Positions 1-64,000 of a stretch of 64,000 nt of DNA are shown here, piece by piece. The position numbers and the translations under genes were made by a program. The notes under the pieces were generated by a model that had not been told where the DNA came from, did no database searches, and saw nothing but the letters and a program-made list of their open reading frames with translations. Numbering within the stretch: position 1 is the stretch's first letter; each line of letters begins with the position of its first letter. Location: contig JAEEIU010000001.1 of NCBI GenBank assembly GCA_016281495.1, positions 1 to 64,000 of the forward strand. The letters are read 5' to 3'. This DNA is from Treponema sp. (lineage in GTDB: Bacteria; Spirochaetota; Spirochaetia; Treponematales; Treponemataceae).

Positions 1-368
1 AAAAATGCAAACCGTTGTATGATTATGTAAGGTATGTTTCCAGAGTAAAGGAAAACAAGAAGAAGGGAATGAGCCTGAGGGAAGCCGTAGATGATGCAAT
101 TGAATGGGCGATTAACGAGGAGCTTCTGGACGGTTTCTTCAGGATTCAAAAGGAGGAGATTTTGGCAAACTCTTTGACGGAATTTGACGAGGAAGAATTC
201 ATCCGCGACATCCATCAGGAAGGCTACGACGAGGGATTTTCCAATGGCATCCGGCAAAATGCTGTGGAAACAGCCAGGAATGCTCTTAAAATGAATCTTA
301 CCATAGAGCAGGTTTCCCAAATCACAAGCCTTTCTCAGGAAGAAGTTCGTGAACTTGCTAAGCGTTAG
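1..368 (+). CDS. Rpn-family nuclease/putative transposase, C-terminal part, cut by the window edge
   Basis: The reading frame is open from the first base, so the N-terminal PD-(D/E)XK nuclease domain should lie outside the window. The visible part has the YDYVRYVSRVKE helix, the EAVDDAIEWAINEELL segment and the tail EEILANSLTEFDEEEF, followed by a short C-terminal helix-turn-helix-like stretch (IEQVSQITSLSQEEV). These are typical of the C-terminal half of Rpn (recombination-promoting nuclease) proteins, which are multicopy in Treponema. The tail is shared with the fragment at 3169-3507. The TTG at 15 is only an internal codon, not a likely start. The stop codon lies inside the hairpin of the repeat at 357-401. 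Whether the full gene is intact cannot be seen. Confidence 0.75.
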   Translation, partial: KCKPLYDYVRYVSRVKENKKKGMSLREAVDDAIEWAINEELLDGFFRIQKEEILANSLTEFDEEEFIRDIHQEGYDEGFSNGIRQNAVETARNALKMNLTIEQVSQITSLSQEEVRELAKR

Positions 369-401
369 CTTGCGTCAATCCGCGTGACAATTCTAAATCA
401 T
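357..401 (-). repeat. Dispersed box-plus-hairpin repeat, copy 1
   Basis: On the minus strand the box GTCACGCGGATTG (376-388) is followed shortly by a hairpin (GCTAA/TTAGC, 357-369). Positions 378-401 are a 24-nt perfect inverted match to 3133-3156. The hairpin overlaps the stop codon of the Rpn gene before it. It may help end transcription of that gene; that is inference. Confidence 0.6.
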
Positions 402-422
402 AAGAAATAACAAAGCCGCAGC

Positions 423-1076
423 TTAATACTCGTAGATGGTCTTTTCCTGCCTTTCTTCTACCAGGGATTCTAGGGCGGTCTGGTCGAGGATGGTGCAGAG
501 CTTTTCGGCCTGCTCGCGGGTCAGGTAGATTTCCTCGTAGGGGGTGTAGAGGTCGTGGCTGTCCTTGCAGAGCTTTGTGGGGAAGCGCAGTACCAGGTAG
601 GGCTTTTCGTCCACAAAGAGATAGTTCACGTACATTGGAACGTCCTCCGCTCCGTTGATGGGGCCTGACACTCCGAACCACAGGTCAACGAGGCTTACAC
701 CGTAGGCATTCTTGGCGGTGGCCTTCTGAACTACAAGGTTCTTCTCGTCCCAGTCTTTTGCGAACTGGACGGTTGAATCTATGATGGTCTGGCGTGCGTG
801 CTGCGGCATTATTATGCAGTATGCGTTGGCGCCTGAGCGGTAGTGCAGCTCGACACGGTTTCTGCGGGGGATGAGCACGAGCTTCTTTGCGTTGTAAAGC
901 TTGAGCTTCCCGAACACCTTGCCATAGAATGTGGGTTGGGATGTAAGGTCAAAGGAATTGATGTCGGCAAGAAAATCCGGATATGGGTTGTCTATCGTTA
1001 CCCGGCTTGTTGACGCGCAGGAAACAATGAAAATTGACAGGATTACCAGTACAGCCGTTATTATTCTCTTGGACAT
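423..1076 (-). CDS. Predicted lipoprotein of unknown function, 217 aa
   Basis: The start ATG at 1076 is chosen over the upstream frame start at 1100 because GGAGAT lies 5-6 nt before it and the protein then begins with a clean lipoprotein signal: MSKR, a hydrophobic core, and the lipobox IVSC. The mature protein would be anchored to a membrane by its N-terminal cysteine. The rest is a soluble alpha/beta-looking domain with no motif I recognise; it contains a YCIIMPQHAR segment and ends in EERQEKTIYEY. It is flanked by the Rpn fragment and the porin gene, all apparently separate units. Function is unknown. Confidence 0.8.
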   Translation of the reverse strand: MSKRIITAVLVILSIFIVSCASTSRVTIDNPYPDFLADINSFDLTSQPTFYGKVFGKLKLYNAKKLVLIPRRNRVELHYRSGANAYCIIMPQHARQTIIDSTVQFAKDWDEKNLVVQKATAKNAYGVSLVDLWFGVSGPINGAEDVPMYVNYLFVDEKPYLVLRFPTKLCKDSHDLYTPYEEIYLTREQAEKLCTILDQTALESLVEERQEKTIYEY

Positions 1077-1097
1077 ATAAATCTCCTTTGATTGCCT

Positions 1098-1127
1098 CAC
1101 GGATTCGAGAAATCATACGATTTTTCT
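1098..1127 (+). repeat. Dispersed box-plus-hairpin repeat, copy 2
   Basis: The box CACGGATTCG (1098-1107) is followed directly by a hairpin-forming stretch (AGAAATC, ATAC loop, GATTTTTCT, 1108-1127, with one wobble or bulge). It lies upstream of the lipoprotein gene at 423-1076, in its probable promoter region. Confidence 0.5.
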
Positions 1128-1235
1128 TTAAGATTCGGACAATCAGTTGTTCATGACTAAAATCTTAAGTTTAATCTGCTTAAGGAAAAGCCTTCAATAC
1201 TTTTTCAGTAGGCTCTATTTATTATAATAACAAAC

Positions 1236-1264
1236 AAAAGGGCTGCCTTGTTACAGACAGCCCC
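1236..1264 (-). terminator. Rho-independent terminator of the porin gene
   Basis: GGGCTG (1240-1245) and CAGCCC (1258-1263) form a 6-bp GC-rich stem. On the minus strand it is followed by a T-rich run (TTTTGTTTGTT). It lies about 45 nt beyond the porin stop codon at 1309. Confidence 0.75.
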
Positions 1265-1308
1265 TTGTCTTAGTTAGACTTGATGCTTGTATTCAAGTCC
1301 GCAGAGGA

Positions 1309-2883
1309 TTACAGAGAAACCTTTACGAATACGTTGAATGTACCAGCCTTTCCAGCTTCCTTAAGAGCCTTAAGGTTGCGTGACTGATAGTAGGCACCGA
1401 ATGTTGTGTTCTCGATGAGACCAGAGATGTCTACTCCAGCCTTTACGTTAAGAAGACCAGCTTCTCCGTCAGCAGCAGCTACATCTGTGTATCCACCGTT
1501 GTCTGTGTTCTTCTTTGAGATTGCAGGAAGTGATGTTCCGCCGTTAACATTTGCAAAGCGGAATCCGGCCTTTGGAGTTACCTTGATTGAGTCGCCAACA
1601 GCAAGCTCATAAGAAAGACCAGCGGCTACACCGAATGTTGGGTCAACACCGTCAACTGTTGAGATGGTGATGTCGCCCAAAACAGCAGCCTTAAGTCCAG
1701 GAACGATGTCGCCTGAGTAGAAGGCAGGAACGATTTCGAAAGACTTGTTGTCGCCTGTAAGAGGCATAAGCATTGCAACGCTAACACCTGGGATAACTTT
1801 CTTTGTCTCGTCATCGCTGTCAAGGTAGTATACGCCTGGGTTTGCATCAGCCTGATCGCCCCATCCGAATACAACGCTTGCTCCGAGCTTTGCACCGAAG
1901 TCACCATCTCCAACCTTTGAGCCTGCGATTGCTACAGTTGGCTTGATGTAGAATGTCTCTCCAACAGGTACCTTGTATCCTGCTGAAGCGGAGATTCCGA
2001 GGTTCTTTTCCTCAAATGCATAGCTTACGCCAGCCTTGATTCCAAGTCCAGGAACGAATGCGTTTGAATCCTTGAGTTCTGCTTCTGCTGCAAGACCATA
2101 GTGGTTGGTGAAGTAGTCTGTAGTACCGTCATCTGCGCCAACAACCTGAGTCCTCAAGATTGTATAACCAGTAGCAGCCTTACCTTCAGTTACATAAGGA
2201 ATATTAGGTGTTGAAGGATCACTGTCATCATCAAAGGTAGCAGTAGTAGTTCCCTTATCATCGGCTACAAGCCACTGTATTGTACCGCTTGCGTTAGTAA
2301 AAACTTCATAGAACTTAGTACCAGCAGCAGCGCCGTGTGTTGCCTTTATTGAGCGGAAGTCAACTGCGATACCGAAGTCATCTGTGCCATAACCGGCAAC
2401 AATACCCTGTGACACGTCTTTCAATCCTACGTTTGCAAGACCAAGGCGAGCATCCTTTGAGTCTGCAAAAACTGCGCTCGGAAGCTTGAACTCGCCAACC
2501 TGAATGTCACCAGACTTGAGTCCGATGTAGAGGTCACCGATGTGGAGCTTTGCCACGTCAAGAGCGATTTTCCCACCGTCCTTTACGAAAGCGTCTGATC
2601 CGTCACCGTCCAGCTTATACTTGAGGTCGCCGTCAAACTTAACGCCAACTTCTGCCCATACACCATCGCCTTCTGTTGATTTTGTTCCGCCTTTTACGAA
2701 AGTTACAACAGCCTTAGCGTTTGCTTCGTTCTTGAAACCAGTGTCGCCCTCGTCAAGGTCAACACCCCATGTCAAAGTTGCATCGCCGCTAAGCTCAACG
2801 CCCATTTCTGCAACAGGCTCGTCGGCCAAAGCTGCAGCAGCAACCATTGCTGCCATTGCTGTAATGGCAATAATCTTTTTCAT
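1309..2883 (-). CDS. Outer-membrane beta-barrel porin (Msp-like family), 524 aa
   Basis: The protein starts with a standard signal peptide (MKKIIAITAMAAMVAAAALA, cleavage before DE). It continues with many alternating hydrophobic/polar strands rich in Gly, Asp and aromatic residues, such as GAYYQSRNLK near the C terminus, and ends in VKVSL. This is the pattern of treponemal outer-membrane barrels related to the major surface protein family, likely a channel and surface antigen. A good ribosome site AGGAGGAATT precedes ATG 2883. It is monocistronic, with its own promoter (2933-2961) and terminator (1236-1264). A central acidic low-complexity insert (FDDDSDPSTPNIPY) probably forms a surface loop. 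Its signal peptide DNA matches that of the truncated porin at 23146. Confidence 0.8.
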   Translation of the reverse strand: MKKIIAITAMAAMVAAAALADEPVAEMGVELSGDATLTWGVDLDEGDTGFKNEANAKAVVTFVKGGTKSTEGDGVWAEVGVKFDGDLKYKLDGDGSDAFVKDGGKIALDVAKLHIGDLYIGLKSGDIQVGEFKLPSAVFADSKDARLGLANVGLKDVSQGIVAGYGTDDFGIAVDFRSIKATHGAAAGTKFYEVFTNASGTIQWLVADDKGTTTATFDDDSDPSTPNIPYVTEGKAATGYTILRTQVVGADDGTTDYFTNHYGLAAEAELKDSNAFVPGLGIKAGVSYAFEEKNLGISASAGYKVPVGETFYIKPTVAIAGSKVGDGDFGAKLGASVVFGWGDQADANPGVYYLDSDDETKKVIPGVSVAMLMPLTGDNKSFEIVPAFYSGDIVPGLKAAVLGDITISTVDGVDPTFGVAAGLSYELAVGDSIKVTPKAGFRFANVNGGTSLPAISKKNTDNGGYTDVAAADGEAGLLNVKAGVDISGLIENTTFGAYYQSRNLKALKEAGKAGTFNVFVKVSL

Positions 2884-2932
2884 AAGAATTCCTCCTAGTT
2901 TTTTTAACGTGAACTACACACGTTACTATTAG

Positions 2933-2961
2933 ACGATACCACAAATTTCGGTAATCGTCAA
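2933..2961 (-). promoter_or_regulatory. Sigma70-like promoter of the porin gene
   Basis: On the minus strand TTGACG (2956-2961), a 17-nt spacer and TATCGT (2933-2938) with an upstream TG make an extended -10 promoter. The leader to ATG 2883 would be about 45 nt. The rest of the 285-nt gap before 3169 is AT-rich with homopolymeric T runs and ends in a copy of the dispersed repeat. Confidence 0.6.
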
Positions 2962-3132
2962 ACTCTTTTTAAATTTTATAGCACTTTTTCTACCGTTTTG
3001 CAAGTTTTTTTTTCTGTTTTGGGGCTTTTTTTTAAATTTTTTGTTATTTTTCCGTTAGAAATGCAGATTCAAGCCCCTAGAAACCGCTAAATCACGTCTT
3101 GCAAATTCATGGCTAAATAATCACTCCTCCTC

Positions 3133-3159
3133 ATGATTTAGAATTGTCACGCGGATACG
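3133..3159 (+). repeat. Dispersed repeat, copy 3 (24 nt inverted match to 378-401)
   Basis: ATGATTTAGAATTGTCACGC followed by GGATACG. It lies just past the stop codon of the Rpn fragment at 3169-3507, in mirror arrangement to copy 1, which lies at the stop of the Rpn fragment at 1-368. A hairpin after the box is weak here (GAAT/ATTC). Confidence 0.65.
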
Positions 3160-3168
3160 CATTCTGAA

Positions 3169-3507
3169 TTATGCATTCTGCATTCTTAATTGCTCAGCAA
3201 TTTCCTGTACCTTTTCCAAAGGAAGTCCGATTGCCTGAGAAATCTGCTCAATAGTGTTAACACCCATTCGCAAGAAGTTTTCAGCGGTTTCTATGGCCTT
3301 TTGGGAAGCACCTTCAGCACGTCCATCTTCAAGGCCTTCCTCGTATCCGTCATTCCTTATGTCCCTGTAGGCTTCTTCCGCATCAAATTCTGTAAGACTG
3401 TTTGCCAAAATCTCCTCCAGTCGCAAGCTGTCGCTTGCTCTTGGAGTTTTTACTTGCTCTCGAGGGCTCGCATTTTTTGCTTTCGCAAAAAATCGTAAAA
3501 ACTCCAT
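3169..3507 (-). pseudogene. Rpn-family tail fragment with palindromic insert
   Basis: Residues from about 31 onward (EEILANSLTEFDAEEAYRDI, then a Gly/Glu-rich coil, AEGASQKAIETAENFLRMG and a C-terminal helix-turn-helix-like IEQISQAIGLPLEKV) match the tail of Rpn proteins, including the copy at the window start. No nuclease domain is present. The first 30 residues are translated from the compound palindrome at 3423-3505 and look unrelated to the family. It begins two bases past the stop of the intact Rpn gene at 3510, so it reads as a second, spare tail behind a complete gene. It could be translated by coupling, but a decayed or cassette-like remnant is more likely. Confidence 0.65.
3423..3505. 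repeat. Compound palindromic element
   Basis: Two nested hairpins and one separate hairpin: GCAAGC/GCTTGC (3423-3438), an outer perfect 11-bp pair GGAGTTTTTAC (3443-3453) with GTAAAAACTCC (3495-3505), and an inner 9-bp pair ATTTTTTGC (3472-3480) with GCAAAAAAT (3485-3493). It is read in frame through the Rpn tail fragment. It resembles small palindromic elements that insert into coding regions; the class is not identified. Confidence 0.7.
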
Positions 3508-3509
3508 GC

Positions 3510-4358
3510 TTAATTGTTAATATTAGATTCATAAATCTCTTGTAATTGTTCCATTGGAAGACCAATACATTTGGAAATTGTTTCAATCGAAATTCCTTCC
3601 CTCAAGAGGTTTTCAGCGTCTTCTATGGCTTTCTGGGAAGCACCTTCAGCACGTCCAGCTTCACGGCCTTCGGCAAGGCCTTCCTCGTATGCGTCTTCTT
3701 TTTCGTCTTCTATTGTCTGCTCCCATGTCATGTACTGCTTCCTCCATGTCATGTTTTTCTTGGCAAAACTTACCTTCTCCTCAATGGATTTGGTCAGGTC
3801 GCTCTGGGCGCTATGCTCCTTCAGGTACTTGAAGAAGTTCTTTGCCTCTTCTCCTTTCATATTAGCATATTCTGACGCGTTGAAAAAGACCTTGTAGGCC
3901 CTGTCGTTCAATTTTATGCCTGTGTCTTCCCGGCATAGGTTTTCAAAGAAATATACCGGCTTGCTCTTTTTGAACGGAGAGTCGAGGCATAGGAAGATTA
4001 CGTAGGAATCCTTCAATTTGCTGTATTTGTCACCTTTTGAAAGAGTGTCCATGTCGATGACGCTCTGGTAATATCTGGCACGTTTAGGCAGCTTCTTGTT
4101 TACCGTGGTCTGTATCTCGATGTCAAAGACGTGCCTTTTGTCCTTTGCATAGACGTCAAACCTTACGGATTTTGAGTCCAATGTTTCATACATCGTCTTT
4201 TCTGCCTGTGGTGCTTCAAGCCGTGCAATCTTGATACCAAGAAGTATTTCCAGAATGCGACGGCAGAGTTCAGGCTCGCTTTCCATTATCTTGCAGAAGA
4301 GGAAATTGTTGGCAAAGGTCAGTTCCTCCCATGACGGCGACTTTTTCTTTTTTGGCAT
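3510..4358 (-). CDS. Rpn-family recombination-promoting nuclease/putative transposase, 282 aa
   Basis: Full-length member of the PD-(D/E)XK Rpn family. The N-terminal half has the family opener (TFANNFLFCKIM) and the nuclease core Asp68 (RFDVYAKD) with Glu81-x-Gln83 (FDIEIQ). The middle has RARYYQSVIDMDTLSKGDKY and the FLCLDSPF segment typical of these proteins. The C-terminal third is a charged coil with the EEGLAEGREAGRAEGASQKA repeat and a short helix-turn-helix-like end. The family has RecA-independent recombination and DNase activity in E. coli RpnA; here that is by family only. RBS AGGAGT precedes ATG 4358. A tail fragment of another copy follows at once at 3169-3507. Confidence 0.85.
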   Translation of the reverse strand: MPKKKKSPSWEELTFANNFLFCKIMESEPELCRRILEILLGIKIARLEAPQAEKTMYETLDSKSVRFDVYAKDKRHVFDIEIQTTVNKKLPKRARYYQSVIDMDTLSKGDKYSKLKDSYVIFLCLDSPFKKSKPVYFFENLCREDTGIKLNDRAYKVFFNASEYANMKGEEAKNFFKYLKEHSAQSDLTKSIEEKVSFAKKNMTWRKQYMTWEQTIEDEKEDAYEEGLAEGREAGRAEGASQKAIEDAENLLREGISIETISKCIGLPMEQLQEIYESNINN

Positions 4359-4485
4359 AGATAACTCCTGTTTAATTATATAGTGGAACCTATGAATTCC
4401 TCTAATATATAAATGGTGTGAGTTTTTGATTTTTTAACAATTTCTTGAAAAATTTTTTTATTTTTTTGTCATCGTTAAGCTCTTG

Positions 4486-4535
4486 CGGGGGGGGATGATT
4501 CAGACCTAGCATTTTATATGGAATTAAAGTATAAT
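4486..4535 (+). promoter_or_regulatory. 8-G tract and TATAAT box upstream of the NSS transporter gene
   Basis: A run of eight G (4487-4494) stands out in an AT-rich gap. A perfect TATAAT lies at 4530-4535, 35 nt after the tract, but the -35 position (TAGCAT) is poor. Poly-G tracts of this length control tpr promoters in Treponema pallidum by length change; a similar role here is inference. The remainder of the gap (4359-4485) is AT-rich with no other signal seen. Confidence 0.5.
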
Positions 4536-4593
4536 TTATAACGTTTTTCTTCGGCTTGAAGGGAAACAAATCGGTATATATTGGAGTTTAAAA

Positions 4594-6006
4594 ATGGGTG
4601 AAAAGAAAAGAGAAACCCTTAGAAGCAGACTCGGCTTTCTTCTTCTGTCAGCCGGATGTGCTATCGGACTGGGAAACGTATGGCGATTTCCTTACATTAC
4701 AGGAAAATACGGTGGAGCTGCCTTTGTATTGATTTATCTGGCATTCCTTGTAATCCTGGGTTTGCCGGTAATGATCTGTGAATTTACTGTAGGCCGCGCT
4801 TCACGCAAGAGTATTGCAGGTGCGTTCCAGGAGCTTGAACCAAAGGGTTCAAAGTGGCACTTGTATTCAGGATTTGCTGTTGCAGGAAACTACCTCCTGA
4901 TGATGTTCTACACTGTTGTCTCCGGCTGGTTCCTGAAATACTTCTTTGAGATGGTAAGCGGTAAATTTACTACAATGACACCGGAGCAGATTGGAGATGC
5001 TTTTGGTGCCACAGTTGGAGATCCAAAAACCCTCATAATCTGGATGGTCGTTGTCATCGTAATTGGTTTTGGCGCATGTTTCCTTGGACTTCAGAAGGGT
5101 GTTGAGCGCATCACCAAATTCATGATGTCTGCCCTGTTCATCATCATGATAGGCCTTGCCATTTATGTCGCAACAATTCCGGGTGCCCTGGAAGGCTACA
5201 AATTCTACCTGAAGCCGGACTTTAAGGCCCTTATAAACGGAAACGGTGTGGACGGACATGGAATAGCAGACACAATCTACGCAGCCATGGGTCAGGCGTT
5301 CTTTACCTTGAGCCTTGGTATTGGTTCAATGGAAATCTTCGGTTCATACATCGGAAAGGAAAATTCACTCACAGGCGAATCATTGCGTGTTATCGGACTG
5401 GACACATTCGTTGCAATCTGTGCCGGCCTCATCATCTTCCCAGCTTGTGCTGCCTTTGGCGTTCAGCCTAGTTCCGGAGCAGGACTTGCATTTGTTTCCC
5501 TTCCAAACGTATTCAATGAAATGGGACCTGTTGCAAGCCGTATCGTAGGTGGATTCTTCTTCCTGTTCATGTCATTTGCGGCTCTTTCAACCGTAATTGC
5601 GGTATTTGAAAACATTGTCGCATTCCCGATGGACAAATATGGATGGAGCAGGACAAAATCAGTCCTGGTCAACTTTGTTGCAATGATTCTCCTTTCAATT
5701 CCTGCTGCACTTGGAATGAACATATGGTCAAACGTTCACTTTGGATCTCACATCGGTTCAATTGATGCCCTTGAGGACTTTATCGTAAGCCAGAACCTTC
5801 TTCCAATAGGCTCATTGATCTTCCTCTGTTTCTGTATGCACAAGTGGGGATGGGGCTGGAAGAATTTCATTGCCGAAGCAGACACAGGCAACGGTATAAA
5901 ATTCCCCAAGTCAAAGGTCATTCAGTTCTATCTGAAATGGATTGCACCGCTCATCATCCTTGCAGTTTTCGTTGCAGGATATTTTGACATATTCGGTAGC
6001 CTGTAA
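4594..6006 (+). CDS. Sodium:neurotransmitter symporter family (NSS/SLC6) transporter, 470 aa
   Basis: A bacterial NSS carrier of usual length (LeuT/MhsT type), taking up an amino acid or related amine with sodium across the inner membrane. The TM1 signature GLGNVWRFPY (residues 25-34) forms the sodium and substrate site. About 11 hydrophobic segments follow, including TLSLGIGSMEIFGSYIG in TM6-like position and the C-terminal LYLKWIAPLIILAVF helix. Substrate cannot be told from sequence. RBS GGAG lies 9 nt before ATG 4594. It is monocistronic, convergent with the GH95 gene; the gap between them is filled by REP-like hairpins. The G tract upstream suggests possible variable expression. Confidence 0.9.
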   Translation: MGEKKRETLRSRLGFLLLSAGCAIGLGNVWRFPYITGKYGGAAFVLIYLAFLVILGLPVMICEFTVGRASRKSIAGAFQELEPKGSKWHLYSGFAVAGNYLLMMFYTVVSGWFLKYFFEMVSGKFTTMTPEQIGDAFGATVGDPKTLIIWMVVVIVIGFGACFLGLQKGVERITKFMMSALFIIMIGLAIYVATIPGALEGYKFYLKPDFKALINGNGVDGHGIADTIYAAMGQAFFTLSLGIGSMEIFGSYIGKENSLTGESLRVIGLDTFVAICAGLIIFPACAAFGVQPSSGAGLAFVSLPNVFNEMGPVASRIVGGFFFLFMSFAALSTVIAVFENIVAFPMDKYGWSRTKSVLVNFVAMILLSIPAALGMNIWSNVHFGSHIGSIDALEDFIVSQNLLPIGSLIFLCFCMHKWGWGWKNFIAEADTGNGIKFPKSKVIQFYLKWIAPLIILAVFVAGYFDIFGSL

Positions 6007-6199
6007 AAGAAAGGTTGTCACGCGGAACGCCTGTCGAAAGGCAGGTGATTCAGCATTTTAATAATGAGATAGTAAGATTCCGGATCAAGTCCGGAATGAC
6101 GTAAAAGCCAATCCGAAATGGCACTGTCATGCTGAACTTGATTCAGCATCTTTCCTTGCAATGTGGGGATGCCTGATCAAGTCCGGAATGACGTCAAAT
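6007..6199. repeat. Block of REP-like hairpins between convergent genes
   Basis: Holds copy 4 of the box-plus-hairpin repeat (box TTGTCACGCGGAACG 6015-6029, stem CCTGTC/GGCAGG with GAAA loop 6030-6045). Next is a TTCCGGA/TCCGGAA hairpin unit (about 6076-6098), then an ATGCTGAA/TTCAGCAT hairpin (about 6129-6148) and a partial second copy of the TCCGGAATGAC unit (about 6171-6192). The same TTCCGGA unit occurs twice at 49536-49749. The hairpins likely end transcription from both sides. Confidence 0.7.
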
Positions 6200-8611
6200 T
6201 CAAATCGTTGTGGGCAGGATGTTCTTTATGTCCAGCTTGCCGTCGGTTAATGGCGCTTTGTACAGGCGGTCCTGATAGTAGATTTCTACTGTTTCCATGT
6301 AGGTACTGCCTGATGCAGCATAAAGGTTTGCAGATTCTATTGTTCCATCCTTCCATGAAATGTCCATGCTCAGATTTCCCTTTATTGCAACATTCTTAAG
6401 CGAACCGTCCTTCCATTTCTCCGGGAGTGCAGAAAGAAGGTCGATGACCACTACCCCATCCACAACCTCACTTTGAACAATCATCCTTGTCATTGCGGCA
6501 AGTGCCCCGAAATTTCCGTCAATCTGGAACGGAGGATGTCTGTCCAGCAGATTAGGATAAGTTGATTTTGCAAACAGCTCCTCAATGCATGAGGCGGTTT
6601 TATCTTTATTTTCAAGCGATGTCCAGAAGTTCATTATCCAAGCCTGGGACCATCCGGTGTGACCGGAACCGTTCTGAACCCTTTTTTCTATTGTCTTTAC
6701 GGCGGCTTGTGCAAGTTCCGGCGTACGGTGGATGTTTATGCTGTGTCCCGGATAAAGCCCGTACAGATGACTTATGTGGCGGTGTCCCGGTTCAACTTCT
6801 GTACATTCAACAGGCCATTCGCGGATTGTACCGTCCTCCTTTACGACAGGTCCCTCTATCTTGGAAAGCATCTGCCTTAGCTCAAGGACTTCAGGATCGG
6901 TCTCCAGTTTTCCCAAATCCAGCGCAGAGTCTATCGTTGCCTTTACAAGATGTTCAATCAGGCGGTTGTCCATGTCACAGCCCGCAGTAAAGCTGCCCTT
7001 TTGTCCGTCGGCAAGGGTAAAGCTGTTTTCCGGTGAAACTGTGGGGGAAACAACAAGATGCTTTCCGTCTGCAGAAGGCACCATATAGTCCCGGAAGAAC
7101 TCGCAGGCACGAATCATGTACTTGAAATTCTTCTTTAAAAACTTCCTGTCCAGAGTGTATTCGTAATAATCCCGGATATGAGTTGCAAGCCAAACAGCAC
7201 CCATGGGCCAATAGCTTCCCGGAATCCATGCTCCCTGTGGTGCAGTGTCTGCCCAGATGTCCGTGTTGTGGTGCATGACATAACCGTCGCAACCGTACAT
7301 TATGCGTGCAGTCTGCTTTCCGTTTTTGTATGCCCTTTTAATCAGGTTGAACAGAGGCTTTTCGCAATCCAGAAGACGGCACATTCCCGCAGGCCAGTAA
7401 TTCATCTCCGTGTTGATGTTCACCGTGTAGCGGCTTCCCCACGCAGGATTAATCTCGTTGTTCCATATTCCCTGGAGTGTTGCAGGTAAGGTTCCCGGCT
7501 TACTGCTGCTTGCCCTAAGAAGATAACGTCCGTAATTCCAGTAAAGTTCTGCAAGAGCCGGGCTGTCGGGATGTTTAAGAAGGAGCTCGTCAGTTGGAAT
7601 TGAAAGCTCCTCGGATGATTTTTCCTTTAGGCCGCTTGTAAGATCCAGGGAAATTTTCTTGAATTTTCTGGCGGATTCGCTTACGTGCATTGCCTTGATG
7701 TTCTGATATATTCCGCTGGAGGCAAAGCATATTTTCCTTAACGCACGGTCGGTGCAAAAACGCAGGAGGCCCCTGTTTCCACGATGAAGGTTGCCGCATT
7801 TTTTGGCATAATGCTTTTTCCGGTAGGCGGTTTGAATGTCCACAAAAAGTGTAGCCTCATCCGCATCCTCCACGATGATTGAGCCTCCCCTTGCACGGAC
7901 AGTTCCACCAGAAGAAAGGGCGTTAACCATAACGGTAAACGGAATGCCGTGGCTGTCCTGCATTATGAGCGTATCATCTTCTATAGAATAATATCGTCCT
8001 GTGTAAATTCCCCTGTCCAGATATGCACGGAAGTTTATGCTTTTTGGAGTATTGGCAACAAAATGGATTATGATTACATCCATGGCGGTGGAAACAAAGA
8101 CTTCGCGCGTATAGCTTATGCTGCTTCCCCTGGTGTTGCGGGAAAAGATTGCAGTGCTTGGAACTGTGGTCTCCGAATTGAATGTCGTGGTTGCAACAGC
8201 TGTCTCCAAATCCAGTTCCCGGCGGTAGGCTGTGCAGTTCTGGAATTCAAGGCTGGTGTCCGGCATGGGACCTGTAATTCCGGGGTTCTCCCTTGTGTAG
8301 CAGTCTATGTGGAGGTCTCCTGCAGTCTGGTAGGCGGCCTGTTCTGACGGTGTGCCAGTAAATGATTCAAATGCAAGTTCCTGGGCTTTTTGGACCTGCC
8401 CCTGTGAAATGTATTCCCTGATTCTGGCCAGATTTTCTTTTGCGCTCCGGTTATTGCGGTCCTGGCGGCATCCTGACCATACCGACTCCTCGTTCAATTG
8501 AATTATCTCATGTCCCGGTCTGCCGTAAACCATTGCACCAAGGCGACCGTTTCCAACAGGCAGGGCTTCGTTCCAGTCCTTGGCCGGCTGATTATACCAT
8601 AACGTATTCAT
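6200..8611 (-). CDS. Glycoside hydrolase family 95 protein (alpha-L-fucosidase type), 803 aa
   Basis: Matches GH95 over its length: the N-terminal beta-domain starts LWYNQPAKDWNEALPVGNGRLGAMVYG, and the catalytic (alpha/alpha)6 barrel carries NINTEMNYWPAG near residue 400 (the paired Asn), SPENSF near 527 (the proposed general acid Glu) and QIDGNFG near 697 (the Asp that works with the Asn pair to activate water by inversion). Family members cleave alpha-1,2-L-fucosyl or alpha-L-galactosyl ends from host or plant glycans. There is no signal peptide, so it would act in the cytoplasm on imported oligosaccharides. RBS GAGGAT precedes ATG 8611. It stands alone; the sugar isomerase locus at 33.5-39 kb could be a distant partner, which is inference. 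Confidence 0.9.
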   Translation of the reverse strand: MNTLWYNQPAKDWNEALPVGNGRLGAMVYGRPGHEIIQLNEESVWSGCRQDRNNRSAKENLARIREYISQGQVQKAQELAFESFTGTPSEQAAYQTAGDLHIDCYTRENPGITGPMPDTSLEFQNCTAYRRELDLETAVATTTFNSETTVPSTAIFSRNTRGSSISYTREVFVSTAMDVIIIHFVANTPKSINFRAYLDRGIYTGRYYSIEDDTLIMQDSHGIPFTVMVNALSSGGTVRARGGSIIVEDADEATLFVDIQTAYRKKHYAKKCGNLHRGNRGLLRFCTDRALRKICFASSGIYQNIKAMHVSESARKFKKISLDLTSGLKEKSSEELSIPTDELLLKHPDSPALAELYWNYGRYLLRASSSKPGTLPATLQGIWNNEINPAWGSRYTVNINTEMNYWPAGMCRLLDCEKPLFNLIKRAYKNGKQTARIMYGCDGYVMHHNTDIWADTAPQGAWIPGSYWPMGAVWLATHIRDYYEYTLDRKFLKKNFKYMIRACEFFRDYMVPSADGKHLVVSPTVSPENSFTLADGQKGSFTAGCDMDNRLIEHLVKATIDSALDLGKLETDPEVLELRQMLSKIEGPVVKEDGTIREWPVECTEVEPGHRHISHLYGLYPGHSINIHRTPELAQAAVKTIEKRVQNGSGHTGWSQAWIMNFWTSLENKDKTASCIEELFAKSTYPNLLDRHPPFQIDGNFGALAAMTRMIVQSEVVDGVVVIDLLSALPEKWKDGSLKNVAIKGNLSMDISWKDGTIESANLYAASGSTYMETVEIYYQDRLYKAPLTDGKLDIKNILPTTI

Positions 8612-8828
8612 CTATATCCTCGCATTTTCAATTAAGTCGGGCATAAGCCATGCCTCCATTTTAACACATAAACTATGGTTATTCCACAATTTTTTTCAGC
8701 TTGAAGAAAAAAGTGCCGGTGGCCTCCATAAACAAAAAATATCAAATAAAACTTGTTTTCTCGCCATTTTTGTACTATCATTTATATAGTGGAGAGTTAT
8801 TTGGCCTGTCTTTTTATGAGGTTTTGCC

Positions 8829-10655
8829 ATGAAGAAACTTTTTGGACTTTTTGCTATACTCTTATGCACAATCCTTTTATCATGCAACAATTTGTTTTCT
8901 GATAAAACCGGGGACATCAGTTTTTCCTTTTCTGCAGACGATGCAATACAGGCGGCCAATGCCTATTTAGCACGTGGCGCTAATAATGATGAACAGTCTG
9001 AATATATTTTCCTTGTCCAAATACAGGGCAGCGAGGGATTCCACGACTACCAGATAAAGACCGTACAGGCTACGAATGTAAGCTCCAGCTATCCCGTATC
9101 AGGCCAATATCTGACAGACAATAAGCTTGAATTTCTTTTTGATTATGTCCCGTTTGACCAAACCTACAAAGTCATGTTCGACATGTTTGCAAAAATTGAT
9201 TCAAACCTGCCGCATCTTGTTTTGTCCGGCAATTCAAATGACATAGAAGTAATGCCCTCCATCCAAACCGAAGTGGTGGTTAACATCGGAAACTTTACCA
9301 CAAGCCCCATTTCACTTAAAATCGAATATGAGGATGGCGGATTTAATACATATGAGAACCCGAGTTCAATAGCTGCTGACCCTGACATACCAGGTTATGG
9401 AATCAATTTGCTATTGTTCAAGGAATATGGTAAACTCTGGCACAGAAATGATACTACAGTTTTTCCAGTTAGAGACATATATTATGAGCTTAACTCAAAT
9501 TCAAATTTTCCTGACTCGTTTTACAGGTATTCGTTACCATATGAAGTTAGAAAAAATAATGAACCGTTTTTGAATTATTCATACGACTTTAACTTTGACA
9601 GAAATAGTTCCTCAATAAAGAATTTCCTTTACTATTATTCGTTTCCAGCATCTGCAACTTCTGAAAATTATTCTATGTCAACAGAATGGAAAGCAAAAAT
9701 ATCTAAAGGTGGTTTTACATTTGCAGAAAAACTCCCTTACTTTGAATACAGTTCTAATGATGAGGTTATAAGCGGACATAGAGATAACGTTCAATTCAAA
9801 TTTAACAAAAAGAATTATGATGGTGGATCTGCTTTTGTTTATACTGATGAATTATCCAGTTTAATTACTGGCACTTCAATTCAAAATGGAGATTCCATAG
9901 CACTGGTTTTAACTATGAAGGGGCGCAATCCAATTCCTTCCGCAACCCAATTGTATTATAAAGAGTTAACTAATAACAGTTTTCTAGACAATTCTTTGGT
10001 TGATGGCCAAGAACTTTTTGACGGAAACCGTTGTCTTAACCATAAAGTTGGAGAGACAAAGTTTGTCATTCCGCTCAACTTCCATTCAGAAGATTATAGA
10101 TACCTTATGATGTTCATAACTTCTGATCTTAGTTTAATGGAAGCGTCTTATACCTTTGATGTTGACTGGTACATTTTCCCGCAAAGAATGCAGGCCTGTG
10201 TCCTAGAAACCGTTAAAGAAGGCAACGGATATCGTTATGAGCTGAATAATAAAATATCAGATTATTATTCAACAAACCTAAGTGCAGGACAAAATTATAC
10301 TGCGAAATTAAGCGGTGTTGTCTGTAATTTCAATCAATCAGATAAAACCTTTTCCATTGCAAATACCGGGTTAAATACAGAATTGTATTACATAAAAGAT
10401 AATCCCGCTCCTGGTACAGATCCTTTTACAGCCATAAGTAATAATTCACGGACTGATAACATCAAGTTTTTGAATACCTATGTTACAACTTATTATGATG
10501 AAATGATACATAATTATGATTTTGAATTTAAAGCTATTACAAATCTTTCAGGCAACCCGAACACGGCATACAAATTCATGTGCCACGCAAATTGCACAAA
10601 CACAAATAATTTGATGGTTATAAGGGATTATTCTTTCATTTTTGAAAATAATTAA
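8829..10655 (+). CDS. Large predicted lipoprotein of unknown function, 608 aa
   Basis: It begins MKKLFGLFAILLCTILLSC, a clear lipoprotein signal with lipobox LLSC at residue 19, and is preceded by GAGG. The mature protein is beta-rich with many Asn, Tyr, Ser and Phe, and looks like an extracellular or outer-membrane-anchored protein. I recognise no domain. Base composition is uneven: the first 550 nt resemble neighbouring genes, while from about 9400 to the end the DNA is distinctly AT-rich by eye. That may mean a mosaic origin. It is divergent from the GH95 gene and followed by an inverted pair of hairpin repeats. Confidence 0.75.
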   Translation: MKKLFGLFAILLCTILLSCNNLFSDKTGDISFSFSADDAIQAANAYLARGANNDEQSEYIFLVQIQGSEGFHDYQIKTVQATNVSSSYPVSGQYLTDNKLEFLFDYVPFDQTYKVMFDMFAKIDSNLPHLVLSGNSNDIEVMPSIQTEVVVNIGNFTTSPISLKIEYEDGGFNTYENPSSIAADPDIPGYGINLLLFKEYGKLWHRNDTTVFPVRDIYYELNSNSNFPDSFYRYSLPYEVRKNNEPFLNYSYDFNFDRNSSSIKNFLYYYSFPASATSENYSMSTEWKAKISKGGFTFAEKLPYFEYSSNDEVISGHRDNVQFKFNKKNYDGGSAFVYTDELSSLITGTSIQNGDSIALVLTMKGRNPIPSATQLYYKELTNNSFLDNSLVDGQELFDGNRCLNHKVGETKFVIPLNFHSEDYRYLMMFITSDLSLMEASYTFDVDWYIFPQRMQACVLETVKEGNGYRYELNNKISDYYSTNLSAGQNYTAKLSGVVCNFNQSDKTFSIANTGLNTELYYIKDNPAPGTDPFTAISNNSRTDNIKFLNTYVTTYYDEMIHNYDFEFKAITNLSGNPNTAYKFMCHANCTNTNNLMVIRDYSFIFENN

Positions 10656-10665
10656 TGGGAAATCT

Positions 10666-10808
10666 CACGGATTCGCAAGTCGCTTGTTGCGACTATTTTA
10701 ATAAATTTCCACACCGAAATATCAAGAAGTGACATATTCGGAATAAGAGCAAAAAAACAATTCATACAAAATTTAAAGAAAAACCGTAGATTTTTCGAAT
10801 CCGTGTGG
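10666..10808. repeat. Inverted pair of box-plus-hairpin repeats (copies 5 and 6)
   Basis: Copy 5 (+) has CACGGATTCG at 10666-10675, then AGTCGC/GCGACT (10678-10694, TTGTT loop). Copy 6 (-) has CACACGGATTCG reading from 10808 to 10797, then a GAAAAA/TTTTTC hairpin (10779-10797). They face each other across about 85 nt. Copy 5 is placed to end transcription of the lipoprotein gene that stops at 10655. Confidence 0.6.
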
Positions 10809-10890
10809 CATTAAAAAATTGACTTACACCAATCAGCATACACGGGAGCATAAAAAATCTCTGTTTTTTTTTAAAATATTTCAATATTAT

Positions 10891-10919
10891 TTGCAAATTC
10901 TTTAAACTGCCTTTATAAT
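10891..10919 (+). promoter_or_regulatory. Promoter for the methyltransferase gene, probably leaderless
   Basis: TTGCAA (10891-10896), 17-nt spacer, TATAAT (10914-10919). The ATG at 10927 begins 7 nt after the -10 box, where transcription should start, and no ribosome site fits between. Confidence 0.75.
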
Positions 10920-10926
10920 TAATTTT

Positions 10927-11655
10927 ATGGTTTCAATTCAAAATCTTGTAGAGTATTATGATGAGCTCTATCCGGTATCGGAGGCTCAAAAAAAGTTTTA
11001 TGATAAAATTTCACTGGATTTTCAGCAGCCGGTGCGTTATCTTCGTACCAGTTGTGGTGCTGGCCTTTTTGAACATTTGCTTGCACGAGATGGCGCAGAT
11101 GTTACGGGGATCGAATATTTTCCCGAGCTTTTAAGGTCGGCAAATTTACGAAGAAGAAACCAGCTCATGGCAATAAGGTTTTTTCAAATGTCCGAGCTGG
11201 ACATGGCCAGATTTTTGGGAAAAGGCTTTTACAACATCCTGTCCAACCTGTCCAACCGCATAATATATATTCACGACAAGACCCTTTTGAGGAAATTCTT
11301 TTTTGACAGCAAACAGCTTCTTTCTGAAAACGGCAAACTGATTCTTGAATTCTACAATTATGACAAATTCAATCAGCCCGGAATGTACCTGCCGCAAAGG
11401 GAAAGCCTGCGTGCCAAAATGACGACCAAACTCGAGGCCTCAAATGACGGACTGTGGACTGTAAATCAAACCATAGAAACCGGAAGCGGGCGCATACTCC
11501 CCGTAATGGAAAATGAAGTTGTGTTCCTGCCAAAGCCGGACGAGATAAAGCTTTTTGCAAAAGAGGCGGGATTCAACAATATCGAGTATTTTTCGGATTT
11601 TGAGATGTCCCCTTTTACCGGAAAAGAAGACACCGTCATTGCAAGGATAAGCTGA
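10927..11655 (+). CDS. Class I SAM-dependent methyltransferase-like protein, 242 aa
   Basis: The order of elements fits a Rossmann-fold methyltransferase. A first strand and loop YLRTSCGAGLFEHLLARDGA (about 39-58) replaces the usual D-G-C-G-T-G motif; the acidic end of strand 2 follows in VTGIEYFPELL; a later strand has NGKLILEFYNYD, typical of motif III. The substrate is unknown. The start ATG 10927 has no ribosome site and sits about where transcription from 10891-10919 should begin. It ends directly against the stop of the convergent ricT gene, with no bases between. Confidence 0.75.
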   Translation: MVSIQNLVEYYDELYPVSEAQKKFYDKISLDFQQPVRYLRTSCGAGLFEHLLARDGADVTGIEYFPELLRSANLRRRNQLMAIRFFQMSELDMARFLGKGFYNILSNLSNRIIYIHDKTLLRKFFFDSKQLLSENGKLILEFYNYDKFNQPGMYLPQRESLRAKMTTKLEASNDGLWTVNQTIETGSGRILPVMENEVVFLPKPDEIKLFAKEAGFNNIEYFSDFEMSPFTGKEDTVIARIS

Positions 11656-12579
11656 TCAGTTGATTTCCCAGCGGTTGCCCTTTCTTGTAAAGCGAGAAGC
11701 ATTCACTTCAAGAAGGCGGCCGTCATCTCCACTCATCTTTACCATGGAGGTGATGGGATTAACCTCATTGATCCTGAACATGGTACCGTCGTATTGAACG
11801 CGGGTTCCTTCGTTGGGCAAAGTCCTTTTGGCCTCGGCATACCAGTCATATTCATAACTCAGGCAGCACAAAAGCCTTCCGCACTGTCCGCTTATCTTCA
11901 TTGAATTCAGGCTCAGGTTCTGTTCCTTTGCCATCCTTATGCTCACAGGCCTAAGCTTGTCATTTACCTGATGGCAGCAATATGGCCTTCCGCAGACACC
12001 AAGGCCACCTGTAATGCGGCTTTCGTCCCGGACACCAATCTGCCTTAATTCAATCCTCATCTTGAACACGGCAACAAGGTCCTTTACCAGTTCACGGAAA
12101 TCCACACGGTTGTCGCTGGAGAAAAAGAACAGGGCCTTTGGTTCACCTACAAGGAAATGCACGGTTATAAGCTTCATGTCCAGATTGTGGTACGCAACTT
12201 TTTCACGGAACACAGTAAACGCCTGCTTTTCCTTTTCCACAAGCTCCTCGGCATGATCCAGATCCTTTTTGTCGGCCATCCTTGTAACCTGAACCACATC
12301 ATTCGGCTTGATTCCCACAGGTTTCTTTGAGCGGCCAAGATTGATTGCAAGGTCATCGCCATAACGGGTCGGAACAATCACCTTTTGACCGTCTGCAGGG
12401 GTAATTCCCTCAGGCATGGTGGCATAAATGCCTTCGCTTGAATAAACCAGCTTTAGTTTATAAAGATTGTCCGGAAATACATAGTTTTTGGAATACGAAC
12501 TGTCACTGCCCTCATCATCCTCAAGAGCGGCTATGTCCAGGCTTTCATCATCTATGTCTTTTTCAAATATATCTGACAT
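11656..12579 (-). CDS. ricT: PSP1-domain protein, RicT/YaaT-like, 307 aa
   Basis: Contains the PSP1 C-terminal domain with its two cysteine clusters, GVCGRPYCCHQ and GQCGRLLCCLSYEYDWY. In Bacillus RicT these help bind [4Fe-4S] clusters in the RicA-RicF-RicT complex that works with RNase Y in mRNA maturation. The N terminus is acidic and variable. No RicA or RicF is visible in this window, so the role in spirochaetes is open. RBS GGGAG precedes ATG 12579. It is the last gene of the M23-bactofilin-YaaR-RicT run. The YaaR/YaaT pairing is also seen in Firmicutes, which supports both calls. Confidence 0.85.
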   Translation of the reverse strand: MSDIFEKDIDDESLDIAALEDDEGSDSSYSKNYVFPDNLYKLKLVYSSEGIYATMPEGITPADGQKVIVPTRYGDDLAINLGRSKKPVGIKPNDVVQVTRMADKKDLDHAEELVEKEKQAFTVFREKVAYHNLDMKLITVHFLVGEPKALFFFSSDNRVDFRELVKDLVAVFKMRIELRQIGVRDESRITGGLGVCGRPYCCHQVNDKLRPVSIRMAKEQNLSLNSMKISGQCGRLLCCLSYEYDWYAEAKRTLPNEGTRVQYDGTMFRINEVNPITSMVKMSGDDGRLLEVNASRFTRKGNRWEIN

Positions 12580-12617
12580 TCTTTTCTCCCGTTAAAAAGC
12601 TTTTCCCCTGAAACCCG

Positions 12618-13148
12618 TCACGTTGCCATCAAATCCACAAGCAGACCGTTGATTTCGTCGATTTTCTTCAGCATCAAAAGCGTTTCGGAATGTCCTGTCA
12701 AAAGCCACCTTGCAAGCTCATCCAGTTTTTGGTTGATTACAACCACCTGAGTTTGAACCTTGCCTTTACGGCCTTTTTTGGCGGGACGTGCATGCTGTTC
12801 TATGGTAAAATTATTCTTGACCACATAGCGCATGAACTGGCTCACTTTTTTCCGGTAATCCGCAAAATTGTCGGGCATCTGACATTCCTTCAGCTTGTCC
12901 GCGGCAATATCGGCGGCATCCTTCAAATAGCGGGCGGCCTCCTCAACTCCCATTCCTGCAATTTCAACTGGAAATCCCTCCATCTGCAGCTGATGTTCCA
13001 TACGGGATTTTTCAAAGGCTGTGGCAAATGCAGATTTTTTTACTTCACCCGATTTTTCTTTTTTGTTGGTTTTTCGGGCATTCTCTGCGGCAGCTAATTG
13101 GGTAGCATTAAAATACAGGCCGGAACTGACTGAATCCACTCCGTCCAT
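12618..13148 (-). CDS. YaaR-like (DUF327) protein, 176 aa
   Basis: A mostly helical protein with conserved core KDAADIAADKLKEC, YRKKVSQFMRYVVKNN and the C-terminal VVVINQKLDELARWLL ... LLMLKKIDEINGLLVDL, the shape of the DUF327/YaaR family. The function of that family is not established. It begins MDGVDSV with GGAG 6 nt before the start and lies 3 nt after the bactofilin stop, so it is co-transcribed with bactofilin and RicT. Identification rests on these motifs and on the neighbour RicT. Confidence 0.75.
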   Translation of the reverse strand: MDGVDSVSSGLYFNATQLAAAENARKTNKKEKSGEVKKSAFATAFEKSRMEHQLQMEGFPVEIAGMGVEEAARYLKDAADIAADKLKECQMPDNFADYRKKVSQFMRYVVKNNFTIEQHARPAKKGRKGKVQTQVVVINQKLDELARWLLTGHSETLLMLKKIDEINGLLVDLMAT

Positions 13149-13151
13149 ATG

Positions 13152-13736
13152 CTACTCCAGATAATCGTCGTCCAAATCAGGATCAGGTAAAATTGTATCG
13201 GGGATATTGATCTGGGGTGTTGCCGGCGATGCATTCTGTGATGCAACTGGCTCCGTCTGTGGTGTTACCGGTGATGAAGCAGACAAATCCGAGAACATCG
13301 AATGATCCACCGAAATGTGTATGTCCTGTAAAATTGATTTTGATGCAATGGCCTGAGTATTCTGCCATGAGTCAACGGCATCGCTGTACTGCGTGGGATC
13401 CTTTAATGAAATGCAGTGGCCATGGATGATTACCTTTTCGTCTGCCTGAAGCCTGTGGGTCTGAATGTCACCTATTACCACGGATGAAGAAAGAAGCCTT
13501 ACCATTTCCACAGCATTGATGTTGCCTTTTACAACACCGGAGACAATAATTGATTTTGCCGTGATGCTTCCGTTTACCCTTGCGTTTTCTCCAACAATGA
13601 CATTTCCGGTTGCCTCCAGATTTCCATCCAGATCACCAAAAACACTCATTGAACCGCTGACCTTCATGTCGCCGCGAATTAATGAGTCCCTTCCGATTAT
13701 GCTGTTTATTGAAACGTCGTCGTTGAATAATGCCAT
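13152..13736 (-). CDS. Bactofilin-family polymer-forming cytoskeletal protein, 194 aa
   Basis: The central part is the repeating right-handed beta-helix of bactofilins: DSLIRGDMKVSGSMSVFGDL, then GNVIVGENARVNGSITA and GVVKGNINA turns, each about 17-18 residues. A disordered Ser/Pro/Gln tail ends in an acidic patch. Bactofilins form membrane-associated filaments that place cell-wall enzymes. It starts right after the stop of the M23 peptidase gene, a classic pairing in which the filament localises the peptidase to set cell shape. No clear ribosome site precedes the ATG, so translation is probably coupled to the peptidase gene. Confidence 0.9.
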   Translation of the reverse strand: MALFNDDVSINSIIGRDSLIRGDMKVSGSMSVFGDLDGNLEATGNVIVGENARVNGSITAKSIIVSGVVKGNINAVEMVRLLSSSVVIGDIQTHRLQADEKVIIHGHCISLKDPTQYSDAVDSWQNTQAIASKSILQDIHISVDHSMFSDLSASSPVTPQTEPVASQNASPATPQINIPDTILPDPDLDDDYLE

Positions 13737-14750
13737 TTATTTGATGTTTATATATTTTGACGGGTCTACAACGTCTGAACCGATGTGAATCTCGTAATGC
13801 AGGTGAGGACCAGTTGAAATACCGGTGTTTCCGATGGTTCCGATAATCTGCCTCTGTGACACCTGATCACCCTTTTCTACGCGAACTGTTCCCAGGTGGG
13901 CATAACGAGTGTAAATGCCGTGCTTGTGCTTGATTACGACAAAGTTTCCATAACCGTCGTCATAACCAACCGTGACAACCTGACCGTTTGCGGTTGCCAT
14001 AACTCCATCTCCACTGCGGTAAGTACTAAAGTCAATTCCACGGTGGATGTACCAAAGGCCCGTAATCGGGTGTACGTTCTGTCCAAAAGCCATTGAAATA
14101 TGACCGATACCGTTTTTAACCGGCCAGATGTTCGGAATGTCGGTAAAGAATTCTCCCTGGCTTTCGAGCATTTTAGCTATCTGTTCTACAGGCTGAACTG
14201 CGCTTTCCAGATAAGATGTAAACTGCTTTATGTCCGCTGTCTCGCGGAGTGAACCGGATGCAAGGTCCTGTGTGTCAAAAAGTGATGCAAGGTCGCTGTT
14301 GCTGCCGGTGGATTTTGTTGTCTGCTCGCTCTGGTTGATTCCCAAGAGTGAAAGTGACTGGCTTAAAGAAGTCTGAAAACGTTTTGCCGTCTGCAAAAGA
14401 GTGTTGTTTTCATCACGAAGTTCATCAAGACTGGCCAAAGTCTCACGGTTTTCGTTCCTGAGGCGGGCAATCTCCGCACCTGTACTGGCTGAACGTCTTG
14501 TAAACGGAATGAATGAAAGGATTATGCCCACAACGATGACGATTCCCATCAAAACTGCAAATACATTGGTCTGAAGGTTGATGACCTTGCCGTTGGAATG
14601 CGGAACGACCATTATGGTAAGCTTTTTATCAAAGATATGGAAGAATTTTACAAAACCTCGTCCAATTGCAGAAAAAAAGGCACCTATGCCATGACCAACC
14701 CGAGTAACAATGTTTTTCTCTATTTTTTTATAATGCCGTGTGCGTGCCAC
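13737..14750 (-). CDS. M23-family peptidoglycan metallopeptidase with coiled coil, 337 aa
   Basis: Starts with GTG 14750 after a strong GGAGGA site. After a basic N terminus there is one transmembrane helix (VFAVLMGIVIVVGIILSFI), a coiled coil (EIARLRNENRETLASLDELR) and a C-terminal LytM/M23 domain with zinc ligands in HRGIDFS and HLHYEIH, plus the GDGVMATANGQVV and GYGNFVVIKHKHG strands. It should be anchored in the inner membrane and cut peptide cross-links in the periplasm. The active-site set looks complete. It leads the bactofilin operon and probably shapes the helical cell, an inference from bactofilin/M23 pairs in other bacteria. Confidence 0.9.
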   Translation of the reverse strand: MARTRHYKKIEKNIVTRVGHGIGAFFSAIGRGFVKFFHIFDKKLTIMVVPHSNGKVINLQTNVFAVLMGIVIVVGIILSFIPFTRRSASTGAEIARLRNENRETLASLDELRDENNTLLQTAKRFQTSLSQSLSLLGINQSEQTTKSTGSNSDLASLFDTQDLASGSLRETADIKQFTSYLESAVQPVEQIAKMLESQGEFFTDIPNIWPVKNGIGHISMAFGQNVHPITGLWYIHRGIDFSTYRSGDGVMATANGQVVTVGYDDGYGNFVVIKHKHGIYTRYAHLGTVRVEKGDQVSQRQIIGTIGNTGISTGPHLHYEIHIGSDVVDPSKYINIK

Positions 14751-14896
14751 GAGATCCTCCGAATTCTTCGTTGTCAGTATAGCATATCCGTGCTTTAAGT
14801 GTCAAACCATAAATGCCTTTTATAAGGATAAAAGTCTGTTATTTTTTGCAAAATTTTGACATCTTCAACCCTTTTAAGACTTTATTCAAAATAAAT

Positions 14897-14925
14897 TTGA
14901 CTTAAAAACATTTCTGCATTATAAT
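14897..14925 (+). promoter_or_regulatory. Strong sigma70-like promoter upstream of the tatD operon
   Basis: TTGACT (14897-14902), 17-nt spacer, TATAAT (14920-14925). Transcription should start near 14932, giving a leader of about 100 nt that contains an intrinsic terminator before tatD. Confidence 0.8.
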
Positions 14926-14931
14926 TATCGG

Positions 14932-15006
14932 TAGTTTAGGATACTTAAATAAGTTTATTCGCTTGGAAACTCTGATTTAGACGTTTAGTTCTGTCAGGGT
15001 TTTTTA
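14932..15006 (+). ncRNA. Candidate small RNA or attenuator leader of about 75 nt
   Basis: Between the predicted start of transcription and tatD lies a stem AAACTCTGA (14967-14975) / TCAGGGTTT (14994-15002) with a T run (15000-15005), which is an intrinsic terminator. A small upstream hairpin ACTT/AAGT sits at 14943-14952. Promoter plus terminator define a short RNA; readthrough would feed the tatD operon. I do not recognise a known riboswitch, tRNA or 6S RNA. Confidence 0.55.
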
Positions 15007-15034
15007 TTATATTTTAATTGAAAGGAAGCAAGCC

Positions 15035-15817
15035 ATGCAGTTATTTGATACTCATGCCCACATAGGGTTGATTTATGACGACCCGATAGAACAGTTTCGC
15101 GTCATCCAAAAGGCAAAACAGGCCGGTGTTACCAGAATTTTAAGCATAAATAATGGTCTCGTGGATTTTAAGAAGGAATACAACATCCTCAAATCCATGA
15201 AAGGCATTTACCATGCAGTCGGTGTAGGTCCCTCAGAGGTAAAGACACCCGGAACTGACTGGATCAACCAGATAGAAGAATACGTCAAGCTTCCCAACGT
15301 TGTTGCCATAGGAGAAACCGGACTTGACTACTACAAGCAGTTTGGAGACAAAAGGAGCCAGATTGAGCTTTTCATCACACAGCTGGAGCTTGCACAAAAG
15401 CATGAGCTTCCCGTCGTAATCCACAACAGGAGTGCCGGGGAAGACATCTTTGAGATTTTGCAGGACAGGCTCCCGGAAAAAGGCGCCATCTTCCACTGTT
15501 ACAGCGAGGATGCCGAGTATGCCAAGAAATGTCTGGATGCCAACATGAACGTTTACTTCTCGTTTGCAGGAAACCTTACCTACCGCAATGCACGCAACCT
15601 CCACGAGACAGTCATGAACATCCCGCTGGACCGCATTTTGATTGAAACAGAAAGCCCGTTCATGGTACCGACCGAATTCAGGGAAAAGAAGCGCACCATG
15701 CCGTCTTACCTTGTATCCACGGCAAAATTCATGGCGGACATGCTCGAGATAGACCTCGAAAAACTCTGTGAGCAGTTGTGGTCAAACAGCTGCAGAATAT
15801 TCAACCTGCCGGAATGA
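15035..15817 (+). CDS. tatD: TatD-family metal-dependent deoxyribonuclease/hydrolase, 260 aa
   Basis: TIM-barrel amidohydrolase-type fold with metal ligands in FDTHAHIGL at the start, the Glu in AIGETGLDYYKQF, His in VIHNRSAGED and HCYSED, and the ending RILIETESPFMVP. Length is normal for TatD. The family removes nucleotides from DNA ends and acts in repair or DNA breakdown in the cytoplasm. RBS AAAGGAAG lies before ATG 15035. Its stop overlaps the dusB start (ATGA), so the two are translationally coupled. Confidence 0.9.
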   Translation: MQLFDTHAHIGLIYDDPIEQFRVIQKAKQAGVTRILSINNGLVDFKKEYNILKSMKGIYHAVGVGPSEVKTPGTDWINQIEEYVKLPNVVAIGETGLDYYKQFGDKRSQIELFITQLELAQKHELPVVIHNRSAGEDIFEILQDRLPEKGAIFHCYSEDAEYAKKCLDANMNVYFSFAGNLTYRNARNLHETVMNIPLDRILIETESPFMVPTEFREKKRTMPSYLVSTAKFMADMLEIDLEKLCEQLWSNSCRIFNLPE

Positions 15818-16839
15818 CACTCTATCACCCTGTTACCATAGGCAAGCTGGAATTACCAGGAAACCTCTTTCTTGCTCCCATTGCAGGCTATAGCGACAGG
15901 GCGTTCCGTTCCCTATGCATTGAACAGGGCGCCGCTTACTGTACCACGGAAATGGTTTCTGCGGAGGCACTTACACGCGGATCCGGCAAAACCCAGGAAC
16001 TGATGCAAAAGGCCCCCAACGAAAAAATCTATGCCGTACAGCTCTTTGGTGGAAATGCGGATGTTGTCGCAAGGGCAGCCATCATGACGCTTGAACAGAC
16101 CGACTGTTCATCCATAGACATAAACGGCGGTTGCCCCGTACCCAAAATCATAAAATCCGGTGCAGGCTCAATGCTCACAAAAGAACCCGACAGGCTTTAT
16201 TCGATTGTATCTGCCACAAAAAAGGCGGTCCAGGAATACACGGAGGCCCACCCCGAACGCGGAAATGTCCCCGTAACAATCAAGATACGCAGCGGATGGG
16301 ATACAGGCCACATGACATGGAAGGAATGCACCGAGGCGGCAATGGCGGCAGGGGCGGATGCACTTACAATCCACGCAAGAACCAGGGCACAGGGATATGA
16401 AGGCAAGGCAGACTGGGACATCCAGAGGCAGGTGGTGGAAACCGTTAACGGAAAAATACCGGTATTCGGCAGCGGAGACGCACACAGTCCGGAAACAGCA
16501 CGTCAAATGCTGGAACAAACCGGAGTTGACGGCGTAATGTTTGCCAGAGGTGCCATGGGAGACCCGTTTCTGTTCAAAAGGACGATACAATTCCTAACAA
16601 CTGGAGAATATCAGACCGAAACTATAAGGGAGAGGCTCTCGGCCGGATTCAGGGAGCTGGAGCTGAACATTCAGGACAAAGACGAAAAAGCAGCGTGCCT
16701 TTTGATGCGTAAAAAATTCTGCGCCTACAGTTCTGGAATCAGGGGAGGTTCCCAGTTGAGGCAGCTGGTGGTCCATGCTGAAAGTGCAGAGGATTACCGC
16801 CGGATTTTCGCTTCAACCATGGCCGCAACTCTTGAGTAA
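15814..16839 (+). CDS. dusB: tRNA-dihydrouridine synthase (DusB-like), 341 aa
   Basis: The start ATG 15814 overlaps the tatD stop in ATGA and is preferred to the upstream in-frame GTG. FMN-binding TIM barrel: LAPIAGYSDRAFRSL at the N terminus, the active-site loop DINGGCPVPKIIKSGAGSML with the catalytic Cys, IKIRSGWD, LTIHARTRAQGYEGKADW and VMFARGAMGDPFLF. It reduces specific uridines in tRNA with NADPH. The C-terminal helical domain for tRNA binding is present. Usual length for the family. Confidence 0.92.
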   Translation: MTLYHPVTIGKLELPGNLFLAPIAGYSDRAFRSLCIEQGAAYCTTEMVSAEALTRGSGKTQELMQKAPNEKIYAVQLFGGNADVVARAAIMTLEQTDCSSIDINGGCPVPKIIKSGAGSMLTKEPDRLYSIVSATKKAVQEYTEAHPERGNVPVTIKIRSGWDTGHMTWKECTEAAMAAGADALTIHARTRAQGYEGKADWDIQRQVVETVNGKIPVFGSGDAHSPETARQMLEQTGVDGVMFARGAMGDPFLFKRTIQFLTTGEYQTETIRERLSAGFRELELNIQDKDEKAACLLMRKKFCAYSSGIRGGSQLRQLVVHAESAEDYRRIFASTMAATLE

Positions 16840-16865
16840 ATTCAATTTTAGGAATAGAATGTAGT

Positions 16866-18443
16866 ATGTCATTTTTTCAGAGTATCACGGACTTTTTTCA
16901 CTCAATTTTTGCGTCTTCCACACCGGAAGGTAAACAGAAACTGGCCCTAAAACGCATAGAGTCAGAGTTAAAAGCCACCGATCCACAGATTTTCAAAGAC
17001 GGCACCGTTCAGAACACATTCGCAGAGGGCTTGAGGATCATGTTCAACTGCACAAAACCAGTCATGAACATACTTTCCGACACAATCTGCAGCCCAGACA
17101 TAGAAAGAAACCACCGCTTTACCGAACAGCTCCTTCTTACAGGTTTTCCACCGGAAATTCAGGAAATCCTGGAGTCCCTGTCCTACGAAAAACGCAAGGC
17201 AGAGGCCAGAGAAGCTGAATCAATAAGCCGTTTTTTTGAAAGCGAGCACCGTCAGCTGGAAAAAGCCATAAAATACCTTAATACTCCGGAATTCACCAAA
17301 ATAGATGCAGTCCTGGACAACATCAAGCAGCTCTATGACATCTGTAAATTCCCATACACCACAGTGCTCACGATGTTTGACCAGTCATATACCTCAAGCG
17401 ATTCATACACACCTACTTTCCAGAGTGTTCCCGCCGAATTGCTGGAAGGCCCGCTGGAAGAATTGTATTATGTAACCGCAGGCATGGACATCTCTAAGTC
17501 TACCTGCAATGCCATTGTCGCACTTTACCAGCTGTATCAAAAGCCAAGCTCAATCCGTGACGTGTCAGAGCAGACTCTTGCCAACCTGCGCAAAGTCCAG
17601 AGCCTCCTGCGTCATGTATTTACCCCGGAAAACCTCAAGAACCTTATCCGTGTTGCCAAAAAGGACGCCACATACGAGCCCAAGAAAGCCGTTTATCAGG
17701 AGAATTCCCGCCGCAAATACGCAGATTACCTTGAGAACCGTTTCCAGGTTGAAGGAACACGCCTAAAGGGAGAGCTTCAGGACGAAACCATCAGTGCAGA
17801 ACTAAAGGAACTCTTTGGCAGCGCAACACTGCTTCCTGTCGTAGGATACAACAACGAGCTCAGCAACCAGCTTATCCAGAGCTCACCGGTTTCATTCATG
17901 TACGTCATGCCGATGCAGATCCTCAAGAACTTCCTGAACATGTACTACACCGAGCATGTAAAACCGCTTTTGAATGACATCGTTATCGAAGGATATTTCA
18001 GTAACCCCGCATACAAGAGCGAATTTTCATCCTATGTGTTCTCGCTCAACGAAAGCTCTGAACGCATAACCCAGTTCGAGGAAAAATTCCAGCGCGGAAA
18101 ACAGTACGACGAGGCACAGATTACAGGCCTTATCCGTGACAGCCACAAGGACAACATTTTTGTCAACCGCCTGAAGGATCTTGTTGACAACATCAACAAA
18201 ACCGCCAAAGAATTGATTCAAAATGAAGTAAACCACGTATTCCACGTATACAAGATAGCCGGAGAAATACTGCTTGAATCAAAAAAGGCAAATTCCGATA
18301 CTATAAGCAATCTAAAAGTTCTCACATTATCCTCAAGGAACAGGGATAATACCGAAATTCTGGAAAAACAGTACGGTTTATGGACGATTTTCCTTGAAAT
18401 TATGAAAAACTATGTTATTATAACTAATGTTGAGAAGAAATAA
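16866..18443 (+). CDS. Conserved spirochaetal protein of unknown function, 525 aa
   Basis: A soluble, mainly helical protein with no signal peptide and no enzyme motif I can name. It starts MSFFQSITDFFHSIFASSTPEG and has a long helical middle (IERNHRFTEQLLLTGFPPEI; YEKRKAEAREAESISRFFES) and a terminal helical part. I think it belongs to a spirochaete-specific domain family (possibly DUF5312), which is a recollection, not a search. It sits between dusB and a diguanylate cyclase gene, directly abutting the latter (stop at 18443, ATG at 18444). That suggests co-expression with c-di-GMP signalling. Confidence 0.7.
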   Translation: MSFFQSITDFFHSIFASSTPEGKQKLALKRIESELKATDPQIFKDGTVQNTFAEGLRIMFNCTKPVMNILSDTICSPDIERNHRFTEQLLLTGFPPEIQEILESLSYEKRKAEAREAESISRFFESEHRQLEKAIKYLNTPEFTKIDAVLDNIKQLYDICKFPYTTVLTMFDQSYTSSDSYTPTFQSVPAELLEGPLEELYYVTAGMDISKSTCNAIVALYQLYQKPSSIRDVSEQTLANLRKVQSLLRHVFTPENLKNLIRVAKKDATYEPKKAVYQENSRRKYADYLENRFQVEGTRLKGELQDETISAELKELFGSATLLPVVGYNNELSNQLIQSSPVSFMYVMPMQILKNFLNMYYTEHVKPLLNDIVIEGYFSNPAYKSEFSSYVFSLNESSERITQFEEKFQRGKQYDEAQITGLIRDSHKDNIFVNRLKDLVDNINKTAKELIQNEVNHVFHVYKIAGEILLESKKANSDTISNLKVLTLSSRNRDNTEILEKQYGLWTIFLEIMKNYVIITNVEKK

Positions 18444-19586
18444 ATGAGTCGTAAGAAGAAGGACAAGGAAGAGCAGACAGTTCAGGAATTCTCAGAACCT
18501 CCAAAGACACGCGAGGAATACGAAAAGCAGATTTATGATTTGCAGCAGCTCCTTGAAATTTCACGCTCACTTTGTACAACTCTGGAACTTCCTACACTTA
18601 TCGAATCCATTCTTTACATCACCATGGCCCAGATGAGGGTTCTTGGTGCCGGAGTCTTTATCCTGAACTCATCTGACAGTCAGGAACTCCTTCTCGGCAG
18701 CAACTACAACGGTTTTGAGGTTGACGCATCAATCAATTACACGATTCCGGTGGACTCAAAGATTGTTGCCTATTTTACCGCACAAAACACGGTATTTACT
18801 CTGGATGAGCTTAAACAGCAGCTTGGATCAAACAGGGAAATCAAAATTCTTGAATCCCTGCATCCGACCCTTATTGTCCCGCTTATACTCAAGAATCACG
18901 TAAACGGCCTCCTTTTCCTTGGTGAGCGCATTTCCACAAGCGACAACGACGAAGGATACACCGCCTACGAGAAAAACGAAATCTACACTATGGCATCCCT
19001 TGCCGCAATAGCAGTAAATAACGCATCCCTGGTTGAACAGTCATCCACCGACATGATGACACACCTCAAGCTCAAGTATTACTTCTTTAACGTGCTTACG
19101 GACAAGCTTGACGCCGCTACAACAGACGGACAGAATCTTGCGGTAATGATGTTTGACATCGACTTCTTTAAGAAATTCAACGACACATACGGACATGCCT
19201 GCGGTGACTATGTTCTGCAGGAAGTCGCAAAGATAATCAAAAAGAGCATCCGCTCGGCAGACATGGCATCCCGCTATGGTGGAGAAGAGTTTACAGTCCT
19301 TTTGAGCAAGACAAACAAGAAAAATGCCCTGGCTGTTGCCGAAAGAATCCGCAAGAACATCGCTACCCATGACTTCTTCTATCAGGGACAGCACATGAAC
19401 GTGACGATTTCAGGCGGTGTGGCGTTATTCGATCTGGACACCAATCCTGTTGGTTCAGCTAAAGTTCTGGTTGACCAGGCAGATCAGGCTCTGTATGTTT
19501 CCAAGCGGAACGGCAGGAACTGCATCACCTTTGCGGACTCCAAGATCCTAGAATCACAGGACAAGCATAAAGAAGCCTCAAAATGA
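18444..19586 (+). CDS. GAF-domain diguanylate cyclase (GGDEF), 380 aa
   Basis: Residues about 25-195 form a GAF sensor domain (YDLQQLLEISRSLCTTLELP, later LIVPLILKNHVNGLLFLGE). Residues about 205-365 form a GGDEF domain with MMTHLKLKYYF, MMFDIDFFKKFNDTYGHACG and the active-site signature YGGEEF. An intact signature implies c-di-GMP synthesis in the cytoplasm in response to a small ligand; the ligand is unknown. No RxxD inhibitory site was noted before the signature. The gene abuts the 525-aa gene upstream and overlaps the rhomboid gene downstream by ATGA. Confidence 0.9.
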   Translation: MSRKKKDKEEQTVQEFSEPPKTREEYEKQIYDLQQLLEISRSLCTTLELPTLIESILYITMAQMRVLGAGVFILNSSDSQELLLGSNYNGFEVDASINYTIPVDSKIVAYFTAQNTVFTLDELKQQLGSNREIKILESLHPTLIVPLILKNHVNGLLFLGERISTSDNDEGYTAYEKNEIYTMASLAAIAVNNASLVEQSSTDMMTHLKLKYYFFNVLTDKLDAATTDGQNLAVMMFDIDFFKKFNDTYGHACGDYVLQEVAKIIKKSIRSADMASRYGGEEFTVLLSKTNKKNALAVAERIRKNIATHDFFYQGQHMNVTISGGVALFDLDTNPVGSAKVLVDQADQALYVSKRNGRNCITFADSKILESQDKHKEASK

Positions 19587-20251
19587 ATCCACTGAGACGG
19601 CCATTCAAATATTCATACTACAACGCGACACTCTACATCATAGGCATAAATGTGCTGGTGTACTTAATCACGTTCTTCAAGCCCGGAATGACAAGCATAC
19701 TTGGGTTGAGCCCCTCAGGCCTTTTTTCCCAGCATTACTTCTGGCAGCCTTTAACCTACATGTTCACGCACGGAAGCATCACGCACATCCTGTTCAACAT
19801 GCTTACCCTGCTTTTCTTTGGAATCCCAACCGAAAAAGCCATCGGTACAAAAGAATTCCTCCTGATGTACCTGTTGTGCGGAATCCTTATCGGCCTTATC
19901 TCCGTGGCATTCTTCTACGGTTTTTCAATTTATCTGGGTGGTGAATATTACCGCATGCTCCCTTACTTCTACTACAACCTTATTGGAGCCAGTGGGGCAA
20001 TCTATACTTTGCTCCTGGTATATTCGGTCATCTTCCCAAAGGCAAAAATCTTCATTTGGGGCATACTTCCTGTTCCCGCACCGTTACTTATCGTCATTTA
20101 CTTTGTTATAGAATTAGTGAGCCAGTTCTCATCAGTGTCCAGTGTAGCTCATTACGCTCATCTGCTGGGACTTCTTTTGGGCTGGCTGTATCTTGTAATA
20201 CGAATGGGAATACATCCGGTAAAGGTATGGATAAACGCTTACAAACGCTAG
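19583..20251 (+). CDS. Rhomboid-family intramembrane serine protease, 222 aa
   Basis: Six hydrophobic segments with the rhomboid marks: FTHGSITHILFNMLTL in TM2, the catalytic Ser in GASGAIY (TM4) and the catalytic His in YAHLLGLLLGWLY (TM6). The dyad is complete, so it should be active within the inner membrane. Substrates are unknown; nearby exported proteins are possible ones by context only. The start codon overlaps the stop of the cyclase gene (ATGA), and the next gene begins inside its last 25 nt. Confidence 0.9.
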   Translation: MNPLRRPFKYSYYNATLYIIGINVLVYLITFFKPGMTSILGLSPSGLFSQHYFWQPLTYMFTHGSITHILFNMLTLLFFGIPTEKAIGTKEFLLMYLLCGILIGLISVAFFYGFSIYLGGEYYRMLPYFYYNLIGASGAIYTLLLVYSVIFPKAKIFIWGILPVPAPLLIVIYFVIELVSQFSSVSSVAHYAHLLGLLLGWLYLVIRMGIHPVKVWINAYKR

Positions 20252-21015
20252 GAAAACCAAAGATTCTCTTTTTTACGCTTGCTGTGGCTTTGTTTGCCGT
20301 AAGCCCTGCCTTTTCACAGCAGATTGACCAGTCTAATAAAATTCGCATTCAGATTTGGTCGGAGATGGATGCTTTTCCAGGTCATTTTGACAAGGAAATG
20401 GAAGACTCCACAACTGTTGCCGCAGAAAAAATCCAGCAGCAGTTGAATGAAACCCTGGAAACAGAAAACCGGGATGCCACCATTTTTGCCTATGCAATTG
20501 CCCGTGCCAAGGAAATCGCGCCTTTCCTGATTGAGGGAATGATTCACGGCTGGACATTTGACTATGTGCCATACGATAAAACCCGTCAGGTGGACGAATA
20601 TTTTGAGTTTGGAAGAATCCGGGAACTGGACAAGACCGTTAATCCCGTGACATACAAGGAACCGCTTCCAAGAGCCGGAGACGGAAGGCTTCTCTGCTGG
20701 ATTGAATGCGAAAGGACCCCGGAACAGCAGCTTTCATTTCAGCGCTGGAAAACAATAACCAACCCCAAAGTCAGGGGACATGGTACTGCCCCAGTAGAAA
20801 AGGGCTTTGACGGCATCCAGGAAGCATGTGCCCAGGCCCTAAAGAATGCAGTCAGGGAATACTGGCGCACCAAAACAAAGAATAAGCCCAAGGAAATATC
20901 CGGAACGGCGTTACTGATCCAGGAACCGAGGGTTTATATAAAGGACGGCAATTATGTTGTTGACCTTGATTTTTTTCTAGAAACTGATAAAATAGTATCA
21001 TACAGTTATTATTGA
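20227..21015 (+). CDS. Exported protein of unknown function, 262 aa
   Basis: The frame is open further upstream, but the ATG at 20227 is chosen because AAAGG lies before it and the protein then opens with a signal peptide (MDKRLQTLGKPKILFFTLAV, cleavage near AFSQQ). It overlaps the end of the rhomboid gene by 25 nt. The mature part is a mixed alpha/beta domain with WTFDYVPYDKTRQVDEYF and LIQEPRVYIKDGNYVVDLDF; no known domain recognised. It is probably periplasmic, in the same operon as the next exported protein. Confidence 0.75.
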   Translation: MDKRLQTLGKPKILFFTLAVALFAVSPAFSQQIDQSNKIRIQIWSEMDAFPGHFDKEMEDSTTVAAEKIQQQLNETLETENRDATIFAYAIARAKEIAPFLIEGMIHGWTFDYVPYDKTRQVDEYFEFGRIRELDKTVNPVTYKEPLPRAGDGRLLCWIECERTPEQQLSFQRWKTITNPKVRGHGTAPVEKGFDGIQEACAQALKNAVREYWRTKTKNKPKEISGTALLIQEPRVYIKDGNYVVDLDFFLETDKIVSYSYY

Positions 21016-21041
21016 ATTCTTTTTCCCAGGAGGTGAAAAAT

Positions 21042-21461
21042 ATGAAGAAAATATTAACCCTTTGTGCATGTGCATTACTTGCCACATCACTCATGACCGC
21101 TCAGACAACTGCTACCAGTGTTGAGGAAGACAAGAACCCAAAGGTGGACATTTCCACCCGCGTACGTCAAGTTGAGGATAACTATGCAGAATTCCATCCA
21201 ACTGCATCAATGGTTACTCTTGATCTTGAATACACACCTCTGACAGGCGAAGTTATCGTAAACTACACCTGTATGGCTGCAAGCTTTGACCAGGGCGAAG
21301 CAATGAACACAATCGATGCAATTCTTGAAGAATTCACACAGGAAAACCAGTTCACCAAGAAGCCTTCGTTTGTACGCAAAGACAGGACCCGCTATTACAA
21401 AGATTCCCGTGACATCAGAATGGCATCTTACAGAAGATGGGTTCGCTTTGACACTAACTAA
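21042..21461 (+). CDS. Small exported protein of unknown function, 139 aa
   Basis: ATG 21042 follows an ideal AGGAGGTG (21028-21035) and opens a signal peptide (MKKILTLCACALLATSLMTA, then QTTAT). The mature part of about 115 residues has MVTLDLEYTPLTGEVIVNY and ends KDSRDIRMASYRRWVRFDTN. It has no recognised domain. The strong ribosome site suggests high expression. It is the last gene of the tatD run, just before pheS. Confidence 0.75.
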   Translation: MKKILTLCACALLATSLMTAQTTATSVEEDKNPKVDISTRVRQVEDNYAEFHPTASMVTLDLEYTPLTGEVIVNYTCMAASFDQGEAMNTIDAILEEFTQENQFTKKPSFVRKDRTRYYKDSRDIRMASYRRWVRFDTN

Positions 21462-21486
21462 TACTTTTCGGATTGGTATATAAAAA

Positions 21487-23046
21487 TTGACAGATATAAA
21501 AACACTATTAAAGAATCTGCACCCGCTGGAAATAAAGGTGCTGTTGAACTATACAAAAACTGACAGGCTTACGTCTGAACGTCTGCAAAAGGAACTCGAT
21601 TATAAAGAGGGTCATTCCAACCAGGCGTTCAGTTGGCTGTCGGGAAAAAATCTCCTCAAAGAAATAGAGCGTGTTCCTCACGTTTTCTACGAGCTTACTG
21701 ATTTTGGCCGCAAGATTGCAAAGGAAGGTAGTGCTGAAGAGCGTATTGTTGCATTCCTTAAAGAAAAGGGTCCCCATACCATGCAGGAAATCGCCGATGC
21801 CCTTGGCATTGAAGGCAAGGATGTCGGATCTGCATTCGGTGGCTTGAAAAAAGAAGGAGTTCTTTCCATGGGCGCTGGTACCAAAGCCGAATACACCGGC
21901 ACACCCCTTCCACCCCGCATTGAACAGGCCAAAAACCTGATTTCACGCGCTCTTAACAAGGAAAATGGAACCATTGAGTCCACGGAGCTTTCTCAGCTTG
22001 AATCCCAGGTTATGCAGGGACTTACCAAGAAGAGGGGCATATCCGAAACTCCGTTCAAGACAATTGAACGCGAAACCGTAACATATCAGCTCACTGGAGA
22101 CAGTGAACAGGTTGCACAGGAATTAAAGTCTGCCGGCGTTACAGGAAACGAAATCGGCGAAGTAACCCCAGCCATGCTTGCAAACGGAGACTGGAGAAAG
22201 GGAACTTTCCGCGGATACAATATCTCTATTCCACCGGCACGCATCATTCCGGGACGCACGAACCCCTATGTTCAGTTCCTGGAAAGCGTAAAAGACAAGC
22301 TTTGTGCATTGGGATTCCAGGAATTTGACGGTCCTCTTGTAGAAACCGAATTCTGGAACGGTGACGCTCTGTTCATGCCGCAGTTTCATGCTGCACGTGA
22401 CATTCATGACGTTTACCGCATTAAAAATCCGACACATGCAAATTTCATAGAAGAACCATATCTGACTAACGTCGCCAACGTCCACAAGAATGGTGGCAAC
22501 ACAGGCAGCCGTGGTTGGAATTACGAGTTCGACAATGAATTTACACGCCGCCTCATCATGCGCAGTCAGGGAACTGTTTTGAGCGCACATCAGCTTCACA
22601 AGGCAGAGATTCCAGGAAAATACTTTGGAATTGCCCGCTGTTTCCGCTACGACAAGGTTGATGCCACACACTTGAGCGACTTCTATCAGACAGAAGGCAT
22701 CGTTCTTGGCGAAAACGTAAATCTCCGCACTCTCCTGGGATTTTTGCGCATGTTTGCAGTGGAAATTGCAGGTGCCACAGAAGTCAAATATGTTCCAGGC
22801 TATTTCCCGTTCACCGAACCTTCCATCGAGGTGCACATAAAGCATCCAAAATTGGGCTGGTTTGAGCTGGGTGGATCTGGAATATTCCGCCCCGAGGTAA
22901 CAAAGGCAATGGGTGTTGACGTACCTGTAGCCGCATGGGGAATCGGAATCGACCGCATGGCCCTTATGGCATTAGGCCTGAACGACCTCCGCGAGCTCTT
23001 CTGCGAAGACATAGAACGCGTAAGGCTAAGAAAGGCAAAGTTCTAG
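21487..23046 (+). CDS. pheS: Phenylalanyl-tRNA synthetase alpha chain, archaeal/eukaryotic type, 519 aa
   Basis: Charges tRNA-Phe in a complex with PheT. The long N-terminal winged-helix region (LHPLEIKVLLNYTKTDRLTS; two repeats up to about residue 140) is the archaeal/eukaryotic form, which spirochaetes carry instead of the usual bacterial short form. The catalytic core shows FQEFDGPLVETEFWNGDALFMPQFHAARD (motif 2 area), FRYDKVDATHLSDFYQTEG and motif 3 WGIGIDRMALMALGL. The TTG at 21487 is the only start that includes the conserved N terminus; it has no ribosome site. pheT is not in this window. A terminator follows at 23084. Confidence 0.92.
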   Translation: MTDIKTLLKNLHPLEIKVLLNYTKTDRLTSERLQKELDYKEGHSNQAFSWLSGKNLLKEIERVPHVFYELTDFGRKIAKEGSAEERIVAFLKEKGPHTMQEIADALGIEGKDVGSAFGGLKKEGVLSMGAGTKAEYTGTPLPPRIEQAKNLISRALNKENGTIESTELSQLESQVMQGLTKKRGISETPFKTIERETVTYQLTGDSEQVAQELKSAGVTGNEIGEVTPAMLANGDWRKGTFRGYNISIPPARIIPGRTNPYVQFLESVKDKLCALGFQEFDGPLVETEFWNGDALFMPQFHAARDIHDVYRIKNPTHANFIEEPYLTNVANVHKNGGNTGSRGWNYEFDNEFTRRLIMRSQGTVLSAHQLHKAEIPGKYFGIARCFRYDKVDATHLSDFYQTEGIVLGENVNLRTLLGFLRMFAVEIAGATEVKYVPGYFPFTEPSIEVHIKHPKLGWFELGGSGIFRPEVTKAMGVDVPVAAWGIGIDRMALMALGLNDLRELFCEDIERVRLRKAKF

Positions 23047-23083
23047 GATATAATTCCATATAAAATAAAGAATTAACAAAACA

Positions 23084-23124
23084 GGCGCTGGTAATTCAAC
23101 AAGGATTTGCCAGCGTCTTTTTTT
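23084..23124 (+). terminator. Rho-independent terminator of pheS
   Basis: Stem GGCGCTGG (23084-23091) with CCAGCGTC (23110-23117), including one wobble pair, then seven T (23118-23124). It ends only about 22 nt before the first ATG of the porin frame. Confidence 0.85.
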
Positions 23125-23145
23125 GTACTTTTTTTTCAGCTACCG

Positions 23146-24225
23146 ATGGCAGCAATGGTTGCTGCAGCAGCAGTCGCAGCAGAAGTTAGCGCGGGCATCA
23201 AGATTGATGTAAATGCAATCGAATATGATGCGGGCACAAAAGAGTTTAAGGCTCTCGAAGTGAACCACCACAACAACGACTGGGAATCACCGATTTCTTT
23301 CTCAGTTTCTGGAGAAAAAGCTGGTGCAACTCTCCATCTCAGTGAAGCAGCTATAGACGGTAACGATTTAGGTAAGTTTACCAAGTGGAACATCTGGGTA
23401 AAGCCTATTGACATGCTCACTGTAAATGTTGGTCACTGGGATACAAACCTTAACCAGGAATCAATTTCTTGGGGTGGAACAAAGTCCGGAATCGGTAGTC
23501 AGGGACTTACTTTCACTCTCGCTCCAACAGAAGGATTCACATTCGATGCAACATTTGCTCCTGGATATGGTAAGGGATGGTTTAGAAATGCCGACGCTGT
23601 AGCCAGAGAAAATGCAGCAGAAGCCGGTGATGACTGGGATACTTTAACAGAAGCTCAAAAAGATGCATACATTGATGCTGCTAAATCAGTCGTTGAAGAG
23701 CTTGGTTTCAAGCTTCAGTATTCAGCTGATTTTGGAACTGTTAATGCTATCTTTGATGCAAAAAACACTTTCAAAGAACTCAAGTTCGGTGCAGGTTACA
23801 AGAACACATTTGACCCGCTTACAATTTGGGTAAACGCTCTCTTTGCTACATCAGACAAAGAAAATGAGACAGAAGATTTTACAAACTATGTGCGCGTTGA
23901 AGCCTTCCAGGAAGCTGGATTGGATGCCCTTACAGTAAAGGCTTTTGAAGCATTCCAGTTCAACACAAAAACTCCTGATGGCGCTGATACAAAGGCAAAG
24001 ATTGATCTTAACATGAAGCTCTATCTTGGTTATAAGCTTGGAGAATCTACAACTGCTTACCTCAAGGTTCAGGATGATGACCTGCTTCAGGACAACTTCA
24101 AGATGAGCATCAACCCAGGTGTTGAATTCAAGGTCGGCGACTGTGGCATCGATGCCGGTGTTGAAGTAACCGCTCAGGAGAAGATTAAGTTCTCTGTACC
24201 GGTTAAGTTCAGCATGAACTTCTAA
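23146..24225 (+). CDS. Outer-membrane porin-like protein with missing 5' end, probably silent
   Basis: From ATG 23146 the frame reads MAAMVAAAAVAAEVSAG, the second half of a porin signal peptide. 19 nt here are identical to the same part of the porin gene at 1309-2883. The expected basic start (MKK...) and hydrophobic first half are absent, there is no ribosome site, and the pheS terminator ends just before. The rest is a full barrel-like protein of about 360 residues ending in SVPVKFSMNF, with a C-terminal Phe as in outer-membrane barrels, and a terminator follows. The in-frame TTG at 23107 lies inside the terminator and is not credible. It is either a decayed gene or a donor cassette. Confidence 0.65.
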   Translation: MAAMVAAAAVAAEVSAGIKIDVNAIEYDAGTKEFKALEVNHHNNDWESPISFSVSGEKAGATLHLSEAAIDGNDLGKFTKWNIWVKPIDMLTVNVGHWDTNLNQESISWGGTKSGIGSQGLTFTLAPTEGFTFDATFAPGYGKGWFRNADAVARENAAEAGDDWDTLTEAQKDAYIDAAKSVVEELGFKLQYSADFGTVNAIFDAKNTFKELKFGAGYKNTFDPLTIWVNALFATSDKENETEDFTNYVRVEAFQEAGLDALTVKAFEAFQFNTKTPDGADTKAKIDLNMKLYLGYKLGESTTAYLKVQDDDLLQDNFKMSINPGVEFKVGDCGIDAGVEVTAQEKIKFSVPVKFSMNF

Positions 24226-24255
24226 TCAAAGAGTTCAATAAACAAGCGCTAACTC

Positions 24256-24290
24256 AAATGGCATCAGTCGGAAGATTGGTGCCATTTTTT
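24256..24290 (+). terminator. Rho-independent terminator after the truncated porin gene
   Basis: AATGGCATC (24257-24265) pairs with GGTGCCATT (about 24278-24286, one wobble), followed by six T. It lies only 14 nt before the ATG of the next lipoprotein gene. Confidence 0.8.
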
Positions 24291-24303
24291 CTGGAAAAAT
24301 GAA

Positions 24304-25185
24304 ATGAAGAAAACCATTTACAAAGCCATCATTCTTATTAACTCATTATTTACCACCCTAATATTTTTAGGATGTAAGACGACTGAAATCAACATAAGAA
24401 ATTACAGTCCTGTTGCCATAGCAAGCGTTTATTGCAACCCATCCGTTCCATGGTACACTGACGATCCAACCGCTCCAGATGCGACAAATCCTGGTGTCTT
24501 AAGCAATATGGTCAACAATTCACTTAATAAAAACAACCCGGAACTGATTACATTAAACGAACGCATAGACAGCGCCGCAGAATCCTTGTGTGGCATTCTT
24601 GAAGACAATGGCATAGATGTACTTGATGCTTCCGAACTTGCACAAAAGGGCATTAACAAACAATCTTCCATGGCATGGCTTGATGTCCTAAGTTCGGATG
24701 TACCAGCCTCAGGATATAAGGCTCTTGGCAATGGCGGTAAATCCAGAAACCGAAAGATAGCAGAGGAATGTGGAGCACAGAGCCTTCTTTTTGCACATTT
24801 TGTTTTCCAAAAGAAAAAAGTCCCGATAGGACATTTTGACAAGGCTGTGGCCGCAATGGTAACTTTAAAGATTTATGTTTGTGATGCCCAAGGCAATAAG
24901 TTACTTTCAAAATCATACGAAGCCACCTCATCAGAAAACACCAGATACAAGAATGGAAATTGGGATCAACAGGCAGTCTGTGATTTCTTCCCATCCGTCA
25001 TAGAAAACGTCATAAATCAGTTTGTAAAGGATTATGTCCCTGTGGATTCCTCCGAAGTTATCCAGGAAACCACACCAAGCGATTCAATAACCCCCGAATA
25101 TTCTACGTCTATTCCCATTCCAGAATCTTTCAAGTCAGAAAAAACCGATATCTCCAATCCAACTTCTACTACACCGAGTTTCTAG
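24304..25185 (+). CDS. Predicted lipoprotein of unknown function, 293 aa
   Basis: Signal peptide with lipobox IFLGC at residues 20-24. The mature domain includes ISVY-like strand IASVYCNPSVPWYTDD, LNERIDSAAESLCGILEDNG, IAEECGAQSLLFAHFVFQ and AVAAMVTLKIYVCDAQGNKL, an alpha/beta arrangement seen in periplasmic lipoproteins that sense or assemble envelope parts. The family is not identified. A Ser/Thr/Pro-rich tail ends the protein. The ATG follows a terminator within 14 nt, so no ordinary promoter fits between; expression would need readthrough. A 30-codon frame with its own ribosome site follows 11 nt after its stop. Confidence 0.7.
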   Translation: MKKTIYKAIILINSLFTTLIFLGCKTTEINIRNYSPVAIASVYCNPSVPWYTDDPTAPDATNPGVLSNMVNNSLNKNNPELITLNERIDSAAESLCGILEDNGIDVLDASELAQKGINKQSSMAWLDVLSSDVPASGYKALGNGGKSRNRKIAEECGAQSLLFAHFVFQKKKVPIGHFDKAVAAMVTLKIYVCDAQGNKLLSKSYEATSSENTRYKNGNWDQQAVCDFFPSVIENVINQFVKDYVPVDSSEVIQETTPSDSITPEYSTSIPIPESFKSEKTDISNPTSTTPSF

Positions 25186-25196
25186 GGAGATACAGC

Positions 25197-25289
25197 ATGA
25201 AGAAAATAATTAAAGCTGGAATAATCATTGGGGCTGTCATAGTCGTTTTATTCCTATTCGTCGTTATGATAGATATCGCAGGCATCTGA
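25197..25289 (+). CDS. Small one-helix membrane peptide, 30 aa
   Basis: ATG 25197 is preceded by AGGGAGA at a good distance. The product is MKKIIKAGIIIGAVIVVLFL followed by FVVMIDIAGI, a basic start and one transmembrane helix. It is co-directional with the lipoprotein gene upstream. The end coincides with the border of the Rpn remnant (25286), so it may be a natural micropeptide or the stub of a longer membrane gene cut by rearrangement. Confidence 0.45.
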   Translation: MKKIIKAGIIIGAVIVVLFLFVVMIDIAGI

Positions 25290-25402
25290 GTCATGTACAG
25301 CTTCCTCCACTTCAGGTTTTTCTTGGCGAAGTTCTCCTTTTCCTCAATGGATTTGGTCAGCTCGTTTCCAGCATAATGTTCCTTCAAATATCTAAAGAAA
25401 CG
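25286..25402 (-). pseudogene. Rpn-family nuclease remnant
   Basis: On the minus strand RFFRYLKEHYAGNELTKSIE and the following EEKENFAKKNLKWRKLYMTQ match residues about 176-215 of the intact Rpn protein at 3510-4358 (NFFKYLKEHSAQSDLTKSIE; WRKQYMTWEQ). Only about 39 codons survive. The 5' side joins a dispersed box-plus-hairpin repeat and the 3' side meets the 30-codon frame. Confidence 0.75.
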
Positions 25403-25430
25403 ACGTAATCGTTTCGAATCCGCGTGACAA
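25397..25430 (-). repeat. Dispersed box-plus-hairpin repeat, copy 7
   Basis: Minus strand: TTGTCACGCGGATTCG (25430-25415), then the hairpin GAAACGA/TCGTTTC (25397-25415) with a five-base loop. It abuts the Rpn remnant. A second imperfect hairpin built on CCCAC/GTGGG lies at about 25431-25462, near the end of the ABC permease gene. Confidence 0.65.
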
Positions 25431-25497
25431 CCCCACCACACACATTAGTCATTGTGGCGTGGGAGTTGTTGATGTGAAATGAGATCGGAATATGACT

Positions 25498-26100
25498 TTA
25501 TTTATCTTTCTTTGTATAGATTGCGATGGTCAGAGGGACGCTCAAAAGGCAAAGTGCAAAGGAACCTGCCATGACTATGTAAAAAGTCGGGGACCTGTAG
25601 TTAAACAGCTCTGTCCTTGAAAGGCCTGTCCATATACCGAATGCAACACCAACAATCACAAGGCTCACAATCATGCAGACTGTACGTCCTACTTGAGATG
25701 ATACCGCAAAATTAATGGGCATAGTGACCGCAATGTAAATAAACAGCATAATAAGCTGCATCAACAGCGTGCCAATCAATCCGCTTGCAAAAACATCAAT
25801 ATCCATCACAAAGGTACCGACAACCATGCCCAAGGCAGTAAATACAAGAGCGGCACCCAGACCTATAAGCACGAGCACATATTTCTCCAATACCACAGTG
25901 GCACTGCTGATCGGCATCATGCTAACAAGACGGTTGAATTTTGTAAGCTCATCCTGATTTATTACAAGAATCGGAAGCATAAGCACATAAATCATTCCAA
26001 TGTACATAGAGCCTGACCATGAGGACAGCAGGGAGAAGACGGCTATAAATATCAGAAAGAACGTTACAGTCTTTAGATCCTTAATTAACAGCGCTTTCAT
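25498..26100 (-). CDS. ABC-2 type transporter permease, 200 aa
   Basis: Six hydrophobic segments with the short N-terminal MKALLIKDLKTVTFFLIFIA typical of small ABC-2 permeases (YtrC-like group). Conserved regions include LPILVINQDELTKFNRLVSMMPISS and KYVLVLIGLGAALVF. It would form a dimeric channel with the ATPase whose gene overlaps its start by about 20 nt. Substrate unknown. Such pairs are often near a GntR regulator; none is seen here. Confidence 0.85.
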   Translation of the reverse strand: MKALLIKDLKTVTFFLIFIAVFSLLSSWSGSMYIGMIYVLMLPILVINQDELTKFNRLVSMMPISSATVVLEKYVLVLIGLGAALVFTALGMVVGTFVMDIDVFASGLIGTLLMQLIMLFIYIAVTMPINFAVSSQVGRTVCMIVSLVIVGVAFGIWTGLSRTELFNYRSPTFYIVMAGSFALCLLSVPLTIAIYTKKDK

Positions 26101-26827
26101 TTTTCTTTACCTCCTTTGCACACCAGATGATGTAATCCTCAAGATTATCAAAATTCTTTTCCTTAACCTTTGCCATCACGGCGTCTTTTTCTTCAAAGAA
26201 CAAAATCTTTCCATGGTGAATGTAGGCGACATAATCACATATTTTTTGAATGTCGCTTATGATATGTGAAGAGAACAAAATTGAATTACCCTCTTCATGG
26301 GCAAATTTACTCAGGGTTTCAACAATCTCATCACGAACCAGGGGGTCAAGTCCACCAGTAGGTTCATCAAGCACCAGAAGTTTTGCATTATGAGAAAGTG
26401 CAAGTGCGAGTGCTAGCTTCATTTTTTGTCCGCGGGAAATCTGCCTTATGTTCTTTTTTAACGGAAGTTCAAATTCCTTTATCAGCTGAACATATTTTTC
26501 ATGATTCCAGTTTTTATATGCCGCACGGAAAATCGGCTCCATGTCCTTTACCTTTAGAACAGGAAGGCATGCCTCGTCAAGAACAATACCGACAGACTGC
26601 TTTACTTCAGAAAATGCCCGGTCCTTGGTATTATCAACTCCCATAACCGTTATGGAACCTGAATTATAGGAACACGAACCCATTATAGAGCGAATCAAAG
26701 TGGTTTTACCTGCTCCGTTTTCGCCTACAAGACCAACAATTTTACCTTCGGGAACATCAAAAGAGATGTCAGACAAAGTAAAGTCCTTGTACTTTTTAGT
26801 TACATTCTTTATCTCAATAGCATTCAT
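26081..26827 (-). CDS. ABC transporter ATP-binding protein, 248 aa
   Basis: Walker A GENGAGKTT, Q-loop region, signature ISRGQKMKLALALAL, Walker B KLLVLDEPTGGLDP and a switch His in SSHIISD. The signature begins S-R-G-Q, close to the S-G-G-Q form. It powers the ABC-2 permease encoded next. ATG 26827 is preferred over the upstream TTG at 26863: the -10 box (26835-26840) would lie inside the longer version, and the transcript should begin at the ATG. It is divergent from the acyltransferase gene. Confidence 0.9.
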   Translation of the reverse strand: MNAIEIKNVTKKYKDFTLSDISFDVPEGKIVGLVGENGAGKTTLIRSIMGSCSYNSGSITVMGVDNTKDRAFSEVKQSVGIVLDEACLPVLKVKDMEPIFRAAYKNWNHEKYVQLIKEFELPLKKNIRQISRGQKMKLALALALSHNAKLLVLDEPTGGLDPLVRDEIVETLSKFAHEEGNSILFSSHIISDIQKICDYVAYIHHGKILFFEEKDAVMAKVKEKNFDNLEDYIIWCAKEVKKNESAVN

Positions 26828-26834
26828 GTTTTTA

Positions 26835-26863
26835 AGTATATAGACTTTCAGCCCCAGTTTCAA
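26835..26863 (-). promoter_or_regulatory. Promoter of the ABC transporter operon, probably leaderless
   Basis: Minus strand TTGAAA (26863-26858), 17-nt spacer, TATACT (26840-26835), then 7 nt and the ATG at 26827. No ribosome site is present. Confidence 0.75.
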
Positions 26864-26912
26864 GATATTGATTTTTCACCGGCTTTTTGCCTTCATACTT
26901 TAACTTTCTCTA

Positions 26913-26941
26913 TTGATTTTCTACCCCTTTTTTCTTACAAT
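26913..26941 (+). promoter_or_regulatory. Promoter of the acyltransferase gene, probably leaderless
   Basis: TTGATT (26913-26918), 17-nt spacer, TACAAT (26936-26941), then 6 nt and ATG 26948. It is divergent from the promoter at 26835-26863. Confidence 0.75.
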
Positions 26942-26947
26942 GGAATT

Positions 26948-27769
26948 ATGAACCAAGAGCACATTGTTAAGGAAGGAACTTACATACCGGTTCCGCTTGA
27001 TCAATATCCCGATATTCCAGACCAGCCGATGTTCAACCCAAAGATTGTGCGACATGTGGAACTAGACGAAAACTATCCGTATCTGGACAAATCATTTAAA
27101 GCCCGCTTTATGAATTTCTTGTTTTACTTGGGAATTTTCATAATGGTCTTCCCCGTCCACCGCATACGTTACGGCTTACAGATAAAGGGACGCAGCAACA
27201 TACGCAAAAACAAAAAGCTCTTTTCTAACGGTGCAATGACAGTGTGCAACCATGTCTACAAATGGGATTACCTTGCAATACTTCAAGCCATAAAATACCG
27301 CAAGATGTGGTTCCCAGCACGAGGAGCAAACATGAACGGTACCGACGCAGGCCTGATCAGAAACGTTGGCGGCATCCCGATTCCAGAAAGCATGGCAGGC
27401 CTCAGGAAATTCAAGGAGGCCTTTGACGAACTCCACGCAAAAAAGAAATGGATACACATTTTCCCGGAATCCTGCAGGTGGGAATGGTACGAGCCAATCC
27501 GTCCGTTCAAGCTGGGTTCTTTTTCAATGGCAGTGCGCTATAATCTTCCGGTCATCCCCATGGTCATCACCTACCGTAAGCCAACTGGCATCTACAAGCT
27601 TTTAAAAGTCAAGCATCCCCTTACGACAATCACCATAGGCGAACCAATTGTCCATGATTCAACAATGACACGAAAAGACGCTTCCCTAAAGCTTTTGCAG
27701 GAGGCTCATAAATGCATGTGTGATCTTGCGGGAATAGAAAAAAACGGTTGGAAAGATCTGGGTAATTAA
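26948..27769 (+). CDS. 1-acyl-sn-glycerol-3-phosphate acyltransferase-like protein, 273 aa
   Basis: PlsC-type acyltransferase. Motif I is NHVYKWDY (H-x4-D), motif III FPESCRWEWYEP and motif IV-like VIPMVITYRKPTG. A hydrophobic membrane-binding stretch (FLFYLGIFIMVFPVHRI) precedes motif I. It moves acyl chains to a glycerol-phosphate or related acceptor at the inner membrane. It differs from housekeeping PlsC in the Cys of FPESC where Gly is usual. It converges with the HAD gene of the LolA/MMPL/GH3 operon with 6 nt between stops, so it may serve that lipid locus; this is inference. Confidence 0.85.
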   Translation: MNQEHIVKEGTYIPVPLDQYPDIPDQPMFNPKIVRHVELDENYPYLDKSFKARFMNFLFYLGIFIMVFPVHRIRYGLQIKGRSNIRKNKKLFSNGAMTVCNHVYKWDYLAILQAIKYRKMWFPARGANMNGTDAGLIRNVGGIPIPESMAGLRKFKEAFDELHAKKKWIHIFPESCRWEWYEPIRPFKLGSFSMAVRYNLPVIPMVITYRKPTGIYKLLKVKHPLTTITIGEPIVHDSTMTRKDASLKLLQEAHKCMCDLAGIEKNGWKDLGN

Positions 27770-27775
27770 AAACAG

Positions 27776-28459
27776 TTAAAGCTCAAATTCTTTTTCTGCC
27801 CATTGGGTGAATTGTTCCCAGCTTACAGCCTGACCACCCTTCTTTGGTTTTTTGTCAGTGATTTGAATGAACTTCATACCGCAGTTTCTCGCACCCTCTC
27901 CGTCGGTGTCATCCCTGTCTCCAATCACCAGACATTCCTCCGGGGCAACAGAAAGTGCGCTTGCAATCTCAAGGAATGCCCTTTTTGCCGGTTTAAGGCA
28001 GCCGAATTCCTGAGCAGAATATATTTTGGTAAATAATGACACTAATTCCTGATCCATGCCGACAGCAAGCATCCTCTTCTCAACAAAAGAGTAATCAGAA
28101 AGGACACCCATGCTTATGCCTTTTTTCTTTAATTTCATAATGAAATCTTTAAGGCCGTCACGGATTTTATAACTTTTCTCAAGGACCTTTGTCATTGTCT
28201 TTTCTACATAGGTCTGATACCATTTGAAGTTTTCTTCTCCTGCCAAATGGGTCAGTTTTGACATTCGCTTATTATATTCAGCCTCAAATTCCTTTGTTGT
28301 TCCAAAGTCCATTCCACGCAGCTGCTTGCGTATAACACGGTCCGCCCGAATCCTGAACATATGATATGGTTCACGAAGGACAAGCCTTATGGGTATAAGG
28401 GTAAAATCATAAAGAGTTCCATCAAAATCAAAAATGATAGCCTTAACAGAAGATGCCAT
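27776..28459 (-). CDS. HAD-superfamily phosphatase-like hydrolase, 227 aa
   Basis: HAD fold with motif I DFDGTLYD (nucleophile Asp), motif II Ser in GVLSDYSFVEKR, Lys in FGCLKPAKRAF and motif IV VIGDRDDTDGEGARNCG. A helical cap follows motif I. It resembles phosphoglycolate phosphatase/beta-phosphoglucomutase relatives, but the substrate is unknown. ATG 28459 is chosen so that motif I is near the N terminus; the ribosome site is weak. It is last in the LolA/MMPL/GH3 operon. Confidence 0.8.
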   Translation of the reverse strand: MASSVKAIIFDFDGTLYDFTLIPIRLVLREPYHMFRIRADRVIRKQLRGMDFGTTKEFEAEYNKRMSKLTHLAGEENFKWYQTYVEKTMTKVLEKSYKIRDGLKDFIMKLKKKGISMGVLSDYSFVEKRMLAVGMDQELVSLFTKIYSAQEFGCLKPAKRAFLEIASALSVAPEECLVIGDRDDTDGEGARNCGMKFIQITDKKPKKGGQAVSWEQFTQWAEKEFEL

Positions 28460-28541
28460 ATTCAAATCCAAAAGCACATACAGTTGAAGGATTGCCCAAA
28501 GAGCAGTGCAAATCAGGCAGTCCCCCAACCTTAATCATACA

Positions 28542-30242
28542 TTATTCCTGAACCAATTCCTTGAACATTGCATGGCGTTTTTCGTCCTGCATCAAGAGGT
28601 TCATCTTGAACTGACCGTCTCTTGCACCCTGTTCAAGTGCAGCCATCTTGTAAAGCTCATAGGCATTTTCCTTCATCAAATGACCGATTGGTTCATTGAC
28701 GCGGAAAGAATCCCTCTTTGCCTCATACTCTACGTTTATTTTCTTGAGTTTTTCGTCAACAAGTTTTGTAAACTCATCAACCTTGTCCTTTGTCATTCCC
28801 GGTGTCTGGAAATCATAATAGAAATGATAAAGTGATTTGTCTATATCAGCAAAACCGACATAGAAACGTGTCTTGATGCCAGACTGTTCCTCGGCTTCCT
28901 TTACAGCGGCCATAAACTGCCTTTCGTGGAGCTTTTCACCAGTCATGCTTACGATTCCGTTTACCTTCTGAATGAACTGGAATGTCGGAATTGAATTGTA
29001 ATGACCGGTTACCTCTATCATGTCGCTCATGTTGTAGCGGTAAAGTCCTGAATATGTCGTAATGTAGATCAGATAGCGCTTTCCAACCTCAAGCTCATGC
29101 AGGCGGTAGAATTTAGGATTCGGATTCTCATTCTCCATATCCTCAGCACTTGTAAACTCAAAGAAGTGGTAATGTGTAAACGGAACTGTGTCGTCTTTTC
29201 CGTTCATGACAAGACCTGCACGGCATTCTGATGCAAAATAGCCGAATTCCTGATGCAGCATGTTCTTTGGGAAATAATTGTTGAATTTGTCCATATAGAC
29301 ATGTGTATTTCCACACTTCCAGCTTGTAAGGAACTGAATGTCAGGCCAATAGTACTTTGGAAGAACCTGACCATATTTAGCCTTAAGCTCACGAAGCTCT
29401 TTTGCCCTTTCCGGATTTGGAGAATACTTTGACTCAAGTTCAGCACGAATCTCCGGCTCTATCTCAAATTTTGTGGATAATGTTCCCTTTTCAATGTCGT
29501 TTACCATTTCGTCATAGTTCTCGTCCACGGTCTTCTGCAGTTCAAGAATAGTAGAAGGATTACATGCAACAAGGGAAGTTACGTTCTGCTCAATTCCAGT
29601 TCTCATCAGGGCATAGTTTCTTGCGCGATAGCTTGAAATGGCAAAGATGGAACGAGGTGCAGAATAAAGGCACTTTATGAATTCAGGACAGTCTCGCTGG
29701 GTAACACCAGAAACAGAGCCACATACTGTTCCGTCTGGAGCATGAGTTTCAACATCCTTTCCTACGATAGAAACACATTTTCCCCAGTATACTCTTGGCC
29801 TGTGCATCATGAATGTATAAAGCCATACCTTTGTCATCTTGCTGAAAACTTCAGAATAATAGCGCTCTGTTATCGGAATCCACTTTGGTTCTTTTGTTGT
29901 ACCGCTTGTTGTTGCATACATCATAGGCTTTCCGGGGAACAAAATGTTCTCCTCACCATGCTTATGGCGTTCAATAAATGGACGGAAATCCTCATAATCA
30001 CATACAGGTTGATTTTTCAGCCAGCGTGCATAGAGTTCATCCCCATCTGCAGCTTCAAGAATCTGTGCATAATTGTGGGCTTTTCCCCATTCTGTGTCCT
30101 TTGCAAATTCCAAGATACCACGCAAAGTCTGTTCTTCCGTGGCCTTGCAGTTTTTTGCAGCCTTGTTCAACTGTTTGGTATATTTCCTACCAACCCAGCC
30201 CAGAGCAAAGTTAATCAACCATGCATTCTTCTCTTTTTTCAT
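28542..30242 (-). CDS. GH3-family acyl-adenylating amido synthetase-like protein, 566 aa
   Basis: Full-length member of the GH3 auxin-responsive promoter family (ANL-like fold). ATP/AMP motif 1 is ATTSGTTKEPKWIPIT, motif 2 FGYFASECRAGL (Y-x-x-S-E form) and motif 3 YSGLYRYNMSDMIEVTG. The plant enzymes activate a carboxylic acid with ATP and join it to an amino acid. Bacterial members are mostly uncharacterised. The RBS AGGGG precedes ATG 30242. It lies 33 nt after the MMPL exporter gene and before a HAD phosphatase gene, which implies a product that is exported or inserted into the envelope. Substrates cannot be told. Confidence 0.88.
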   Translation of the reverse strand: MKKEKNAWLINFALGWVGRKYTKQLNKAAKNCKATEEQTLRGILEFAKDTEWGKAHNYAQILEAADGDELYARWLKNQPVCDYEDFRPFIERHKHGEENILFPGKPMMYATTSGTTKEPKWIPITERYYSEVFSKMTKVWLYTFMMHRPRVYWGKCVSIVGKDVETHAPDGTVCGSVSGVTQRDCPEFIKCLYSAPRSIFAISSYRARNYALMRTGIEQNVTSLVACNPSTILELQKTVDENYDEMVNDIEKGTLSTKFEIEPEIRAELESKYSPNPERAKELRELKAKYGQVLPKYYWPDIQFLTSWKCGNTHVYMDKFNNYFPKNMLHQEFGYFASECRAGLVMNGKDDTVPFTHYHFFEFTSAEDMENENPNPKFYRLHELEVGKRYLIYITTYSGLYRYNMSDMIEVTGHYNSIPTFQFIQKVNGIVSMTGEKLHERQFMAAVKEAEEQSGIKTRFYVGFADIDKSLYHFYYDFQTPGMTKDKVDEFTKLVDEKLKKINVEYEAKRDSFRVNEPIGHLMKENAYELYKMAALEQGARDGQFKMNLLMQDEKRHAMFKELVQE

Positions 30243-30275
30243 AAAGCAACCCCTTATTTTTTTTTACTCTCCATA

Positions 30276-32651
30276 TCAAAATAAAGTACAAACAAATGCA
30301 CTAATCAAACCTAAGAATATCGTAAGTCCGATAGTATGAACCGGAACAAAAGTACTGAATGCCAAAGCCCCAAATGACAATGCAGTAGTCAGGAACGAAA
30401 GGAAAATGGCAAATGGCTCAAGTTTTGGCATTCCATTTTGAACCAAGCCCTTTTTCTCACGCTTGATGTTTTCAATCATGTAGATGATGTAATCCAATCC
30501 CAGTCCGAATACCAGAATCATTCCGGTAATGCCAAAGAACTCTATTGACTGCCCGATCATCATGCTCATTGCAAGAATTACAAGAACACTCAAAAGCGGT
30601 ATCGAAGCTATCTTTAACGTATGTTTCCAGCCGTAGAAGAATTTAAGGACAACAAGAATCAAAAGATATGCTATTGCAAACATTATGATTACAATCAAAG
30701 TCAAATGATCAAGTCCAAGCCCCAGATCCTTCATCTTGTTTTCATAGATTACGTTGTCACCTTTCTCTGCGGCTATCTTTATATATTCATCCCTTGACAG
30801 TTCCCTAACGGGCATCACGACAGAATAATACTCATCCTCAATCTGCCCAAGCCACAACATTGACACAAGCGAAGAAACAGACTCCGGAAGCTCACAACCC
30901 GGCAACAGATAATTCTCCTCGGAAGAATCAAATACCTCTGCAAGATACTGTTCCTCTCCTTCCTCATAGCCAAGCATTTCATACTGTCCTGGTGCCAGAT
31001 CCAAGAGTGTTCTTGCGGCCTCCCGGGATTTTTTCTGATGCGCTATTGAAGGTATAAAACGGCTGGTGGCAAGGTATCCGCTGCCCTCCTTTCCCCTGCC
31101 AAACTCATTCAGGCGCTGGCATACGAATTCCTCAATCTGCAACAGTTCTTCCTCTGTTTTTGCATGAAGAATGAACCAACCCCTAGGATCGTATTGAGTA
31201 ACCTCTGTAACAGTCAGGTCATCTTCCTTCAGGCGGCCTTCCATAACATAAAGCTTGTACATGTCGTTGTGAATGTTCATATTCTTATGATTCACAGCAA
31301 TTATGATTCCTGTTATCAGGATAAAGGCACATGTCACAATAAGGGTAAGGTGTTTTTTCTGTGCTAGTGTTGAATGCTTATAGAACTTTATTACCGGGAT
31401 TTTGCGCTTGTTTTCCTGTGGCAGCTTAAACAACGGATAAATACAAATGACGGACAGGAAAGAACTCATGATGCCGGTCATGGAGAAAACGCCCATCTGC
31501 TTGAGCAAATCAAAAGGAGCAAACAGCAGGATAAAATAACAGATTTCTGTGGAAACAAGCGAAAGAGCAAGCCCCTTGAACAAAAACTTCCTTACTGAAG
31601 CACCGGAATCCAATGCAAGATTAGCCTTCCAGTTGACAAAGTAATGCAGGCTGTAGTCGATACAAGAACCTATTAAAGACGTTCCCAAAACAAGGGTAAG
31701 GATATGAAGCCTGCCATAGACAAAATGCGTTGCGGAAAATGCCGTTGCCAGAGAAACAAAAATTGAAGCAACAGAGGCAACAAGAGGCAAACCACTTCTG
31801 AAAACCAGAAGCAAGATCAAAATAACTATGGACAGGGAAATCGTTGATATAAGTCCTATCTCATTTATAGCAGAAGTTGAACTTTTATGGCTGTGGAAAG
31901 CTGTACCTGAATATACAAAACGGATACCATCTTTTTCCAAAGGCCCACATACCGAATAAATTGCCGTAATTCCATTGTCTTTGCTTGCAATTGCAGTACC
32001 CTCTTTATTAAGGGTACCCCGAAGCATTACATACCATTTACCCTGATATTCAGAAGCAAGAACACCATCCTTAGCCGTCATGGAAGTTCCAGCATCCTGA
32101 ATTCCTGCAAGATAGCCTGTTACAGCATCTTCATCAAGCAAAAATGGATCCTCATCCAGATAAGAAAGGGAAGACAGCGTAAATGAACCGTATGCCTTGG
32201 AAATTGCACTGTCTGCAAAACTCTGGCGGCCTTCTTCTGTAGAAAGCTCTTGAATAGCCTCATCATCCAAAAGGTTCCAGCGGTAATCATGAACAAAATC
32301 TTCTATGCTGGCAATTGCGTTGCTACCCGCATAGAGGCTCAGTGAAGTGAAAAAACGATTATCCTTTAACTGATTGTAGACAAGTTCTGCGGTTGCCTTG
32401 GCTTCCTCAAAATCCTCGTGGGAAACCAAGACAAAGACATTTTGCGATGTTGCATCCGAAAGCCTTTCATCAGCCTCACCCATTGCTGGTCCAAGGGTTG
32501 ATGTCGGAAGCATATGAAAAAGGTCACTGTCAATGTACAGCTTTTTACCAAAAACAATCGACAGTGCAAAAGATAAAATAATAACCATGTGGAAAACGAG
32601 CCACATGGTTACATAAAAACTATTTTTTGGCGAAAAGGGCTTTTTCTGCAT
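30276..32651 (-). CDS. MMPL/RND-family lipid exporter, 791 aa
   Basis: Two halves, each with one N-terminal helix, a large periplasmic domain and a block of five helices, as in MMPL/HpnN-type RND proteins. Half one has LVLGTSLIGSCIDYSLHYFVNW and half two has MILVFGLGLDYIIYMIENIKRE, the G-x-x-x-D-Y signature of proton-coupled lipid exporters. ATG 32651 (MQKKPFSPKN) is chosen because AGAGG stands before it; the upstream frame start would lie deeper inside the LolA gene. It overlaps the LolA gene by 32 nt, so they are coupled. Together they should carry a lipid out of the inner membrane. Confidence 0.88.
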   Translation of the reverse strand: MQKKPFSPKNSFYVTMWLVFHMVIILSFALSIVFGKKLYIDSDLFHMLPTSTLGPAMGEADERLSDATSQNVFVLVSHEDFEEAKATAELVYNQLKDNRFFTSLSLYAGSNAIASIEDFVHDYRWNLLDDEAIQELSTEEGRQSFADSAISKAYGSFTLSSLSYLDEDPFLLDEDAVTGYLAGIQDAGTSMTAKDGVLASEYQGKWYVMLRGTLNKEGTAIASKDNGITAIYSVCGPLEKDGIRFVYSGTAFHSHKSSTSAINEIGLISTISLSIVILILLLVFRSGLPLVASVASIFVSLATAFSATHFVYGRLHILTLVLGTSLIGSCIDYSLHYFVNWKANLALDSGASVRKFLFKGLALSLVSTEICYFILLFAPFDLLKQMGVFSMTGIMSSFLSVICIYPLFKLPQENKRKIPVIKFYKHSTLAQKKHLTLIVTCAFILITGIIIAVNHKNMNIHNDMYKLYVMEGRLKEDDLTVTEVTQYDPRGWFILHAKTEEELLQIEEFVCQRLNEFGRGKEGSGYLATSRFIPSIAHQKKSREAARTLLDLAPGQYEMLGYEEGEEQYLAEVFDSSEENYLLPGCELPESVSSLVSMLWLGQIEDEYYSVVMPVRELSRDEYIKIAAEKGDNVIYENKMKDLGLGLDHLTLIVIIMFAIAYLLILVVLKFFYGWKHTLKIASIPLLSVLVILAMSMMIGQSIEFFGITGMILVFGLGLDYIIYMIENIKREKKGLVQNGMPKLEPFAIFLSFLTTALSFGALAFSTFVPVHTIGLTIFLGLISAFVCTLF

Positions 32652-33249
32652 CTGACAGAACCTCTTTATACTTTTGTTCAGAGAAAGTATAAGCCACTTT
32701 CCCGCCAGATGAATTGTCAATAACTAAAGTATCAATAGAGGTTTTTCCTGTCAAAGAGCTGCCGCCCAATGTAATCGTTCCAACTGATGATGCAATGGTT
32801 TTATCTTTTGGAGTGAGCGACATTTGCCAGCTGGAATCATCAGCTGTAAATTGAATGGAAAAATTCTTCTCCAACTCTGATTTGTCACCGTTAAAAAGTG
32901 ACACGATAATCTGAGCGATGCTTTTATACATCTGGTTATTCGAAACATCAATAACAGAACGACTGCCATCCGGGTTAGTCTGTATCAATGATGTCTGTGT
33001 GATTCCCTGAAAGGTCCTTAGCGGCTTAACCGTAGAAAGACCTACTCCCTCCTGGGAAAGAATAAAAGTACCATTGGATTTAAGTACACGTTTAGATTTT
33101 CCGTTTGTTTTTTCCTGAACAAAGGAACCGGTCGTCACTTTATGGGTGGCAATTGAAGTGCATACAGAATCAAGTGTTGCCTTTTCTGCAAAAACTGTAA
33201 CTGCTGCAAAAGCAAAGAGTACACATACAACGAATTTAGAACATTTCAT
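32620..33249 (-). CDS. LolA-like periplasmic lipid/lipoprotein carrier, 209 aa
   Basis: Signal peptide MKCSKFVVCVLFAFAAVTVF cleaved near AEK. The mature part has the LolA half-barrel pattern: TGSFVQEKTNGKSKRVLKSN (the usual F-x-Q-x-K strand), GTFILSQEGVGLSTVKP and YKSIAQIIVSLFNGD. It belongs to the variant LolA group found beside MMPL exporters rather than housekeeping LolA. RBS AGGAG before ATG 33249. First gene of the operon to 27776; probably receives a lipid from the exporter and ferries it across the periplasm. Confidence 0.82.
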   Translation of the reverse strand: MKCSKFVVCVLFAFAAVTVFAEKATLDSVCTSIATHKVTTGSFVQEKTNGKSKRVLKSNGTFILSQEGVGLSTVKPLRTFQGITQTSLIQTNPDGSRSVIDVSNNQMYKSIAQIIVSLFNGDKSELEKNFSIQFTADDSSWQMSLTPKDKTIASSVGTITLGGSSLTGKTSIDTLVIDNSSGGKVAYTFSEQKYKEVLSDAEKALFAKK

Positions 33250-33411
33250 CTCTGTTCTCCTGAATAAAATAGTCCGCATTGGCGGCTGTTGGGAAAACTC
33301 AAATCAATGTTAGAGTCCCCATTATAAAAAAAGTACTATCAGATAATAGTTACAGATTAACAGTTCTTTGAATAGTAGCAAAAAATCGGGATTTATTCAA
33401 TAGAAAAAGCA

Positions 33412-33447
33412 TAAAAAAACATGGCGGCCACAGGATGCGACCGCCAC
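33412..33447 (-). terminator. Rho-independent terminator of the isomerase gene
   Basis: TGGCGG (33422-33427) and CCGCCA (33441-33446) form the stem; on the minus strand it is followed by seven T (33419-33413). The rest of the gap to 33249 includes a TATAAT on the minus strand near 33325 with a poor -35, possibly the LolA operon promoter. Confidence 0.8.
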
Positions 33448-33508
33448 ATTTACTTATTTTAATTGAATATTTGAAACTTCAACCGAACGCATTATGCGAA
33501 CGGATTTT

Positions 33509-35005
33509 TTATGCCCATGGATTCTCTGTCGGATAGCGTACGCCCTTAGGCTGGTTGTATCCGATTTCGTCTACTGCTACACCGATGTACTTGAATACTT
33601 CGTAGAGCTCCTTGCCAAAGTGACCGAATGCAACGGCACCGTGGTGCGGGAAGTTCTTTTCGATGAGTACGTGGCGGTAGAAGCGGCCCATTTCCGGGAT
33701 TGCAAAGATACCGATGCCACCGAATGAGCGTGTTGCAACAGGCAATACTTCACCCTGTGCGATGTATGCGCGGAGGATGTTGTCTGATGTGCTCTGCAGG
33801 CGGTAGAATGTGATTGGTCCTGGTACGATGTCTCCTTCCAGAGTTCCGTTTGTAACTTCGATTGGAAGTGCGCGTGCCATGATCAGCTGATACTTCATCT
33901 CGCAGAATGAAAGCTTTGTAGAAGCCGTGTTTCCGCAGTGGAAGCCCATGAATGTATCCTTGATTGTGTATGTTCCGTGCTTGCCCTTGATGTCTTCGTC
34001 GTAGATGTCCTGTGGAACTGTGTTGTTGATGTCCAGCAATGTAACTGTATCGTTGGAAACAACAGTACCGATGAACTCAGAAAGACAACCGTAGATGTCT
34101 ACTTCGCAAGATACCGGAATGCCCATCTTTGTAAGGCGGCTGTTTACATAGCATGGAACGAATCCAAACTGTGTCTGGAATGCAGGCCAACACTTACCGG
34201 CGATTGCAACAAATTCACGATATCCCTTGTGGGCTTCTACCCAGTCAAGCAATGTGATTTCGTACTGTGCCAGCTTTTCAAGAACTTCTGGCTTTTTGTT
34301 GCCGTTTCCAAGTTCCTTTGCCATATCAGCGGCAACTTCCTTAATGCGGGCGTCTCCTGCGTGCTTGTTGAATGATTCAAACAGGTCAAGCTCAGAGTTT
34401 TCTTCAATTTCAACACCGATGTTGTAAAGCTGCTTGATTGGTGCGTTACATGCAAGGAAGTTGAGTGGGCGTGGGCCAAAAGAAATGATCTTGAGGTGGT
34501 TCAAAGCATAAACTGCCTTTGCAATAGGAGCAAACTCGTGAATCATGTCTGCACACTGTTCAGCAGTTCCTACAGGATATTCAGGAATATAAGCCTTTAT
34601 GTTGCGGAGCTTGAGGTTGTATGAAGCGTTTAGCATACCACAGTAAGCATCGCCACGACCCTGGATAAGTCCGCCGTCCTTTGATGTCTCTTCTGCAGCG
34701 GCACAGAACATCTTAGGTCCTTCAAAGTGCTTTGCAAGCAATGTCTCAGAGATTTCCGGACCAAAGTTGCCAAGATAAACACAGAGTGCGTTACATCCGG
34801 CCTTCTTGATGTCTTCCAATGCCTGGCACATGTGGATTTCGCTTTCTACGATACAAATCGGGCATTCATAGATTTCATCGGCACCATACTTTTTTGTGTA
34901 AGCTGCAACAAGAGCCTTTCTGCGGTTAACTGCAAGAGACTCCGGAAAACAGTCGCGGCTCACGGCCACAATACCGATTTTGACTTTTGGTTTGTTGTTG
35001 ATCAT
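33509..35005 (-). CDS. L-fucose/L-arabinose isomerase family protein, 498 aa
   Basis: Two-part fold of the FucI/AraA superfamily. The N-terminal half has KIGIVAVSRDCFPESLAVNR, NALCVYLGNFGPE and a GGLIQGRGDAYCGML loop; the C-terminal half has FGFVPCYVNSRLTKMGIPVSCEVDIYGCL, GFHCGNTAS (metal ligand area) and FFPHHGAVAFGHFG-like NFPHHGAVAFG. Metal-dependent aldose-ketose isomerisation is expected. The exact sugar is open: relatives are annotated as fucose, arabinose or unknown. ATG 35005 follows AAAGGAG; the frame start at 35032 would include the ribosome site. Co-transcribed with the DUF4867 gene. Confidence 0.87.
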   Translation of the reverse strand: MINNKPKVKIGIVAVSRDCFPESLAVNRRKALVAAYTKKYGADEIYECPICIVESEIHMCQALEDIKKAGCNALCVYLGNFGPEISETLLAKHFEGPKMFCAAAEETSKDGGLIQGRGDAYCGMLNASYNLKLRNIKAYIPEYPVGTAEQCADMIHEFAPIAKAVYALNHLKIISFGPRPLNFLACNAPIKQLYNIGVEIEENSELDLFESFNKHAGDARIKEVAADMAKELGNGNKKPEVLEKLAQYEITLLDWVEAHKGYREFVAIAGKCWPAFQTQFGFVPCYVNSRLTKMGIPVSCEVDIYGCLSEFIGTVVSNDTVTLLDINNTVPQDIYDEDIKGKHGTYTIKDTFMGFHCGNTASTKLSFCEMKYQLIMARALPIEVTNGTLEGDIVPGPITFYRLQSTSDNILRAYIAQGEVLPVATRSFGGIGIFAIPEMGRFYRHVLIEKNFPHHGAVAFGHFGKELYEVFKYIGVAVDEIGYNQPKGVRYPTENPWA

Positions 35006-35070
35006 TTCTTTTGCTCCTTTAAATGATTTCAATATAGATTATGCCGGAAAAAATCCAGCATTAAAGTTTA

Positions 35071-35724
35071 TTATTTCTTGCTGAGGTCGATGTTTTCGCC
35101 AGTTATGCCGACATAAGCGCCGCTCTTTGCCTCACTTGAAGCGGGATGTGCAAGAAGCCACTTGTTTTTGGCCCAAAGCATCTTATCCTCAAGATTCTTG
35201 TTCTGAATCTCAGGTTTTGCTGTATTTGTGTCCTTTGGCAGAACGATTACAACACGGAATCCCGGGGCAATTTCGCTACCATGTACGTCACAGCATGGGG
35301 CATAGTGCAGGGTTGTCTCATAAACCTGAACAACTGTTCCGGCCGGTACCCTGAAAGCCTTTACCTTCCTTGTTGAGATTTTTCCGTTTTCAATGTCGCT
35401 GACAGTTGCAACAAGCAGGATTGCATCGGTTGACGGAATGTTCAGCTCGCTTCCACGGTGATACTCAAGACAGTTGAGCTTGGTGTTGAATCCGTTGCAG
35501 TAACCCACCTGAATCGGCATTCCACCATAGGCATTGTCGCTGAATTCCTTTGCGATTGGCAGGGCTTCAAGATGTGATTCACCCGGTTCATAGACTACAG
35601 AATCAGTTGGCAATGGAGTACATTCATCCAGTTTGGCAAGAAGTTCCTTGGTGTCATAACCAGTCAGAACTTTTCCGTAACGTGCAAATTCCTTTGAAAA
35701 AACACTTTTGATTTTAATGTTCAT
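35071..35724 (-). CDS. DUF4867-family cupin-like protein of a sugar locus, 217 aa
   Basis: The sequence MPIQVGYCNGFNTKLNCLEYHRGSELNIP and VYETTLHYAPC fits the DUF4867 family, which looks like a cupin-type sugar-binding or sugar-isomerising enzyme and is often encoded next to sugar isomerases. Family function is not established. Charged residues E, H and D in CLEYHRGSE and LHYAPCCD could bind metal; this is inference. It is 65 nt upstream of the isomerase gene and has GGAG before ATG 35724. Confidence 0.75.
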   Translation of the reverse strand: MNIKIKSVFSKEFARYGKVLTGYDTKELLAKLDECTPLPTDSVVYEPGESHLEALPIAKEFSDNAYGGMPIQVGYCNGFNTKLNCLEYHRGSELNIPSTDAILLVATVSDIENGKISTRKVKAFRVPAGTVVQVYETTLHYAPCCDVHGSEIAPGFRVVIVLPKDTNTAKPEIQNKNLEDKMLWAKNKWLLAHPASSEAKSGAYVGITGENIDLSKK

Positions 35725-35841
35725 TCGTTTCTCCTATGATTTACTCTTTAGCTTCATTTTTTAAAAGAATATTCAATAATATAATAAACCCAAATTCAGA
35801 AAAAAGGAAGTGAAATTTTAACAGAATAACAACTTTTTTTA

Positions 35842-35873
35842 CAAAAAAAAACCGGCCTCCACACGGAAACCGG
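35842..35873 (-). terminator. Terminator of the sugar ABC permease genes
   Basis: Minus strand CCGGTTTCC / GGAGGCCGG (35873-35865 and 35860-35852) with a GTGT loop, two wobble pairs, then a run of T (35851-35843). It separates the permease genes from the DUF4867/isomerase pair. Confidence 0.8.
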
Positions 35874-35912
35874 CTTTCGTGTTCAGGGCTCCCAAACGGG
35901 CACGCCAGAAGA

Positions 35913-36791
35913 CTACTCTTTTACAGAACCCATCGTCAAACCACTGATGATGAACTTAGACATAAAGCAGTAGAAGATGATGATAGGTACCAGAGAAATT
36001 GCGATACCAAGGTAGATTCCACCGTACTCTGTGCGGTAAATATCACCACGAAGCATCTGTACCAACATAGGCAAGGTATACTTTTCGGTCTTGGACAACA
36101 ATACGAACGGAGTCATGAAGTTGTTCCAGCTTGCAACAAAGGCGAAGATTGCCTGGGTAGCAAGAGCCGGCTTGATTACAGGAAGAATAATCCTGTTGAA
36201 AATCAACAATTCACCAGCACCGTCAATACGTGAAGCCTCAATCAATTCAAGGGACAGGATTGACTCAAGATACTGTTTCATGAACAAAACTGTACCAGCT
36301 GCGGCCATTGCCGGAATGATCAACGGAATGTATGTGTTAGTAAGGTGAATCTTTGCCATGAACTGATAGAAACCGATGAATGACAGAGATGCAGGAAGCA
36401 TGATCAAAGTCATGATTACAGCCCAAAGAACCTTGCGTCCCTTAAAGCGGTAAATATGAATTGCATATGCTGTCAATGCAGAGAAGTAAACGTTCAGGAT
36501 TGTGGAAAGACCTGCTACGATGATACTGTTCTTAAAACCATGGGCAATCTTAAATCCACGGCTTGTCAATGCAAACCAGTTAGACTTTATGACTACGCCA
36601 TCCGGACCTGTCCAGTCATTAAAGGCATGGATGCTCGGGAAAATTGAAAGACCAGTATTGATCTGGGAAGTGCTGCGTGTAGCGTTAACAAGAAGAACCC
36701 AGACAGGCACAACAGCAATCAATCCGAATATAATCATGAAAATATAGATGATTGTTGATTTTATTGATTTTTGAACCAAATAATTTTTCAT
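35913..36791 (-). CDS. Sugar ABC transporter permease, MalG/AraQ-like, 292 aa
   Basis: Six transmembrane helices with the EAA loop ELIEASRIDGAGELLIFNRI then ILPVIKPALATQ that contacts the ATPase. The N-terminal FGLIAVVPVWVLLVNATRS segment and the ending FIISGLTMGSVKE are usual for CUT1 permeases. Its ATG overlaps the stop of the MalF-like gene by 4 nt. It forms the channel with that partner and takes sugar from the binding lipoprotein at 37925. No ATPase gene is present, so a shared MsmK/UgpC-type ATPase elsewhere is likely. Confidence 0.92.
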   Translation of the reverse strand: MKNYLVQKSIKSTIIYIFMIIFGLIAVVPVWVLLVNATRSTSQINTGLSIFPSIHAFNDWTGPDGVVIKSNWFALTSRGFKIAHGFKNSIIVAGLSTILNVYFSALTAYAIHIYRFKGRKVLWAVIMTLIMLPASLSFIGFYQFMAKIHLTNTYIPLIIPAMAAAGTVLFMKQYLESILSLELIEASRIDGAGELLIFNRIILPVIKPALATQAIFAFVASWNNFMTPFVLLSKTEKYTLPMLVQMLRGDIYRTEYGGIYLGIAISLVPIIIFYCFMSKFIISGLTMGSVKE

Positions 36792-37738
36792 TGTGCACCT
36801 CCCTCAGCAACAACATAGGCCTTTCGCTTACGCGGTTTTCTTTCGGAAGTAATCTTATTAATAACAATGGCAAGTACAGTAGTAATGATAAACACTCCAA
36901 CGGATATCGTAGCCGCATATGAGTAATTCGTCTTACCCTGGAAACCAATATTGTACATGTAGACGGCTGCCGTACGGATCTTGTAATCCGGTTCACCGTG
37001 CATACCTGTAATAAGGAATGGTATATCGAACATCTGCATACCACCGACCATTGATGTTACAAGAACGTAGAACATCATCGGGCGCAGCAATGGAACTGTA
37101 ATCTTCCATGTACACTGCCAGTCGTTGGCACCATCGATAACTGCTGATTCATAAAGTGAAGGTGAAATAGAAGTAATGGCCGCCATGAGCAAAATCAAGG
37201 TTTGACCACACCACATCCACCACTGGATAAAGGCAACAATCAAACGGGAGGCAGTAACACTTCGATAGAAGTTAAATGCACTCTCAATCATGCCGAATTT
37301 CATCAAAAGCTGGTTTACCGGTCCAATAGGATGACCAAACAAAGACCTAAACAGAAGTGAAACAGAAGCTGCCGTCAGAAGATTTGGAAGATAGAAAAGC
37401 GCACGGAACAAGTTCTTACCGCGAAGGCGAAGCTTAACATCTGTCAACCAAATGGCAAACAAGAGGGCGAGCCCCAGCTGAGGAGCAAAGTTTAAACCCC
37501 AGATGATGAATGTATTGCCGACCGCACCCCAGAAATAGGGATCTGACAGCAATTTTTTATAATTTGCAAGACCTACGAAATCAAAGTTAACCCTCAAACC
37601 TTCAAGGTTTCCGAATGAAAGCAGAAAAGTATAAATTGTAGGCCAAAAGTTAAAAACCAAGAAAACAACGACAAAAGGAATGACAAAGAAATAACCTGCT
37701 CGATTCACTTTTGCTTGTGTTCCGACATGTTTGCCCAT
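36788..37738 (-). CDS. Sugar ABC transporter permease, MalF/LacF-like, 316 aa
   Basis: N-terminal helix AGYFFVIPFVVVFLVFNFWP, six helices in all, and the EAA loop YESAVIDGANDWQCTWKITV followed by PLLRPMMFY. These are marks of CUT1 family permeases for oligosaccharides or monosaccharides. RBS AGGAGG lies before ATG 37738. It is downstream of the binding-protein gene across a stem-loop (37829-37883), the usual way to keep binding protein in excess. Confidence 0.92.
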   Translation of the reverse strand: MGKHVGTQAKVNRAGYFFVIPFVVVFLVFNFWPTIYTFLLSFGNLEGLRVNFDFVGLANYKKLLSDPYFWGAVGNTFIIWGLNFAPQLGLALLFAIWLTDVKLRLRGKNLFRALFYLPNLLTAASVSLLFRSLFGHPIGPVNQLLMKFGMIESAFNFYRSVTASRLIVAFIQWWMWCGQTLILLMAAITSISPSLYESAVIDGANDWQCTWKITVPLLRPMMFYVLVTSMVGGMQMFDIPFLITGMHGEPDYKIRTAAVYMYNIGFQGKTNYSYAATISVGVFIITTVLAIVINKITSERKPRKRKAYVVAEGGAQ

Positions 37739-37828
37739 GCAACAACCTCCTTAAGAAAGAACAGGCTAAATATATGGAAAAATCCTTACCTGTCTGACAA
37801 AAAAAATCCAATTACTTTTTTATATACC

Positions 37829-37883
37829 AAAAAAAAGCCGTGCAAGAGATATCTTTCAAAGACATGATTCTTAACACGGCTTT
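37829..37883 (-). terminator. Stem-loop between binding-protein and permease genes
   Basis: AAAGCCGTG (37834-37842) pairs perfectly with CACGGCTTT (37875-37883), with further inner pairing, and on the minus strand ends in a run of T. It probably ends most transcripts of the binding-protein gene and lets a fraction pass to the permeases. Confidence 0.8.
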
Positions 37884-37924
37884 AATACGGCATCCTTTAA
37901 CAGACACCGTATTTAGAGGTTAGA

Positions 37925-39220
37925 TTAGTAACCCATTGTTGTAGCAACCTGTTCCTTGAATGCATTGAGTGCTTCTTCTTTTGTCTTTTCACCCATTGCA
38001 TATGCAGTTACAGATTCGCTCCACAAAGCTTCGATCTGCTGGTCTGTTCCCTGTGTAAGAGAACCGTCAACTGTCTTAGCCATTTCGCAGAATGGAGCAT
38101 AGTGGTTCTGTCCACCAAGATATGGTTCAGAGAATGTATCCTTAATCTTGTTCTGTACGTTGAAGTTACCAACACAGTCACCAGATGCCTTTGCCATTGC
38201 TTCAAGGAAGTTGTCATCTGTAGCGAGATAGCGGATCATTTCCTTAGCTGCTTCTGGCTGCTTTGTTCCCTTGTATGCTGCAATCCAAGTACCACCCCAG
38301 CGATATGGAGCAGGACCTGCACACATTGCCCAGTCACCAGATGTTTCTTTAGCATCCTGCTTGAGAACATAGTGGAGACCCCATGTTGGGAGGAAGTAGC
38401 ACATAACTTCAAGGGCATTTCCCTTTTCGTCTTTCAGTGTGTCCTTCATACCGGCATACCAGCCTTCTGCCCACTGTGATGTGCGTCCGTCAAGTTCTTC
38501 ATCATAGAATACTTTTGCCATTTCCATGTAAGCGTCCATAGCTGGATCGATGTAAAGCTTGTCGTCTACAATCCACGGCTTCTTGCGAGCACCCTTGTAT
38601 GGCATGAAGAGGTCACCAGATGTTGAAACGATCTTACACTTTCCGTTTGAATCCTTGAGAAGCTGGCGAGCTGATGCCATGAATGTGTCAAGGTCCTTAA
38701 CCTTTTCCTGAACTACTTCTGGATCATCTGATCCCCAGTACTTCTTTGCATAGCTGCGGCGATAGAAGAGAGCTCCAGGAGCTACCTGCCATGACATACC
38801 ATAAACGTGTCCGTTATAGCTACCGACCTTCATCGGGTAATCAGCCATCTTGCTCTTTACTTCCTCATAGAGGTCATCGAGTGGCAAAAGAAGACCTGAT
38901 TCAACATATTTGCGAACGAAAGCGTCCTCAAGACCGAATACGTCAGGAGCACCGTTTCCAGAAGCCAGAACTGGGTCCAATTTGCTTGGGAACTGGTCAG
39001 TTGGTGTAAATGTGTACTCGATTTCTACATTCGGGTGAGTTACTTTGTAACCATAATCAGGGTTGTCGATGAATCCACCGATTTCGTCTGTGAATGACCA
39101 TACAGACAGCTTTGTCTTTCCGCTAGCGTCTGCTCCTTCTTTCTTCTTGTTATCACAACCTGTTACCAATGCAAGAGCTGCACAAGCTGCAATACCCAAA
39201 ATAATGCTTGACTTTTTCAT
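37925..39220 (-). CDS. Extracellular sugar-binding lipoprotein (ABC transporter, CUT1), 431 aa
   Basis: Lipoprotein signal MKKSSIILGIAACAALALVT with lipobox VTGC. Mature family 1 solute-binding protein: LSVWSFTDEIGGF, DQFPSKLDPVLASGNGAPDVF, SWQVAPGALFYRRSYAKKYW and GTWIAAYKGTKQPEAAKEMI. It captures a sugar in the periplasm and delivers it to the two permeases. The sugar is not readable from sequence; the adjacent isomerase family suggests a deoxyhexose or pentose. A consensus promoter and a palindrome precede it. Confidence 0.92.
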   Translation of the reverse strand: MKKSSIILGIAACAALALVTGCDNKKKEGADASGKTKLSVWSFTDEIGGFIDNPDYGYKVTHPNVEIEYTFTPTDQFPSKLDPVLASGNGAPDVFGLEDAFVRKYVESGLLLPLDDLYEEVKSKMADYPMKVGSYNGHVYGMSWQVAPGALFYRRSYAKKYWGSDDPEVVQEKVKDLDTFMASARQLLKDSNGKCKIVSTSGDLFMPYKGARKKPWIVDDKLYIDPAMDAYMEMAKVFYDEELDGRTSQWAEGWYAGMKDTLKDEKGNALEVMCYFLPTWGLHYVLKQDAKETSGDWAMCAGPAPYRWGGTWIAAYKGTKQPEAAKEMIRYLATDDNFLEAMAKASGDCVGNFNVQNKIKDTFSEPYLGGQNHYAPFCEMAKTVDGSLTQGTDQQIEALWSESVTAYAMGEKTKEEALNAFKEQVATTMGY

Positions 39221-39260
39221 GTATTCCTCCTTTGTGAAAATGAAAGAGTGCGTTTCTTAC

Positions 39261-39279
39261 TTAGGCATTTCCCGCCTAA
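39261..39279. promoter_or_regulatory. Operator-like palindrome before the sugar-binding protein gene
   Basis: TTAGGC (39261-39266) and GCCTAA (39274-39279) form an inverted repeat with 7 nt between, placed just after the predicted start of transcription (about 39282, minus strand). The location suits a repressor site; the regulator is unknown and not encoded beside it. Confidence 0.5.
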
Positions 39280-39288
39280 CTTAGATTC

Positions 39289-39317
39289 AGTATATGGCAA
39301 GCAATAACCATTGTCAA
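39289..39317 (-). promoter_or_regulatory. Consensus sigma70-like promoter of the sugar ABC operon
   Basis: Minus strand TTGACA (39317-39312), 17-nt spacer, TATACT (39294-39289). It is one of the best promoters in the window. It lies in the 326-nt gap 39221-39546; the remainder of that gap is AT-rich with long T runs, including a ten-T stretch near 39343, and no gene is seen in it. Confidence 0.85.
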
Positions 39318-39488
39318 ATTGTTTTTCCTGAAATTTATATATTTTTTTTTTGATTTTTGGACAAATTTACTATTATTCCTTACATATGTTGAGTAAAATT
39401 GAAAGATTTTAAGGAATTTAACGATTTTTTTTATGTTTTTTTTCGTAACTTTAGCAGCAAAACTGTATATGCGGCAAAATCAGGCAAC

Positions 39489-39517
39489 TTGAATAAAAAC
39501 ACAAGTCATAGTAAATT
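39489..39517 (+). promoter_or_regulatory. Promoter of the lipoprotein gene at 39547
   Basis: TTGAAT (39489-39494), 17-nt spacer, TAAATT (39512-39517). The transcript would have a leader of about 23 nt with ribosome site AGAGGAG. Confidence 0.5.
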
Positions 39518-39546
39518 ACTTAGATAGAAAAAAGAGGAGAACTGCT

Positions 39547-40161
39547 TTGAGAATAACATCAAAAATCATCCTGTGCGGCGCCATCACCTTGAGCATCTTT
39601 TTCAATCTGTCATGCAAAGGCAAAACCTCATCCGCAACCGGGGAACTGGATTTAGAAAAAACAGACGATGAACCGCTGGTGGAAGAAACGGAGGACACCC
39701 CTACCCAAGAAATCCCGGACAATTTTCTATATATTACCCTTTTCGGAAACTCAGGCACCCCCCTTGGACAGGATTTTGACGGTTTGGAAGAACTTGGCTT
39801 TGGCCTATATGATGCCAGAACCGGAATCTATCACTCAATAATTGAAGAAAACGGCCCTTATATCCAGAAACTCGCGTCATTAAATGAATTGTTCAAAAAT
39901 AATCAGCTTGCTTCCCCTGAGCAGGACCAAAACCCACAGACCGTAACATTCTCCTACCAGAGCAAAAGCCTGAATGAAGCCGCAGAACTGATTGCCCCCG
40001 TCCTAAAAACAGATTCATGGGAAGCAATTCAGGCCACAAGCACGGACAAATTCAAGCAGGCAATTAAAAAGATGCAGATTGACGCAAAAACCTACGGCAT
40101 AGACGAGCTTGATGCATATTATGTAAAGGAAGCCTCCCTAAAAAAAGCCGGAAAGAAATAG
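39547..40161 (+). CDS. Predicted lipoprotein of unknown function, 204 aa
   Basis: TTG start at 39547 with AGAGGAG before it; the product opens MRITSKIILCGAITLSIFFN with lipobox NLSC. The first mature part is acidic and probably disordered (ELDLEKTDDEPLVEETEDTP); the rest contains SGTPLGQDFDGLEELGFGLY and a helical end. No family recognised. It converges with pbpC with four bases between the stop codons. Confidence 0.7.
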   Translation: MRITSKIILCGAITLSIFFNLSCKGKTSSATGELDLEKTDDEPLVEETEDTPTQEIPDNFLYITLFGNSGTPLGQDFDGLEELGFGLYDARTGIYHSIIEENGPYIQKLASLNELFKNNQLASPEQDQNPQTVTFSYQSKSLNEAAELIAPVLKTDSWEAIQATSTDKFKQAIKKMQIDAKTYGIDELDAYYVKEASLKKAGKK

Positions 40162-40165
40162 GCGG

Positions 40166-42352
40166 CTACTGTACGGTATAAGTCACCACGTCCCTGGAAT
40201 TCCCGGCCGTAACCATTAGTGAATGAACTCCACGCTCCAGAGGAATGTCCCATTCCAATATGCCCTGTACACTGCCAACAAAAGTACCGTCCAGATACAA
40301 TGACGTGACAGACGAACCGCCACCCACAGCAAGAACATGCAGCATCTGGGATTCCTTGGGCAAAAGCGGGTCATAGACAAACGAGGCCTTGTTCCTTGGG
40401 AAACGTATTTCAACATCTGCCTCATCCCCCGAAATCGTACCGGCATAATTCCTGCCGTTTGACCAGTGCTGATATTCGCTTGGATAAGAGATTGCCACCT
40501 TGCCGTTGTTCATATGATGCCATGTACATGTGGTGTTCCATGTAAGGTCTTCATTTGAGTTTTTAAGGACATATTCGTTGATTTTTGAGGGACAGCAGGA
40601 CGAAGGCTTCATTCCCGACAGGGCACACAGCTGTTTTTTCTCATAAAGCTCAGGCTCCAGGAATTCCAGGGCACCATAGGTATCCGTAAGTTCATCCAGA
40701 ATCTGACGTACAACAGAGGCCGGAATGCTGCTTCCAGTCTGACGTACGACTGTCTCTCCCTCGTAATTTCCCATCCATACTCCAGCGGTGAATTCGGAGG
40801 TAGAACCAAGGGCAATTATGTTCTGGAATTGATTTGATGTCCCCGTCTTGAAAATGCATGGGTAATCCGTGTCAAAAACCTGGGCGTTTCCAAAACCCAG
40901 CGAGCGGGCATTTTTATCGCTTAAAATCGAACAGATGATTCTTGCAGTATCAGGGGCATAGACTTTTCTTAAAGATGCTTTTTGATCAGTCTTCAGGCAA
41001 GTTGTATCCTCCATCAGCTTACCGTCATTGGTAAACACAGAAAAGCCCCGTACCATCTCATACAGGCTCACCTCTCCGGCACCAAGGGCAAGAGAAAGTC
41101 CCATTGAATCGCGTTTTCCTGCCAGAGACTCAAACCCAAGCATGTCCAGGCGTTCCAGATAATTGTCCATGCCCACGTTGTACAAAAGATACACGGCGGG
41201 AACATTCAGGCTAGAGGCAAGCGCATTGCGGAACAGGACAGGCCCATTGAACATGTTGTTGAAATTGAGCGGAACATAAACGCCCTCTCCACCAAAATCC
41301 ATCTGAATGTCGGGCAGAACGGAACTTGGAGAAAAACCGCTTTCCAGTGCAAGGGCATACAGGAACGGCTTCATGGAACTTCCGGGCTGATTCTTTACAA
41401 GCACACCGTCAATCTGCCCCGAATGCTCAACATCGTCAAAGGAGGCATTTCCTACCCAGACAATAATCTCTCCCGTGTGATTGTTTATGACAAATGCGGC
41501 ACCGTTATGGACACGTGCTTCCTTGTACTCCGACAGTTTGGCCTGAATGAGTTTTTCAACCTTTATGTTCAGGTCTGAATCAACGGATAGGGTCACTTCC
41601 GGCGGTATGTGCTGATTTTTTTCCTTATAATCAGAGACAACCTGCACAATGAAATGCGGGCATTGGGTCTTGTAGTCATAGGTTTTCTTTGGGGCATATT
41701 CGGAAGGCCTGCGCGGAATCTTTACTATTGAATCAATCTGTTCATCAGAAAGATCCTTAGGCTCCACACCGTAAAATGAACGGGATGCCGACCCGACACC
41801 TTCAATCTGAAAACCAAAGGGAACATTGTTCAGATAAAGCTCAAGTATCTCTTTTTTGCTTAATTTTGCCTCAAATGAAAATGCACGGAACATCTCGCGG
41901 ATTTTGGTCTTAATGCCGACCTCTTCCTGACGGGGATGAACCATGCGGACAAGCTGCATCGTAATTGTTGAGGCACCGCTTACTACCTGGCCTGCCTTTT
42001 TGTTCTGCCACCACGCCCTGATTACCGAAAGAAAATCGACTCCGGGATGATGGTAAAAATGTGCGTCCTCTTCGCTTATGAATCGCTCAACAAGTTCTTT
42101 GGGAATAGCCTCAAGCGGATAATACTCGCGCCTAAGGCCATCATCCAAAGGCATGACATGCAGCAGCACCCCCTCCCTGTCATAAAAGCGGGTACTGTAC
42201 TGATGTTCCCTGAATGCATCCAGTTCCGGATCCGGCCACCTGACCATGACAACATGCCATATCAAGCCAAGTGCCACCAGAATCAGGATGACTATAATGG
42301 TAACGGTAAGCCTGCGACCAGGGCTTTTTACGGCCGCCTGTCTTTTTTTCAT
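40166..42352 (-). CDS. pbpC: Penicillin-binding protein 1C, bifunctional peptidoglycan synthase, 728 aa
   Basis: An N-terminal membrane anchor (VTIIVILILVALGLIWHV) is followed by a GT51 glycosyltransferase with EDAHFYHHPGVD and GASTITMQLVRM. A transpeptidase comes next with the S-x-x-K in GSSMKPFLYALALE, S-x-N in ASSLN and KTGTS. The C-terminal domain of about 90 residues is the PBP1C-specific module. It polymerises and cross-links, or repairs, peptidoglycan in the periplasm. Start ATG 42352 overlaps the stop of the alpha-2-macroglobulin gene (ATGA), the same pairing as pbpC-yfhM in E. coli but in the opposite gene order. Confidence 0.93.
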   Translation of the reverse strand: MKKRQAAVKSPGRRLTVTIIVILILVALGLIWHVVMVRWPDPELDAFREHQYSTRFYDREGVLLHVMPLDDGLRREYYPLEAIPKELVERFISEEDAHFYHHPGVDFLSVIRAWWQNKKAGQVVSGASTITMQLVRMVHPRQEEVGIKTKIREMFRAFSFEAKLSKKEILELYLNNVPFGFQIEGVGSASRSFYGVEPKDLSDEQIDSIVKIPRRPSEYAPKKTYDYKTQCPHFIVQVVSDYKEKNQHIPPEVTLSVDSDLNIKVEKLIQAKLSEYKEARVHNGAAFVINNHTGEIIVWVGNASFDDVEHSGQIDGVLVKNQPGSSMKPFLYALALESGFSPSSVLPDIQMDFGGEGVYVPLNFNNMFNGPVLFRNALASSLNVPAVYLLYNVGMDNYLERLDMLGFESLAGKRDSMGLSLALGAGEVSLYEMVRGFSVFTNDGKLMEDTTCLKTDQKASLRKVYAPDTARIICSILSDKNARSLGFGNAQVFDTDYPCIFKTGTSNQFQNIIALGSTSEFTAGVWMGNYEGETVVRQTGSSIPASVVRQILDELTDTYGALEFLEPELYEKKQLCALSGMKPSSCCPSKINEYVLKNSNEDLTWNTTCTWHHMNNGKVAISYPSEYQHWSNGRNYAGTISGDEADVEIRFPRNKASFVYDPLLPKESQMLHVLAVGGGSSVTSLYLDGTFVGSVQGILEWDIPLERGVHSLMVTAGNSRDVVTYTVQ

Positions 42353-45300
42353 TCTATCGTCCAGACTTTACCGTTGCTTCTACCGAATATCTCTTCCTGG
42401 TACATGCATTCCGCAGTACTGCACGGGGTGTTGAACGTACCCTTGCGTGTTGCACGGAACATGAACTCTACCTTTTGGCTTCCACGCGGGAAATAATCCC
42501 AGAAGTACTGGACCTCGCTGTCGTAGATGCCCTGATAAGAAAGTCCCCAGTTGTAGTTCCTCCAGTAGCTTTCCCAGCTGTCATCGTCCTCTTCCTCACC
42601 TGCCACCTTTGGCTGTGTTCCAGTTGTGACAAATGCGGCGTTCAGGACTTCAGCACCAGCAGGAATTGGGGCACGTACTGCCACATATTCGCGGTTTCTT
42701 GTAGAAGAAATGTACACACGCTCACGATAGATGTTTCCTGCCACAAGCTTGTCGCTTGAAACAACCTCTCCGGTCTTTACGTCGGTAATCTCGGTAAAGA
42801 TACAGATGCCTTCATCCCTTGCATACTGTCTTGCAGCCGGAATTGCATACTTCATGGAAACTGTGTAATAGAGTGTTCCCTGACCGTTCTTGTTGAATTC
42901 AAGGTTCAGTTCCTTGTCGCGAGGCATGTCCTTAATCGGATCCTCGTTGAATGCCATTGTTTTGTCCACAGCTTTTGCGGCAACACCCTTGAATGAGCCT
43001 TCGTTCAATTTCTTGCCGTTAAGCAGGACTTCTGCCGTGAAATCAAGCTTGGTAAGGTCGTTGGCCCTGATGTATTCATCCATTGAAATCAATACGCGAG
43101 CCGTAGCGGCAGTTGAATACCAGTATCCCCTGTTGGACTGCTGAATCTTCAACAGCTCGTACACAAGATGCTGGTTGGTTTTGTCCGTATGTGCAACTCT
43201 GCTGTAGAGCTGAAGCGCAAGGGCAAACTTTTCTGACTGATCATAGTAGAAAGACCAGTAGCCGTTGAACTGTGGTTCCGCAATTTCCGCTCCCTGTGTG
43301 GAAAGCTTGATGTGGGCCTTTACCTTATTCAGGACATTCTTTGCCTTGCTGGTCATGCCCAAATTGTCATAGATGAGTCCGCACAATGCCAGGGTAGAGA
43401 CATCCAGGTCACTTCTTTCCTTTAGGAGATTGTCAATCACAGATTCGTCGATATCAGAGGTCAACATTGATGCTGAATACAGAGAGTGAACCGCATCATA
43501 AGAATACCATGAATAACGAGAATTTTCTTCAAGGTATTCATAGGATTCACGTTTAAGATAATCAGCCAGGTCATCAAGGTCTATCTCGCTTGTGATGTTG
43601 ATTCCCTTCTTCTTTGCAATTCCGAGTATTTCACCGATACGAGTTGAAACATAGAGGCTTGAATATTTTCCACCCGGCCAATACGGGAATGAACCGTCGG
43701 AAAGCTGACTGCTTGCCCAGTTCTTTATCTCATTTTCTACAACAGCCTTTGCATTCACAACCTCGGAATTAAGCCCGAATGCATCGATGTATTCACCAAA
43801 TGCCACAAGAGGCAAAATTGCGGCTGACCTCTGTTCAAGACAACCATAAGGATAATGGAATACATAACGTACGGCCTCTCCAAGCACACCAATGCGCGTC
43901 GGGTCAAGCTGAACATAAAGGCTTCCCATGTTGTCCTCGGCATCACCCGGAAGAATGAGCTTTTCTGCTCCACTGGCCTGCTTTTCGTCACGACCAACCT
44001 CACCCACTGTTGCAACCGTCTCGTAAATGTACGGCTTTTCAATTTCAAGCGGCATGAGTATCTTTTCGTTTACCACATCGGACTTGACTATATATTCAAC
44101 CGTAATCCATCCAGGCTCGTCACCCTTTATCGTAAAGTACAGCGGCTTTGTGCTCTGGGCAGGAACCGAAATGGATTTTGTGGTCTTGTCCTCCAATGAG
44201 GCCTTACCCGGAAGCTTCTGAACGTCGTATGGGTTCTGGATTATGCCAGTCTTTTCAATTCCACTGTAGAGGTTCATCGTAATCGTTACGTTGTGGGCAG
44301 TTCCCTCCAGATTGGAAAGTGTCGCACCTATTTCGCTCACATCACCCAAACGCAGCTTTCTTGGCATTACGGTCCTTACAGAAACAGGATTTGCAACAGA
44401 CATTTCATCTTCTGCAAGGGCAAAGTTGTTTCCGTCCACACCCACAGCAGTAATCCTGTATGCAGTGAGTGAATCTGGAAGCGTAAAGGTATACTGGGCA
44501 TCTCCGTTCTTGTCCGTTATCAATGCAGGAACAAACAATGCAGTAGGATCAAAGTTCTTGCGCTCCTGAAGCTTGTCCGAATCTCCACCGACAAGGTTGT
44601 TGCTGGTATATGTGATTGGGTCCATGAGCAGTGAGCGGCTGTCACCACCACGTACACATTCCGGGAAGTACCACGTGTTGTAGAAATATTCAACCGGATC
44701 CGGAACATGATAGTTGATCAAATCGATTACGCCACGGTCAACCGCCATGAGCGTTACTTCCGCATTTGGAACCGCACCGTTCTTTGTAGATGCATGAATC
44801 TTGATTGTGGCCTTTTCACCCGGCTTGTACAGGGCTTTGTCCATCTTTACATCTATGTTGAACCTCTTGGTCTGTGTGCTAACCTTAAGGGCCGTAACAC
44901 CAAAGTATCCCTTTGGCTTACCGATGTCCACAGTGTTGTAGTCTGCCGCAGGAGGCTCAGTTCTTGTTGAATATGAAGAAACCGCAACATACATGATCGG
45001 GACATAGTTTTCCTTGATGTCAAATTCAAGTACAGTTGTCGGCTCGTTTACGACACGCACTTCCTGAGAAAGAATGCCTTCGCGCTCAACTGTAATAAGA
45101 TAGCGTCCCTTTGGAAGAGGACTCTGCATAAGGATCTGGGCCTTTTCTCCAACCTCGTATTCATCCTTGTCCGGAGTAAGTTCAATTTCCTCTGAGTTAT
45201 AGCGTGAGAACCATGTCCAGTCACTGCCTGTAACATACTGACGGCGCTCTGTTATTATTTCGTTTCCTGCGTTATCCTCAGTTGAAAGCCTGATTAAATA

Positions 45301-48189
45301 TGCACCGCCCTTTGGAGGTGTAACGCTGATTTCCGTGGCCTTTGAGGAACCGGACAGATTGATTGTCTGCTCAGACTCAGTAACCATTGAACGCTGGTAT
45401 CTTGAAGTAAGCTCACCGTTCCATGACAGCTGCTGAACTTCCTTCCATTCCTCGCGCAAAAGCTCTACCTTCATCTTTTTACCTGAAGGCAAGGCTGATG
45501 AGTCAGGGGCATTTCCTTCCGGTGTTACACAGACATAATCATATTTAAGCGGATTGCCCTTCTTTGGGAATCCCGAGACATTTTTTGCAGAACTAAGACC
45601 TATGTAGAATTTGGCAGGATGTACGACCGCCGCCGCAGAAGAAGAAATAGACTGGTTGCCTGAATCAGAAACCGAGGCTTCCATGCGGTAACGGTATGCC
45701 ATGCCCTTGAGTTTTTCACCGCCAGTCTTTACGCTAACGGATGCCTTTCCGTCTGCAGAAAGCTTGCCTGAATCTGAATCAAGTGAAGATGTTCCGTCAT
45801 AGCCCTGAACAGGACCAAAACTGTATTTTTCAAATTCAACACCCTTGGCCCTGAATCCCTGAGGTGAACGTGTCCAGTAGGCATCATAAGTTGAATCACC
45901 CATGCTTCCGCCGCCAAGATATTGTGCTGCAATTGTTGCAGAAAGAGTGTCGCCTGAATAATAGGTCATGTCCGCAATTGATGAATTGACTTCAAAACGG
46001 AGGCGCTCAAAGAACTGGATCTGAACATAGATGGTTTCATTTACACCGGAGTGGCTGTATTTGAGGCAGTAAGTGCCCGGTTCAATATCATCCGGAATCT
46101 TGAACTGTCCCCAACCTGTACCGTTTGCTGTGGTCCTGTCATCCTTTGTTGCAACAACAGTTGAATCCCATGAAGCATCAGTAAGGCTGATAGTATAATT
46201 ACCCTGATACGGGCTGTATTCACCAAGCCTGAGTTTGCGGTCAATAATCCTGAATGTCATTGTCTCGCCTGGTTTGTAAAGTCCACGGTCAGTAAAGATA
46301 AAGACATTCTCTTCTTCATCCTCCGCATAGTCCGGTGAGCTTACACGGTCAACAGAAGATGCCCACATGTTGTGGCTTGAAGGATTGAATATGGCGCTGT
46401 CATCGGCAGTCTTGGCCTGAATGTAAATGTAGTCGTTGTTGTTTGACCCAAAAGTTCCCGCAGGAATGTTTATGACAGCAAGTCCATTTGCATCCGTACG
46501 TCCTTCCGCAATGGCATTGTCGGCATCAGATGCAAGAACAACCTCCCTTGAACCGAGCCTCCATGAAATCTTCCTTATATTTACGGTTGCATTCGGTACA
46601 GGTTCTCCCGTCTTTAGGCTTGTTACAAGAACCGCAGCCTTGTTGTAGCCGTAACGTACGGTCATACCCAAATCGGTAACCTGAATTATCTGTTCGTTCT
46701 TGTGATGGGAAATCTCGGAGACCAACTGGTCGGTACGCCAATCCCTGTAGCGGTATTCATATGCAACGTCGGCATCAAAGGCAACGGCGCCATGATACTG
46801 TCCTGAAGATGTTTTATCAAGGAATCTGTCCAGGTCAACTGTTTTTACAATCCTTGTGTTTTCCGGATATCCTGAATCAATCAATTCCTTATATGATTCT
46901 TTTTCGTTTAGTACAAGTGCACCATTGGCTTTTGTAAGCGGTGTCACATTAAAGTAAGAACCTTCCTTTACGTTCTGGAATGCAAAGGCAAGCCTTGGAG
47001 CAAACTGGGCCTCAAGCATGTTCATGCCGGAATTCTTGAAGTTGGCATAGCTTGCAGCCTTGGGAACTTTTACAGTAAGGGATTCCTTTTCGGTAATCTT
47101 TCTTCCATAAATATCCTCTACTCCAGGAGCAAGATTCAGCGTATATGTTGAATCGTATTTTACAGGAAGACTATGGATGATAAGGTTCTTTCCCCTCAGG
47201 GCAATGTTCTTTTCTGTAATCGTCGCATCCAGACTTGAGCTTACCAGAGAAGCTATCTTTTTTTCCTGTCCGGACTTTAGGATGGCGCTATAGTGGAATT
47301 CAACCGGATTGGTATATTCAGAATAATAGATGTCATCCGTTGTATAAGAATTCAACCTGAACGGCTTTAATGTATGGAACCTCATCTGCTGGGATTCCGG
47401 TGTCGGATAGCAGCCTTCATCGGAAGAAGAACCTTCTGGAAGTTCAACAATCAAATCCTCATCGGCATCTGGGGCAGAATCAAGAGTCAGGCGCACAAGG
47501 TTCGGTGAATAATCTGAATCTTCATCATTCGGCGGAGTTTCCAGTTTTGCTGAACATGAGAAGGTCTTTGAGCCGGCAGATATCTTGAGCTGTGTCTTGA
47601 TATGGTCGGGATTTACTGGTGCGTTGAATGCAAGGACAATGTCGCGGGCCTGTTCAGGAGGTACACTTTCGGTATCCACGTAATTGCCTTTTTGAACTTC
47701 TCCATAACCCGGGATGATTGCTGTCATCTTGAGCGGTTCAGTGTGGAATTTGTATTCAAGATTACCGGTAATTGCTTTTCCAAAAGCTGACTGAATATCA
47801 GGGGCAACCTTTACAGTATATTCCTTTTGCGGAATGATTGGGTCACTGGCTTCAAAACTCAAAAGCGAAGTACCGTACCAGCGGAAAACACCCTTGATTT
47901 CCGGTTCAATCGTCACATAGGGAGACTTATCCGACGGATCCCCCAGTTTCTGCAGGGCAATGACAGGCTCTGAGAACTGAATCTGAATGGAAGGATATTT
48001 CACATTCGAAGGAAGCTCTTCTCCGGGAAGAAAGTCTATGACCTCGAACACTTCCGATGCAGATTTTTCACTTGGCGGAATGGAAGCCTTGAGTGCATCC
48101 ACCTTGTTGGCGGAACCACCGCATCCTGTCAAAAGAGAAACAAAAGATGCAAAAACAAATAATGGTAAAAATTTGAAAACATTTTTCAT
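42349..48189 (-). CDS. Bacterial alpha-2-macroglobulin lipoprotein with thioester, 1946 aa
   Basis: Signal MKNVFKFLPLFVFASFVSLL with lipobox LTGC. Successive MG beta-sandwich domains follow, including MG1-type SIQIQFSEPVIALQKLG, FIFTDRGLYKPGETMTFRII, then the bait and A2M regions with TYTSNNLVGGDSD and MPRKLRLGD. The thioester motif CLEQ stands near residue 1450 (PYGCLEQRSAAILP) in a helical ring domain. It traps attacking proteases by covalent bonding and is tethered to a membrane in the periplasm. The thioester residues are intact. Its length is above the 1650-residue E. coli YfhM. It has its own promoter (48210-48238). Confidence 0.93.
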   Translation of the reverse strand: MKNVFKFLPLFVFASFVSLLTGCGGSANKVDALKASIPPSEKSASEVFEVIDFLPGEELPSNVKYPSIQIQFSEPVIALQKLGDPSDKSPYVTIEPEIKGVFRWYGTSLLSFEASDPIIPQKEYTVKVAPDIQSAFGKAITGNLEYKFHTEPLKMTAIIPGYGEVQKGNYVDTESVPPEQARDIVLAFNAPVNPDHIKTQLKISAGSKTFSCSAKLETPPNDEDSDYSPNLVRLTLDSAPDADEDLIVELPEGSSSDEGCYPTPESQQMRFHTLKPFRLNSYTTDDIYYSEYTNPVEFHYSAILKSGQEKKIASLVSSSLDATITEKNIALRGKNLIIHSLPVKYDSTYTLNLAPGVEDIYGRKITEKESLTVKVPKAASYANFKNSGMNMLEAQFAPRLAFAFQNVKEGSYFNVTPLTKANGALVLNEKESYKELIDSGYPENTRIVKTVDLDRFLDKTSSGQYHGAVAFDADVAYEYRYRDWRTDQLVSEISHHKNEQIIQVTDLGMTVRYGYNKAAVLVTSLKTGEPVPNATVNIRKISWRLGSREVVLASDADNAIAEGRTDANGLAVINIPAGTFGSNNNDYIYIQAKTADDSAIFNPSSHNMWASSVDRVSSPDYAEDEEENVFIFTDRGLYKPGETMTFRIIDRKLRLGEYSPYQGNYTISLTDASWDSTVVATKDDRTTANGTGWGQFKIPDDIEPGTYCLKYSHSGVNETIYVQIQFFERLRFEVNSSIADMTYYSGDTLSATIAAQYLGGGSMGDSTYDAYWTRSPQGFRAKGVEFEKYSFGPVQGYDGTSSLDSDSGKLSADGKASVSVKTGGEKLKGMAYRYRMEASVSDSGNQSISSSAAAVVHPAKFYIGLSSAKNVSGFPKKGNPLKYDYVCVTPEGNAPDSSALPSGKKMKVELLREEWKEVQQLSWNGELTSRYQRSMVTESEQTINLSGSSKATEISVTPPKGGAYLIRLSTEDNAGNEIITERRQYVTGSDWTWFSRYNSEEIELTPDKDEYEVGEKAQILMQSPLPKGRYLITVEREGILSQEVRVVNEPTTVLEFDIKENYVPIMYVAVSSYSTRTEPPAADYNTVDIGKPKGYFGVTALKVSTQTKRFNIDVKMDKALYKPGEKATIKIHASTKNGAVPNAEVTLMAVDRGVIDLINYHVPDPVEYFYNTWYFPECVRGGDSRSLLMDPITYTSNNLVGGDSDKLQERKNFDPTALFVPALITDKNGDAQYTFTLPDSLTAYRITAVGVDGNNFALAEDEMSVANPVSVRTVMPRKLRLGDVSEIGATLSNLEGTAHNVTITMNLYSGIEKTGIIQNPYDVQKLPGKASLEDKTTKSISVPAQSTKPLYFTIKGDEPGWITVEYIVKSDVVNEKILMPLEIEKPYIYETVATVGEVGRDEKQASGAEKLILPGDAEDNMGSLYVQLDPTRIGVLGEAVRYVFHYPYGCLEQRSAAILPLVAFGEYIDAFGLNSEVVNAKAVVENEIKNWASSQLSDGSFPYWPGGKYSSLYVSTRIGEILGIAKKKGINITSEIDLDDLADYLKRESYEYLEENSRYSWYSYDAVHSLYSASMLTSDIDESVIDNLLKERSDLDVSTLALCGLIYDNLGMTSKAKNVLNKVKAHIKLSTQGAEIAEPQFNGYWSFYYDQSEKFALALQLYSRVAHTDKTNQHLVYELLKIQQSNRGYWYSTAATARVLISMDEYIRANDLTKLDFTAEVLLNGKKLNEGSFKGVAAKAVDKTMAFNEDPIKDMPRDKELNLEFNKNGQGTLYYTVSMKYAIPAARQYARDEGICIFTEITDVKTGEVVSSDKLVAGNIYRERVYISSTRNREYVAVRAPIPAGAEVLNAAFVTTGTQPKVAGEEEDDDSWESYWRNYNWGLSYQGIYDSEVQYFWDYFPRGSQKVEFMFRATRKGTFNTPCSTAECMYQEEIFGRSNGKVWTIE

Positions 48190-48209
48190 AAAAAAGTACC
48201 TCTATTGTA

Positions 48210-48238
48210 ATTTTAGTGCGTTAGATGGAAAAAATCAA
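48210..48238 (-). promoter_or_regulatory. Promoter of the alpha-2-macroglobulin/pbpC operon
   Basis: Minus strand TTGATT (48238-48233), 17-nt spacer, TAAAAT (48215-48210). The leader of about 14 nt carries the ribosome site GAGG. Confidence 0.6.
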
Positions 48239-48276
48239 CATATCTCAGGATAAATCTCAAATTCAGAAGCCTGACC

Positions 48277-49203
48277 TTATCCCCTGAAATTCTTTCCGCG
48301 TTCGATAAAATCCATGGACCTTAGTTTTTTGCCGGAGATTATCTTTGGTTCCTGCTCTTTTCTGCTTTCGTCTGATTTTGACTTTTCCTTTCGGTATGCC
48401 TGCCGTTCAAGTTCCCAAATTGGAGTGGCGGGGTGTTCATCTCCCTTTTTTACATATTCAAGCCATGACTCATCCTCAGGCTCCTCAAACTTCATGTATT
48501 CGCCGGTAACAGGATGGACAAATGCCAGGGTTCGTGCGTGGAGTGCAAGCCGGTGGAATGGATCGGTGTGGGCGCGGTAATTTTCGTCACCAGCAAGAGG
48601 ATATCCCTTGGACGCAAGATGTGCGCGGATCTGGTTTTTCTTTCCGGTATCGAGCTCAAGCTCAAACAGCGAATGAGTTTTTCCGCGGTACAGGATTTTG
48701 TAATGGGTGCGTGCGGGAACAGTCTTTACATTTTTATCTTCTTTTTTTGGAACATATCCCACATGAAATGCATTTTGTGCAAGATCATCATCAATAAGAC
48801 CCTCGTCATCAAGGGCATGCTTTGGGTTGTGTGGGTTTTCGGCAACTGCGTGATACAGCCGTTCCTTTACCATGGTATGCCAGCTGTCCATCACCTTTTT
48901 TTGAACAGATTCATTTAGCGCAAACATCATAACCCCGGAAGTATCCCTGTCCAGACGGTGAACGACAAAGGGCCTGTGCGAGGACGACCAGCTTCCCTTT
49001 TTCCGCATGATTTGTTCCAGAAGATCAAGCGCAGTGCGGGATTTGCTTCCCGGATATGGAACCGAAAGCAAGCCTGTTGGTTTAAGGATTACAACGATGT
49101 CCCTGTCCTCATAAAGAATCTTGATTTTTTCCTTTCCGTAATCGGCCTTATGCTCCCTTTTATATTGAGTGCTCGCCTTTACCCGATGAATCGTCTGTGC
49201 CAT
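48277..49203 (-). CDS. RluA-family pseudouridine synthase, 308 aa
   Basis: Catalytic domain with the active Asp in HRLDRDTSGVMMFA and the strands KILYEDRDIVVILKPTGLLS, KTHSLFELELDTGKKNQIRAHLASKGYPLAGD and LALHARTLAFVHPVTGEYM. It converts uridine to pseudouridine in rRNA or tRNA; which site is not readable. The N terminus has no S4 domain. The C-terminal end is Lys/Arg-rich. Its start overlaps the membrane-protein gene upstream by 44 nt. Confidence 0.9.
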   Translation of the reverse strand: MAQTIHRVKASTQYKREHKADYGKEKIKILYEDRDIVVILKPTGLLSVPYPGSKSRTALDLLEQIMRKKGSWSSSHRPFVVHRLDRDTSGVMMFALNESVQKKVMDSWHTMVKERLYHAVAENPHNPKHALDDEGLIDDDLAQNAFHVGYVPKKEDKNVKTVPARTHYKILYRGKTHSLFELELDTGKKNQIRAHLASKGYPLAGDENYRAHTDPFHRLALHARTLAFVHPVTGEYMKFEEPEDESWLEYVKKGDEHPATPIWELERQAYRKEKSKSDESRKEQEPKIISGKKLRSMDFIERGKNFRG

Positions 49204-49495
49204 TTTTAACCTTTAACATTGAACAGAATACCGCAAACAAAACTACAAGCGCCACAAGATAGATGAAACATCCAATCTGAACCATGGACTTGGTCAGCTG
49301 TGAGCCGAACACAAGAGCCAAAAGACCCATCACAAGAGTCATTGCACCAATTATATAGAAGACAACACTACCCGGTTTGCTTATGGCAGATTTTTTGGAT
49401 GCCGCAGATTTTGACAGATAAACCGCAGCCGCACAAAAGAGAAGCCCCACCAGAATAAAAACAATACCGCCAGCAATAATAGCACCTGTTTTCAT
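49160..49495 (-). CDS. Small membrane protein of unknown function, 111 aa
   Basis: Three predicted helices (IIAGGIVFILVGLLFCAAAV; VVFYIIGAMTLVMGLLALVF; IGCFIYLVALVVLFAVFCSM) and a polar tail SSGKGEHSI. ATG 49495 is chosen; it has no ribosome site but a TATGAT ends 6 nt before it, so the message may lack a leader, though the -35 is weak. Shares 44 nt with the pseudouridine synthase gene. No family recognised. Confidence 0.6.
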   Translation of the reverse strand: MKTGAIIAGGIVFILVGLLFCAAAVYLSKSAASKKSAISKPGSVVFYIIGAMTLVMGLLALVFGSQLTKSMVQIGCFIYLVALVVLFAVFCSMLKVKNGTDDSSGKGEHSI

Positions 49496-49535
49496 GTTTA
49501 CATCATACAACTTTGAGTCTTTTTATTCCATAGGT

Positions 49536-49749
49536 AGAGTTTTGCTGTGTTTCACAAAGGGGAAATGGGGCCTTCGCGACCAAAGTAAAAGTCTTTAGGC
49601 AACACTGAGATTCCGGATCAAGTCCGGAATGACATTATTCAATTTCTTTCAGAGTTTTGCTGTTTTTCCCGAAGGGAAAATGGGAGCCTTCGCGACCAAA
49701 GCAAAAGTCTTTAGGCAACACTGAGATTCCGGATCAAGTCCGGAATGAC
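49536..49749. repeat. Tandem REP-like repeat, two units of about 98 nt
   Basis: Unit 1 (49536-49633) and unit 2 (49651-49749) share AGAGTTTTGCTGT, the segment CCTTCGCGACCAAAG, AGTCTTTAGGCAACACTGAG and end in a hairpin unit TTCCGGA/TCCGGAA then ATGAC. The ends match the repeats at 6076-6192. The block fills the space between the membrane-protein gene start and the end of the efflux operon; a terminator role is possible. Confidence 0.8.
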
Positions 49750-49769
49750 AGTTTGTGTAAGCTTGCGTG

Positions 49770-50963
49770 TCACTCGCCGGACAGTGCTATTACGGGGTCC
49801 AGTTTGGCGGCACGGGATGCGGGGCTAAAGCCGAAGAAGATTCCTACGAAGACGGAGAACACAAAGGCGATTACACAGGAGTCTGTGCTGATTACGAAAT
49901 CCAACTCACGGACATATTCCACAGCAAAGCTTAAGCCGATGCCAAGAATTATTCCTGCAATTCCACCAAGAACTGTGATGCTGGCGGATTCAATCAGGAA
50001 CTGCAGGCGGATTTTGTTGGGGCTTGCTCCAAGTGCCTTTCTGATTCCTATTTCCTGTTTGCGCTCCGTTACCGTAACAATCATGATGTTCATGATTCCG
50101 ATACCACCGACCAAGAGAGATATTGCCGCAATTGCCGCAAGAAGCATGGATACTGTTGCCGTAATCTCACTCATCTGATCAAGCATGCTCTGCATTGACA
50201 TCGTACGCACAGCCGTATCGCTTCCTGCCAACTGGGTACAATATTCTTCAACGGCATTCAGGACATCGGTGGCCTTGTCCTTGGAGACAGCCTGAACCAT
50301 TACTGTTGCCGCATTTGCATTCGGAACTATCTTCTTGGTGTAAAAGCCTCTTGTAACATAACATCCATTGGAGGCATCCTCCATACCTGAAGTCTGTGAT
50401 TTAAGGACACCTATTACCTCAAAGTTGAACGTAACAGAACTAATTACCATTATAACGTTCTTGCCGACAGCATTTCCGTTTGGGAAAAGGGAAGAGGCTA
50501 TCTCACTGCCCAGGATTATTTTCTGGGTTCCCATAACATTGTCGGTGACATCAAAGAAACGACCGCTTTCTAGCTGGAGTCCATAGGCCTGCATGTAGTC
50601 TGTCTCAACTGCGGTTGCCGAAGTCGAAGAAGATATTTCTCCGCTTGATATTGTTCCGGAAACTGTATTCTTGAACCAAACAGTCTTGATGTTAGGAACT
50701 GCTGCAAAAAGCTTTTCCCTGAAACTTTCATTAAAGGTAATTGATGAAGAGCTTCCCCTCCACATAAAACCACCCGCAGACACAGTAACCATATCCAGTC
50801 CGTTTGAGCCGAAAGTCTGTTCAATCTGAGCAGTTGAACTTTGTCCCATGCTCATGATTACGATTACGGATGCAACACCGATGATGATTCCCAAGAGTGA
50901 GAGGAAGGTACGCATTTTGTTGCGTCTGAAATTCTGAAGAGAATTAAGAAAATCTTCAAGCAT
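49770..50963 (-). CDS. MacB-like ABC transporter permease (FtsX family), 397 aa
   Basis: N-terminal helix after NFRRNKMRTFLSLLGIIIGVASVIVIMSMG, a large periplasmic MacB_PCD domain, then three C-terminal helices including MLLAAIAAISLLVGGIGIMNIMIVTVTERKQEIGIRKALGA, the FtsX signature. Here the ATPase is a separate protein. ATG 50963 follows AGGAGG and overlaps the ATPase gene by 8 nt. With the adaptor and TolC genes upstream it forms a tripartite pump for macrolide-like drugs, peptides or lipids; the substrate is unknown. Confidence 0.92.
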   Translation of the reverse strand: MLEDFLNSLQNFRRNKMRTFLSLLGIIIGVASVIVIMSMGQSSTAQIEQTFGSNGLDMVTVSAGGFMWRGSSSSITFNESFREKLFAAVPNIKTVWFKNTVSGTISSGEISSSTSATAVETDYMQAYGLQLESGRFFDVTDNVMGTQKIILGSEIASSLFPNGNAVGKNVIMVISSVTFNFEVIGVLKSQTSGMEDASNGCYVTRGFYTKKIVPNANAATVMVQAVSKDKATDVLNAVEEYCTQLAGSDTAVRTMSMQSMLDQMSEITATVSMLLAAIAAISLLVGGIGIMNIMIVTVTERKQEIGIRKALGASPNKIRLQFLIESASITVLGGIAGIILGIGLSFAVEYVRELDFVISTDSCVIAFVFSVFVGIFFGFSPASRAAKLDPVIALSGE

Positions 50964-51687
50964 TTTTTTCTTCCTCCTTTTCTTTTTCAAAACCGGCCGG
51001 TATCTGCTCGGAATCCGATTGAATCAAGCCGTCAAATATCCTGATGCAGCGTTTTGATGACGCACCTACACGAGGGTCATGGGTAACGATTACAACAGTC
51101 GTGCCTTTTTCATTTATTTCCCAGAACAAATCCATTACGTTTTTGGAAGTCTTACTGTCCAAGGCTCCAGTCGGTTCGTCTGCAAGTATTATCTTTGGTT
51201 CGGTCACAGTTGCACGAGCAATAGCAACACGCTGTTTTTGTCCACCGGAAAGTTCATGTGGCCTGTGGTTCATTCTGTCTGCAAGCCCCACTTTTTCCAG
51301 GGCGACAATGGCCTTTTCCCTGCGTTCCCTTTTTTCAAGTCCGGCATATCGCAACGGAAGCATTACGTTTTCAAGCACGGTCATGGACGAAAGCAAAAAG
51401 TACTGCTGGAATACAAAGCCTACAGTTTGATTCCTGAGTACAGCCAACTCCTTTTCGCTCATCTCTGCGGTTTCCTTACCGTTGATTTTGACTATGCCAT
51501 CCGTAGGCCGGTCAAGACATCCGATCATGTTCATGCAGGTTGATTTTCCTGAACCGGACGGTCCCATTATCGTAACGAATTCTCCCTGCTTTATGTCAAA
51601 GGATACTCCGCGCAAAGCCTGTACTTCTTCTTCCCCAACAGAATAAAAGCGCTTTACGTTCTCCATTGTAATTACTGATTCAGCCAT
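50956..51687 (-). CDS. MacB/LolD-like ABC ATP-binding protein, 243 aa
   Basis: Walker A GPSGSGKST, Q-loop GFVFQQYFLL, signature LSGGQKQRVAIARA, Walker B IILADEPTGALD and the switch His in VIVTHDPR. ATG 51687 (MAESVITMENVKRFY) with AAGGAG before it is the real start; the longer open frame is a shadow of the adaptor gene. The C-terminal tail is Lys/Glu-rich. It drives the FtsX-type permease. Confidence 0.93.
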   Translation of the reverse strand: MAESVITMENVKRFYSVGEEEVQALRGVSFDIKQGEFVTIMGPSGSGKSTCMNMIGCLDRPTDGIVKINGKETAEMSEKELAVLRNQTVGFVFQQYFLLSSMTVLENVMLPLRYAGLEKRERREKAIVALEKVGLADRMNHRPHELSGGQKQRVAIARATVTEPKIILADEPTGALDSKTSKNVMDLFWEINEKGTTVVIVTHDPRVGASSKRCIRIFDGLIQSDSEQIPAGFEKEKEEEKNA

Positions 51688-51697
51688 AGAGCACTCC

Positions 51698-52780
51698 TTA
51701 GCGGCCTGGGAATCCACCACCACTTGGCATGCCACCGCCAGAACCGCTTCTTGATCCACCTGAACCGCCTCCAAATCCACCACGCTGGAATCCAGAAGCC
51801 TGAGGAGTAGTAAGCTGCTTGAGGACTTCACCGCCCTTGAGCCCACTTTCTACCTTTACGTATTCACGGTCATACGGAGTTACCACAACATTTATTTTTT
51901 CTCCACTACTTGCCAGTTCAACATAAGCCTGTCCGTCTTCCCTTCCAACTGCATAACGGGAAACTACCAGATAGGTTTCTGTCGGTGATATTTCGATTTT
52001 TCCAGAGAAAGAGTAATTTGGCAATATTCCCTCCGGATATTCGTCAATTCTTACTGTTGCCTTTACGACCGTTGCACCACGGTTTGTAACTGATCCGATT
52101 GCAGGCCATGACACAACCGTACCGTAAACTTTTTCATCAATGGCAGAGAAAGTAAATTCAACCTTCTGACCGACAACAAGTTTGCTTACGTCTCTTTCCG
52201 CAATTTCAACTTCGGCGGTAAGATATGAAACGTCAACAATAGTTCCTACTGAATTTTTTGTTTCCAGGGCATCACCAACGGCAACATTCAAGTCTGCGAT
52301 GATTCCGTCAAACTGTGCCGTGATTTTCCTTTCCGAAACCTTTTGCAAAAGGGCTTCACGCTGTGTCTTCATCAATTCATACTGACGAGCTGATCCTGTA
52401 ATCCTTGTGGTTTCCATATCATAGTCATGGCGGGCAAGATTATATTTTTCCGTTGAGTCATCAAGCTGAAGTATTACATCACCCTTTTTAACGTGATCAC
52501 CCTGCTTTACATTGACTGCGACAACCGTTCCGCTGGAAAGGGCCTGAAGGTTCTGAGATTTAGCGGCGGACACCACACCAGAGATTTCGATTACGTTCTC
52601 ATAGGTTTCCTGGTTAACTGTATATGTCACATTCTGTGTATTTGCCTTTGACCTGATGCGACGGGTAATTACAAGGCCAACAACAATCACGGCAAGTACG
52701 ATTATAAAAATCAAAAACCGTTTGAGGTATTTATTCATCTTTTTCTTGTTTGTCTTTTTCTCTTTCTTTTCTTTATTCAT
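51698..52780 (-). CDS. HlyD/MacA-family periplasmic adaptor, 360 aa
   Basis: Basic N terminus, one membrane helix (FLIFIIVLAVIVVGLVIT), a biotinyl-lipoyl-like half (SSGTVVAVNVKQGDHVKKGDVILQLDDS), a very short alpha-hairpin, the second lipoyl half (ITAQFDGIIADLNVAVGDAL) and a barrel domain. The last 30 residues are Gly/Ser-rich (GGFGGGSGGSRSGSGGG), an unusual flexible tail. It links the inner-membrane transporter to the TolC protein. RBS GGAGGA precedes ATG 52780, which overlaps the end of the TolC gene by 8 nt. Confidence 0.9.
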   Translation of the reverse strand: MNKEKKEKKTNKKKMNKYLKRFLIFIIVLAVIVVGLVITRRIRSKANTQNVTYTVNQETYENVIEISGVVSAAKSQNLQALSSGTVVAVNVKQGDHVKKGDVILQLDDSTEKYNLARHDYDMETTRITGSARQYELMKTQREALLQKVSERKITAQFDGIIADLNVAVGDALETKNSVGTIVDVSYLTAEVEIAERDVSKLVVGQKVEFTFSAIDEKVYGTVVSWPAIGSVTNRGATVVKATVRIDEYPEGILPNYSFSGKIEISPTETYLVVSRYAVGREDGQAYVELASSGEKINVVVTPYDREYVKVESGLKGGEVLKQLTTPQASGFQRGGFGGGSGGSRSGSGGGMPSGGGFPGR

Positions 52781-54233
52781 TTTCTCCTCCTATCGCTTCC
52801 AAATCCAAATCTTCTATTTCCGGACAGAACAAAAGCTGTGTGTTGTCATTGTAGACAATCAAATCTATGGCGTTGACCAGCGACTTGATTTCATAGCTCT
52901 GCTTATTGCCAAGGTTTTTACGGTATTCGCTTTCCGTGATGATGCCCTGACGGTAATATCCCGCCATGTCTGACGCAAGCTTTGAATACATGTCATAGAA
53001 TTCCGCCACACTCTGCTTTTCCCACAAGAGGTTCTGCAGCGATGATTCCTGAGAAATGACGGTTGTGTAATAGTCTTCCTGAGCCTTGATTATTTCCATC
53101 TGTTCCTGCTGAACGTCTATCTCTTCTATCTGAGAATTAATCTTTGCCTTGCGGAATGCATTGGGATCAATCGAAACACCCATTGTCAAAACCGGAGTCC
53201 TTGAATCGGTCCCCACAGGAATGTTTGCGCCCGCACTGAGTTTTAGGCCTGTGTTGTTCCATGTAAAGTCACTGCCTACGTTTATCGTGTTGTAATCCAT
53301 GTCATTGTAGTTGAACGTCATGCCTGCGTTTGCACTTAGCGTTATTGCAGAATCGGCGCTTCGTTCAAGCTCATTGATGTATTGGGTCCACTTTGCGCTT
53401 TCGATTTTTGTGTAGCTTTCCTGGTCAAATGATTTTACATCCAGTGCCTCGACTGTTGGAATCGAAGTTGGAAGAAAATCAGACGGATCGCTGTAGTTAT
53501 ATTCAACACCACACTTTGCCGCAAAGATTTTTACCTCACGTTCAAAGTCACGTTTTTTTGACTCGGCTGTATTTTGATCGGACTTAACCTTAAGCTGTGC
53601 CGTCCTGTATTTTGTTGAGCTTGTTGAATATCCCTGTACGCGAACCTGTTCAAAAGAAAGCTGTGAGTCATAGACATCCTGCTGGGCAGTCAAAAGCTGG
53701 GACTTCATGTTGTAGAGGTTTTTCAATTCAGTATAGAAAGATTTTTCCGCAGAGATGAATCCGTTCTGAAGATTGCGTTTTGCCGTCAGGACCGAACGCT
53801 CGGATTTTAGAAGGCTGATCTCCCGTTTTTTTGAATTGTTGGAAATGATATCCGCACTCAGGGAAATCGAAGTGTTTAATACGGTGCTGTTTGAATCATT
53901 TGAATCGAACAGTACTTTGGAAGAAGCGCTTACGGAAAGATTGTTCAACTGTGGAATCGAAGCCTGGGCCTTTGGAGTAAACTGAACCGAACCGTCATCT
54001 CCGGTGGTAACTGTTATGGTCCCCGTGGAAAGCTCAAAACTGAATCCATAGTTTATGCCAGTCAGCTGGTTTTCCAAGATTGCCTTTTGGGTTTTCCCGA
54101 CAAGAGACTGCAAATCAAGGCTGTTCTTCAGATAACCGCTCAATAATCCTTCAACATTCTCAGCTCCAAAAAACGGCGTAAAAAAGCAGAATGAAAGAAT
54201 TACAACCAAAATAATAAATTTCTCTCTTTTCAT
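52773..54233 (-). CDS. TolC-family outer-membrane efflux protein, 486 aa
   Basis: Signal peptide KREKFIILVVILSFCFFTPF cleaved near FGAEN. Two repeats of long helical hairpins with barrel strands, including SLLKSERSVLTAKRNLQNGF and AGYYRQGIITESEYRKNLGN, fit outer-membrane efflux proteins. It would form the exit duct of the pump. First gene of the operon tolC-macA-macB(ATPase)-macB(permease). A -10 box ends 6 nt before its ATG, and GAGG lies between, so its leader is extremely short. Confidence 0.85.
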   Translation of the reverse strand: MKREKFIILVVILSFCFFTPFFGAENVEGLLSGYLKNSLDLQSLVGKTQKAILENQLTGINYGFSFELSTGTITVTTGDDGSVQFTPKAQASIPQLNNLSVSASSKVLFDSNDSNSTVLNTSISLSADIISNNSKKREISLLKSERSVLTAKRNLQNGFISAEKSFYTELKNLYNMKSQLLTAQQDVYDSQLSFEQVRVQGYSTSSTKYRTAQLKVKSDQNTAESKKRDFEREVKIFAAKCGVEYNYSDPSDFLPTSIPTVEALDVKSFDQESYTKIESAKWTQYINELERSADSAITLSANAGMTFNYNDMDYNTINVGSDFTWNNTGLKLSAGANIPVGTDSRTPVLTMGVSIDPNAFRKAKINSQIEEIDVQQEQMEIIKAQEDYYTTVISQESSLQNLLWEKQSVAEFYDMYSKLASDMAGYYRQGIITESEYRKNLGNKQSYEIKSLVNAIDLIVYNDNTQLLFCPEIEDLDLEAIGGENE

Positions 54234-54239
54234 GCCTCA

Positions 54240-54269
54240 AGTATAAAATTTAAAGCACATATAACACAA
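54240..54269 (-). promoter_or_regulatory. Promoter of the TolC/efflux operon with almost no leader
   Basis: Minus strand TTGTGT (54269-54264), 18-nt spacer, TATACT (54245-54240), then TGAGGC and ATG 54233. The -35 is weak. Confidence 0.5.
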
Positions 54270-54298
54270 TAGACAAGGTGTTATATAACAAATTATTA

Positions 54299-55786
54299 TC
54301 AAAATGGTAGATTTATGGAAGAAAGCAGAATTGAAGGGGTCAGCGTAAAATCAGGAGTAACTTTCCGTGACGCAAATGCATGAACAAGAGAACCCGTAAT
54401 TGCCGCATTCATGGCACAGTATTTCTGGGCAAGAAGGCCGCATATCAATCCCGCAAGCACGTCTCCGCTTCCACCCTTTGCCAGAGCCGATGTTCCATGC
54501 GGATTAAAGTACATTCTTGTTATGCCAAAAGAATCAGATACACAGATTATGACCGTGGCACCCTTTAAAAGCAGGACCACACCGGGGAAAAGAGAACAGA
54601 ATTTTTGCGCAAGTTCCACACGGTTTTTTACGACCTCCTGAACCTCATGATGCCCCAATCCAACATTTTCCAGAAGCATGGAAAACTCTTTTGGATGAGG
54701 GGTAATCACAGTAGCCGCCCCAGACTTTGACCTTGAATCAAGCAAATCCTTTATCTCTCTGTAATGGCACAAGTCCGCATCCAGAACGCATCCCACATCT
54801 CTATCCTTAAGGTAATCGAATATGCCCTTTATGTCACGTCCACGGCCAAGACCCATGCCGCATGCCACCGCCGTTGTATTCGAGGGGAATTCTGTCGCAC
54901 ACATAAGGTCGCAGGGAACCGTACATCCATCAAGCTTGCATCCGCCAACAGCATCCACCACAGTCGCAAGCCCTGCTCCAATCCTTAGGGAAGCACAGGA
55001 AGCCATAACCGCCGCTCCGCTTTTTTCTCCCGCCACTGTCACCGCATGCCCGAAAGTACCCTTGTTGACATTCTGCTTTTTACGGCACGGCAAATCCATG
55101 TCATTTTCTTCCAGCAACGAAAATTCAATCTGAGAATACTCCTCATATGAATCCTCAAACAGCTTGCGTGGCACACCCAGATCTTCAACTTGAATTTTTC
55201 CACACACATCCTTTGCAAAGTCTGAGTAAAGGCTTATTTTTTGAGCCCCCATGGTCACGGTTAAATCCGCAAGAAAAACGCTTTTTTCAAAATTGCCGTT
55301 TAAATCCAGTCCGCTTGGAATGTCACAGGCAATCCTGAACAAGTCCTTTTCGTTAACAAGATCAACAAGAGAAGAAATGTCCTGAGGCAATTCCCCATGG
55401 AAACCACTTCCAAAAATGCAGTCAACGGCAATTCCATTTTCATCAGCAGAAGAAAGGTATTCCAGGCACGAATCCCCACACACAATCTTTACACCGGCTT
55501 TTAGCGCACGTTCCGCCTGAATGGCGCACAGCTTCGATTTGGGAGGAATGCATTCAAGTACCGTGACGTTCCATATTATCCTACGGGCAAGGGCATAACC
55601 GTCGGCTCCATTGTTTCCACCGCCGCACAAAATGACTATTCCCTTCTTTTCAGACCTTTCAAGGCATTCGGCTACGGCTTTTTCCAATCCTGAGGCCGCA
55701 TTTTCCATCATCAGTTCTTCGCTCAATCCATAGAGTTCCCTGACAGCGGCATCGTGTTTTCTTGTGTCAAAAAAAATCTTCTGCAT
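54299..55786 (-). CDS. nnr: Bifunctional NAD(P)H-hydrate repair enzyme Nnr, 495 aa
   Basis: The N-terminal YjeF_N domain (epimerase) has GGGNNGADGYALARRI, FGSGFHGELP and DIPSGLDLNG. The C-terminal kinase-like domain (ADP-dependent dehydratase) has GHAVTVAGEKSGAAVMASCA, TPHPKEFSMLL and the end signature KGGSGDVLAGLICGLLAQ. It repairs damaged hydrated NADH and NADPH in the cytoplasm. Both sets of motifs are intact and the length is usual. Divergent from the gene at 55838; the two promoters overlap and neither gene has a ribosome site. Confidence 0.93.
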   Translation of the reverse strand: MQKIFFDTRKHDAAVRELYGLSEELMMENAASGLEKAVAECLERSEKKGIVILCGGGNNGADGYALARRIIWNVTVLECIPPKSKLCAIQAERALKAGVKIVCGDSCLEYLSSADENGIAVDCIFGSGFHGELPQDISSLVDLVNEKDLFRIACDIPSGLDLNGNFEKSVFLADLTVTMGAQKISLYSDFAKDVCGKIQVEDLGVPRKLFEDSYEEYSQIEFSLLEENDMDLPCRKKQNVNKGTFGHAVTVAGEKSGAAVMASCASLRIGAGLATVVDAVGGCKLDGCTVPCDLMCATEFPSNTTAVACGMGLGRGRDIKGIFDYLKDRDVGCVLDADLCHYREIKDLLDSRSKSGAATVITPHPKEFSMLLENVGLGHHEVQEVVKNRVELAQKFCSLFPGVVLLLKGATVIICVSDSFGITRMYFNPHGTSALAKGGSGDVLAGLICGLLAQKYCAMNAAITGSLVHAFASRKVTPDFTLTPSILLSSINLPF

Positions 55787-55793
55787 GACATGA

Positions 55794-55829
55794 ATTATAA
55801 TTGTATTTTACAAGAATTTGAAGTATTAT
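55794..55829. promoter_or_regulatory. Overlapping divergent promoters, both probably leaderless
   Basis: For nnr (minus): TTCAAA (55822-55817), 17 nt, TATAAT (55799-55794), 7 nt, ATG 55786. For the plus gene: TTGTAT (55801-55806), 17 nt, TATTAT (55824-55829), 8 nt, ATG 55838. The two share about 22 bp, so only one polymerase could bind at a time. Confidence 0.7.
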
Positions 55830-55837
55830 CTTTTAAT

Positions 55838-56875
55838 ATGGCAAAGGAAAACTTTTTTGGTCGCTTAAGAAAATCATTATCGTCTCCAGCAAAAAAGGCA
55901 TGGCGTTTAACCAAGTCCATTTTAAGCACAGCCCTGATTCTGGCCTGCATGAGTTTTGTCATTTTCCTTTCATGCTCCTTAAGGATTACAGGCAAATTTG
56001 GAATCATCTTTTCTTCAATCATGTGTGCAATACTCGCAATCCCCCTTACTTTAATCTGGGTGCCATACATTTCCCATAACGTCCACACACAGGAAACGGC
56101 AAAGGACGAAAAAATACGCGAACAGAAAAAGGAAATCGACGAGCTCCAGACGCAAAACGAAAAATACAAGGCCGAACAAAAATCATTCAAGGAGAAAATT
56201 CATCTTCTGGAAAACCTTACCTTCAACATAGAGACGTATCAGGACGTATTCAAGATGTGTTTCCGCGAATACAGCCAGAACGCAACCCTAAAGAACCGCG
56301 AACAGTTCAACGAAAGCGACTATACCAACGTCATAAAGAAATGGCTCGACTCTCCATCCAAAAACTACGATGAAATACTTTCCGTAATGGACTGCTGTGT
56401 TCAATATCAGAGGGGCGTGGATTTGCAGAACATCAAGATTGCAAAAATCAACGATACAACGGTCGTCATCACGGGCATTCAACCGGAATACACCACCGAA
56501 CCAAGCTTTAAGTACAAGGATTTCTTTTCCGAAGTGCGCCACGTAAAGCTGGATAAAAATTCAAACATACGCGAGATCCACATAGAAAACGACAGCGAAT
56601 ACCGCACGATTCTTGAACAAAAAAAGGAACAGTACAAGGCCGATTTTGAAGATTCATTCATCAAGGGAAAGACAGTGGATGACGATGCGGCTGAAATCAT
56701 AAAGCGAGCACAGAATTTCATCAGAATCATACTTGAGCCGATTTATCCCAATGTTGAATTTGACGACAGCCGTATTGCAAAAGATGCCCTGCCCCTGCTG
56801 GAATACCTCAAGACGGAAACAGACTTTTACAAGAGCAAGCTTTCGCCAGAGCTTCCACCCCCAGACAAGGAATGA
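55838..56875 (+). CDS. Membrane-anchored coiled-coil protein of unknown function, 345 aa
   Basis: ATG 55838 (MAKENFFGRLRK) is chosen from promoter position; upstream codons of the frame overlap the nnr promoter. Two hydrophobic helices (ILSTALILACMSFVIFLSCS; IGIIFSSIMCAILAIPLTLI-like FGIIFSSIMCAILAIPLTLI) are followed by a coiled coil (EKIREQKKEIDELQTQNEKY) and a C-terminal soluble domain with VVITGIQPEYTTEP. I think of DUF4230-type proteins, without confidence. It overlaps the next gene by ATGA. Confidence 0.7.
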   Translation: MAKENFFGRLRKSLSSPAKKAWRLTKSILSTALILACMSFVIFLSCSLRITGKFGIIFSSIMCAILAIPLTLIWVPYISHNVHTQETAKDEKIREQKKEIDELQTQNEKYKAEQKSFKEKIHLLENLTFNIETYQDVFKMCFREYSQNATLKNREQFNESDYTNVIKKWLDSPSKNYDEILSVMDCCVQYQRGVDLQNIKIAKINDTTVVITGIQPEYTTEPSFKYKDFFSEVRHVKLDKNSNIREIHIENDSEYRTILEQKKEQYKADFEDSFIKGKTVDDDAAEIIKRAQNFIRIILEPIYPNVEFDDSRIAKDALPLLEYLKTETDFYKSKLSPELPPPDKE

Positions 56876-57324
56876 CGGTCACTCAAATGGAAGACGTGTT
56901 TTATTCCGACGGCCTGGATTTTTCATGCAAACAGTGTTCTTTCTGCTGCTGCGGATTTTCCGGTGTAGTCCTGCTTTCTGAACATGACCTTGAACGGCTT
57001 GCACAATGGGCCGACGTTACTGCTGATCAGTTCACCGCGATGTACTGCCGCTGGATGGAAGACGACCAGGGCAAAAAGTACCTGTCGCTGCGTGAAAGGC
57101 AAAACAACGAATGCATTTTCTGGGACAAGGGATGTTCCGCATACGAGGCACGCCCCACCCAATGCAGGACCTACCCATTCTGGACATCAGTTCTAAAAGA
57201 CAGGGAATCATGGCAGAAAGAAAGTCAGGATTGCCCCGGCATCAACTCAGGAATCCACCACAGCAAGGAAGAAATCACGGAACAGTTGGAGCTGTACCAA
57301 TCCCGAAAGCCTATCACAAAATGA
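56872..57324 (+). CDS. YkgJ-family cysteine-cluster protein, 150 aa
   Basis: Zinc- or iron-chelating domain with FSCKQCSFCCCGFSG near the start and CIFWDKGCSAYEARPTQCRT then YPFW in the centre, the family's C-x-x-Y-x-x-R-P-x-x-C-R pattern. Its role is not established; members bind a metal cluster. Start overlaps the stop of the gene upstream (ATGA), so they are co-translated. A later in-frame ATG at 56887 is a possible alternative. Confidence 0.85.
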   Translation: MTVTQMEDVFYSDGLDFSCKQCSFCCCGFSGVVLLSEHDLERLAQWADVTADQFTAMYCRWMEDDQGKKYLSLRERQNNECIFWDKGCSAYEARPTQCRTYPFWTSVLKDRESWQKESQDCPGINSGIHHSKEEITEQLELYQSRKPITK

Positions 57325-57340
57325 ATAAATGTGCTAAAAT
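57313..57340 (+). promoter_or_regulatory. Possible leaderless promoter of pepF
   Basis: ATCACA (57313-57318), 16 nt, TAAAAT (57335-57340), then 8 nt and ATG 57349. It overlaps the end of the YkgJ gene. The -35 is 4 of 6. Confidence 0.45.
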
Positions 57341-57348
57341 ACAGCATT

Positions 57349-59196
57349 ATGGAAAACACAAACAAGATACCGCGCTGGGACGTTTCTTCAATTTATCCCG
57401 GCATTGATTCCGATGAATACAGGCAGGCCTTAAAGGATTATGAGTCTGCGATGGATGACGTTACCTCCCTTTTGGATACCGCCGATTCCCTTACAAAGAC
57501 AGCCAACGACAGTTTTGATTTTGCCACATGGCTTTCCAAATACCTGGAATGCAAGAACAAGGTCCACTATCTTTCAAGGACGCTTCATGCATTTGCATAC
57601 ATACTCTATTCAACTGACACGACAAACACCGCTTACCTGAACAACATTACCGCGGTTGAAAAAATGGGACTCAAGGTTGAACAGCAGGACATCCGATTTT
57701 CACGACTTCTTCTGGCACATCAGACTTCTCTACCCGACTTCTACAAGCGCTTTGCCGATTATTCCGAATACAAATACCTTCTTGAACAGACAATCGAAGA
57801 CACACGCCACCAGATGTCCAGTGCGGAAGAAAACCTTGCATCCGACCTTAACCTTACCGGTGGATCTGCATGGGGAATGCTGCACGAACAGATCATCTCC
57901 AATCTTGCCGACGAAAACGGAAGGACGTTCAACGAATTAAGGAACCTTGCCTACGACCCCGACCCCAAGGTACGCAAAGAGGCATGGAAAAAGGAAAAGG
58001 AACTTCTTGCACAAAACAGAATCCCATTTGCCGCCTCCCTGAACAACCTCAAGGGGCAGACCGTAACGCTTAACCGCCGCAGGAACTATGGCACGGCACT
58101 GGAACGCTCACTTAACGCAAACCGCATGAGCAAAAAGACTCTGGACGCATTGATTGGGGCACTGGAAGATTCACTTCCCATGTGGAGGAAATACTTTAAC
58201 GCAAAGGCCTCATACCTAAGGAAACATTCCCTGACTGCAAGCGAAACAGCCGGAACAGACAAAGACCCGGGTCTTGCATTTTACGACCTCTTTGCCCCGC
58301 TTTCCGCCAGTTCAGACGCTTCAGGAGAATCTCTTCTTGAAAAGAAATGGAGCTTTGAACAGGCACGCGACTATGTCCTTTCCGAATACAAATCATTCAG
58401 CGACGACATGTACGAGTTTGCAAAAAATGCCTTTGACAACAAGTGGATTGATGCCGAAGTTCGTGCGGGAAAAGTTGGAGGAGCCTATGACGAAGACTTT
58501 CCCAAGGGACACCAGAGCCGAATCCTTTCCAATTTTACAGGTGCCTTCAGTGACATAATCACGCTTGCCCATGAGCTTGGACACGCATACCACTTTAGCT
58601 GCATGAAGGGAAAACCGCCGGTATTCTACGATTACCCGATGACCCTTGCCGAAAGCGCCAGTACCTTTGCCGAAACGATTACAAAGCAGGACATGATTGC
58701 CGCATGTTCAGGAAACGACAGGCTGTGCATTTTGGATCTGGACCTGCAGGATGCAAGCCAGATTTTTGTTGACATCCTTTGCCGCTATTATTTTGAAAAT
58801 GCCGTATTCAACGAAAGGGAAAAATCAGAATTGAATGCCGATGACTTCTGCCGCCTGATGCTGGATGCCCAGGAAAAAACCTATGGCAGCGGTTTGAACG
58901 GTGAACGCCATGAATACATGTGGGCGGTTAAATCACACTATTACAGCCCGGATTTGGACTTCTACAACTTCCCCTATGCCTTTGGTCAGCTGTTCTCTGC
59001 GGCCCTTTACATGAGGTTCAAAAAAGAAGGTTCAGAATTTGCAAAGACATACAGGGAAATCCTGAGCCAGACCGGAAACTTGAGCTGTGAGGAACTTTGT
59101 GCAAAAGCGGGATTTGACATCACGACAAAGGAATTCTGGAAGGGTGGAATGGAACTTTACGAAAAAGAAGTTGAGGCTTTTTGCTCGGAAAAGTAA
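57349..59196 (+). CDS. pepF: Oligoendopeptidase F, M3B metallopeptidase, 615 aa
   Basis: Zinc site HELGHAYHF with the third ligand Glu in TLAESASTFAET, and the N-terminal lid domain with RWDVSSIYPGIDSDEYRQAL. It cleaves short peptides in the cytoplasm. Length is usual for PepF. ATG 57349 gives the expected N terminus (MENTNKIPRWD); no ribosome site precedes it. Other M3 marks: AGKVGGAYDEDFPKGHQSRI and a C-terminal FYNFPYAFGQLFSAALY. Confidence 0.92.
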   Translation: MENTNKIPRWDVSSIYPGIDSDEYRQALKDYESAMDDVTSLLDTADSLTKTANDSFDFATWLSKYLECKNKVHYLSRTLHAFAYILYSTDTTNTAYLNNITAVEKMGLKVEQQDIRFSRLLLAHQTSLPDFYKRFADYSEYKYLLEQTIEDTRHQMSSAEENLASDLNLTGGSAWGMLHEQIISNLADENGRTFNELRNLAYDPDPKVRKEAWKKEKELLAQNRIPFAASLNNLKGQTVTLNRRRNYGTALERSLNANRMSKKTLDALIGALEDSLPMWRKYFNAKASYLRKHSLTASETAGTDKDPGLAFYDLFAPLSASSDASGESLLEKKWSFEQARDYVLSEYKSFSDDMYEFAKNAFDNKWIDAEVRAGKVGGAYDEDFPKGHQSRILSNFTGAFSDIITLAHELGHAYHFSCMKGKPPVFYDYPMTLAESASTFAETITKQDMIAACSGNDRLCILDLDLQDASQIFVDILCRYYFENAVFNEREKSELNADDFCRLMLDAQEKTYGSGLNGERHEYMWAVKSHYYSPDLDFYNFPYAFGQLFSAALYMRFKKEGSEFAKTYREILSQTGNLSCEELCAKAGFDITTKEFWKGGMELYEKEVEAFCSEK

Positions 59197-59200
59197 GGCC

Positions 59201-60304
59201 TTATGCCTTGCCTAAAACAGCACGGTTCCTGCCGGCAGTCTTTGCCTCATAAAGGGCATCGTCAGCAATCTTGATGTAATCTTCAGGGAGATACTCCGGT
59301 AAAACCTTTATTGCCGTATAACCTGCACTCAAAGAAACAAAACCGTTTACACCGCGCACGAATGGAATCTGCAGGTCACGTACCTTCTGAAGCAGTTGTT
59401 CAACCATCTTACCAAATTCCTCTTCCGGAATGTCAGCTCCGATTGCAGTGAATTCCTCTCCACCATAGCGGCAGAAAGTAAGGTTATGCTCACGACCGAA
59501 CTGGCGCATGGCAAGTCCCACGGTTGCAAGACACTCGTCACCATCCTGATGTCCGTATGTATCGTTGAACTGCTTGAAAAAATCGATGTCCATCATGACA
59601 ACGTTCAATATTTCTACAGGCTTATCAAGAAGCTCATCAAGCTTGGAAAAAAGTACGCGTCTGTTGGAAAGCCCCGTAAGCACATCGGTATCACGCTGCT
59701 TGATCAGAATCTTGTCCTTATGGAAACTTTCAAGACGAAGCAAACGGATATAACCGCCAAGGAATGTACCCATAAGTGCAAATACAGTCGTATCAAGAAG
59801 ATCCAGAATCGCAACCGGTCTTGGCTTTAACCAGAAACTCAGGATGACATGAATGACAAAAACAAAAATCGTCTCTATGATTACCCTAAAGCTTTTGTCG
59901 ATGTAAAGGACAGGCAATGCAAGAAGCAGACAAGTAAAGGTCACGGCCTCATGCGGAGAACCGTACGGAGAATAAACACTCAGGAAAATACCCAGAAAAT
60001 AGAAAATCAGGGTACACATGTGAATCAAAAGGGCTGAACGCCTGATTACCCAAGGTTTTTCAGAACGATAGATAAAAAAGAACACTATTGAAATCGCTGA
60101 CTGGAACCAGTAGAACGTAGAGTAAGGCCAGCCGTAATTGAGGAAAATGCCCACGAACCCAAGCACCGCCTGTATCCATCCTAAATGAAGCATCAGGTAG
60201 CGGAACAGACGTATATTGGACAAATGTACTGTCTCAATGTTTTCGTACAGGAGACCTTCTTCAGTATGCGTATCCAGCCATGAAAAAAGATAAGGCAGCT
60301 TCAT
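59201..60304 (-). CDS. Membrane-bound diguanylate cyclase (GGDEF), 367 aa
   Basis: The N-terminal part has about six helices (for example IQAVLGFVGIFLNYGWPYST, FFIYRSEKPW region, LIFYFLGIFLSVYSP). A GGDEF domain follows with RDTDVLTGLSNRRVLFSKLD, VVMMDIDFFKQFNDTYGHQD and the signature YGGEEF. The site is intact, so it should make c-di-GMP under control of the membrane part. It follows the LEA14-like gene by 12 nt on the same strand and converges with pepF with 4 nt between stops. Second cyclase in the window besides 18444-19586. Confidence 0.9.
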   Translation of the reverse strand: MKLPYLFSWLDTHTEEGLLYENIETVHLSNIRLFRYLMLHLGWIQAVLGFVGIFLNYGWPYSTFYWFQSAISIVFFFIYRSEKPWVIRRSALLIHMCTLIFYFLGIFLSVYSPYGSPHEAVTFTCLLLALPVLYIDKSFRVIIETIFVFVIHVILSFWLKPRPVAILDLLDTTVFALMGTFLGGYIRLLRLESFHKDKILIKQRDTDVLTGLSNRRVLFSKLDELLDKPVEILNVVMMDIDFFKQFNDTYGHQDGDECLATVGLAMRQFGREHNLTFCRYGGEEFTAIGADIPEEEFGKMVEQLLQKVRDLQIPFVRGVNGFVSLSAGYTAIKVLPEYLPEDYIKIADDALYEAKTAGRNRAVLGKA

Positions 60305-60316
60305 AATCGAAAAATC

Positions 60317-61324
60317 TTATTGCTTCTTCACGCTCGAAAGAGGGATTTCATAAGAATATGAAAGCGGAATGTTCTTTGCATATTTTGTATCCGGGAATGA
60401 CAGTCCAGTATCCAGCATGAACACCGGATTGCTCCCGCTCTTATTCAACAGCTGGACGATGAATGCTCCGCTCTGAATCGTGTTCAAAGAAACGGTCATG
60501 GGAACGGTTGCGCTCTTGGATGTAATTCCAGTTGCTTTTCCAGAAGGAGACACTTTTGCAAGGGCACCACCGGCAGTTTTAAGCGAACAGTCCTTGATGT
60601 TGAATTCCCAGTCGGCATTTCCCTCGTTGGCAACATTTACGTCAAAGGTAAAATCGATGTTCAGGTCAATTCCATCAAGAATGTCTGTCGTAATCCTGTT
60701 TCCGGAAAGAAGGGTTGTGGCAATCTGTGTTGCCTTTAATATGCCAAGACCGCCGTTAACCAGCTGATCCTTAAGCTCGCTTAATGAAGGCATCTTTACC
60801 GCAACATTTGAAACGGACATCTTTGGCTTGAACACGGGAACATCGAAATCTGCGGCAACCGGAAGATCCAATGTATTTCCCAGATAGTTCAAGGCTGGAA
60901 TATTGCTTACGTCCAGTGTAACAGTACCGTCAACTGCAAATGGCAGGGTCTTTTTTCCTGCTGTGGAACGGGCAAGATTTATTATTGAGGTATAAGGTAC
61001 CTTGAAATTAAAGCTGTTTTTTGTCGTACCCTGGGCCTTTGCCTGAATACCGTTGCTTGTGCTTACGTTTGTGACTTTTGAATTGTCGTATGAGATGTCG
61101 GCATTCAAACCTGCTATGGAAAGGGATACGCCATAAGGATTGCTGATGGCATAGTTGCACTTGAATGTAATTCCTTCTGTATCAAGAGAGTTGATTGAGA
61201 TGCCTTCCATGCTCAAAGACGGGGTTTGCAAAAGGCCTCCCAATGCACCAAGGCTTCCACATGAAAATGTAAGAACAGAAACAGCCAATGCAAAAAGCAC
61301 GGCAAGAACGGAATTTCTTTTCAT
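60317..61324 (-). CDS. LEA14-like (WHy domain) lipoprotein, 335 aa
   Basis: Signal MKRNSVLAVLFALAVSVLTF with lipobox FSC; GGAGGAAATC precedes ATG 61324. Two WHy/LEA14-type immunoglobulin-like domains follow: GISINSLDTEGITFKCNYAI then SNPYGVSLSIAGLNADISYD, and later DINFTFDVNVANEG-like IDLNIDFTFDVNVANEGNAD. Such domains bind surfaces or protect proteins; the role in bacteria is little known. It is encoded just upstream of a membrane diguanylate cyclase. Confidence 0.85.
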   Translation of the reverse strand: MKRNSVLAVLFALAVSVLTFSCGSLGALGGLLQTPSLSMEGISINSLDTEGITFKCNYAISNPYGVSLSIAGLNADISYDNSKVTNVSTSNGIQAKAQGTTKNSFNFKVPYTSIINLARSTAGKKTLPFAVDGTVTLDVSNIPALNYLGNTLDLPVAADFDVPVFKPKMSVSNVAVKMPSLSELKDQLVNGGLGILKATQIATTLLSGNRITTDILDGIDLNIDFTFDVNVANEGNADWEFNIKDCSLKTAGGALAKVSPSGKATGITSKSATVPMTVSLNTIQSGAFIVQLLNKSGSNPVFMLDTGLSFPDTKYAKNIPLSYSYEIPLSSVKKQ

Positions 61325-61383
61325 GATTTCCTCCACATGTTGTTATATTCTACAATATAAGAGTAAGAAATTCTAGTGGACTT

Positions 61384-61410
61384 TTGTTATTTACTGGGAT
61401 ATATTATAAT
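61384..61410 (+). promoter_or_regulatory. Possible promoter of the JetD-like gene
   Basis: TATAAT at 61405-61410 with TTGTTA at 61384-61389, but only 15 nt between. The leader of about 45 nt has ribosome site AGGGTGG before ATG 61463. Confidence 0.35.
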
Positions 61411-61462
61411 TAGTGTAAAAATGGCAATTTTTCGGGGTATCCTGTGGATTTAGGGTGGTTAA

Positions 61463-62590
61463 ATGACTGTTAACGAGATAAAAGAACGTGCGCTTGAGTC
61501 ATACGGAGATTTTCAAAAATACATAATCACGGTTTTGTGCGGAGCCACAAGGGATAAGACCGGAGCCTTTTTCCCCCTGCAGATTACCGGACAGGCCAAC
61601 GGAGACCCGGACATCCTGCGTTATTCCAAGGCAAACACCGGCAGCGGATATTCACTTGATGTAGAAACAATAGTCACACGCAGCAAGGGCCCCCAATCAT
61701 ACATCCGTAAGATCTTTTTTGAGACCGAGGACGACTACCTTTCGTTCATAGACAAGAAAAAAGAGGTTAAAAACCTGCGTACAGCCCTCCTGATGCTCCA
61801 GAAAGATAGCAAGATTACAAAAGACCAGCTAAAGGACTGGGCATTTGAAAACATACCCCACCTGATCCAGGACCACAAGCAGAACGTAAAATTCTGGGGT
61901 GACATAGCAATCAACGCAAAGGAAGACAAAAAACCGGAGCCAGTTGAAGAAAAAAAGGAAAGGGAACCCATTCCAGAGACCAGAGTACGCCTAAAATACC
62001 CCGGACAGGAAAAACCACGCTCATTTTTCATCAGGTTCCGCACGCTTTCCATCGCAAACCCCGCACGCCTTGGTGCCCTTGCCCCGGAAGAAATCGCACT
62101 TACACTGAACGACTTCATTCACCTTGACCAAACCGATTTTTTACGGGACATCACCACCGTCATCATAGTGGACACGGAGGGGGCATACCTAAGCTTCCCA
62201 CGCACGGAAAACTGTCTGTGCATCTTTGGGAACGCCTATACACTCAATGCATTAAAGCTCTGCCAATGGTTCACACTGTACCGGCTGTTCTATTTCGGGA
62301 CAATAAGCGAATTTGGATTTGACATGCTTTCCACATTCAGGATTTCCTACCCCAAGACAGAGCCCCTTTGCATGGACGATGCGACCCTCGTTCACTTTGC
62401 ACAATATCTGGAAAAAGGTACACCTCTAAAAAACAATTCCATCCCCAGAAACCTTACGCAGCAGGAAAAAAACACTTTTGTTGCATTACGCCAAAACCCC
62501 GACAAGAGCCTTTTGAGCCAGGACCGCATTCCACCGGAATACATCCAGAACATAATGCACAACCTGCTGGAAGTTAAGCCTGACGAGTAA
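61463..62590 (+). CDS. Orphan JetD-like protein (Wadjet Toprim family) with degenerate active site, 375 aa
   Basis: The whole length follows the plan of JetD. The N-terminal DUF3322-like part has SLDVETIVTRSKGPQSYIRK and IFFETEDDYLSFIDKKKEV, then LKDWAFENIPHLI. A charged linker (about residues 150-170) follows. The C-terminal DUF2220/Toprim-like part has VIIVDTEGAYLSFP, CIFGNAYTLNALKLCQWF, FYFGTISEFGFDMLSTFR, LCMDDATLVHF and a final RIPPEYIQNIM. In JetD the matching places read IVEN and YWGDIDTHGF; here the acidic D-x-D becomes T-I-S, so nuclease activity is probably lost. No jetA, jetB or jetC is adjacent. Homology is from motif memory only. Confidence 0.7.
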   Translation: MTVNEIKERALESYGDFQKYIITVLCGATRDKTGAFFPLQITGQANGDPDILRYSKANTGSGYSLDVETIVTRSKGPQSYIRKIFFETEDDYLSFIDKKKEVKNLRTALLMLQKDSKITKDQLKDWAFENIPHLIQDHKQNVKFWGDIAINAKEDKKPEPVEEKKEREPIPETRVRLKYPGQEKPRSFFIRFRTLSIANPARLGALAPEEIALTLNDFIHLDQTDFLRDITTVIIVDTEGAYLSFPRTENCLCIFGNAYTLNALKLCQWFTLYRLFYFGTISEFGFDMLSTFRISYPKTEPLCMDDATLVHFAQYLEKGTPLKNNSIPRNLTQQEKNTFVALRQNPDKSLLSQDRIPPEYIQNIMHNLLEVKPDE

Positions 62591-62635
62591 TTGAACCTGA
62601 AAATACCGAAAATCATTGGGCAACGGAAAATTAAG

Positions 62636-62664
62636 TTGACGAAACAAGAGTCCGATTTTATAAT
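62636..62664 (+). promoter_or_regulatory. Promoter of the small lipoprotein gene, probably leaderless
   Basis: TTGACG (62636-62641), 17-nt spacer, TATAAT (62659-62664), then 6 nt and ATG 62671. Confidence 0.75.
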
Positions 62665-62670
62665 GTAGGT

Positions 62671-63054
62671 ATGAAATTCAATTATAAAAGATTTTTCAAA
62701 TATGCAGGTTTAATCCTCATCTGTGCAAGCGCACTTTCCATCTGCTCATGCAAAAAGGAAAACAAGCTTTTGGGCAAATGGACTGCAAGCAATAATGTCT
62801 CAAGCTATGAATTCGAGGATTCGGATTACAAATTGAACATCGACATCATGTTCACGACCATATGCATCAAGGGCACATACCGTCTGGACGGAGAAAAATT
62901 CTACACAACCGCCAAGCAAACCTCATACGATAACGGCCAAAGCTGGGCTAAAAACAAGGGAGAATTGATTCCAAAGGAAGAATACGAAGGAAAGCTCCAG
63001 TTTAACGACGACGGCACAATCACAATCGACGGCCTTGTCTACACCAGATCCTGA
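62671..63054 (+). CDS. Small predicted lipoprotein, lipocalin-like fold possible, 127 aa
   Basis: Signal MKFNYKRFFKYAGLILICAS with lipobox SICSC. The mature part has LLGKWTASNNVSSYEFEDSD, IKGTYRLDGEKFYTT and TITIDGLVYTRS, the strand pattern of small lipocalin-like beta barrels (GxW near the start). Function unknown. The promoter just upstream points to a leaderless message. Its 3' end overlaps the 3' end of nrdG on the other strand by 16 nt. Confidence 0.7.
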   Translation: MKFNYKRFFKYAGLILICASALSICSCKKENKLLGKWTASNNVSSYEFEDSDYKLNIDIMFTTICIKGTYRLDGEKFYTTAKQTSYDNGQSWAKNKGELIPKEEYEGKLQFNDDGTITIDGLVYTRS

Positions 63055-63539
63055 TTTTTAAGATGCCTGATTTTCTGATTTGAGGACCCCCTGAACGTAA
63101 GGTTAAGGTCCTTCAATTCCTGGATAAAGGGACCATCCACCAGCACGTCTATGCACGACAGCATGTCCGCCGTACATTCAATATGCTTTTTTCCATTCTC
63201 CGGCAGAAGATCCTCTTCGTAAAGATATCCTGTATAACACCATATCGTCTTTTTGGGATAAGTTTCCCTGACGCGATGTAAGAACGGAGCCAGGACCCTC
63301 TGATTTTCTTCCTCAAAGGGTTCCCCTCCCAGCACCGTAAGTCCGCTTATGTATTCAGGAGCAAGATACGACAGAATTTCATCCTCCGTATCTTTTGTAA
63401 ACTCCTTACCGAACAGAAAATCCCATGTCTTTGCGTTAAAGCAGCCGGGGCAATGAATCCTGCATCCCGACACAAACAGAGATACTCTTACGCCCTCTCC
63501 ATCCGCTATGTCGGTTTTCTTTATTTCCCCATAATACAT
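63039..63539 (-). CDS. nrdG: Anaerobic ribonucleotide reductase-activating protein NrdG, 166 aa
   Basis: Radical SAM enzyme with iron-sulfur motif GCRIHCPGCF (C-x3-C-x2-C) after RVSLFVS and VLGGEPFEEEN downstream. It uses SAM to make the glycyl radical on NrdD. Length is usual. ATG 63539 lies 27 nt after the nrdD stop, so the two genes are in one operon. Confidence 0.93.
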   Translation of the reverse strand: MYYGEIKKTDIADGEGVRVSLFVSGCRIHCPGCFNAKTWDFLFGKEFTKDTEDEILSYLAPEYISGLTVLGGEPFEEENQRVLAPFLHRVRETYPKKTIWCYTGYLYEEDLLPENGKKHIECTADMLSCIDVLVDGPFIQELKDLNLTFRGSSNQKIRHLKNQDLV

Positions 63540-63566
63540 GTTTTTTCCGTCCAGATGACCAAAGGC

Positions 63567-64000
63567 CTACAGATGAAGTACCCGCTCCTTGATTTCCTGG
63601 GTACGACCCTGATTCCAGTATTGGGTTCCGATATAACCACAGGTACGACGAGCAACATTCATGGTTGACTGGTCATGGTTCTTGCAGTTGGGGCATTCCC
63701 ACACCAGCTTTCCGTCCGCATCGTTGATGATCTGAATCTCACCGGTGTATCCGCATTTCTGGCAGTAGTCGCTCTTGGTGTTCAGCTCGGCATACATGAT
63801 GTTGTTGTATATGTGGCGAAGCAGCGTCATAACCGCCGGTATGTTGTTTTCCATGTGCGGAACCTCAACATACGAGACGGCCCCTCCCGGTGACAGCTGC
63901 TGGAATTCTGATTCAAATGTAAGCTTTGTAAATGCATCGATTTTTTCGGTTACGTTTACATGATAGCTGTTGGTGATATAGTTTTTGTCGGTAACACCCG
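63567..64000 (-). CDS. nrdD: Anaerobic ribonucleoside-triphosphate reductase NrdD, C-terminal part
   Basis: The frame runs off the window end (reading GVTDKNYITNSYHVNVTEKI at the edge) and ends at 63567. It holds the zinc finger CQKCGYTGE ... CPNCKNH and the glycyl radical site RRTCGYIG (the Gly after Cys) near the C terminus, ending EIKERVLHL. It reduces ribonucleoside triphosphates under anaerobic conditions after activation by NrdG. Only about 144 residues are visible; the frame's internal ATG at 63854 is not the start. Confidence 0.95.
   Translation of the reverse strand, partial: GVTDKNYITNSYHVNVTEKIDAFTKLTFESEFQQLSPGGAVSYVEVPHMENNIPAVMTLLRHIYNNIMYAELNTKSDYCQKCGYTGEIQIINDADGKLVWECPNCKNHDQSTMNVARRTCGYIGTQYWNQGRTQEIKERVLHL

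What the first reader, a model, noticed from the sequence alone, without database searches (positions are those of the whole stretch)
61463..62590. Lone JetD-like protein with a degenerate Toprim site
The 375-aa product follows the full JetD plan: DUF3322-like N-terminal part, linker, DUF2220 Toprim-like part. The places that hold catalytic acids in JetD (IVEN; YWGDID) read IVDTE and YFGTIS, and the usual Wadjet partners JetA, JetB and JetC are absent from both sides. It may be a domesticated DNA-topology sensor or a regulator without cleavage activity. A stand-alone, catalytically dead JetD relative has not, to my knowledge, been described.
Basis: partly seen in the sequence, partly recalled or inferred. 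Interest (0 to 1): 0.8.

Follow-up and report, generated by a model that had tools for sequence, protein, structure and literature searches.

The report
Cutting-dead orphan JetD in rumen Treponema
A DNA-cutting protein that normally works in a four-part anti-plasmid machine (Wadjet) has, in one lineage of rumen spirochaetes, been kept alone: it has lost its cutting residues, yet it is inherited from parent to offspring and preserved as strictly as a housekeeping gene, so it has probably taken on a new, non-cutting job.

Summary
Window 61463-62590 encodes a 375-aa JetD homologue (Pfam JetD_C E=7e-20; full-length structural match to MksG Z 22.1, JetD Z 19.8). All five acids implicated in JetD/MksG cleavage are replaced (E236->D, D279->T, D281->S, E349->S, E351->D). 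JetA and JetB are absent genome-wide; the only SbcC-type hit looks like ordinary SbcC. It is not unique: a monophyletic clade (support 100/98) of 16 stand-alone JetD-like proteins occurs in the genus, plus a 17th at a contig end. None lies near jetC; the 33 other JetDs of that set with usable flank do. The acids are invariant in intact Wadjet-linked JetDs, but every full-length lone protein has lost at least two, in different combinations per sub-lineage. Its tree agrees with RpoB for the main groups; 12 of 12 sampled genomes of the lineage carry it. dN/dS is 0.07 (0.03-0.05 in the dead Toprim half), like neighbouring housekeeping genes. So it is no decaying remnant but most likely a vertically inherited, cleavage-dead ex-Wadjet subunit repurposed as a single-gene binding protein. 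The new function, probably DNA binding, is inferred and untested. No earlier description was found.

The parts
61463..62590 (+). Stand-alone JetD-like gene, 375 aa
   Evidence: Pfam JetD_C 7.4e-20; PADLOC JetD 1.4e-54; full-length fold match to 8b7f and 7til
61463..61918 (+). N-terminal arm / DUF3322-like part, residues 1-152, with the conserved SKxxxGxGYxL and TRSxG hairpin motifs
   Evidence: alignments A1/A2; AF2 hairpin strands 64-72 and 76-86; DUF3322 only 18.2 bits
61919..62020 (+). Disordered charged linker, residues 153-186, replacing the conserved REIPxxVHTKFIE end of the N-terminal part of Wadjet JetD; about 45 aa shorter than in G009/G140
   Evidence: pLDDT under 50; alignment
62021..62587 (+). 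C-terminal Toprim-like part, residues 187-375
   Evidence: JetD_C match 228-363; Topo VI A Z 13.7, Spo11 Z 10.3
62171..62173 (+). D237 codon: MksG metal ligand E236 replaced by Asp
   Evidence: E236A impairs MksG (PMC10123090)
62300..62302 (+). T280 codon: MksG metal ligand D279 replaced by Thr
   Evidence: D279A impairs MksG (PMC10123090)
62306..62308 (+). S282 codon: second Asp of the DxD pair replaced by Ser
62516..62524 (+). S352-Q353-D354 codons: E-Q-E (MksG E349/E351, proposed alternative nucleophiles) replaced by S-Q-D
   Evidence: residues named in PMC10123090
62237..62239 (+). Y259 codon: Tyr kept at the position of MksG Y258
61377..61405 (+). Candidate promoter (TGGACT-17-TATATT); the block AAATTCTAGTGGACTTTT is identical in three species
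   Evidence: a consensus match only, no more than expected by chance in the scan

Best explanation
The gene descends from the nuclease subunit JetD of a type-I-like Wadjet system. In an ancestor of one lineage of rumen-associated Treponema, JetD was kept after (or separated from) jetABC and became a single-gene chromosomal trait (shown: clade, gene context, absence of partners, vertical pattern). Freed from cutting, each sub-lineage then lost different catalytic acids, while the rest of the protein stayed under strong purifying selection (shown). The protein is therefore most likely a cleavage-dead, Toprim-dimerised protein that binds DNA (or a DNA-bound partner) through the retained arm and Toprim groove without cutting it, acting as a binding or regulatory factor on the chromosome (inferred; neither DNA binding nor dimerisation was tested). 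About 0.9 for 'domesticated, cleavage-dead, functional'; about 0.5 for 'works by binding DNA'.
For: Monophyly of the lone clade: 100/98 with all columns, 100/99 without the catalytic columns. No jetC within 1.5 kb for 16 of 16 lone genes, while the 33 other JetDs of the relatives set with usable flank have it, as do those with flank in the wider phylum sample. Five acids invariant in intact Wadjet-linked JetDs, at least 15 parsimony changes at these positions in the lone clade. dN/dS about 0.03-0.13 in lone pairs against 0.19-0.4 for three Wadjet pairs; window vs G009: JetD-like 0.071, neighbours 0.05-0.125. RpoB tree: carriers form two well-supported groups united in the best tree; 12 of 12 genomes there carry the gene, including G125 whose copy runs off a contig end. 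Lone-invariant basic residues K56, R73, R191, R193, K265, R293 and the TRSxG hairpin are kept. Not found in viral contigs or phages, and only weak partial JetD hits in plasmids.
Against: No direct evidence of DNA binding: several lone proteins are more acidic in the N-terminal half than Wadjet JetDs, and the conserved hinge segment REIPxxVHTKFIE is lost. Neighbouring genes differ between sub-lineages, so no partner is indicated. E239 and E283 are invariant in the lone clade, and a shifted metal site built on them is not excluded. The union of the two carrier groups in the RpoB tree has low support (52/77). Most carrier genomes are draft MAGs.
Confidence: 0.55

Rival explanations
1. A cleavage-dead JetD homologue that works as a protein-protein adaptor, for example on the housekeeping SMC-ScpAB complex or another chromosome factor, with little or no own DNA binding.
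For: JetD in Wadjet docks on JetABC, including the JetB N-terminus (review PMC10586767); net-acidic N-terminal half in several lone proteins; conserved arm motifs could be a docking surface.
Against: Loss of jetABC removes the known docking partners; no evidence for a substitute partner; operon neighbours not conserved.
Confidence: 0.22
2. Still a nuclease: a shifted or reduced active site (E239, E283, D237, D354, Y259) supports slow, autonomous cleavage.
For: MksG alone cuts DNA at high concentration and its Y258 matters (PMC10123090); Y259 is kept; E239 and E283 are invariant in the lone clade.
Against: MksG E236A or D279A alone drastically impairs activity (PMC10123090); both DxD positions are non-acidic here; E239 and E283 are also present in most Wadjet type-I-like JetDs of the same genus, so they are not a compensating gain; sub-lineages lost different acids.
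Confidence: 0.08
3. An antagonist or modulator of Wadjet: a dead JetD that occupies JetABC and blocks cutting, protecting useful plasmids or limiting self-damage.
For: Some carriers (G083, G093, G005) hold a separate Wadjet system; G141 and G195 hold a jetA or jetB gene at another place.
Against: Most carriers, including the window genome, have no jetA or jetB; the complete co-resident Wadjet systems belong to the other, distant JetD type; the gene is vertically inherited and was not found on mobile elements.
Confidence: 0.08
4. A decaying leftover of a lost Wadjet operon.
For: Loss of partners and of catalytic residues is what decay starts with; true remnants with internal stops exist in the phylum (G438, G540).
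Against: Intact frames in all carriers not cut by a contig end; dN/dS 0.07, lowest in the dead Toprim half; 12 of 12 genomes of the lineage keep it.
Confidence: 0.04

Closest known systems
JetD / MksG, nuclease subunit of Wadjet (MksBEFG)
   Same: Same two-part fold over the whole length (Z 22.1 to 8b7f, 19.8 to 7til); JetD_C profile match; Tyr at the MksG Y258 position
   Different: All five catalytic-site acids replaced; no jetABC; hinge segment replaced by a disordered linker; vertically inherited in one lineage
Topoisomerase VI A / Spo11
   Same: Toprim-containing C-terminal half matches (Z 13.7 and 10.3)
   Different: Toprim acids lost; catalytic tyrosine of the 5Y-CAP domain not expected in the JetD line (literature, not tested here)
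MksBEF of P. aeruginosa without JetD (mirror case)
   Same: A Wadjet-derived part reused without the complete system (review PMC10586767)
   Different: There the SMC part was kept and JetD lost; here JetD was kept and the SMC part lost
TldR, nuclease-dead TnpB-derived regulators (general knowledge; cf. PMC13418256)
   Same: A mobile-element nuclease reused without cutting
   Different: Unrelated protein family; RNA-guided; no guide RNA is known or expected here

Membership tests
JetD/MksG sequence and fold family | JetD_C (DUF2220) profile above curated cutoff | tested here: met
   71.5 bits against cutoff 22
JetD/MksG sequence and fold family | DUF3322 N-terminal domain | tested here: inconclusive
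   18.2 bits, below cutoff 22; but the structural match includes residues 1-111 (8q72_M Z 6.4)
JetD/MksG sequence and fold family | Full-length fold similarity to solved JetD/MksG | tested here: met
   8b7f Z 22.1, 7til Z 19.8
Active JetD nuclease | Toprim acids E ... DxD | tested here: not met
   D237, T280, S282
Active JetD nuclease | LEQE glutamates (MksG E349/E351) | tested here: not met
   S352, D354
Active JetD nuclease | Metal-dependent DNA cleavage | not testable with these tools
   needs purified protein
Wadjet system (JetABCD) | jetA, jetB and jetC adjacent to jetD | tested here: not met
   neighbours are LEA_2, lipoprotein and NrdG-like genes
Wadjet system (JetABCD) | JetA (DUF3375) and JetB (DUF4194) anywhere in the genome | tested here: not met
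   no match in G000 up to E=1, positive in controls G001 and G020
Topoisomerase VI A / Spo11 | Catalytic tyrosine in the 5Y-CAP domain | not tested
   only the Toprim-containing half was aligned

The most novel reading that the evidence does not exclude
A Wadjet nuclease subunit has been converted, in one bacterial lineage, into a conserved single-gene, non-cutting chromosome-binding or SMC-accessory protein: the reciprocal of MksBEF, which kept the SMC part and lost JetD.
Probability: 0.45. Interest if true: 0.8.

Novelty: new variant of a known kind. Interest (0 to 1): 0.62.

Why it matters
JetD is regarded as the effector that makes Wadjet dangerous, and nothing I could find describes it without JetABC. 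A lineage that keeps JetD alone, erodes its active site several times over and still preserves the protein as tightly as housekeeping genes shows that JetD has a useful function apart from cutting. It gives a natural separation-of-function series (different acids lost in different sub-lineages) with which the non-catalytic role of JetD, such as DNA binding or bending and partner docking, can be tested directly. It also warns that JetD_C hits can be annotated as Wadjet defence even where no system and no nuclease exist.

Tried and rejected
1) Pseudogene: rejected by dN/dS and intact frames. 2) Acids present in another register: aligned residues checked against MksG and about 90 JetDs; E239 and E283 are near the site but are also present in most type-I-like Wadjet JetDs of the genus, so they are no gained substitute. 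3) Hidden jetABC elsewhere: not found in G000. 4) Carriage by phage or plasmid: no relative in viral contigs or phages, only distant partial JetD hits on plasmids of other phyla. 5) A conserved operon partner: neighbours differ by sub-lineage (M15 peptidase, hybrid histidine kinases, GatB-asparaginase fusion, LEA_2 lipoprotein), so none is common. 6) A first RpoB monophyly test of carriers was rejected (p 4e-6) because G125 was scored as a non-carrier; G125 proved to carry the gene at a contig end, and with it carriers are one side of a branch in the best tree, at low support (52/77). An earlier, thinner RpoB tree had given 84/88. 7) Two literature searches with loose terms gave little of use. 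9) The weak JetD hit in G204 could not be assigned to a real JetD frame and was left out.

Full report
WHAT IS THERE. Window 61463-62590 (+) is an intact 375-codon ORF. Pfam JetD_C matches at 7.4e-20 and DUF3322 only weakly (18.2 bits, cutoff 22); PADLOC's JetD profile PDLC00522 matches at 1.4e-54. An AlphaFold model made from the window protein and 15 relatives (mean pLDDT 79; Toprim half mostly about 90 or more; residues 153-186 disordered) matches C. glutamicum MksG (8b7f, Z 22.1, residues 1-371) and P. aeruginosa JetD (7til, Z 19.8, residues 1-370), then topoisomerase VI A (Z 13.7) and Spo11 (Z 10.3) for the C-terminal half. The large rmsd of the two full-length matches (15.1 and 8.0) probably reflects the hinge between two halves. 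Common descent with JetD is not in doubt.

THE ACTIVE SITE. The MksG paper (PMC10123090) names E236 and D279 as metal ligands (each alanine mutant drastically impaired), Y258 as probably catalytic, and E349/E351 as alternative nucleophiles proposed for JetD. The phmmer alignment and a multiple alignment of about 90 JetDs put these at window D237, T280, Y259, S352 and D354, with S282 at the second Asp of DxD. E, D, D, E, E are invariant in the Wadjet-linked JetDs examined, of both distant types; the one exception is G013, whose C-terminus appears frame-shifted. In the window all five are changed, two of them conservatively (E to D). Loss of metal-dependent cleavage follows from the MksG mutants by homology; it has not been measured.

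IT IS A CLADE, NOT AN ODDITY. A scan of 200 genomes of the genus gave 47 with JetD_C. A tree of 50 JetDs shows a distant JetD type, type-I-like JetDs, and, within the latter, one clade (100/98; 100/99 without the catalytic columns) of 16 proteins. None of these 16 has a jetC homologue within 1.5 kb; 33 others in that set do, and the four exceptions are contig ends, a run-on frame holding jetC and jetD together, or a wrong call. In an even sample of 393 genomes of the phylum, JetDs with enough flank again sit beside jetC; the others are broken genes or at contig ends. The five positions in the lone clade (E236/D279/D281/E349/E351) read D/T/S/S/D in the window group (G000, G009, G140); E/N/S/S/D in G171, G083, G141, G128, G093; E/N/E/E/D in G194; E/D/E/K/E in G195 (partial protein); K/D/D/S/D in G005, G105; N/D/S/P/E in G184, G085; G/D/S/L/E in G182; S at the first in G091, whose sequence ends before the rest. 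Parsimony needs at least 15 changes at these positions, all within the clade. Because one sub-lineage keeps the first Glu and another keeps DxD, the cleavage site seems to have been eroded repeatedly after the gene became solitary.

SELECTION. Pairwise dN/dS of lone genes is about 0.03-0.13, and 0.03-0.05 for the Toprim half in the window group. Between the window genome and G009 the JetD-like gene has dN/dS 0.071, in the range of its seven neighbours (0.05-0.125). Three Wadjet JetD pairs gave 0.19-0.4. Estimates with dS near or above 1 are rough, but the direction is clear: the protein is maintained.

INHERITANCE. The RpoB tree of 50 genomes gives the same groups as the JetD tree: (G195,(G171,G141,G128,G125)) at 100/100 and (G194,((G000,G009),(G105,G091,(G182,G184)))) at 91/79, the inner six at 100/100. 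G125, first scored as lacking the gene, carries its first 174 codons up to a contig end. So all 12 genomes in these two groups carry it, and 16 near relatives outside do not. In the best tree the two groups are sisters, but support is low (52/77), so one origin with vertical descent is favoured and two are not excluded. Gene context is shared within sub-lineages and differs between them. Named copies are from Treponema or Spirochaetaceae MAGs, several of them from rumen. No relatives were found in viral contigs or phages, and only distant partial JetD hits on plasmids.

PARTNERS. In the window genome (98.8% complete) JetA and JetB profiles find nothing up to E=1, while controls G001 and G020 ring; the only SbcC_Walker_B hit is a 958-aa frame with counterparts in the other carriers, as expected of SbcC. 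G083, G093 and G005 also hold a complete Wadjet of the distant type; G141 has a jetA at a contig end and G195 a jetB.

WHAT IT PROBABLY DOES. Kept: the fold, the arm motifs SKxxxGxGYxL and TRSxG (T72, R73, S74, G76 invariant in the lone clade), basic residues K56, R73, R191, R193, K265, R293, and Y277, G279, E335, Q353. Lost: the catalytic acids, nearby glycines, and the REIPxxVHTKFIE segment before the Toprim part. This is the pattern of a protein still holding something but no longer cutting it. Since JetD and MksG act on DNA as Toprim dimers, the best guess is a non-cutting DNA-binding protein; a protein adaptor is the main rival. The acidic N-terminal half of several members argues for caution.

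KNOWN OR NEW. Searches for JetD, DUF2220, MksG and Wadjet with Treponema in open-licence full text found no stand-alone or catalytically dead JetD; one survey of Bacillota mentions strains lacking some jet gene orthologues without examining them (PMC12287153). Subscription papers and preprints were largely out of reach, so the novelty claim is provisional. By descent it is JetD; by function it fails the tests of an active JetD and of a Wadjet system. I file it as a new variant of a known kind.

Noticed in passing
window 54299-59196 against 59201-63539: Compared with G009, genes at 54.3-59.2 kb are 96-99% identical (dS 0.10-0.16), while 59.2-63.5 kb has dS 0.5-1.5: a sharp boundary that suggests recent recombination in one part.
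   Followed up: partly
window 61919-62020: The linker is about 45 aa shorter than in G009 and G140, which carry P/E/Q/K-rich linkers; an in-frame length change of a disordered segment.
   Followed up: partly
L112, L113, L148 (Treponema vincentii OMZ 806): Wadjet loci with unusual order: jetC-jetD-jetA on one strand and jetB upstream on the other strand.
   Followed up: no
L047, L096, L097, L098, L046, L091, L056: Lone JetD genes of two sub-lineages are followed by a gene for an M15 family peptidase, in L047 with overlapping frames.
   Followed up: partly
L058 and L060: Lone JetD of G005 and G105 lies directly behind a row of three hybrid histidine kinase genes in the same direction.
   Followed up: no
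L094, L051, L057: A second, distant Wadjet type (JetA/JetB clusters c2/c3) is common in the genus and co-occurs with the lone JetD in G083, G093 and G005.
   Followed up: partly
L069: The PepF-like gene next to the window locus is split into two frames in G009 (184 and 356 aa).
   Followed up: no
G438:C28 and G540:C1: Broken JetD genes with internal stops in other families of the phylum, showing what real Wadjet remnants look like.
   Followed up: no
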